Source: a virus
Length of the DNA stretch: 28,142 nt
IMG/VR virus record: IMGVR_UViG_3300024354_000060
Location: 1-28,142 of that record
Direction: 5' to 3' (one strand)
Shown here: positions 1 through 28,142 of the stretch, one piece after another
How positions within the stretch are numbered: the first letter of the stretch is position 1
Layout of the letters: every line of letters begins with the position of its first letter
Translations under genes and position numbers: made by a program
Notes under the pieces: generated by a model
Databases searched by the model: none
What the model saw: the letters and a program-made list of their open reading frames with translations, nothing else
Told to the model about the DNA's origin: nothing

Positions 1-2
1 AC

Positions 3-386
3 CTAGTTGAAGACGATTATCATAAGTTGTGCGGTTGGTGGAAGGATTGGAGATGGCCAGTTATATCGAAAGATTTCTTGCCAGAAAACGGTACAGGAGG
101 ACTTATGATATCAAGCAATGGAGTAGATGTATGCGCTGGTTTCGTGTACATGACAAACTCAAAGGTAGCTTGGATAGAGTTTATAGTATCTAACTTCCAT
201 TATAGAGAGAAAGACAGAAAGGAAGCCATAGAGTTATTAATATATTCTTTGCTAGAGATTTGTAAACAAAAAGGTTTGCTTTATGCTTTTTCAAGTTTAA
301 AGAGTCCATCTTTAATAAAGATGTACGAAAATTGTGGCTTTCAAAAAGGATCTACAAACACAACTGAAATGATAAAAACATTATGA
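3..386 (+). CDS. GNAT-family acetyltransferase, 5'-truncated by window edge
   Basis: The frame is open back to the first complete codon at base 3, so the gene begins outside the window; TTG at 27 is only an internal codon. The visible 127 residues have the form of the short GNAT proteins common in podovirus-like genomes: an aromatic segment (WWKDWRWP) and DFLPENG near the visible N-terminus, a beta-strand rich middle, a helix (RKEAIELLIYSLLEICKQKG) where acetyl-CoA binding is expected, and a C-terminal YENCGF motif typical of the last GNAT strand-helix. Such genes often sit next to internal virion protein genes, as here. The substrate is unknown. The next gene starts 1 nt after the stop, so it belongs to the late operon. 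Confidence 0.8.
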   Translation, partial: LVEDDYHKLCGWWKDWRWPVISKDFLPENGTGGLMISSNGVDVCAGFVYMTNSKVAWIEFIVSNFHYREKDRKEAIELLIYSLLEICKQKGLLYAFSSLKSPSLIKMYENCGFQKGSTNTTEMIKTL

Positions 387-387
387 T

Positions 388-1152
388 ATGGCAGCAGTAA
401 CAGGGGCAATGATAGCATTAGGTGGATTGGGCGTAAGTGCGGCACAAGCTATAAAGCAAAATAAAGCTATGAAAGAAGCTGATTCGGTTTCTCAAAAAGC
501 AAGTAAATATATTAAAGGAATTACCGAGCAAAATGCATTTAAGCAGACTCAAGTGGCAACACTTGGAACTCAGTTAGCACAACAGTCTCAAGCTCAGAGA
601 GAGGCACAAACAATGAATATGCTGCAAGGTGCTGGTGCTGAGGGAGTAATTGGAGGTGTAGGTCAGTTAACTACTGCTAACAATCAGTCTGATTTACAAA
701 GAGCTGCTGAACTTGATCAAATGCAATATGAAAGAGATACGATGCAGGCACAGGCACAGCAAGGAATAAATGCAAGAAAACAAGAAAGAGAGTTTGAAGT
801 TGGAATGAGTGAAAAACAAGACGCTGAAATGAGAAGAGCTCAGGCAGAGGCCAATAGAAACGCAGCTATTGAAAATGCGGTTGGTTTTGCTGGAAGCGCA
901 ATAAGTTCATTAAGTAAAATGGCTCCATTATATGGAAAGAAAAATTTAGGTCAAGATGAATTAGGGAAAACGCAATGGACTCCAGAACAATTTGCTAAAT
1001 TTGGAAATATAGGAAAATCTGGAGGAGTAGGGATAGGTGAAACAACAGATTTAGATTTTGAAGCAATAGGAGGAATGTCTAATCAAAAATTTAAACAATT
1101 TATGAAAGGTCTTACTCCAGAACAAAGACAAATGTTATTTAATCAACAATAA
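388..1152 (+). CDS. Probable internal virion protein (T7 gp14-like position and composition)
   Basis: This 254-residue protein opens with a hydrophobic Ala/Gly-rich helix (about residues 3-22). A long Gln/Ala/Glu-rich helical stretch follows (about 40-160), then a second short apolar segment (about 163-184) and a hydrophilic tail. Small Ala/Gln-rich proteins with an N-terminal apolar helix, placed just before two larger proteins, are the usual look of the T7 gp14-type ejection protein, which helps form the channel for DNA entry. That role is inferred from composition and gene order; no catalytic motif is seen. It starts 1 nt after the GNAT stop, and its TAA is followed directly by the ATG of the next gene. 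Confidence 0.6.
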   Translation: MAAVTGAMIALGGLGVSAAQAIKQNKAMKEADSVSQKASKYIKGITEQNAFKQTQVATLGTQLAQQSQAQREAQTMNMLQGAGAEGVIGGVGQLTTANNQSDLQRAAELDQMQYERDTMQAQAQQGINARKQEREFEVGMSEKQDAEMRRAQAEANRNAAIENAVGFAGSAISSLSKMAPLYGKKNLGQDELGKTQWTPEQFAKFGNIGKSGGVGIGETTDLDFEAIGGMSNQKFKQFMKGLTPEQRQMLFNQQ

Positions 1153-2583
1153 ATGTCAACAACTAGAAATAATTATGGAACATATGTTCCAGTGGCTGCG
1201 GTTGACTGGGGCAAGGCAATCGGTGGTTTATACAATACAATAAATCAGATTGGAATTGATAGAGAAAAACAGCGTGAAGACTTAGACAAGTTAATGACTG
1301 AATCAATATCATCCATTAATAACTCTGATTTATTAAAAACACAAAGTTTACAGGACTATGTTTTGGCTGGAGCTGACAACGGAAGAACCACAATAAATAA
1401 CGCAAACAAACAACTAAAGTCTGGTCAAATAACTCCAGCTCAGTATAGGGCAATAATAAATAACGTGAACACGTATTGGTCAACGTTTTCCAATAGCATG
1501 AAGAATTTTGATGCGACCAATCAAGAATTAATGAAAAGACAGCAGCCTGGAGAAAATGGTTCACCATCAGATGGATCTGATTTTGAGGCTTATTTAGCTC
1601 AACAACACGCTAATCTAGGTAATTTAAGAAATTCATCTTATATGTTTAATCCAGAGACTGGAGAAGGTTATATGGTAAATATAGATCCAGCAACTGGTAA
1701 ACCAAGCAAGGTGACTAATAGTATGGTAATTGCTGATCCATCAAACATTATGGATCAAAGGTTTGACTTTAGAAAATTCATCATTACAAACACAAAAGGA
1801 ATGATGGACGCATATATAGTTGAACATGGTAGCACAACTACTAGTAACCCAATGGAAAATAAAGCTGTAGCAGCATCAGTAATTTCAACAATAAATTCTT
1901 GCCTTACAAACCCAAGGATGATATCTCAAGTATTGGCTGATTTTGGTAATTACGGATACTATCAAACAGAAGAAGAAAAACAAAATATAATTAACTCAAG
2001 GATTGCTGAAGAAAATCAAGTTAGAATTGCTCAAGGTAAACCAGAGTTAACTGATGAGGAAAAGAAAAACCTATCTGAAAATCTATCTTCAGAGCTTATT
2101 CTTGTTCGTTTAGATGATGACAATAAGTATCAACCAGTAATAACGCCAGATCAAGAACAGGACGCAAGAGATTTGCTTCAAGACTTTATAGTTGCTCAGT
2201 TCCCATATAAGCAAACCGAGGAAGATGGAGGATACAGATCTGGAAGAAAGGTAGGCGGACTAACTGAGGTAAAAGTAGATAATTCCACTCAAGATTTTGC
2301 TAATAAATTTGTAAAGGCAATGGGTTCTGGTAAGAAATCAGTAGAAAAAATGAACGAACTATTAAAAGCTAGGGGAATACAGGTACAATGGGATGGAAGT
2401 GGTTTTGATGTACTTAAATATAAAGATAAAGAAAGTGAAGATCAGTACGGACGTAAAATAAAAGGAGAATGGGAGAAAACTCAATACGTGAATTTACCAT
2501 GGAGTGCCGAAGATTTTTGGAAGGCTTTAGGTCTAAATGAATCAAAATGGATAGCCGCAGTTAAACGAGCAAAAGGTCAATAA
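1153..2583 (+). CDS. Probable internal virion / structural protein (gp15-like position)
   Basis: This is a 476-residue soluble, mostly helical protein without signal peptide or membrane segment. Its ATG abuts the preceding TAA and its own TAA is one base before the next ATG, so the three genes are probably translated as a unit. The N-terminal 130 residues are Asn/Gln-rich and helical (LKSGQITPAQYRAIINNVNT). The middle has a beta-like segment (MFNPETGEGYMVNIDPATG), then an acidic helical stretch (TDEEKKNLSENL). I recognise no domain. The position between a gp14-like protein and a giant gp16-like protein makes an ejected internal virion protein the best guess; other virion-associated roles are possible. 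Confidence 0.55.
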   Translation: MSTTRNNYGTYVPVAAVDWGKAIGGLYNTINQIGIDREKQREDLDKLMTESISSINNSDLLKTQSLQDYVLAGADNGRTTINNANKQLKSGQITPAQYRAIINNVNTYWSTFSNSMKNFDATNQELMKRQQPGENGSPSDGSDFEAYLAQQHANLGNLRNSSYMFNPETGEGYMVNIDPATGKPSKVTNSMVIADPSNIMDQRFDFRKFIITNTKGMMDAYIVEHGSTTTSNPMENKAVAASVISTINSCLTNPRMISQVLADFGNYGYYQTEEEKQNIINSRIAEENQVRIAQGKPELTDEEKKNLSENLSSELILVRLDDDNKYQPVITPDQEQDARDLLQDFIVAQFPYKQTEEDGGYRSGRKVGGLTEVKVDNSTQDFANKFVKAMGSGKKSVEKMNELLKARGIQVQWDGSGFDVLKYKDKESEDQYGRKIKGEWEKTQYVNLPWSAEDFWKALGLNESKWIAAVKRAKGQ

Positions 2584-2584
2584 A

Positions 2585-5500
2585 ATGGAAGAACTTTTCT
2601 CACAATCATCAGATAGATTGACAGATATGACTACCAATCCGCCAGAAGGTAAGCCTGACGGAATATATACCTATCCTGGTGTTGATGCCTCATATAAAAA
2701 AGAAAATGGAAAGTGGTATAAATCAATTGGAGTTAATGCTCCTTATGAAGAACTAACTCAAGGAAACGTTGCTGAAAGAATAAAGCAGTTGGAGTTAAAT
2801 GCTGTTTCAGTTGATTCAAAAAGACCAAACGGAATATATACTTACCCTGGTGTTGATGCATTATATAAAAAAGAAGACGGTATATGGTATAGAAAGACTG
2901 GTGATAAATACACTCAGTTATTTAGTGGTAATGTACCAGAAAGAATCAAGCAGTTAGAATTAAATTCCGTAAAAGTAGAAAAAGACGAAGAGCCATTAGG
3001 AGTTTACAGAAACAATCAAGACTTTGACGTAATACAGCCAGTAAGAAAGCTTGATGATAATTTTCAAAGACCATCAACCGAGTTATTTCCAGGAGTTAGA
3101 GATAAAGTAAATATAGAAAATGAATTTAAAATCCCAAATCTTAGATTAAATGAAAATGAACAAGGAATAAAGATATGGCAACAGTCAAAATCCGTAGACT
3201 TTAAACATCAACCAATTGACAAAAATACTGGAGAATTAACTGGACCATCTTACCATATTGTATATGAAGACATAACAGACCCTAAAAAAGTTTCAAAATT
3301 AAATTCTAAATACAATCAGGATGCGTCTACAATTAACACAGAAAAAGTGTTTACTGGTTATCCAGGTAAAGAGGGTACAGAGTATATAATTGATGATAAC
3401 AACCTTTGGAAAGTAAAGAGGCCAGGTTCTCAAGAATTCTTGACAATAACAGACCCAAACTCTGTAAAATCATTAAATAGTCATTTTAAACAAAGTGCTG
3501 ATGTATTTGATAATGATAAGGCCATCAAGTTAAAAAAAGAAAACGAAAAAATATTAGATCTTAGATACAGGATAAATAAAATAGATGAAAATCTAATAGG
3601 AGATAGCGAAGGAAATGTTGTAGAAAAATTAAGTGAATTGTTTCCAGAGTATGAGTTTTCTGAGGCTGGATGGGGAACCGACAATGTACTAGTAAAAAGT
3701 AAGTCTAATGAAATAATGATATCATTAGATAACTGGTATAGTGAAGATGATAATAATCAAGCTTTAGTATTAAGAAACTTTCTAAGAAATAATATAGGGG
3801 ATATTGATGAGAAAAGATACAAAGCCGTACTAAATCAAAGAATGCTTGATAGAGTAGAAAATAAATACCATAACACATTTGGATTATCTACTTTGGACAG
3901 GTATTTAGAAGCGACTAAATGGGAAGGTGTACCAATAGATATAAAACAAAAAACAGAAGAATCAAGAAAAGAATTTGCAATTGATCTAGGTTTACAATAT
4001 AAGGAAACAGTATTAAGAACAAAAGACTTAAATGAAAACGAAAAAAATGCAGCGCTAGCAAGTTTAAAACAAGACAAAGAATCAATATCAATAATAAATA
4101 AATATGCTGACGATGTAAAATCTGAATACAATATAGTATCGTCATATAAAAAAGATATAAATAATTCAATTATAGGTTTAGATAATAAATCAAAAGAAAT
4201 TGATTCAGATAAAAAAAATATAGAGCTATATATAAAAAACATACAAGAAAGAGTTAACAATAATCAGATAACTCAAGAAGAACTTGATAAAGCAAATTCA
4301 TACATAAAAGATCAGTACTCTAAATTAAATATAAAGATAGAACAATACAATAAAGAGTCTGATGATTTAAAATTAAACATAAAAAATTTAGATGAAAAAT
4401 CATTATCATTAAAAAATAATTTAAAAAATGTATCTCTATCTCAAGATGCAGTAAATAAGTCTATTGCCGCAAATTATTTAATAAAAGAACAGCAAGGAAC
4501 ATTTATTGGAGGACTAGGATATTCAGCTGTTGATGGTATACTTTCTATACCTAGGATGATTGCTCAGGCCGATAAACAAACCAAAGACGAGTGGATTCAA
4601 GCTATTGTTGGTGCAGGTACAACTGAGGAGTATATGAACTCAGATGATAGATGGGACCTTACAAAGGCTGCATTTCAAATGTCAAGGTCAATGTCAGCCA
4701 TGGCGGCTGGATGGGCACTTACAGGTGGGGGGACTTTGGCTCCTGCGGCAATAGGAGAATACTTATCTCTTTATGCTATGAGCTATTATGAGATGAAGGA
4801 TGAGCTTGATCAAATGGACATACCTGGTGTATCTGACAGAGACAAATTACTTATGTCTGGAGCTTATGGAATTGTAGGATCAGTTCTTGAAAGATTTGGG
4901 TTGAGCTATGCCCTCGGAAATAAAGTATTAAAAAGAAGTATATCCAATGAGGTTCTTAAGTTAGCGTTTAGTCAGATCCCAAAGAATGCTTCAAAAGAAA
5001 TGATTGAGGCACAGATAGGAAATAGTATTAAAACTTTAATAGGAAAGGGTGTTATAACTACACTTGGAACATCATTGGTTGAGGGTGGAGTTGAAGGTAG
5101 TCAAAGATTGGCTCAACTTGGAATTGAGGAGGCATACGATAGAATGAAAGGTACAGGTTATTTTAATAATCAGTCTGCTTATGAGATACTAGGAGATGTA
5201 GCTTACGAGTCTTATATGGGATTCTTAGGTGGTGGTATTGTAGAAACAATACAACAATCTGGAGACGTATTAAAAAATGGTACATCTGCATTTAAAAACG
5301 AGAAGCAAATACAACTACTAATAGAATCATCAAGAACACTTGGTATAGATGAAGCACTAGTATCCAAGCTAAAGTCAGACATGCTAAATGGCAAAATAAC
5401 AAAGCAAGAGGCCGAGGATATGCTTAACTCATTTAAAGAGATTAAGGGTAAGATTAATTCAATACCAAGTGATATGTCTATTGAAAATCAATCTAAGGCA

Positions 5501-8500
5501 TTAGACTTAATACTAGAAAGAGATAAACTCAACAAAGAAATAGAAGGGAAAGACCCTAACTTAGTTAAACCGCAGTCAGACAGGATAACTGAGATAAACA
5601 ATCGTCTGCAAGAATTATCAAAAGAAAATGCCGTACAAGAGCCAAGCACAGAGAGCGTACTTCCACGCCAACCAGAAACAACTGGAGAAACAGGGGGTGA
5701 ACGTGAAGGAATGGGACAAGGAGTCCAAGGGGAAGAAGTTGCCCAAGAAGGTGTCGAGCAAGCCCCAATCGAAAGCAAAGTCCAAGAAATAATTCCAGGT
5801 GAGAAGGCCACAGTTGCTGACGTAGACATCGTATATCCAACAGAGCCACAGGCAGAGGAAAGAAAGGCATTTAGATCTACCAGTGAGTACGTTGAGAACG
5901 TATCTAAAGAACTCCCTATTGAAGATGTAGAGACGTTGACAAAAGAACTTGACGGAGACTTCGGTTTGCTTACAGCTGAGAACCCAATGGCACAACCTCT
6001 TACCGAGGAAGAAAACAAACAACTAAACCAAAAGGCTGAGGAGTGGCTAAATAAAAAGGGATACAAGCCAAGACGTGTGACTGGAAAGTATGGACAGGCA
6101 GAGAACTCTTTCTTTGTGCCTAACCTAACAAGACAGGATGCTATTGAATTTGCTAAACAGTTTAACCAAGAGTCTGTAGCACACTCTGACGGATTGGTGT
6201 ACCAAGACGGATCAATGAATCCAAGGGTAAAGGCTAACGATAATTTAAGCTTTACTGAGAGCTATAACCCAGGCTCTGACTTTGTTTCTGTAGTGAACAC
6301 AAAGGATGGCCTAAAGACATTCTCTATTGGATACAACTTTGACGAGAAGGTAATGCCAGAGCAACAGGCTGCTACACAAATATCTGAGGTTACTATTACT
6401 CCAGAGACCAGCCAGACTGTTACTGAAAGAATTAATAAGGAGACTGACACAAAAAGAAAAAAAGTCTTTACAGCTGTTCAGAAGGTATTGTCTGCTATTC
6501 CTAATGCAAAAATAATTTTGCACGACAACACTGATGCATTTGTTGCTGGTGTTGCCAAGTCTGCTGGTATAACAAACGATGAGGCTATATCTCAAGGTGT
6601 TAATAACAACAGAGGGTCATACGTTAATGGTGATATACATATTAACTTAGAAACGGCTGGCGTGACCACCGTTTTCCACGAAGCATTCCACGACCTATTG
6701 GCTAAGAAGGGTATGGATAACAATGCATTGTTAGACATGGCTAAAGGTCTTAAATCAGTTATATCCGACAAAGCACTTAAGACAAGACTTGATAAATTTG
6801 TATCTAACTATGAGCAGGGAGAAAGAGCTGAGGAGTATACTACTGAGCTTGGAGCCATCATGGCTGAGGCTCAGAGAGAACTATCTACAACAAAGTTCCA
6901 GCAGTTTAAAACACTAGTCAATAAGATTGCCAAGAAGCTAGGTCTTCCTGTTGTCTTTTCTGCTGCATCAACTGCACAGGACGCTGTTGACTTTATGAAC
7001 TCAATGTCTGGTAAGCTTGGAAGAGGTGAGCAGATTGAGGTTGGTAATGTATCTAAAGTTATTCCATCTGAAACAGATAAATATGGTAACTTAAAAAAAC
7101 CTTCAGAATCATCAATAAAAAACATTAAAAATCAAAAACCAAAAATAGTAAATGATGCAAAGTCAAATGTAAAAGAGGGTAAAACTGTAAGCACTAGACT
7201 TCCTAAAAAAGATAATATACATTCTACTAGAGACTACATAGTAAGTATGAAATCTCTAGAAGAAGATGCGTCTAAGGATAAAAAAATACAGGATCAATAT
7301 ATAAAAATAGCAAAAGAAATATCTTCATACGGTATATCAAAAATAAAAAATGTAGAAAATTTTGATGATGCTAAAAAAGTAGTAAATGATTTTAAAAATT
7401 CTGTAAAGTCTAACTTAAAATGGTTACATAACTCATTTGGTGTTGATGTAAGAGACATATCAAAGTTATGGTATGATGGAGCAAATATTATTTGTAATAA
7501 AATAGCAAATCAATATAATTATTCCTTAGAACAAGTATCTGGAGTAATGGCTGTACTTAGTCCTCAAATGGATTGGTTTAGAAATTTATCATTAGGCGAA
7601 AGAGTAATAGATATTTATACTAATCAACAGAATTCTATTTTTGATTCTAAAATGATAGATTATGTAAATAATGCTACGTCTGGTACTGGTAAAAATAAAG
7701 TACCATTATTTAAAGATTCTAAAGAAATAATTTCAAGAGTAAAGAATAAAAAATTATCAGAATTAAACAATAAAGACAAAGCATATTTTATCAGAGTATT
7801 TGATGAGGTATATAATTCGAGAGAATATAATAACATATCTCCTAATGGAGAAGTAAATGGATTAGTTAGAAAATCTGATGGATCTCCTGGAGCTTGTGGA
7901 TGGGGAGCATTTCCTACAATAGAAAAATCAATATCAATACTTCAAGATGGATCTATTGAAAATATATCTTCTAATCTTGGTAATATGCATAAGGTTAGAA
8001 ATTTCTTTAACAATATATCTAATCCAAATGATCCAGATGCAGTTACTATAGATACTCACGCAGTTGCTGCTGGATTACTTCTACCATTAAGCGGAAGCTC
8101 AAAGCAAGTGCTATATAATTTTGGTGGTGCAGGAAATGTAAATACTGGAATGACTGGAACATATCCAGTATATGCGGATGCTTATAGAGAACTAGCAAAA
8201 GAACTTGGATTGCTTCCAAGAGAAGTTCAAAGTATAACTTGGGAAGCTGTGAGAGGTTTATTTAAAGCTACATTTAAGTCAAACAAAAATAACGAGTTAA
8301 ATATAAATAAAGTATGGGATGATTATAGTTCTGGATCTATATCTTTAGATGAAGCTCATACTAAAATAGAAGATATTGCTGGAGGAATAAGTAAACCAGT
8401 TTGGTTTGAATATATGGCTGATGGAAATAAAATATCAATGGATGAAAATTCAGCAGCTGTAGATCAATCTAATCTTGATAATGAATCCATAGAACCATCA

Positions 8501-11500
8501 AAAATCAAGGCCCAGAAAGTACTTCCAGAAAGTGTAGAGAAAAGACTTACTGAAGATGGAAATGGTAACTACGTGTTCCATCACTACTCAAGTTCAAAGA
8601 GAGACTCAATAAAACCAACTACTGGTGATGGTAGCTTTATGGTTTCTAAGGAAGAGGCATCTGCACTAGCTAGTGTAAATGGTGTTGCACAGTACTACGC
8701 AATGGCTGATCAAAAAGAACAGGGCACTGGTAACGTTCAGCATACCGTACTTGTTCCTATGAATGAGGTATACTACTTACAAGAAGACAAGTTAAACCTA
8801 TACGATAAGGCAAAAGAAGAGTTCCAAAAGGCTAGACCAGGACAGGCGTTTAGTCCTAACTATCAAGCTGCATGGATTGGAAAGGTAGCCAATGATATGG
8901 GTTATAAGATGCTTGTTAGCGAGTGGAGAAATGGAGAACTTAGAGCTCAAACAACACTAGAGTTAAAACCAGAGTCTAATAATATAGAGATGAAACCTAG
9001 AGAAAAGGTGACGTTTAATGTTGGTGACAAGGTAAATGTATTTGGTGACGATGCTGTTGTGACAGAAGTTAACGGTGATATCGTATCCTACAAGGGAGAC
9101 AGATCATCAGGATCTATTAATGTAGTTCGAAGCAAGCAGTCAATTAAAAAGATAACATCTGCTAGGTTTCAGAAACAATCCAAAGAAGACGCTATACAAG
9201 ACGCCAAGGATATACACGAAAAGTCGTTCAAAAGATTTAAAGATAGTAAGAGAGCTATAGCGAACGCTGTAAATAATCTTGAGAAGTCAAAGTGGTACAG
9301 AGATGCTGACGATATACAGAGAGAAGAGGCCGTAAGAGAAATCAAAAATTTCTTTGGAGAAAAAATAAAGTCCGCCCCATCTGTTGCTAAGGTTACTGGT
9401 AAAACAAAACAAACAGCATTTGTGTCCGACCTTGCTGCCGCAATTCGTGACCAGATCAAGCTACAGGCACGATCATCTAGAGAGACGGCTAAGAACATTA
9501 ACGACAGACGTAAGGCACTTGGTACAGCAATAAAAGAGGTAGTTAGCAAATACAAAGGAAAGATCACAGAGAGACAGCTAAAGTCTATAAATACAAGGAT
9601 TGCAAATGTTAATCTATTTAACCAAGAAATGGTTGAGAGAGTAATAGACTACGTGAACAAGGTGATGAACAATGCCGAGTATGCTACTAAAGTAAACAAC
9701 GCATTTGCAGAGAGACGTGCCATTAGACGAATGATGAAGTCTGGAAACATGGCAGAGACTGTCGCTGTTGCTAAGGAATTCACTCAGATTGATCCGTCAA
9801 TGGTTGATGACATAGATGCGTACCTAGAGATGGCCCAAAAAATAAGAGGGGCCGTAAAGTCATCAAGACGTGTAGGAGAAACCGTATCATTAAAGCAGAT
9901 TGTGAACTTTGGTGAGGCATACGAGTACATTAAACCTGTACTTGATGCACAAGAAGAGTCCATGAAGAACATGCTATTGGCGGAGCACAACGATCTTGTT
10001 GAGTCTGGAGTAATATCTAAGGATATGACCTTAAAAGATATCAATAAAATACTTAATAAGATAAGGCTTGATGAAAAGGTAGATTCAAACGAAGAAGAAT
10101 CTGCAAGAGAATTTCTTAAAAATAAATTGTATTTATTAAAATTGCAATTAGGTTCATACATTGAAAACAAAGGTTACAACCCACTTACTGGTGAGGTTAT
10201 GGATATTAGTGACCGCAACAAGCAGATGATTGCAAAGGTTGTTAAGTCAGACATGAACAACATGTCTACCAAACAAATGACCGAAATGGTTGACTCTCTG
10301 TATAACTTTTTAGAGAACGGAGCAGTAGGAGGTATAGAGGCGGCATACAATACTTATGTTGGCGAAAAAAATGCCGCATCTCTTGAAAAACAAGTCGTGG
10401 TTGCAAGGCCATTAAAAATGTACTTCAATAAAAAACTTGGACAAGTATCTGCTTATGAAGTAACATCACTAACTGAGTTGTTCAATAGAATGTTTGTTGG
10501 AGTTACAAAAGGTATAGACGTAATGACAGATTCTGGACTTGCTGATGTTATATTAGGTGCAAACAAAGCAAGAAGACAAGTAAAAGAAATACAAGACAAC
10601 TACGTTAAAAAGTTTGGAAAAATTAAAAACTTTTTTCAAATTGAAAATGTATACGAAAGAGGAGCGCTTGCATTTTTAACTAGAAACTTAATAGGAAGCG
10701 ACATAGAAGTAAAGTCAGAATTTAATAGACGTGTAGATATATTATTACAAAGTATTGATGCGCTAAGAAATGGAACCGAAAGAGAACAAAAAATGGCTGA
10801 TGTCTATGAAAAAGTATTAGGAAAACTAGACGTAAATTCAAGGGATCTTAATACAATTAAAAGTAAAGCATCAAGCACAAATATTGAAGCTGTAGAATGG
10901 TGGATAAATGAGTGGTCAACACACTACTCTGATTTATCTGACGTGTCTAAGTCTGTTTATAATACAATACTAGGAAAGGATGTAAACTATACTCCAGATA
11001 GACTTAAAACAACATCAGAAGGTTCTAGTCAGACAATAAATGATAAAATACTAGAAAGTAAATCAGCATTTTTAATGAATACTGATGCTATAACAGACAC
11101 AAACGAGTCTGGTGTAATGATAGCTTCTGTTAGACCTAAACAATTGCCAAAAGGAAGATACGTAAGCCTAGATTTTGATGTAAATAATATAGAATCACTT
11201 ACAGGTGCATTGGTCGATATAAATACAGCTGGAGCCATAAGACAGGTATCATCATTTTTTAAATCAAAATCATTTAAATCAATTGTTCCCTCAGTGGAAG
11301 ATAGGACAATGTTAAATGAAAGAGTAAATAAATATATAAGAAGAGCAAAGAATAAATTATCTGTTCCTAGCGATGTATTTAGAAATATTGACAACGCACT
11401 AAATACCATATCATCAGTAGGTACAGCGTTAGGCCTAGGTGGTGTATTTCAGTCAGTTAAACAGACAGTTTCTGTTGCTATGAGTACAGCAATACAGACA

Positions 11501-13072
11501 GGTAATAGTTTTAATATATATGCTGGTAAAGACTTTAATAACTGGTTAAATACAACTGGCGCAACTGTGACTAATAGAGGTCAAGAATCACTTACAGCAA
11601 TTGAGAGTGCAAACAAAAAATTGCAATCATTTAATGGTAAATTTGATCAAGCACTTACAGAAATTAAAAAATGGAGTCAATGGCAACTTAGATTGTTTTT
11701 ATCTAAGCCAGATGTTTTTGTGGCAAGGGCTGCATTTAAATCTTACTATGAACAATATTTGAAACAAAATGGATATGATGTGTCAAAAATAAATTGGGAC
11801 ACATGGAACGATACAATTAAAAAAGAAGGTATAGAAGAACTAAACAAAAAAGCTATTATTTATGCAGATACAATGGTGTCAAGGCAACAAAACGTATCTG
11901 ACGAAAGATTAGCTGGAGAATTACTTGCAAATGAAGATTCAGCCAGAAAGTTAATAAGAAAGGTAGTGTTTCCTTTTGCATCGTTTAGTATTAACCAAAG
12001 AGCTAGACTTGTTGCAGACATAAATGCATTATTTTTAAACTGGAATAATATATCTAAAGAAGATAAAGCAATAGCTATTAAATCAATAGCTGGTACTGTT
12101 GCAGAACAGGCTGTATTTCAGTCAATAAACTTTACAATTGGAATGTCAATATATTCTATAGCACAGTCTTTAGCTGGTCACGATGATGATGATGATGAAT
12201 GGGAAAAAAGAATTCTTAATGCGACAAAATATCCTCTAAGATCTTTGTTTGCAGACTTTGTTTCTCCAAATCCATTATCAGATGATGCTGTAATATTTGG
12301 AGCTGATCAATTATTAGCGATGATGGATGCTCCAAGTGATGGGGAAATAAAACAAGCGATAGAGGATGAACAAGAACTTAGAATAGCTACAGGTAAACAG
12401 CTAATGACTGAATCGCAAATAAATAAGTTTAAAGAAGAATATATAAAAGAAAATACTTATCAGCTTTCATATAATTTTTCTAATCATGAAGAAGGTAAAT
12501 ATGGTCTATTTTCTATAACAATTGATCAATACAAAAGATTGTCTGAAAATTTTGAAATGGCTAAAAATGGAACATTTACCGATGAATACATGGGTAAGGA
12601 GACAACGAAGTACTTAACCGATAAAGATAAGTCACTAGCAATGTGGGTATTCTATGGTCTAGAGGTTCCATATTCTACTGGGGCTGGATTAAAAGAAATG
12701 GGTCAAGTGGCTAATAAAACTTACTCAATAATAAAGAAAAGAGCGCTAACGGAAGATCAGTATGAGGTCTATAAAGAATTTAAAAAAGAATTTAAAAGAG
12801 AACCTCAAGAATGGGAAATAAATATGATTAAGTCATCAAAAAGTCCTAAATATTCTTTTGGAGCTATGAGATATGTTCAAGATTTTGGAGGATTAAGTAA
12901 TCAACAAGGAAAGGAATACGCAAAAGTATTTGAGAAAACTGGAATGGTGTTGCCTCCAGCTGTATTTGATATGATCAAGCAAGGCAAATCATCAGACAAA
13001 GCATTTCAAAAGTACAAGCAAGAAATGAAAAAGGAATTAAATACTGATGTAAGCGATAGAGTTTTTAATTAA
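2585..13072 (+). CDS. Giant polyvalent/internal virion protein, 3495 aa, with zincin and ART-like domains
   Basis: A single uninterrupted frame of 3495 codons. Domains in order: two ~57-residue repeats (about 23-130; motif GIYTYPGVD...W...L...ERIKQLELN) and a diverged third (about 256-303); a Lys/Asn-rich coiled coil (about 483-630); a Gly-rich apolar block (about 638-896); an acidic Pro/Gln linker (about 1015-1070); a zincin motif HEAFHD at 1365-1370 with acidic residues near 1416-1422 as possible third ligand; an AT-rich-coded alpha-helical domain with SPQMDWFRNLSLGER, GACGWGAFP, DTHAVAAG and ITWEAVRGLF (about 1543-1950); an ART-like domain (about 1997-2129); an SH3/KOW-like segment (about 2139-2189); long helices; and a C-terminal part (2620-3495) with apolar stretches and a GHDDDDDEWE motif near 3198-3206. 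This matches the polyvalent proteins described by Iyer, Aravind and colleagues. By gene order it replaces T7 gp16, so co-ejection with DNA is likely. Both functions are inferred. Confidence 0.8.
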   Translation: MEELFSQSSDRLTDMTTNPPEGKPDGIYTYPGVDASYKKENGKWYKSIGVNAPYEELTQGNVAERIKQLELNAVSVDSKRPNGIYTYPGVDALYKKEDGIWYRKTGDKYTQLFSGNVPERIKQLELNSVKVEKDEEPLGVYRNNQDFDVIQPVRKLDDNFQRPSTELFPGVRDKVNIENEFKIPNLRLNENEQGIKIWQQSKSVDFKHQPIDKNTGELTGPSYHIVYEDITDPKKVSKLNSKYNQDASTINTEKVFTGYPGKEGTEYIIDDNNLWKVKRPGSQEFLTITDPNSVKSLNSHFKQSADVFDNDKAIKLKKENEKILDLRYRINKIDENLIGDSEGNVVEKLSELFPEYEFSEAGWGTDNVLVKSKSNEIMISLDNWYSEDDNNQALVLRNFLRNNIGDIDEKRYKAVLNQRMLDRVENKYHNTFGLSTLDRYLEATKWEGVPIDIKQKTEESRKEFAIDLGLQYKETVLRTKDLNENEKNAALASLKQDKESISIINKYADDVKSEYNIVSSYKKDINNSIIGLDNKSKEIDSDKKNIELYIKNIQERVNNNQITQEELDKANSYIKDQYSKLNIKIEQYNKESDDLKLNIKNLDEKSLSLKNNLKNVSLSQDAVNKSIAANYLIKEQQGTFIGGLGYSAVDGILSIPRMIAQADKQTKDEWIQAIVGAGTTEEYMNSDDRWDLTKAAFQMSRSMSAMAAGWALTGGGTLAPAAIGEYLSLYAMSYYEMKDELDQMDIPGVSDRDKLLMSGAYGIVGSVLERFGLSYALGNKVLKRSISNEVLKLAFSQIPKNASKEMIEAQIGNSIKTLIGKGVITTLGTSLVEGGVEGSQRLAQLGIEEAYDRMKGTGYFNNQSAYEILGDVAYESYMGFLGGGIVETIQQSGDVLKNGTSAFKNEKQIQLLIESSRTLGIDEALVSKLKSDMLNGKITKQEAEDMLNSFKEIKGKINSIPSDMSIENQSKALDLILERDKLNKEIEGKDPNLVKPQSDRITEINNRLQELSKENAVQEPSTESVLPRQPETTGETGGEREGMGQGVQGEEVAQEGVEQAPIESKVQEIIPGEKATVADVDIVYPTEPQAEERKAFRSTSEYVENVSKELPIEDVETLTKELDGDFGLLTAENPMAQPLTEEENKQLNQKAEEWLNKKGYKPRRVTGKYGQAENSFFVPNLTRQDAIEFAKQFNQESVAHSDGLVYQDGSMNPRVKANDNLSFTESYNPGSDFVSVVNTKDGLKTFSIGYNFDEKVMPEQQAATQISEVTITPETSQTVTERINKETDTKRKKVFTAVQKVLSAIPNAKIILHDNTDAFVAGVAKSAGITNDEAISQGVNNNRGSYVNGDIHINLETAGVTTVFHEAFHDLLAKKGMDNNALLDMAKGLKSVISDKALKTRLDKFVSNYEQGERAEEYTTELGAIMAEAQRELSTTKFQQFKTLVNKIAKKLGLPVVFSAASTAQDAVDFMNSMSGKLGRGEQIEVGNVSKVIPSETDKYGNLKKPSESSIKNIKNQKPKIVNDAKSNVKEGKTVSTRLPKKDNIHSTRDYIVSMKSLEEDASKDKKIQDQYIKIAKEISSYGISKIKNVENFDDAKKVVNDFKNSVKSNLKWLHNSFGVDVRDISKLWYDGANIICNKIANQYNYSLEQVSGVMAVLSPQMDWFRNLSLGERVIDIYTNQQNSIFDSKMIDYVNNATSGTGKNKVPLFKDSKEIISRVKNKKLSELNNKDKAYFIRVFDEVYNSREYNNISPNGEVNGLVRKSDGSPGACGWGAFPTIEKSISILQDGSIENISSNLGNMHKVRNFFNNISNPNDPDAVTIDTHAVAAGLLLPLSGSSKQVLYNFGGAGNVNTGMTGTYPVYADAYRELAKELGLLPREVQSITWEAVRGLFKATFKSNKNNELNINKVWDDYSSGSISLDEAHTKIEDIAGGISKPVWFEYMADGNKISMDENSAAVDQSNLDNESIEPSKIKAQKVLPESVEKRLTEDGNGNYVFHHYSSSKRDSIKPTTGDGSFMVSKEEASALASVNGVAQYYAMADQKEQGTGNVQHTVLVPMNEVYYLQEDKLNLYDKAKEEFQKARPGQAFSPNYQAAWIGKVANDMGYKMLVSEWRNGELRAQTTLELKPESNNIEMKPREKVTFNVGDKVNVFGDDAVVTEVNGDIVSYKGDRSSGSINVVRSKQSIKKITSARFQKQSKEDAIQDAKDIHEKSFKRFKDSKRAIANAVNNLEKSKWYRDADDIQREEAVREIKNFFGEKIKSAPSVAKVTGKTKQTAFVSDLAAAIRDQIKLQARSSRETAKNINDRRKALGTAIKEVVSKYKGKITERQLKSINTRIANVNLFNQEMVERVIDYVNKVMNNAEYATKVNNAFAERRAIRRMMKSGNMAETVAVAKEFTQIDPSMVDDIDAYLEMAQKIRGAVKSSRRVGETVSLKQIVNFGEAYEYIKPVLDAQEESMKNMLLAEHNDLVESGVISKDMTLKDINKILNKIRLDEKVDSNEEESAREFLKNKLYLLKLQLGSYIENKGYNPLTGEVMDISDRNKQMIAKVVKSDMNNMSTKQMTEMVDSLYNFLENGAVGGIEAAYNTYVGEKNAASLEKQVVVARPLKMYFNKKLGQVSAYEVTSLTELFNRMFVGVTKGIDVMTDSGLADVILGANKARRQVKEIQDNYVKKFGKIKNFFQIENVYERGALAFLTRNLIGSDIEVKSEFNRRVDILLQSIDALRNGTEREQKMADVYEKVLGKLDVNSRDLNTIKSKASSTNIEAVEWWINEWSTHYSDLSDVSKSVYNTILGKDVNYTPDRLKTTSEGSSQTINDKILESKSAFLMNTDAITDTNESGVMIASVRPKQLPKGRYVSLDFDVNNIESLTGALVDINTAGAIRQVSSFFKSKSFKSIVPSVEDRTMLNERVNKYIRRAKNKLSVPSDVFRNIDNALNTISSVGTALGLGGVFQSVKQTVSVAMSTAIQTGNSFNIYAGKDFNNWLNTTGATVTNRGQESLTAIESANKKLQSFNGKFDQALTEIKKWSQWQLRLFLSKPDVFVARAAFKSYYEQYLKQNGYDVSKINWDTWNDTIKKEGIEELNKKAIIYADTMVSRQQNVSDERLAGELLANEDSARKLIRKVVFPFASFSINQRARLVADINALFLNWNNISKEDKAIAIKSIAGTVAEQAVFQSINFTIGMSIYSIAQSLAGHDDDDDEWEKRILNATKYPLRSLFADFVSPNPLSDDAVIFGADQLLAMMDAPSDGEIKQAIEDEQELRIATGKQLMTESQINKFKEEYIKENTYQLSYNFSNHEEGKYGLFSITIDQYKRLSENFEMAKNGTFTDEYMGKETTKYLTDKDKSLAMWVFYGLEVPYSTGAGLKEMGQVANKTYSIIKKRALTEDQYEVYKEFKKEFKREPQEWEINMIKSSKSPKYSFGAMRYVQDFGGLSNQQGKEYAKVFEKTGMVLPPAVFDMIKQGKSSDKAFQKYKQEMKKELNTDVSDRVFN
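2645..3495 (+). repeat. Three-copy YPG protein repeat within the giant protein
   Basis: Copies lie at residues ~23-74, ~79-130 and ~256-303 of the 3495-aa protein. The first two are close relatives at a 57-residue spacing (both carry GIYTYPGVDA, YKKE, W, an L, then ERIKQLELN). The third keeps only the skeleton: YPG, an aromatic/acidic strand, N-x-W-K, a hydrophobic strand, and V-x-x-LN. It looks like a small beta-beta-beta-helix unit. I do not recognise the family; a binding module displayed at the protein's N-terminus is a reasonable guess. Confidence 0.55.
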
Positions 13073-14190
13073 AATAAGTGAGTCAACCTAGCAACCTGTC
13101 CATTAATTGGATGATGTATGAATGCCTCTACAGCCTTTGGTGCGTGCTGATATCCATTCCTATGATGCCAGCTGTCAGTTCCAGATGGTGATCTCAATGT
13201 CTCAACGTTTACAGACATGTAGTCCTTAGAAGACTTATGATGGATGTGATGACCATATATATATCTGTGATTGCACTTATGCCACTTGTCTGAAGCCTCG
13301 TGAGCCATAAGTAAAGGAAGGTCTTGAATTTTTGCTCCGTCCATGTGAGTTGAACCAATCAAATTATTTCCATAAACTGTGTACTTTCTGTGCTTCATGT
13401 CATTGTCAAAACTTACATTGTCGCAATCGCTGAACCACGCCTCAACACACTGCAACAACATAAATCCAGACATGAAGTCGTGGTTACTTGGATTAAAAAC
13501 AACATGCACATCGGCCACTGTCATTAATGATTCAATGACATCGATTAATAATTTCTTAGCCATTATGAAGTTGTCGTACCACATGCCATCTGTATCCTGT
13601 GGAGTTCCAGATGTTGTTTGTCTCTTTGGATTATCTATATGAAGAATGTCATTACCAGCTATAAATATAATCTTGTCAATATTATAACCAGACGCTCTAT
13701 TTATTATTCCACTCATTCCGTCCATTACTCTTTGAACGGCTATCTGTTGATTATAGTCTTCTCCAGTCTCAAATGCAGATGAAAGTTTACCTATATGAAC
13801 GTCAGCTGGATCAAATACTAGGCAGTGTGGGTCTTTTAACTTGTCTCTTTTTATTTTCTTGTATGATGGAGACCACTTCTTTATTTCAGATATAAGCTCA
13901 GTCTTAAACTCATCCAAATTAACTTCAGACGAATCTCCCTTGACGTTAATACTGAAGTGCTGACCTTTGTGCCAGTAGTGTTTGACATCCTCAACTGGGA
14001 TTCCCACTCTTTCACACTCATCATATAGAGCTTTATTTGTTTCGTAATTAATGATTGCTCTTCTTACGTATCCCCTACTGTTTTCGCTACTATCACCAAA
14101 AACTCTTCTAGCTATTTCTGTCTTGTTAGTCATACCAGACCTATAAAGGTCCAATATCTCCTGGGTTTGATTCGTGACTTTTTTTGACAT
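13069..14190 (-). CDS. Calcineurin-like metallophosphoesterase with N-terminal helix-turn-helix
   Basis: This 373-residue protein has the ordered metal-binding motifs of the calcineurin-like superfamily: D130-V-H132-x-G134, GND at 179-181, NHD at 236-238, a further His at 282 (GSTHMD) and GHHIHHK at 313-319. Residues ~8-50 (EILDLYRSGMTNKTEIARRV) look like a helix-turn-helix of the transposase/resolvase type, a pairing I recall from Bacteroidetes phage phosphoesterases. Likely activity is phosphodiester hydrolysis on nucleic acid or a nucleotide; the substrate is not evident. It is the last gene of the minus-strand block. Its TAA overlaps the TAA of the giant virion gene head to head, and its start lies 50 nt inside the upstream small gene. 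Confidence 0.85.
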   Translation of the reverse strand: MSKKVTNQTQEILDLYRSGMTNKTEIARRVFGDSSENSRGYVRRAIINYETNKALYDECERVGIPVEDVKHYWHKGQHFSINVKGDSSEVNLDEFKTELISEIKKWSPSYKKIKRDKLKDPHCLVFDPADVHIGKLSSAFETGEDYNQQIAVQRVMDGMSGIINRASGYNIDKIIFIAGNDILHIDNPKRQTTSGTPQDTDGMWYDNFIMAKKLLIDVIESLMTVADVHVVFNPSNHDFMSGFMLLQCVEAWFSDCDNVSFDNDMKHRKYTVYGNNLIGSTHMDGAKIQDLPLLMAHEASDKWHKCNHRYIYGHHIHHKSSKDYMSVNVETLRSPSGTDSWHHRNGYQHAPKAVEAFIHHPINGQVARLTHLF

Positions 14191-14326
14191 CCTTTAAAAT
14201 TTTGATTAAAATATCGATTGTTTTATTTAATTCGTCTATGTCATTATCCACCATTGACTCGTAAATAGTATCTGTCAAGTCGTTGATGTCTGCCATCAAA
14301 ATATTTATATAAGTAATCTTACTCAT
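14141..14326 (-). CDS. Small acidic helical protein, 61 aa
   Basis: The ATG at 14326 opens a frame of two probable amphipathic helices (DINDLTDTIYESMVDNDIDELNKTIDILIKILKDVKK), Ile/Asp-rich, ending in a short polar tail. It overlaps the first 50 nt of the phosphoesterase gene in another frame and follows the 93-aa gene by 33 nt. A second in-frame Met at residue 11 is an alternative start. No family is recognised. Support is the tight gene spacing and the helical, low-complexity-free sequence, so the call is moderate. Confidence 0.5.
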   Translation of the reverse strand: MSKITYINILMADINDLTDTIYESMVDNDIDELNKTIDILIKILKDVKKSHESNPGDIGPL

Positions 14327-14359
14327 TTTAGATAATGAGTGACAAATATAATAATTTAT

Positions 14360-14641
14360 CTATAAATCTGCAATCCAATTACGAAAAACTGTACCCATAT
14401 TTATTACTTCATTGTAAAAATCACTCACCTCCTTATCATTTTCATGGTCCATTCTTTCATAAATCTGATTGCCTAACTTATAAACTTCATCTACAAAATC
14501 ATTACCAGATTTTTTTATTTGCTTTTTGTATAGTCTTGGAAAGTCGTCCTTAACGTCTTCCATGAAGTCCATCATGATTGGTAAAATACCTACCAAGCAC
14601 GCCAGTTTTTTCTCTTTCGAGATAGATTTGTTGTTCGTCAT
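14360..14641 (-). CDS. Hypothetical helical protein, 93 aa
   Basis: The protein is charged and helical, with a Lys-rich N-terminus (TNNKSISKEKK), a short apolar stretch (LACLVGILPIMMDFM) and an acidic C-terminal half ending WIADL. The apolar stretch is too short and broken by Asp to be a clear membrane segment. It starts 92 nt inside the 3' end of the 119-aa gene, a large but credible overlap in this compact block. No domain is recognised. Confidence 0.55.
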   Translation of the reverse strand: MTNNKSISKEKKLACLVGILPIMMDFMEDVKDDFPRLYKKQIKKSGNDFVDEVYKLGNQIYERMDHENDKEVSDFYNEVINMGTVFRNWIADL

Positions 14642-14909
14642 AGCTTAAATCATTAAAGTTAAAATTAAAGTTTTGATTCATTAGTTCTTCTTCTGTATAG
14701 TAAGGTTCGTTCTTGTGACCAAGTATCTTACCAACATACCTAGTTGTAAATAACATACTCAAGGTATAGTTCTGTATTCCTAAAGTTTTTAATATATCGC
14801 TAACATGTATTCCATTGGTCAGCATTTTCATTATCTGATCCTTGTTGTCGTATACATACATGTTCCTATCATGATGATTCCTGTACCGAAGATTTAATTC
14901 CATGTTCAT
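14550..14909 (-). CDS. Possible small DNA-binding protein with HTH-like segment, 119 aa
   Basis: Two start codons (14909, 14903) lie at the 5' end. Residues ~24-50 (DQIMKMLTNGIHVSDILKTLG) resemble a helix-turn-helix in which a short turn follows an NGI/V motif, as in phage proteins that scan arrays of T, K and L residues. The C-terminal part contains an FNFNFNDLSYDEQQIYLERE stretch, then a basic end (HDGLHGRR). It overlaps the VRR-NUC gene by 41 nt upstream and the 93-aa gene by 92 nt downstream. The HTH call is by eye and uncertain; the gene itself is likely. Confidence 0.55.
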   Translation of the reverse strand: MNMELNLRYRNHHDRNMYVYDNKDQIMKMLTNGIHVSDILKTLGIQNYTLSMLFTTRYVGKILGHKNEPYYTEEELMNQNFNFNFNDLSYDEQQIYLEREKTGVLGRYFTNHDGLHGRR

Positions 14910-15111
14910 TTAGTTCTTTCATTCTATATACTTGAAGGGCGCTAGGCTTTTTACCTGGCCTTTTAACCTCTATAAACTCAACGTCTGAGTCTCTTGGAAT
15001 AGCGATAAGATCTGGTATTCCTGGCTTATTAGTCTGTATTAGTTTAATGACATAGTATCCCTGTGCCTCAAGCTTCTTTATTATCTTCGCCTGTATCTGT
15101 TGCTCTGTCAT
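14869..15111 (-). CDS. VRR-NUC family nuclease
   Basis: An 80-residue stand-alone VRR-NUC domain, the usual size for the phage version. It has an N-terminal helix (EQQIQAKIIKKLEAQGYYVIKL), then G-x-PD with catalytic D34, a strand carrying the E48-x-K50 pair (FIEVKRPG), and Q60 in the following helix: the PD-(D/E)XK core. These nucleases cut branched or flap DNA structures; a replication or recombination role fits its place between helicase and phosphoesterase genes. The ATG at 15111 lies 44 nt inside the preceding 86-aa gene, and its end overlaps the 119-aa gene by 41 nt. Confidence 0.88.
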   Translation of the reverse strand: MTEQQIQAKIIKKLEAQGYYVIKLIQTNKPGIPDLIAIPRDSDVEFIEVKRPGKKPSALQVYRMKELNEHGIKSSVQESS

Positions 15112-15328
15112 TAAAGTTGCAATAGTACTTGCTAAGGTAATTGGTTACCTTCTCAAGATTGGCAAATCTAACAAAATTTAAATCAGAATCCAAGACTTTT
15201 ATTTTTTTTATTACAATGACACCATCCTTATACTCGTAATCACATATCTCAAGTATCTGCTGTTCTGGTGTTTCTAGATCAAACGTATCAACCAATAGTC
15301 TAATCATTGGGTCATTAATCATCTTCAT
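15068..15328 (-). CDS. Hypothetical protein, 86 aa, between helicase and VRR-NUC
   Basis: The protein is acidic, with an N-terminal helix (NDPMIRLLVDTFDLETPEQQ), a two-strand middle (DGVIVIKKIKVLDSDLNFVRF) and a helix ending in a hydrophilic tail (DRATDTGEDNKEA). Its ATG shares ATGA with the stop of the 33-aa gene at 15325, so it is probably translationally coupled. No family is recognised. The helicase and nuclease neighbours point to a DNA-processing accessory. Confidence 0.65.
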   Translation of the reverse strand: MKMINDPMIRLLVDTFDLETPEQQILEICDYEYKDGVIVIKKIKVLDSDLNFVRFANLEKVTNYLSKYYCNFNDRATDTGEDNKEA

Positions 15329-15426
15329 ACTACTCTTATTATTAGTGACTTGTTAAACCATCCAATAACTAGCATTCCTTCTCCTTTAATTTTACTGTAA
15401 GCAATTACTGGCAGTAAAAAAAACAT
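15325..15426 (-). CDS. Small hydrophobic protein, 33 aa, filling the helicase-86aa gap
   Basis: The ATG at 15426 starts one base after the helicase TAA (TAAAATG), and the frame runs 33 codons to a TGA that overlaps the next ATG as ATGA, so it fills the otherwise empty gap exactly. The product begins MFFLLPVIAYSKIKGEGM and continues with a second apolar half (LVIGWFNKSLIIRVV). One short membrane segment is possible. Codon 18 is an ATG preceded by AAAGGAGAAGGA, a strong Shine-Dalgarno-like run that is rare in this genome, so a 16-aa internal product, or help for ribosome re-entry, is possible. No relatives are recognised. Confidence 0.5.
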   Translation of the reverse strand: MFFLLPVIAYSKIKGEGMLVIGWFNKSLIIRVV

Positions 15427-15427
15427 T

Positions 15428-16663
15428 TTATCTTCCATAATCTTTCTTAAAAATATTCAACGTATAACTCTTCTTTGATTTGACAGCCTTGTATATCTTG
15501 TCTTCTATACTACCACTTGTAAATATCCAGTATACCTTATTATAAAGTCTATCCATTGTTGTCATCCTGTCTCTAGCCTGCCAGTAGCTTACAGCACTAA
15601 AGTCAATGCTATAAAAAACTAAGTATTCAGCATTTTTTAAGGATATACCCTCACGACCAGATACAATTTGTAAGGCAATAACCTTAAACTTACCAGTATC
15701 AAAGTCATCTAACTCGGTAGTAAGTTCGTCTCCGTATACCTGCTTAAGTGCATTCAACTCCTCTTTAAATTTATAGAACACACCAATTCTTGTGGTCGCA
15801 AATTGCGACTTCAAGAACTCAGCCTTAAATGTTGACAGAACCATTGACTTACCACTCTCAAACTTAATTGTACCACCTGCAAGTTGGTGCATTTTTTGCA
15901 TCAACTTAGCTGGAGTGTCCGCAAGTATAACCTCATCCTTACCCTCAACTACAAGGTCTTTCTCAAGCTTTTTTGATATGTTCTTTACTATCTCTGGCAT
16001 GTCAACGTATAGTATATCCTCCTCAATCTCTGTAGAAAATCCTGCCTGCTTCTGTGTGTACGTTATCATGTACGGTGACACCACAGACATTATCTCTTTC
16101 TCTCGTCCTCTTGAGTAGTCGTTTACCATTAGTCCGTTGATCTTTCTTTGAAACTTGTCAACATACATATCGGCCCACCTATAGAAGTTGGCGAACTCCT
16201 TAAACACATTGAAAGGGTGTACCCAAAACTGGTGGTATATCTGAGAATACGACTCTGGTGTTATAGTGCCGCTAAGTAGTATCACCTTTGGAAACTGGCA
16301 ATCAATAACCAACTTTCTTACCTGTTTTGCTCTTAGGCTAGGTTTTGGGAATGCACTCATGGTGTGTGACTCGTCACATATAATTACATCAAAGTCCTTT
16401 CTATCTACCTTGTGTATGCTCTCGTAGTTTGTTATAACTATATCATGGCCAGGAAGTATCTTATCAGCATCAGACTGAATGGATGATATCGCCTTCTTCT
16501 TTGTAAGAAATAATATAGAGGTAAACCCTAAAACTCTACATATCTCCAAAGATGTAAAGGTCTTACCAAGCCTAACTTCCATGGCCAGACATAGTATATA
16601 ACTATCTCTCAATATATCTACACCTTTCTTAGATATATCAACTTGATAGTCACGCAGTTGCAT
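15428..16663 (-). CDS. SNF2-like superfamily 2 DNA helicase/translocase
   Basis: 411 residues with the SF2 motifs in order: N-terminal Q-like LRDYQ (3-7), Walker A variant EVRLGKTF (29-36), motif Ia/Ib region with TNYESI (78-83), Walker B DESH (97-100), motif III SGT (131-133), and C-terminal motifs V (VSGREGISL, from 334) and VI (QARDR, 362-366). The DESH box and SxxQARDRMxRxxQ-like motif VI put it near the SNF2/DEAD phage helicases. Phage enzymes of this type act as dsDNA translocases or branch-migration helicases in replication. The start overlaps the 96-aa gene by 14 nt. It probably works with the primase-helicase upstream and the VRR-NUC nuclease downstream. Confidence 0.92.
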   Translation of the reverse strand: MQLRDYQVDISKKGVDILRDSYILCLAMEVRLGKTFTSLEICRVLGFTSILFLTKKKAISSIQSDADKILPGHDIVITNYESIHKVDRKDFDVIICDESHTMSAFPKPSLRAKQVRKLVIDCQFPKVILLSGTITPESYSQIYHQFWVHPFNVFKEFANFYRWADMYVDKFQRKINGLMVNDYSRGREKEIMSVVSPYMITYTQKQAGFSTEIEEDILYVDMPEIVKNISKKLEKDLVVEGKDEVILADTPAKLMQKMHQLAGGTIKFESGKSMVLSTFKAEFLKSQFATTRIGVFYKFKEELNALKQVYGDELTTELDDFDTGKFKVIALQIVSGREGISLKNAEYLVFYSIDFSAVSYWQARDRMTTMDRLYNKVYWIFTSGSIEDKIYKAVKSKKSYTLNIFKKDYGR

Positions 16664-16940
16664 TATTCAGTAATAATATACAGTCATCAATCTCCATCTG
16701 AACATCTAGATAGTGATGCCCATAAAATCTACCCTTACCTTCCAGCAGAACATTTATACTATAGATTGGCCTGTACCTTAGAATTGTCCTGTCCATGGTA
16801 TCTAAAAACTTAATAGTCATCTTGAGATCGTCAATCTTTTTCACAATTGAGTCGTAATCTCTATGATTATCAAATGTAACCTTAAGAAGTAACTCATAAA
16901 ACTCAAGACGATTTTTTAAAAGTGATTTACTTAATTCCAT
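16650..16940 (-). CDS. Hypothetical helical protein, 96 aa, between primase and helicase
   Basis: The first half is a probable coiled coil (LLKNRLEFYELLLKVTFDNH... VKKIDDLKMTIKFLDTM). The second half has short strands and ends in an acidic helix (DVQMEIDDCILLLNN). It starts 2 nt after the primase-helicase stop and overlaps the helicase start by 14 nt, so the three are co-translated. No domain is recognised. A small accessory of the replication complex is an inference from position only. Confidence 0.65.
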   Translation of the reverse strand: MELSKSLLKNRLEFYELLLKVTFDNHRDYDSIVKKIDDLKMTIKFLDTMDRTILRYRPIYSINVLLEGKGRFYGHHYLDVQMEIDDCILLLNNATA

Positions 16941-16942
16941 AA

Positions 16943-19297
16943 TTAAAAATTTAATTCAGTTTGATCTTTTAATCTAATAAATTCAACAATCTTACCATGT
17001 GCGTTTCTAAATATCTTTGGCTTTTCTCCAAACTTATATTCACCAAACGAATCTAGCCATCGGTAAAACCTATTGTGAGACAACTTAAATCTTCCGTAAG
17101 TACTATAGTCTGGATATTCTTCAGTAAACTTGTTGTACATCGTCTGACCTGGGTTTGGGTTATTTATCTTGACATAGTCATTGTCCACTGATGTTGCCCA
17201 CTCCCAAAATTCTGCCGATGTCTCAGCAATAAACTTGCGTGTCTTTAAGTTCATAAAGTCACAACGTATAAGCCCTTGAGAAAGATATAGCTGTAGGTTT
17301 GATATCATGTAGTTATCAAATCTCGACCACTCATCGCTGTCCCATCCAACAAACAACATGTGACCAAACTCAGTCTCTGGAGTAAACATCTTTGAGTAGT
17401 ACTGCTTAAACTCTAGGTCCCACTTTCTTCTCTCAAAGCTATTACCTGCGCCCTTGATAGCGTAGTTTGTTGTGATGACAATCTTTGGAGAGTTCTCAAA
17501 TGGTATGTGTATCTCGTCTTTGTTTTTCTTCTCAAGAGTTATACCCTCGGTAATAACTGAGAATAAACGCTCAAAATCAAAGTTTTTGCTTACGTCATCA
17601 AATACCAGTGTTTGAGTATCTACCTGTACACGTTGATAAGGGAATGACTTCTGGAAACTAAATCCTTTTCCGTCAATAATTACCATCTTTTTGATGAACG
17701 AAATCGACTTAACAAAGATCCCTTTCCCTGTACCACCTTCAGGATTATCGCTAATAACCTCGTCATTAAGTATGACAGCAGGGCAGTAGCTAGCAGGCTT
17801 ATAACTATGCAAAAGATAGCCAATCGTTGACTCCATAGAATTAATTCGGCCCGAATTGTTGCCAGAAATGTTTTTAACAAATCTCTTATATTCACAATCA
17901 TCTGTTTTTAATTTATTGAATTCTCTATTTATTTTTTGTTTTTCCCACACATAACCACCCAAGTCCTTATAGTCAATCATTTTAACGTCACACTTTGTGA
18001 CCTTTACAGCGCAGTTACTATAATAAAGGTATGCTTCGTCAATAGTGTCAACCATGAAGTTAGGATCAATCTTTGCAACATAGTTTAAGAATGTCTCTTG
18101 AAAGAACTTAGTGTTGATGGCAAAGAAGTTATACACCGACATATCATTGATTCCCATTAGATAGTCCAACACAAAGTCTTTTATCATGTCTTCGTTTGTG
18201 TCACTAATAATGTTATCAATGATTCTAACAAAAACAAAATTATTCGATCCGTTTGGGTAGTACTTATAGAATCCATTTCCTTTTAGATAGTCTCTAAATA
18301 GATGAGGTATAAGGTCAATCTTACCCTTGCTACTCTTTGACCAAAACGTGTTATACTCCTGTGTCTCAACCATCTCGTTGATTATGTTCTCGTCAATGTC
18401 AATAAAGTTCTCCTTTATCTCATTAACTGGTACACCCCTAAGGATGTCGTTCTTTATGTTGGTCGTCTTGTCTACATCCTCGTAAAACTTAGTTGCGTGA
18501 TCTTGAATGTTCTTGTATGCCGACCAAACAATGGTCTTAATCTCAGAGGCCATGTCACCATCGTCATAATGCATTAGGACTTCAAGTGCTTCATCCTTAG
18601 ATATTCCGTACTGATTGAGTGCTGATGCAAAGATGAACAGGTTATTGTTTCGTTGTCCCTTAACCATGCCATAGCTTTTGTTCCACCACAACGACAATCT
18701 CCTAACAACCTCGTTAGAGTCATTGATAATTATCTTTGGTCTTGGCTTAACAAAGTCATCGCTATTGTCCATCTCAATCCAAGTGTCAGACAGCTCATTG
18801 ATATATATGTCTGGATCATAGCTCTCGTAACACACACGAGATATGTTCTTGCACGACTTGTCAAACTCATCGCAGTTGTAGTACTTTTGCAATGCCACAA
18901 AGTACTTCTTGTGGTTTGACGCATCTTTAGGTATTCTAACAAGAACCTTTAGCCCATCACCAGATGGTGACGTAAACACAGAGTACGAGTACTTGTCGTT
19001 GCACAGGTCTTGTCTCATCTGATACAACGCCTGATCATCCTTAAACCCATCAAAGTCTATACATATCAGTCCGCTGTGCTCGATGATAGCGTTGTCAGCA
19101 CGTCTAGAGAACTGACCAGAAAATAAAATTGAAGGAAGACCTTTCTTTAGGTTGTTACGTTGCTCCTTGTCATCGGCAGAACGTATCATCTCAACTAGGT
19201 CCTTTGATACACCATCTCTAATTCTATCTAATGCAACTAGTACGTCTACGTGATAAGGCTTGTCAGTTTCATTGATTGATTTAAAGTAGGTTATCAT
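16943..19297 (-). CDS. Primase-helicase: BT4734/VirE-type N-terminus plus D5-like SF3 helicase
   Basis: 784 residues when started at the ATG of 19297, which shares ATGA with the upstream stop; the open frame extends to 19366, but the family normally begins MITYFKSI..., so I chose the internal start. N-terminal motifs are DFD at 81-83, SPSGDG at 110-115 and SRVCYESYDPDIYIN at about 153-167, as in BT4734/VirE_N primase-like proteins of Bacteroidetes. The C-terminal half carries Walker A GGTGKG (about 519-526), Walker B LVFDD (about 563-567) and a sensor strand ITTN (about 607), as in D5-like phage/plasmid helicases. It should prime and unwind at the phage replication fork. No DNA polymerase gene is seen in the window. 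Confidence 0.9.
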   Translation of the reverse strand: MITYFKSINETDKPYHVDVLVALDRIRDGVSKDLVEMIRSADDKEQRNNLKKGLPSILFSGQFSRRADNAIIEHSGLICIDFDGFKDDQALYQMRQDLCNDKYSYSVFTSPSGDGLKVLVRIPKDASNHKKYFVALQKYYNCDEFDKSCKNISRVCYESYDPDIYINELSDTWIEMDNSDDFVKPRPKIIINDSNEVVRRLSLWWNKSYGMVKGQRNNNLFIFASALNQYGISKDEALEVLMHYDDGDMASEIKTIVWSAYKNIQDHATKFYEDVDKTTNIKNDILRGVPVNEIKENFIDIDENIINEMVETQEYNTFWSKSSKGKIDLIPHLFRDYLKGNGFYKYYPNGSNNFVFVRIIDNIISDTNEDMIKDFVLDYLMGINDMSVYNFFAINTKFFQETFLNYVAKIDPNFMVDTIDEAYLYYSNCAVKVTKCDVKMIDYKDLGGYVWEKQKINREFNKLKTDDCEYKRFVKNISGNNSGRINSMESTIGYLLHSYKPASYCPAVILNDEVISDNPEGGTGKGIFVKSISFIKKMVIIDGKGFSFQKSFPYQRVQVDTQTLVFDDVSKNFDFERLFSVITEGITLEKKNKDEIHIPFENSPKIVITTNYAIKGAGNSFERRKWDLEFKQYYSKMFTPETEFGHMLFVGWDSDEWSRFDNYMISNLQLYLSQGLIRCDFMNLKTRKFIAETSAEFWEWATSVDNDYVKINNPNPGQTMYNKFTEEYPDYSTYGRFKLSHNRFYRWLDSFGEYKFGEKPKIFRNAHGKIVEFIRLKDQTELNF

Positions 19298-19509
19298 AGC
19301 ATTGATTTTAATTTTTCTAAATAAATTGTTGCGTCCATTAATTCTTCCTGTAGGTGTGTTATCCACTCCTCAGTAGACAGGTCTTTCCTGTCCATTGTCG
19401 TGTTATACTTCTTGATTCCTACGGCTGATCTGTGCCGCATTTTAGAGACAACAGCCTCTACTACACTGTCAACCTTGATGTCGGCAGTGGATGTTGATTC
19501 CCATTGCAT
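19294..19509 (-). CDS. MazG-like nucleotide pyrophosphohydrolase-type small protein
   Basis: 71 residues with the pattern RHRSAVGIKKYNTTMDRKDL...W..HLQEELMDATIYLEKL. The EELMDA motif (55-60), after a W-x-x-H helix, resembles the metal-binding EExxD of short phage MazG-like (dATP/dGTP diphosphohydrolase-type) proteins. Such enzymes trim the nucleotide pool or lower alarmone levels during infection. At 71 aa it is shorter than full MazG domains (~100 aa), so the second helix pair may be missing and activity is uncertain. Its TGA overlaps the primase ATG by ATGA coupling. A probable terminator lies just upstream, so a new transcript may begin here. Confidence 0.7.
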   Translation of the reverse strand: MQWESTSTADIKVDSVVEAVVSKMRHRSAVGIKKYNTTMDRKDLSTEEWITHLQEELMDATIYLEKLKSML

Positions 19510-19520
19510 ATATTTGAGTT

Positions 19521-19564
19521 TAATTTTATTTAATAAAGCACACAGCCGCCATGTCAGTGTGTGC
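19521..19564 (-). terminator. Probable hairpin terminator, possibly bidirectional
   Basis: GCACACA (19538-19544) pairs perfectly with TGTGTGC (19558-19564) around a 13-nt loop. Read on the minus strand the hairpin is followed by TTTATTAAATAAAATT. Read on the plus strand it is followed by AGAGTTTTT. It lies in the 105-nt gap after the 113-aa gene and just before the MazG-like gene, so it could end the transcript that contains the tRNA. The long loop lowers confidence. Confidence 0.45.
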
Positions 19565-19614
19565 AGAGTTTTTACCTACATGGAGGCTAACCGCAGAACC
19601 CTAACTGCAACCAA

Positions 19615-19956
19615 TTACGCTAGAGTTAGAAGATAAAGAGTCTCGTTAACAAGACCAATCATCTCATCCATAATATTTTGTAAGTCTGAGGGGTAATTTT
19701 TTCTTTCTCCCTCAATTAAAGATTGCATCTTTTTCATGTGATCAACAGCGTCTTCCTTTTTTGTTTCTGGTATAACGATTGAAACACGTTTGTTTCTACC
19801 AAAATACTTTTCAGTAAATGAGTCGGTCAAGTCAAGTATACTATCGTAGTACTGATTTAATGCCTTGTGCTCAGCAAATGACGTTGTGTCTAAGTGTTGT
19901 AAATGCATTGCATCTCTTGATGCAAATAGCATACCTATAAATTTTCCAGCTTCCAT
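19615..19956 (-). CDS. DUF5856-type Dps/ferritin-like helical protein
   Basis: 113 residues of almost pure helix: KFIGMLFASRDAMHLQHLDT, then a His-containing helix (SFAEHKALNQYYDSILDLTD), a loop with FGRN, a Lys-rich region and two C-terminal helices. The N-terminal pattern with H-x-x-H-x-x-x-x-x-x-A-x-H near FY/YY residues is what I recall from a small phage family annotated DUF5856, which has a Dps/ferritin-like helical fold. Whether it binds iron or DNA is unknown. It lies directly downstream of the tRNA in transcription order, separated by 34 nt, and is followed by a probable terminator. Confidence 0.6.
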   Translation of the reverse strand: MEAGKFIGMLFASRDAMHLQHLDTTSFAEHKALNQYYDSILDLTDSFTEKYFGRNKRVSIVIPETKKEDAVDHMKKMQSLIEGERKNYPSDLQNIMDEMIGLVNETLYLLTLA

Positions 19957-19990
19957 AATTATTTTTTTTTACAAATTTACTACTTTTCAG

Positions 19991-20064
<74 letters not shown>

Positions 20065-20071
20065 GTTAAAA

Positions 20072-20293
20072 CTATTTGTCTAGTTTAATCTGATTCTCAT
20101 CTAGTATCTCATAGAACTTATCTCTAATTCTTTCTACTATCTTCCACTCCTCTTCATTAAGTTCTTCATACTTCCATAGTGTTCTTAACTCCTGAGAGAT
20201 GTCCCACAGAGCTGAGTACATCTTGCCACCTTGTATAGCAAAGTCAAATTCTGCTTGGTCATCAGGTAAATTAAATGTTAAGCGTGCCTTCAT
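20072..20293 (-). CDS. Conserved phage protein, 73 aa (LTFNLPDD... type)
   Basis: The protein begins MKARLTFNLPDDQAEFDFAI, continues GGKMYSALWDISQELRTLWKYEEL, and ends with a charged helix (EEEWKIVERIRDKFYEILDE). This arrangement is one I recall from very many unrelated tailed phages as a small protein of unknown function. The start is set by the ATG at 20293, which sits in a 21-nt sequence repeated exactly at the next gene upstream. It lies directly before the tRNA. Function unknown. Confidence 0.8.
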   Translation of the reverse strand: MKARLTFNLPDDQAEFDFAIQGGKMYSALWDISQELRTLWKYEELNEEEWKIVERIRDKFYEILDENQIKLDK

Positions 20294-20308
20294 CTTATTC
20301 TGATTTAA
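20288..20308. repeat. 21-nt start-codon repeat, copy 1
   Basis: The plus-strand text CTTCATCTTATTCTGATTTA plus one further A occurs here and again, identically, at 20567-20587. Both copies are centred on the start codon of a minus-strand gene (20293 and 20572). Here the copy covers the otherwise non-coding leader of the 73-aa gene. Confidence 0.85.
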
Positions 20309-20311
20309 TAA

Positions 20312-20572
20312 TTAAATAAAAAATGGTCTTATTGTTCCTACTCCAACTGCAAATCCAAAAGCAAAAGTCAAAGCAATATACAATCTCTCTTTAAATGTTT
20401 TGGCTTCAATGTTATAGTGGTTCATGGGCAAACATAATAAAGGATTTACAAAAACCATCAATACCATTCCTATCCAATTTTTGTCCATTAGAAATCTGAA
20501 ACCAGCAATACTGTTGGCTTCTAATATAATTGCAGTAAAGAAAACTAAAATAAGTTTGTGCTTAAACTTCAT
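20312..20572 (-). CDS. Small membrane protein with about three transmembrane segments
   Basis: 86 residues with apolar segments at about 7-27 (LILVFFTAIILEANSIAGF), 33-50 (WIGMVLMVFVNPLLCLPM) and 64-84 (LYIALTFAFGFAVGVGTIRP), separated by short charged loops. It starts 1 nt after the stop of the 82-aa gene (TAAGATG). No family is recognised. Phages carry such proteins as superinfection-exclusion factors or holins, but nothing here tells which; a holin would more often sit beside an endolysin, and none is seen. Confidence 0.7.
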   Translation of the reverse strand: MKFKHKLILVFFTAIILEANSIAGFRFLMDKNWIGMVLMVFVNPLLCLPMNHYNIEAKTFKERLYIALTFAFGFAVGVGTIRPFFI

Positions 20573-20587
20573 CTTATTCTGATTTAA
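20567..20587. repeat. 21-nt start-codon repeat, copy 2
   Basis: Identical to 20288-20308. In this copy the sequence encodes the last residues and stop of the 82-aa gene (KSE*) plus the first codons of the membrane protein, so it is probably the source and the other copy the duplicate. Confidence 0.85.
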
Positions 20588-20822
20588 AGGTTTCTAATAA
20601 GTCTACTGTTCTTTCAGCACCATCATACTTAGACTTTGCATGTAACATTTCTCCATTTATATTTATATTCTTGTCTGGATATGTTGCTACAAACTCTGCA
20701 AAACTACACATCTGCTCCTTCTCCATTGCTTTGGCTTGCATAAATAAATTTTGATAATAAGGGTCATATTTATCTATGGTTGGTAGTTGTTCCATCAACC
20801 ACTCTACTGCTGTTTGTTTCAT
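20574..20822 (-). CDS. Conserved Bacteroidetes protein, 82 aa (MKQTAVEWL type)
   Basis: The protein begins MKQTAVEWLMEQLPTIDKYD, then a helix with QNLFMQAKAMEKEQ leading into FAEFVATY, and ends in an acidic tail (TVDLLETFKSE). Proteins with this N-terminus and an (A/E)KAMEKEQ helix are frequent in Flavobacteriia genomes, prophages and phages, so it is one of the best clues to the host. Function is unknown. It is separated from the Cys-rich gene upstream by 67 nt with no credible gene and is followed 1 nt later by the membrane protein. Confidence 0.8.
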   Translation of the reverse strand: MKQTAVEWLMEQLPTIDKYDPYYQNLFMQAKAMEKEQMCSFAEFVATYPDKNININGEMLHAKSKYDGAERTVDLLETFKSE

Positions 20823-20889
20823 ACTTAATCGGTTTTTATACGTTTATAGGTTTAAAATTTGTCAAGTTTTTTAAGCTTATAGGTTGACA

Positions 20890-21153
20890 TCACAAACTGT
20901 GATCCCTAGCGTCAAAGTCTCTTGGAACGTCATTTAAGTTTATTATACGTATACCCATTGCGTCCTGTAAAGTTTCCATTATCGAGTCAGCTGTTGCTCC
21001 CCAGTACATATCACAAGAGAAACCGCCCTCATTAATGTGGTATGGTGGGTCAAGGAAGTATGATTGCCAATGATCATTAGATCTGGCAGTAAACCTTCTA
21101 CAACTTTGTTTCATGGGACAATCTGTCCCTGGGCACATTGTTATGTCGCTCAT
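20890..21153 (-). CDS. Cys-rich small protein, probable metal-binding
   Basis: 87 residues with Cys at 7, 12, 18 and 47 (MCPGTDCPMKQSCRRFTARS... GGFSCDMYWG). Four cysteines in a C-x4-C-x5-C plus distant C pattern suggest a zinc or Fe-S site. QSYFLDPPY follows the cluster. I recall similar CPxxxxCxRFTA proteins in Bacteroidetes phages, function unknown. Its ATG shares ATGA with the stop of the lipoprotein gene, so the two are coupled. Confidence 0.75.
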   Translation of the reverse strand: MSDITMCPGTDCPMKQSCRRFTARSNDHWQSYFLDPPYHINEGGFSCDMYWGATADSIMETLQDAMGIRIINLNDVPRDFDARDHSL

Positions 21154-21404
21154 TTTATTTTAAATTTAATTGTTTCTACTAGACCATTGTCGTACATGTT
21201 AACCCTATACACACCAGACTTTATTTGGTGAAAGTTTAACGTTGTAGCGCCCTCTATTGCAATCTTTGGCATGTACATTTTATTGTATCTATACACCATG
21301 ATTGAGTCGTAGCTTGGGTTTAGCTTCATCGAGTATGCGTCACACCTTGATGTCGTCTTGCATGATAACGCAAGAACAGGAATAAGTAACAATAATTTTT
21401 TCAT
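21150..21404 (-). CDS. Small lipoprotein
   Basis: 84 residues starting MKKLLLLIPVLALSCKTTS: two Lys, a Leu-rich core and a Cys at 15 within LALSC, a relaxed lipobox of the type accepted in Bacteroidetes. The mature ~70 residues contain one further Cys and several beta-strand-like stretches (DSIMVYRYNKMYM, NFHQIKSGVYRVNMYDNG). It would be anchored in the cell envelope. Phage lipoproteins often block superinfection or adjust the envelope during infection. It follows a terminator hairpin, so it may have its own promoter in the AT-rich 16 nt before the ATG or read through. Confidence 0.7.
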   Translation of the reverse strand: MKKLLLLIPVLALSCKTTSRCDAYSMKLNPSYDSIMVYRYNKMYMPKIAIEGATTLNFHQIKSGVYRVNMYDNGLVETIKFKIK

Positions 21405-21420
21405 TTTGATTTAATTTAAA

Positions 21421-21441
21421 GTGGGTAGCTTAACTACCCAC
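21421..21441 (-). terminator. Hairpin terminator after the SSB-like gene
   Basis: GTGGGTAG and CTACCCAC form a perfect 8-bp stem around CTTAA. It lies 16 nt after the SSB-like stop on the minus strand and is followed by TTTAAATTAAAT, a broken T-rich tract. It is the strongest hairpin in the block and separates the recombination genes from the lipoprotein gene. The imperfect U-tract could allow partial read-through. Confidence 0.6.
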
Positions 21442-21457
21442 CTTGATTAGTAGTAGA

Positions 21458-21778
21458 TTAAAACGGTAGAGGCTCGTCCTCTTTTACTGGTGTTGCAACA
21501 GGAGCCCCCCCAATCGCCTCAACTCTCCAAGCCTCAATGTTGTTAAAGTACTTGCCGTTATACTCTCGTCCTCGAATTCTAAACGACACCTCAACCTCTT
21601 GCCCCTCAACAAACTTGTCCAATACGTCAACGTTCTTCTGCGTTAACTGGAACAAGATGTCCTGTGGATACTGATCGTGTGGTTCGTTCAATACGAACTC
21701 TCTCTTTGTGAACTTCTCGCTCACTTGTACTGCTGGGTTTATAACCTTTAAAACCCCCTTCATTTTAAAATCACTCAT
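21458..21778 (-). CDS. DUF3127-type single-stranded DNA-binding-like protein
   Basis: 106 residues of OB-fold type: GVLKVINPAVQVSEKFTKRE, then YPQDILFQLTQK and GQEVEVSFRIRGREYNGKYF, then IEAWRVEAI. KREFV, QYPQ, RGRE and KYF motifs match my memory of DUF3127, a Bacteroidetes family related to SSB. The C-terminus is a short acidic tail DEPLPF, like the DDDIPF tip by which bacterial SSB recruits partner proteins. It overlaps the exonuclease gene by ATGA, and together with the 159-aa protein forms a recombination or end-processing group. A hairpin terminator follows it. Confidence 0.85.
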   Translation of the reverse strand: MSDFKMKGVLKVINPAVQVSEKFTKREFVLNEPHDQYPQDILFQLTQKNVDVLDKFVEGQEVEVSFRIRGREYNGKYFNNIEAWRVEAIGGAPVATPVKEDEPLPF

Positions 21779-22560
21779 TTGTTTTTATTGTTTAGGTAAT
21801 TAAAATACATTGTTGCATAAGTCTCAGCTTTTTTTAACTGGCTGTCCATCCACACGATGTCATCGTCCGTCAGCTCTACTTTCACAATCGTCACTCTTAG
21901 CTCATCAGCCAAGTCGTCCATATAGTGCAGACTGTCTGCCTCGTTGTCTGGAATCAACTCCTCTGGTGTGTTACTAAGCACATACGCCACCTCACCCTCT
22001 GTCCACTTTTTGCCAGTCATCTTGGTTAGCATGTACAGGTAGTGTTTGACCTGCCAGTCGTAGCCTGCCTCCTTAACTTTCTTCTCAGCCTTCCTCACCG
22101 TCTTTGGCATTGTCTTCTTGGACCATGGACTCTTGATGTCGATCACCTTCATAGTGTCAACGTCAACAATGTCTGGATGACCTACAGATATGCCATGCTT
22201 CAGCTCGTAGTAGTCGTCAAACTCAGCAAGCTTGTGGTAGCTCCTAAAGAACAGCCTGTTGTACACGTCAATTGACTCGTGCTCTACGTCTGTACCCTTG
22301 GTCATCTCTCTTGAGCTTATGGATGTCTTGTAGCCGTACACCATCTCGTCAACCATCTCCTCGATAAATGTCTTAGCACCCTCGCTCAAGTCGTCAGACA
22401 TCTCGGACTTCCTCTCAAGCTCGTCTCTCTCCTCGGCCTGCTTGTCAGTGAGCTTTATCTTCATCTTAAGTCCGTCAAGCTTCTCTCTCTGCTTGTCAGT
22501 TAGACCGCCCTTGCGTCCAGCAAATAACGGTGAGCATCCTGATGATCGTACCTTAATCAT
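21775..22560 (-). CDS. PD-(D/E)XK exonuclease (RecB/Cas4-like)
   Basis: 261 residues from the ATG at 22560; the open frame runs two codons further to a TTG, but the ATG fits better and overlaps the upstream stop by 8 nt. The N-terminal ~65 residues are charged and contain repeated DKQ/DEL helices. The nuclease core follows: GHPDIVDVD (127-135), a strand with D141-x-K143 (VIDIKSPW), and the Q-x-x-x-Y helix YDWQVKHYLYML (168-178), typical of RecB-type nucleases. It probably resects DNA ends for phage recombination. No recombinase of the RecT/Erf kind is obvious next to it, though the 159-aa neighbour might fill such a role. Confidence 0.85.
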   Translation of the reverse strand: MIKVRSSGCSPLFAGRKGGLTDKQREKLDGLKMKIKLTDKQAEERDELERKSEMSDDLSEGAKTFIEEMVDEMVYGYKTSISSREMTKGTDVEHESIDVYNRLFFRSYHKLAEFDDYYELKHGISVGHPDIVDVDTMKVIDIKSPWSKKTMPKTVRKAEKKVKEAGYDWQVKHYLYMLTKMTGKKWTEGEVAYVLSNTPEELIPDNEADSLHYMDDLADELRVTIVKVELTDDDIVWMDSQLKKAETYATMYFNYLNNKNK

Positions 22561-23032
22561 CTCCAAACATCTTTAGTTGGTCCTCGGTGATGGTGTACTG
22601 CTTCTTGATCTTGTCAATTGTTGTACGTCCAGTCTTCACCGCATCAATCGCCTTGTCCAACTGCTCGTCAGTTAGCTTAGGTAGCTCCTTCTTTGGAAGT
22701 GGACGAGTGCTGAATCTCAGCGCATCGACAAGGCCTTGAGGACTCTTGACCTTCTCGGTTGTGATGACAATTGTCTTGCCTACGTAGTCGTTAGGGTCAA
22801 ACGATCCGAAGAACGTCTCTAGCCTCTTAAAGTTTGATCGGTTGCAAACCATTGGCTTCTCAAACTCCTTGAGCTTAACAAATACCTTGTCCTCCTTGCC
22901 CATCTCTCCCACAAATGTGTCTTGATAGATTCGCTCTATCGTCACTTCTTTCGGCTCGTACTTGCCGTTGACCTCCAAGTCCCATGCTCCCATGTACTTG
23001 TTGTCTTTCATTAGATTTCTCCAGTGCGCCAT
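22553..23032 (-). CDS. Conserved phage recombination-associated protein, 159 aa
   Basis: The protein starts MAHWRNLMKDNKYMGAWDLE, continues with strand-rich sequence (TIERIYQDTFVG, FVKLKEFEKPMVCNRSNF), then YVGKTIVITTEKVK and VDALRFSTRPLPKK, and ends in a small helical domain (LTDEQLDKAIDAVKTGRTTI). I recall this kind of protein next to exonuclease and SSB-like genes in many phages; its role is not established in my knowledge. The C-terminal 45 residues look like a helix-turn-helix or UBA-like bundle. It is the first gene of the coupled trio, overlapping the exonuclease start by 8 nt. Confidence 0.75.
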   Translation of the reverse strand: MAHWRNLMKDNKYMGAWDLEVNGKYEPKEVTIERIYQDTFVGEMGKEDKVFVKLKEFEKPMVCNRSNFKRLETFFGSFDPNDYVGKTIVITTEKVKSPQGLVDALRFSTRPLPKKELPKLTDEQLDKAIDAVKTGRTTIDKIKKQYTITEDQLKMFGDD

Positions 23033-23049
23033 ATATTTAATTTAATTGA

Positions 23050-23445
23050 TTACAAAGTTTTTAATATTTTTTCTAATTTCCTAACATATTTCTGTTTTTT
23101 TTCCAACATTTTTGCTAATCTTTCCTCAATTGTATCTGATTCGTACATTGATTCATCGTCTCTTGATAGTTCAGATAGTCTAGATAGAATCTTTATTCGA
23201 TTGTCGCACGTGTCAACGTTCACCTTGTAGCATCCTGCCTCCCATCCAACATTTGTGAAGAAGTGCATCTGCTCGTCAGTTATTGGCTCGTGGAAGTCGG
23301 AGGCCGTCATCGTGTTCATCACCTCAATGCGGCCATCCTCGTCAAAGCACTCTATCTTAACCCCATGGTCTATGTACCATGAGCTGTTCATCGTTCTGAA
23401 TACCCTGTTGTCCTCGTTTGAGGATATCTGCTCCCATGCTTTCAT
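23050..23445 (-). CDS. Hypothetical protein, 131 aa
   Basis: I start it at the ATG of 23445, one base after the upstream TAA, rather than the TTG at 23454. The product is MKAWEQISSNEDNRVFRTM..., with a beta-rich first half (SSWYIDHGVKIECFDEDGRI), two Cys near GWEAGCYKVNVDTCDNR and a charged helical C-terminus (ERLAKMLEKKQKYVRKLEKI) that may be coiled coil. It precedes the recombination trio by 18 nt. No family is recognised. Confidence 0.65.
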   Translation of the reverse strand: MKAWEQISSNEDNRVFRTMNSSWYIDHGVKIECFDEDGRIEVMNTMTASDFHEPITDEQMHFFTNVGWEAGCYKVNVDTCDNRIKILSRLSELSRDDESMYESDTIEERLAKMLEKKQKYVRKLEKILKTL

Positions 23446-23446
23446 A

Positions 23447-23854
23447 TTATTCAATTTTATAATGAGTTAATAAATATCCGTCGCTCTCAAACAAATCAAA
23501 CGTTACGTTTTCACATTCCATAAAGCAACTTGTGTATCCTCCAAATATGTTTTTACTTACATATGTTACTATTGCAGTTTTTTTATCACTTTTGTGTAAA
23601 AAATTAGAGAATATAGGTGCATTTAATTCGTATTCAACTGGTGTTTTTGATGTATCAATACCATTCATTGACAACACTATCTTATGGTTTAGTATTGCCT
23701 CGTCTTTTGTTTGAAATGTTGTGCTATGAACATAATGAAATGGATACTCAGTCATTTTGTTTGATTTATATCTTGAAGTCACAACGATTTTCTGCGACAT
23801 TGTTACAAATGCAATGACTCCAGTCATCACAATTGTCATTATTGATTTTTTCAT
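23447..23854 (-). CDS. Probable exported or membrane-anchored protein, 135 aa
   Basis: The N-terminus MKKSIMTIVMTGVIAFVTMS is two Lys plus an apolar stretch, fitting a signal peptide or a single N-terminal anchor. The rest is beta-rich and hydrophilic with Asn/Thr/Ser and two Cys near residue 114 (CFMECEN). No lipobox is seen. An envelope-acting protein of unknown function, expressed with its small membrane neighbours. It starts 3 nt after the 52-aa gene stop. Confidence 0.65.
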   Translation of the reverse strand: MKKSIMTIVMTGVIAFVTMSQKIVVTSRYKSNKMTEYPFHYVHSTTFQTKDEAILNHKIVLSMNGIDTSKTPVEYELNAPIFSNFLHKSDKKTAIVTYVSKNIFGGYTSCFMECENVTFDLFESDGYLLTHYKIE

Positions 23855-23857
23855 GGC

Positions 23858-24016
23858 TTAATAAAATAACATTATAAAATTGTAAATAATTGCACCCCCA
23901 GATACCATGTTTATAAGTACCAACGGAAGGGTTGCCAAGTTAAACTTGCCTATGGACTTTAAGGCAAGTATGTATGACAGCCAAAATATGACTGCCGATA
24001 AGATGAAGTTTACCAT
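23858..24016 (-). CDS. Small membrane protein, 52 aa, two TM segments
   Basis: The ATG at 24016 gives MVNFILSAVIFWLSYILALK, a short loop (SIGKFN), and a second apolar stretch (LATLPLVLINMVSGGAIIYNF). The longer open frame begins at a TTG inside the upstream gene, so I prefer the ATG, which follows the upstream TAA by 4 nt. A two-helix hairpin membrane protein of unknown function. Confidence 0.6.
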   Translation of the reverse strand: MVNFILSAVIFWLSYILALKSIGKFNLATLPLVLINMVSGGAIIYNFIMLFY

Positions 24017-24020
24017 AGAT

Positions 24021-24212
24021 TTATTTTTTTTGTTCGTCAATATAACTCAACACGAATCCAACTGCTACTAGTATGTTCATCCCCATGGATGCCAGTATCT
24101 CATATATGTCGTCATAAACGTTCACCGACAGGTGTACGTGACCGACCATCCAAAACGGAATGCTTAGATTCTGACTGATCCAAACGATCGTGTACCTTAC
24201 TAGTTTAGACAT
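24021..24212 (-). CDS. Small membrane protein, 63 aa
   Basis: Two apolar stretches, about 6-24 (RYTIVWISQNLSIPFWMVG) and 39-58 (ILASMGMNILVAVGFVLSY), with a hydrophilic tail DEQKK. The first is amphipathic and may lie along the membrane. It starts 13 nt inside the 58-aa gene. No family is recognised; it forms a run of membrane genes with the two that follow. Confidence 0.6.
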   Translation of the reverse strand: MSKLVRYTIVWISQNLSIPFWMVGHVHLSVNVYDDIYEILASMGMNILVAVGFVLSYIDEQKK

Positions 24213-24376
24213 GGCTTCATTGTTATTATTTGTACTATCGCCTTCTCAATCGATAGAAATATCGCTCCCTCAAATGCTATCTCAAAGAACATCATTGCGT
24301 GCTCCTCGTCAGCACAGCATATGTATATGTTGGACTCCTCGCCATTCTGTATGTATTTAATGTTGTACCTGTTCAT
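24200..24376 (-). CDS. Hypothetical protein, 58 aa
   Basis: Started at the ATG of 24376, which shares ATGA with the stop of the 64-aa gene; the open frame continues to a TTG at 24418 but would then overlap by 46 nt. The product is MNRYNIKYIQNGEESNIYIC, then CADEEHAMMFFEIAFEGAIF and a short strand end (IVQIITMKPCLN). The alpha-beta pattern suggests a compact soluble domain. No known family. Confidence 0.6.
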   Translation of the reverse strand: MNRYNIKYIQNGEESNIYICCADEEHAMMFFEIAFEGAIFLSIEKAIVQIITMKPCLN

Positions 24377-24567
24377 AGTTGTTTTAATTCTTGTTCTACT
24401 TGTTTCCAATAGTGCCAACCAAATTGAAATTGACGAGTGTCTGTATTTGCAAGTGCATTTAATACCTCATCAATAGCAATTAAGGCACATTGCTTAGCGC
24501 AATAATCATCTACTGTTATTTCAAAATTTATCATGAATAACTCCTTTGCTTTTTCTTGTGGTGTCAT
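24373..24567 (-). CDS. Conserved Bacteroidetes phage protein, 64 aa (MTPQEKAKEL type)
   Basis: Begins MTPQEKAKELFMINFEITVD, then a Cys-containing helix AKQCALIAIDEVLNAL, and ends WHYWKQVEQELKQL. The arrangement TP-x-EKAKEL... QCALIAxDE... YWxxVxxEL is one I recall repeatedly from Flavobacterium-type genomes and phages as a small helical protein without assigned function. It is joined at both ends by ATGA overlaps (24564-24567 and 24373-24376). Confidence 0.8.
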   Translation of the reverse strand: MTPQEKAKELFMINFEITVDDYCAKQCALIAIDEVLNALANTDTRQFQFGWHYWKQVEQELKQL

Positions 24568-24836
24568 AGTTCTAGCTTTACTTCAGTTATTAGGTTTCGT
24601 GAGTAGTACTCCTCGCTCCAATCACCCACCAAATATACGGAGACTAACGAATCTAACCAAGCCTGCCTGTTCCTAAACGACTCAAGTGGCTCGTAGATGA
24701 AGTGGATGTCGTACATCTTGCCGTCAATCTCCCTCGACTCCCACTCGTCAGTGTAGTCGAAGAATATTTCTGCTACCTCTTGATTGTCTACCGACAGAAC
24801 TACTGACCGATAGAACGGATTTACTTTTGCTTTCAT
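24564..24836 (-). CDS. Hypothetical protein, 90 aa, first gene after the repeat-rich region
   Basis: I start it at the ATG of 24836 (MKAKVNPFYRSVVLSVDNQE). The open frame runs 19 codons further to a GTG, but that stretch is made of the two 16-nt direct repeats and is better read as a leader. The product is acidic with strands around VVLSVDNQEVAEIFFDYTDE and MYDIHFIYEPLESF, and a helix with RQAWLDSLVSVYLVGDW. It is the first gene downstream of the AT-rich region and heads the run toward the recombination genes. No family is recognised. Confidence 0.65.
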   Translation of the reverse strand: MKAKVNPFYRSVVLSVDNQEVAEIFFDYTDEWESREIDGKMYDIHFIYEPLESFRNRQAWLDSLVSVYLVGDWSEEYYSRNLITEVKLEL

Positions 24837-24872
24837 AATGTTGGTTTGTGTTAAAAAATGTTGGTTTGTGTT
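24837..24872. repeat. Two 16-nt direct repeats just upstream of a start codon
   Basis: AATGTTGGTTTGTGTT occurs at 24837-24852 and again, identically, at 24857-24872 (period 20 nt). The first copy touches the minus-strand ATG at 24836. They form the left end of the repeat-rich, AT-rich region and could bind a regulator. Confidence 0.8.
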
Positions 24873-25128
24873 GATTTTTTTTTGAGTTGACACTCTGAAA
24901 CCCTTGATTTTACTAGGTTAGTGTTAAAATGTTAATTTTTATACCCTAATTCGAAAATAAAAAAAATATTATATATATAGTATAGTATTATATAGAAAAA
25001 AAAATTCTACAATATTTTGGCTTAAAAATCAACATTTCAACATTCTGTGAGTCAACTCGTTGATTTACAGATAGTTAACCAGTGTTGATTTGAAAAAAAA
25101 TTAACATTTTTCGTCATGAGTCAACACT
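24873..25128. other. AT-rich, box-repeat non-coding region: candidate replication origin or control region
   Basis: The largest gene-free stretch of the window. A core at about 24950-25015 is almost all A and T. Around it the hexamer TGTTGA/TCAACA and close variants recur: 24869-24874, GAGTTGACACTC 24884-24895, GTGTTAAAATGTTAA from 24921, TCAACATTTCAACATT from 25029, GAGTCAACTCGTTGA from 25049, then the inverted pair AGTGTTGA (25081-25088) and TCAACACT (25121-25128). Iterated boxes beside a melting-prone core fit a phage origin or an operator array. On the minus strand the core contains TATAAT, a possible promoter element for the 24836 gene. All flanking genes run in one direction, so it is not a divergent promoter. 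The last 28 nt overlap the 3' end of the 53-aa gene. Confidence 0.5.
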
Positions 25129-25262
25129 AGTACCATTATCGTTATACCTAACAGGCTGATAGTCAGACAGGTATGCAGTTCGTTAGATATGTCTAGCTTG
25201 CTTCTGCCAAGAATCCATACACCAAGTACAGATACCATGGCTATTCTTGATAGTGTCTTCAT
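25101..25262 (-). CDS. Small membrane protein, 53 aa
   Basis: The ATG at 25262 shares ATGA with the stop of the 89-aa gene, and the frame runs 53 codons to TAA at 25101. The product has an apolar stretch at about 7-19 (AMVSVLGVWILG), a polar loop (RSKLDISNELHTC) and a stronger membrane segment at about 33-48 (LTISLLGITIMVLVLT), ending HDEKC. Coupling by overlap and the membrane-like sequence support a real gene. Its 3' end lies inside the repeat-rich region. Function unknown. Confidence 0.6.
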   Translation of the reverse strand: MKTLSRIAMVSVLGVWILGRSKLDISNELHTCLTISLLGITIMVLVLTHDEKC

Positions 25263-25528
25263 TGTTCTATTTTTGAAATGAATAAATGTAGCTTCCTCTT
25301 GGATATGTAGCTGTTTAGGTAGTTGTCGTGATCGACCAATAGCTCGATGTGATGTAGTACGTACTTCCTTACATAGTGCTCTATTGACTTGATGTCGGTA
25401 TAATTGAATGACTCTTCAGTTCCGTCTATCTTTGACAGGTCTTCCATGCCAGCAAATTTACCTAGAGGTAGAGAGAACACTGCGCCCCCTCTCTCAAACG
25501 TTTGTTCGCAAAAATTAATTAGGTTCAT
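25259..25528 (-). CDS. Hypothetical protein, 89 aa
   Basis: Mixed alpha-beta sequence: MNLINFCEQTFERGGAVFSL at the start, an acidic middle (FAGMEDLSKIDGTEESFNY) and a His-rich helix (IEHYVRKYVLHHIELLVDHD). No membrane segment or known motif is seen. It follows the SH3-like gene by 10 nt and overlaps the 53-aa gene by ATGA. Confidence 0.6.
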   Translation of the reverse strand: MNLINFCEQTFERGGAVFSLPLGKFAGMEDLSKIDGTEESFNYTDIKSIEHYVRKYVLHHIELLVDHDNYLNSYISKRKLHLFISKIEQ

Positions 25529-25538
25529 ATCACAATCA

Positions 25539-25763
25539 TCATTTAAGTTCTACAATAGTCTCCAAGTTAATCATTCGGAACTCTCGCTTGTGCATGTCAA
25601 ACACAACCATTAGTCCCTTGTCAGATGGATTGAACGACATGCCTACTCCCTTGACTCCCTTTCGTACTCCAAGCCGAGCGACCATCCTTCTGATAGAACC
25701 ATCCTTCTTGATAAAGGTTACAGAAAACATCCTGTTGCCCTTTGCTAAAATTTGTTGTTTCAT
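25539..25763 (-). CDS. SH3-like beta-barrel small protein, 74 aa
   Basis: I start it at the ATG of 25763, which shares ATGA with the stop of the 55-aa gene; an in-frame ATG at 25811 would overlap that gene by 52 nt. The product is MKQQILAKGNRMFSVTFIKK, then DGSIRRMVARLGVRKGVKGV, then strands ending EFRMINLETIVELK. The run FSVTFIKKDGSIRRM...RLGV.KGVKG matches small Bacteroidetes phage proteins annotated as SH3 beta-barrel fold. Basic and compact; nucleic-acid binding is possible but unproven. Confidence 0.75.
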   Translation of the reverse strand: MKQQILAKGNRMFSVTFIKKDGSIRRMVARLGVRKGVKGVGMSFNPSDKGLMVVFDMHKREFRMINLETIVELK

Positions 25764-25927
25764 AGCGGTTTTAAATTTAATCTTATTAATATCTCTTGAA
25801 CGGCTAACCATTGTGCCGTTACACGTTGTACGTAATCGTCATCTGAGCCAAACGTATCGGTTACCTCTTCTTTCCAATCTCGCATCTCTTTCTCGTATGC
25901 TAGAATGATTCTTGTTGTTTCTTCCAT
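25760..25927 (-). CDS. Small acidic protein, 55 aa, overlapping the terC-like gene end
   Basis: The ATG at 25927 opens a 55-codon frame ending in TGA at 25760 that overlaps the SH3-like ATG as ATGA. The product is MEETTRIILAYEKEMRDWKE, then EVTDTFGSDDDYVQRVTAQW and LAVQEILIRLNLKPL: two amphipathic helices around an acidic turn. The start lies 28 nt inside the 3' end of the TerC-like gene. Its fit between two genes and its regular helical sequence support it. No family is recognised. Confidence 0.6.
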   Translation of the reverse strand: MEETTRIILAYEKEMRDWKEEVTDTFGSDDDYVQRVTAQWLAVQEILIRLNLKPL

Positions 25928-26547
25928 CTTGATTTAATTAATAGTGGTACAATAAACATGACTAGTGTAGCTACTGAGAATGCCATGTCTACATGCTCAG
26001 TGTTTAATACAGGCAGGAAGTATGATAGTGCTAACTTCGTGCCTAGCATTCCGATTACAGCGTATGCAGTCTTCTCCATCAACGGATTGCTGTTGATTAC
26101 GCTGATGAATGTTGTCGTTGCAAATCTGATGGCTAGTATGCCAATGAATACGCCCATGATGATGACCAACATGCTGTCAGTAAATGATACCGATGCCAAG
26201 ATGTTGTCTATAGAGAATACCAAGTCCATCATCTCGATCGATAGTACGGTCAGCCAAAATGATCGTGAGTTTATCTTGTGCTCCTGTTCTTCTGAACCTT
26301 TGAAACTTTTGAAGCACAGGTACATGAGGTATAGTCCACCCAAGACCTTGAGCCATGACATGTTGATTAGTACGGATGCAATCAATAGAGCTAGCCCTCT
26401 GAATACGTATGCACCGATTATGCCGTAGGTTAAAGCTTTCTTCTGCTGTTCCTTCGGTAGTGTGTTGACCATGGTAGCCATGACGGCTGCATTGTCTATG
26501 CTCAAGATTATCTCAAGCAGTACGATGTTTAAGATTATTAGTATCAT
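25900..26547 (-). CDS. TerC-family integral membrane protein
   Basis: 215 residues with about seven apolar segments. It carries the two family signatures: LLEIILSIDNAAV (10-22, with SIDN at 16-19) and EMMDLVFSIDNI (105-116, with SIDN at 112-115), whose Asp residues lie in the membrane. At 215 aa it is close to the short YceF/YkoY-type members rather than the longer TerC/Alx proteins. Family members are linked to manganese export and tellurite resistance, and some assist metal loading of exported proteins. It starts 2 nt after the 74-aa gene stop (TAACCATG). A complete host-type transporter in a phage accessory array is unusual. Confidence 0.9.
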   Translation of the reverse strand: MILIILNIVLLEIILSIDNAAVMATMVNTLPKEQQKKALTYGIIGAYVFRGLALLIASVLINMSWLKVLGGLYLMYLCFKSFKGSEEQEHKINSRSFWLTVLSIEMMDLVFSIDNILASVSFTDSMLVIIMGVFIGILAIRFATTTFISVINSNPLMEKTAYAVIGMLGTKLALSYFLPVLNTEHVDMAFSVATLVMFIVPLLIKSRWKKQQESF

Positions 26548-26549
26548 GG

Positions 26550-26774
26550 TTAAAAATTTAGTGTGTCAAAATCTGTATACATTTTTACATATTCCAGTGG
26601 GAATCTGCCGACTATTGCGCTGAACAGCATGTCGTTGTCGTACTCTTCGTATCCGTCTCGCTCTGCGTTAACGATTGGTTGGATTACCTCAGCTATTTGG
26701 TCATCGCTAAGTGTTGTCAGTAGGTAGAAGTCCTCTTCTGCCCATGCCGTTGTGTTTATTCTAATTACTCTCAT
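26550..26774 (-). CDS. Hypothetical protein with MRVIRINTTAW N-terminus, 74 aa
   Basis: Begins MRVIRINTTAWAEEDFYLLT and continues TLSDDQIAEVIQPIVNAE, ending in an acidic, aromatic tail (FPLEYVKMYTDFDTLNF). The first 11 residues are identical to those of the next gene upstream, while the rest is unrelated. The ATG follows the upstream stop as TAACCATG. Function unknown. Confidence 0.65.
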   Translation of the reverse strand: MRVIRINTTAWAEEDFYLLTTLSDDQIAEVIQPIVNAERDGYEEYDNDMLFSAIVGRFPLEYVKMYTDFDTLNF

Positions 26775-26778
26775 GGTT
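26742..26778. repeat. 37-nt start-codon duplication, copy 1
   Basis: This stretch and 26993-27029 match at 34 of 37 positions by direct comparison; the 21 nt nearest the start codon are identical. Both cover the first 12 codons or so and the CC before the ATG of adjacent minus-strand genes. Confidence 0.85.
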
Positions 26779-27025
26779 ATTTAATTTTTTCGGTTATTAT
26801 TTCAACTGATACATCTATGGAGTAGAATATTTGTTCAATTGTGGCTTCATTGTCAAACGCCATGTCTAGCGCTTGCATCTTTTGTTCGTCCGTTAGTTCG
26901 TTGTTATCGTCACGCACATCGTCAATGCTCCATAGGTTGTCTACATAGTACCCTGCCTTGCGGAGTACTTGCTTTGCTTTATTTATTTCGTTCCAAGCTG
27001 TTGTGTTGATTCTAATTACTCTCAT
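26777..27025 (-). CDS. Hypothetical protein with MRVIRINTTAW N-terminus, 82 aa
   Basis: Begins MRVIRINTTAWNEINKAKQV, has a helix followed by a short aromatic strand (LRKAGYYVDNLWSIDDV), then acidic helices (LTDEQKMQALDMAFDNEATI) and ends SVEIITEKIK. It shares only its first 11 residues with the 74-aa gene downstream. It lies 5 nt after the 84-aa gene stop. Function unknown. Confidence 0.65.
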   Translation of the reverse strand: MRVIRINTTAWNEINKAKQVLRKAGYYVDNLWSIDDVRDDNNELTDEQKMQALDMAFDNEATIEQIFYSIDVSVEIITEKIK

Positions 27026-27029
27026 GGTT
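26993..27029. repeat. 37-nt start-codon duplication, copy 2
   Basis: Pairs with 26742-26778 (34 of 37 identical). It encodes the shared MRVIRINTTAW N-terminus. Confidence 0.85.
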
Positions 27030-27030
27030 T

Positions 27031-27285
27031 CTAGTTATTATAATAATTGTATTCAAAACATTCTCTTATCTCTCTTCCATATGCCGTATCAAATCCATAG
27101 CTAGTCGTCATAGGAATGTCTCCTCGTCTCTCTATTATATAAAAGAACAAGTCCTTTTTGTTTAGATTGTACTCCTTAGCTGTTTTGATTATTGCATAGT
27201 ACATCCTGTAGATGTCGTGTCTCATTGGACCATAATTACTAGTTATATAGTCAATTATGAATTTCTTGCTTATTGTGTTTCTCAT
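27031..27285 (-). CDS. Hypothetical protein, 84 aa
   Basis: Starts MRNTISKKFIIDYITSNYGP and is rich in Tyr (11 by eye) and basic residues, with a helix MYYAIIKTAKEYNLNKKDLF and a C-terminus ending FEYNYYNN. The helix-loop pattern could be a small helical domain. The ATG follows the upstream stop as TAACCATG. No family is recognised. Confidence 0.6.
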   Translation of the reverse strand: MRNTISKKFIIDYITSNYGPMRHDIYRMYYAIIKTAKEYNLNKKDLFFYIIERRGDIPMTTSYGFDTAYGREIRECFEYNYYNN

Positions 27286-27287
27286 GG

Positions 27288-27512
27288 TTATATATTTATT
27301 TCTTGTATGTATACTTTTTCTGCTCCGTTCTTAAATTGTACATAGAACTCGTCACCTAGTTCAGTGTAGACTTCACATATGTCTCCCGTTCGTTTTAGTT
27401 CGTTTACGATTTCTGAGAAGTGGTCATACGCATCATCGTATGATGTAAAGTATTGGTGCTCGTTGTAGTCTAAACAATCGAACACATGGTGTACTGCAAA
27501 AATTGTTTTCAT
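27288..27512 (-). CDS. Hypothetical protein, 74 aa
   Basis: Starts MKTIFAVHHVFDCLDYNEHQ, then an alternating helix (DDAYDHFSEIVNELKRTGDI) and beta strands (CEVYTELGDEFYVQFKNG), ending VYIQEINI. The alpha-beta pattern and even acidic/aromatic content suggest a small folded domain. It is coupled to the 41-aa gene upstream by ATGA. Function unknown. Confidence 0.6.
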   Translation of the reverse strand: MKTIFAVHHVFDCLDYNEHQYFTSYDDAYDHFSEIVNELKRTGDICEVYTELGDEFYVQFKNGAEKVYIQEINI

Positions 27513-27634
27513 GATATTTGTGTTATTGATATTACTTCATAGCCCTCGTATGACATGAGCCACATTACTTTTCCTTCGTTCCATGCTTCTACGATGAAAC
27601 TACCTTGCTTTGTTATTACCCTGTACTTGTTCAT
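27509..27634 (-). CDS. Small protein, 41 aa
   Basis: The ATG at 27634 shares ATGA with the upstream gene's stop, and its own TGA overlaps the next ATG as ATGA, so 41 codons fit between two genes exactly. The product reads MNKYRVITKQGSFIVEAWNE then GKVMWLMSYEGYEVISITQI. It looks like a three-strand beta sheet plus turn: small but regular. No relatives are recognised. Confidence 0.6.
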   Translation of the reverse strand: MNKYRVITKQGSFIVEAWNEGKVMWLMSYEGYEVISITQIS

Positions 27635-28005
27635 GGTGTGTATATTTTCTTGTTATCAATTAGCATCTCTGCGAATTCTTGCTTGTCAGCGTTGTTGCCG
27701 TTGTTGTCTATCCAATGTGGCATCACACGTGGATTGTAGGATACCTGTCCCCTCATCCAAAGGTTCTCGGTAGGATACAGCACAACGTCCTCAGCCATAA
27801 TCCATGCGCAAACAGTTTTGTTAGCGCCATCGTTGATTTTCTTGGCGGTAGAAGGATGATTTTGAAGCTTGCCGTTTACGATTAGTGCTTGGAAGTTTTC
27901 TGGCTCAAAGAACCACACGTTCTTGGTGGTCACGTCCTCTACTCTCCACTTCATGTAGTTCTCACCTTGTCCAAGGTGGAATCTGATTTTAAAGTTACGT
28001 TTCAT
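27631..28005 (-). CDS. Conserved phage protein, 124 aa (FHLGxGEN... KxVCAWI type)
   Basis: I start it at the ATG of 28005; the open frame extends to 28125 but the extra 40 residues cross a G8 tract and a hairpin. The product is MKRNFKIRFHLGQGENYMKW, then VWFFEPENFQALIVNGKLQN, then STAKKINDGANKTVCAWIMA and a variable C-terminus. The set FHLGxGxNxxxW, FxPE, a small-polar turn (LQNHPSTA) and KTVCAW is one I recall from many phage proteins of unknown function. It is the first complete gene of the array on the right. Confidence 0.75.
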   Translation of the reverse strand: MKRNFKIRFHLGQGENYMKWRVEDVTTKNVWFFEPENFQALIVNGKLQNHPSTAKKINDGANKTVCAWIMAEDVVLYPTENLWMRGQVSYNPRVMPHWIDNNGNNADKQEFAEMLIDNKKIYTP

Positions 28006-28022
28006 GGTTATTTGTTTTAATC

Positions 28023-28048
28023 GTGCGTTACGGATGCGCACCCCCCCC
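28023..28048 (-). promoter_or_regulatory. Leader hairpin next to a G8 tract
   Basis: GTGCG (28023-28027) and CGCAC (28037-28041) can pair around a 9-nt loop, and a run of eight C on the plus strand (28041-28048) abuts it, sharing one base with the stem. On the minus strand this is G8 then the stem, ending 17 nt before the ATG of the 124-aa gene. It may shape the leader; a terminator is unlikely because no U-tract follows. Confidence 0.3.
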
Positions 28049-28054
28049 GTTTTA

Positions 28055-28142
28055 TTATGAATTGCGTATATTGTTTTGAATTGTCCAATAAATATCACTA
28101 AATTGTTCTTCCATAGCATTGTCAATATAGTTACACAATGAA
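28055..28142 (-). CDS. C-terminal end of an unidentified gene, cut by the window edge
   Basis: A frame open from the right edge runs 28 codons to TAA at 28055-28057, ending ...NAMEEQFSDIYWTIQNNIRN plus Ser. The composition is like the neighbours' and the stop lies 49 nt before the next ATG. Too short to name. Confidence 0.45.
   Translation of the reverse strand, partial: SLCNYIDNAMEEQFSDIYWTIQNNIRNS

Follow-up and report, generated by a model that had tools for sequence, protein, structure and literature searches.

What does a virus do with a single protein of 3,495 residues, and does such a protein stand in for the T7-gp16-type ejection protein, as a preliminary description of this DNA proposed? 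The window, by which we mean all of the 28,142 bases analysed here, a fragment taken from an IMG/VR virus record, holds one ATG-started frame that stays open for more than 10 kb, as first described (Table 1). Single frames of comparable size occur in related contigs (3,506 aa in L005, 3,275 in L013, 3,257 in L004, 3,083 in L024 and 3,000 in L022), so the great length is conserved and no product of chance.

The giant gene and its surroundings

In the window, as in G004, a 62-kb relative with the same gene order, the giant gene is the last of a structural block, which in G004 includes terminase, portal, head and other virion genes; replication genes lie downstream on the opposite strand. The upstream order given in the preliminary description, which spoke of gp14-like and gp15-like genes, holds, with a gene matching PHROG 13764 followed by a 476-aa gene, but the two names describe position only. 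The window virus is a Bacteroidetes-type podovirus and the giant gene closes its virion module. A tape measure was considered and rejected, as G004 combines terminase, portal and head genes with no sheath or tube family seen, and Elemovirus, to which the nearest cultured relatives belong, is named as a podovirus.

Table 1. Features of the giant gene and of the two genes preceding it (nucleotide positions in the window; aa, residues of the giant protein)
Feature	Position	Strand	Basis or details
Virion structural gene, 254 aa, at T7 gp14 position	388..1152	+	PHROG 13764, E 5.7e-9; homolog, same order, in G004
476-aa gene at T7 gp15 position	1153..2583	+	41% identical homolog, same order, in G004
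Giant polyvalent-type putative virion protein	2585..13072	+	single ATG-started frame, 3,495 aa
Two ~50-aa N-terminal repeats, aa 26-72 and 83-128	2660..2968	+	visible in sequence; both match one stretch of L022
Conserved N-core, aa 623-1030, Gly/Ala-rich	4451..5674	+	alignment; precedes cargo in every relative complete there
Cargo 1, DUF3293 / S-adenosylmethionine (SAM) lyase-like domain, aa 1121-1265	5945..6379	+	PF11697 and PF23780 matches; E1173, Q1195
Cargo 2, zincin-type metallopeptidase-like domain, aa 1271-1490	6395..7054	+	HEAFH at nt 6677-6691, aa 1365-1369
Cargo 3, DUF7178 domain with HhH-GPD glycosylase fold, aa 1550-1965	7232..8479	+	Pfam 2.4e-23; fold search; K1803, D1823
Linker motif KIKAQK, cargo 3/4 border	8501..8518	+	sequence
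Cargo 4, candidate ART-like domain and small beta-rich tail, aa 1976-2190	8510..9154	+	homologs in Elemovirus and other contigs
Linker motif ARFQK, cargo 4/C-core border	9161..9175	+	sequence
Conserved helical C-core, aa 2200-3484	9182..13036	+	signature FPFASFSINQR ... GHDDDDDEW; alignment, model, fold searches

Several other genes in and around this block deserve mention in their own right. The frame cut at the window start (3-386, plus strand) looks like the end of an acetyltransferase-like (GNAT) gene. On the minus strand, 16943-19366 encodes an 807-aa primase-helicase-like protein, the N-terminal part of which resembles a CRISPR-associated primase-polymerase type B model (8.5e-16, below the model cut-off); a tRNA-Arg (TCT) gene at 19990-20064 lies in a stretch 88-97% identical to relatives; and 25900-26547 encodes a TerC/YkoY-family membrane protein (NCBIfam TIGR03716, 3.8e-63, above cut-off), likely a metal-homeostasis gene of host origin. 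Rfam's threshold is reached by no riboswitch in the window. In G004 (contig L028, 2970-3602) a ferredoxin-family gene (PHROG 3704, 5.8e-62) is situated in the head module, between the portal and a head gene.

Two cores and the cargo between them

Alignments of 13 and 17 relatives define the two cores, and every relative complete enough to show both has the order N-core, cargo, C-core. No named sequence family matched either core, and PDB sequence profiles gave no credible match to the C-core, the N-core or the DUF7178 domain. The N-terminal repeats of the preliminary description are readily found, whereas its apolar block holds in part: residues 601-800 are less polar, but they contain no ordinary transmembrane helix, since no 19-residue window reaches a mean Kyte-Doolittle value of 1.4. 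Between the cores lie 1,170 residues of exchangeable cargo, and unrelated biochemical types (DUF3293/SAM lyase, a zincin motif and DUF7178 with a glycosylase fold) are thus brought together in one frame.

The first cargo domain is absent from the preliminary description. Scanned by itself, the segment aa 1067-1265 matches DUF3293 (PF11697) at E 1.5e-13 to 3.5e-13 and the SAM lyase family PF23780 at 30.1-31 bits against a cut-off of 28 (E 5.1e-7), the latter match not being recovered when the whole record is searched; all six homologs match both families at E < 1. The stretches 'GKYGQAENSFFV' and 'FNQESV' put E1173 and Q1195 at the positions of the catalytic Glu and the B-loop Gln, and both residues are invariant in two homolog alignments, including a Myxococcus phage homolog. 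In SAM lyases this Glu (Glu69 in Svi3-3, Glu68 in T3) is essential, and the B-loop Gln is common to SAM-AMP lyase (PMC7877911, PMC12255297). When aligned by hhalign to five T3-type SAMases, E1173 and Q1195 stand opposite T3 E68 and Q94, in an alignment whose overall score is not significant (E 0.08). Cargo 1 has a Pfam family match and the catalytic Glu and Gln in common with the known SAM lyases of phages (T3 SAMase, Svi3-3) and with SAM-AMP lyases. The latter two groups are produced after infection as small proteins of their own, whereas cargo 1 is a domain in a probable virion protein. The predicted model is of low confidence in the DUF3293 part, where its PDB matches are NTase-like and not PII-like, and these matches were set aside for that reason; phmmer matches of the segment to designed SAKe proteins were likewise rejected as summed weak repeats.

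The zincin motif that had been noticed in the second cargo domain is kept, its HExxH being present in all relatives possessing the domain, together with a conserved downstream Glu/acidic helix. The model of this domain has a weak fold match to a gluzincin, and the peptidases of polyvalent proteins were assigned to the same superfamily (PMC5512222).

What had been called a distinct helical domain proves to be DUF7178, a family that no paper found in our literature search names. Most of its model has a pLDDT of 80-94, and its best PDB fold match is the 8-oxoguanine glycosylase/lyase 3knt (Z 9.2 over 183 residues, rmsd 3.8); rows 2-6 for this region are DUF2419 (the second-best) or AGOG, all glycosylase-type, and the rows that follow are unrelated and fall on other regions. 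Two residues of 'GNMHKVRNFFNNISNPNDPDAVTIDTHA', K1803 and D1823, which are 20 positions apart, do not vary among seven diverse sequences, being kept in Bacteroidetes-type phages, Roseobacter phage CRP-738, phage zth2-2 and gp86 of mycobacteriophage Pocahontas, a protein named a glycosylase by its authors; by motif, we take the two residues to be the catalytic Lys (of the lyases) and Asp of HhH-GPD proteins. As the HhH-GPD, AGOG and Ogg-HhH profiles (PF00730, PF22175, PF09171) match neither the window nor DUF7178, the domain is a fold-level relative outside those Pfam families. In the phage proteins of PHROG 3842 the domain is identical in kind, with K and D conserved, but these are stand-alone actinophage genes, and here it is cargo of a giant protein. 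The unrelated phage CRP-738 carries it in an 835-aa protein encoded two genes past the portal, which is an independent link of DUF7178 to virion genes.

Less can be said for the fourth domain, whose homologs in L037 and L038 occupy other places in the domain order. It finds no match in Pfam up to E 10 and its model has low pLDDT, so that the earlier ART-like label is not borne out, though an ART-like domain it may be; as for the SH3-like segment, a run of short strands is indeed predicted, but at a pLDDT of about 33. Motifs of the KIKAQK/ARFQK type often occur at cassette borders (in the window, L003, L005, L034, L040, L004, L007, L012, L018 and L031), and may represent a recombination seam, a cleavage site or a mere linker. 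Since [KR][FAM]Q[KR] is found twice in the window against 0.57 expected, its reading as a cleavage site is a lead only.

Recent exchange of cargo cassettes

In spite of the conserved order of cores and cargo, the architecture put forward in the preliminary description is not a fixed one: several enzyme-like domains are joined in one frame, but which ones differs in nearly every relative, and this mosaicism was not on its list. About ten cargo combinations occur among the relatives, including ddrB-ParB (PF18763, above cut-off), which occupies the same slot in L019, L021 and L023. The window and L005 share about 77% identity in their common replication genes, and in the cores identity is 64-74% or undetectable, versus 94% over nt 5784-8518; within this stretch, nucleotide identity rises to 99-100% over aa ~1489-1960 against 42-95% in the flanks. 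In terms of dS, the glycosylase-like cassette stands at 0.007, the adjoining SAM-lyase/zincin part at 0.465 and the C-core at 1.81. L034 is 97-100% identical to the window across cargo 3 and 4 (aa ~1472-2172), and L010 is 90-97% identical in cargo 4 only. L003 and L005, in turn, are 97.9% identical over 10.9 kb, with L003 having two unrelated domains instead of cargo 3. The limits of the exchanged stretches coincide with domain borders. Phages whose cores are old and diverged have thus exchanged cassettes very recently, and as dN/dS is 0.10-0.34 in all parts, all parts of the giant protein are kept under selection.

One could argue that such a pattern was created by metagenome assembly, given that every contig with the cores is metagenomic and that the frame of L010 is broken. 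We consider this very improbable, because the same cassette is found with different flanks in separate metagenomes (L005, L034, L040), the limits match domain borders, the frames are open, and cassettes of intermediate divergence are under purifying selection. The break in L010 itself is a small deletion (10200-10249), which splits the giant frame and leaves the C-core in another frame; it may be a real split or an error of sequencing or assembly.

Relation to known proteins and possible function

The preliminary description's view of the gene as a replacement for gp16 has two sides. A very large multidomain protein with enzyme-like domains does lie at the gp16 position, but homology to gp16 is another matter. 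The predicted C-core model (mean pLDDT 69) resembles gp16-type PDB chains of PhiM1 (8vb2, Z 5.4), E1004 (9vvp, Z 5.4) and T7 (9jyy, Z 4.6), all Z scores below the fold tool's own caution level for helical proteins. The three chains align to one part of the C-core, aa ~2612-3105, via the same part of gp16, and a BFVD search with the model returned one 'Internal virion protein D' (E 1.2e-3). Together with the identical genomic position, this likeness would suit a true but divergent homolog of T7 gp16 (internal virion protein D), its transglycosylase swapped for other enzymes, and in the predicted model it is suggestive of a common fold. Against such a homolog, hhalign with six gp16 sequences gives a probability of 0.4% for the C-core and, in the comparison with gp16, 0.5% for the N-core; blastp of the giant protein finds no significant gp16 match; and Pfam, PHROG and NCBIfam show no transglycosylase domain in it. 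The sequence comparisons are thus negative for descent from T7 gp16, and true homology seems to us unlikely. The giant protein is 2.7 times as long as T7 gp16. Because the fold similarity lies below a reliable level and the sequence profiles are negative, we write 'at the gp16 position' and not 'a gp16'.

In BFVD, Foldseek also matches the C-core model to pieces from the C-termini of phage polyvalent proteins (with E as low as 3e-7 among those that are named) and to an Elemovirus structural protein (2.6e-8). The polyvalent-type C-terminus proposed earlier therefore stands at the level of predicted fold, but HMMER finds no LPD family in the C-core. We class the giant protein as polyvalent-type, lying where T7 has gp16. 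With the C-core, tblastn gave no match among named phages, and no host is deduced from it, since no bacterial genomes with C-core relatives were found.

The class of polyvalent proteins, and their domain mosaicism in Helicobacter phages, have already been described (Iyer et al. 2017, PMC5512222). Like them, the giant protein is very large and joins several unrelated enzyme domains, a zincin included, and the fold of its C-core is like that of their C-termini; ddrB-ParB, a described polyvalent domain, occurs in its relatives, and from the described repertoire the window itself has only the zincin motif. It differs from them in its SAM-lyase-like and HhH-GPD-like cargo, which lies outside that repertoire as far as searched: the words 'glycosylase' and 'adenosylmethionine' are absent from the text of PMC5512222, and our literature search found no paper in which polyvalent proteins are discussed as carrying a SAM lyase or a DNA glycosylase. 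Within the literature searched, this cargo and the nucleotide-level evidence of very recent cassette exchange look new, the class itself being known.

We consider it fairly likely that the giant protein is the largest internal virion (ejection) protein of this phage, with conserved cores that deliver and an exchangeable enzyme cargo that reaches the host with the DNA. It is probably packaged in the particle and injected. The course of events that we infer, from packaging and ejection to cleavage and to each enzymatic activity and its target, would be as follows. The protein would be expressed late, built into the head core and ejected through the tail with the genome, the two helical cores probably serving the structural side of packaging and of delivering the DNA. 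Its own zincin might cut it at the inter-domain linkers, and the freed domains would immediately act on SAM or signals derived from it, as well as on bases or nucleosides, possibly blunting SAM-dependent defences (restriction-modification, BREX, type III CRISPR SAM-AMP signalling) ahead of phage gene expression. A more pointed version, tentative and rather doubtful as a whole, is that the particle carries a SAM lyase (or SAM-AMP lyase) and a DNA-glycosylase-type enzyme as interchangeable domains of one injected protein, freed by a built-in protease at repeated linkers and disarming SAM-dependent defences at DNA entry.

The same domains could have nothing to do with counter-defence, which is a serious possibility, though somewhat short of an even one. 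DUF3293 would then be a PII-like sensor or binding domain and DUF7178 a nucleoside hydrolase or base-modifying enzyme, active in metabolism or in modification of phage DNA. DUF3293, a family of unknown function, is indeed the stronger match compared to SAM lyase, and DUF2419, second among the fold matches of DUF7178, is a queuosine salvage enzyme; yet the residues that serve catalysis in SAM lyases and in HhH-GPD lyases are conserved, and both domains are carried on a protein with polyvalent features. It is quite improbable, on the other hand, that the giant protein is structural and stays in the particle or envelope, with its enzyme domains serving assembly or the cell surface and not the cytoplasm. 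A relative is recorded only under a structural label, and zincins are able to process virion proteins, but SAM, nucleosides and DNA are cytoplasmic substrates, if the cargo families are right, and the rapid swapping is easier to reconcile with targets in a conflict with the host than with assembly.

If the counter-defence reading is true, such a phage would enter with a ready-made defence of its own, its virion-borne SAM lyase acting before restriction or BREX can, unlike T3 SAMase, which is protective only once synthesized. It also yields testable functional predictions for two families of unknown function, DUF3293 and DUF7178. As cassettes are swapped naturally on a fixed delivery frame in otherwise 97.9%-identical phages, the effect of each cassette on host range or defence should be directly readable.

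Cultured relatives for such tests exist in Elemovirus on Flavobacterium BAL314. These Flavobacterium podophages have a 3,667-aa gene (MT497114, QMP89010), labelled 'structural protein; DUF3293' by its depositors, the product of which has the same gene position as the giant protein and shares with it the DUF3293 domain (78%) and a zincin and fourth domain (43-44%); it differs in having no HhH-GPD domain and a C-core that is weakly similar (hhalign E 4e-4, probability 34%). Close to the structural block, Elemovirus (L045) also has genes for chaperonin GroEL and for cpn10.
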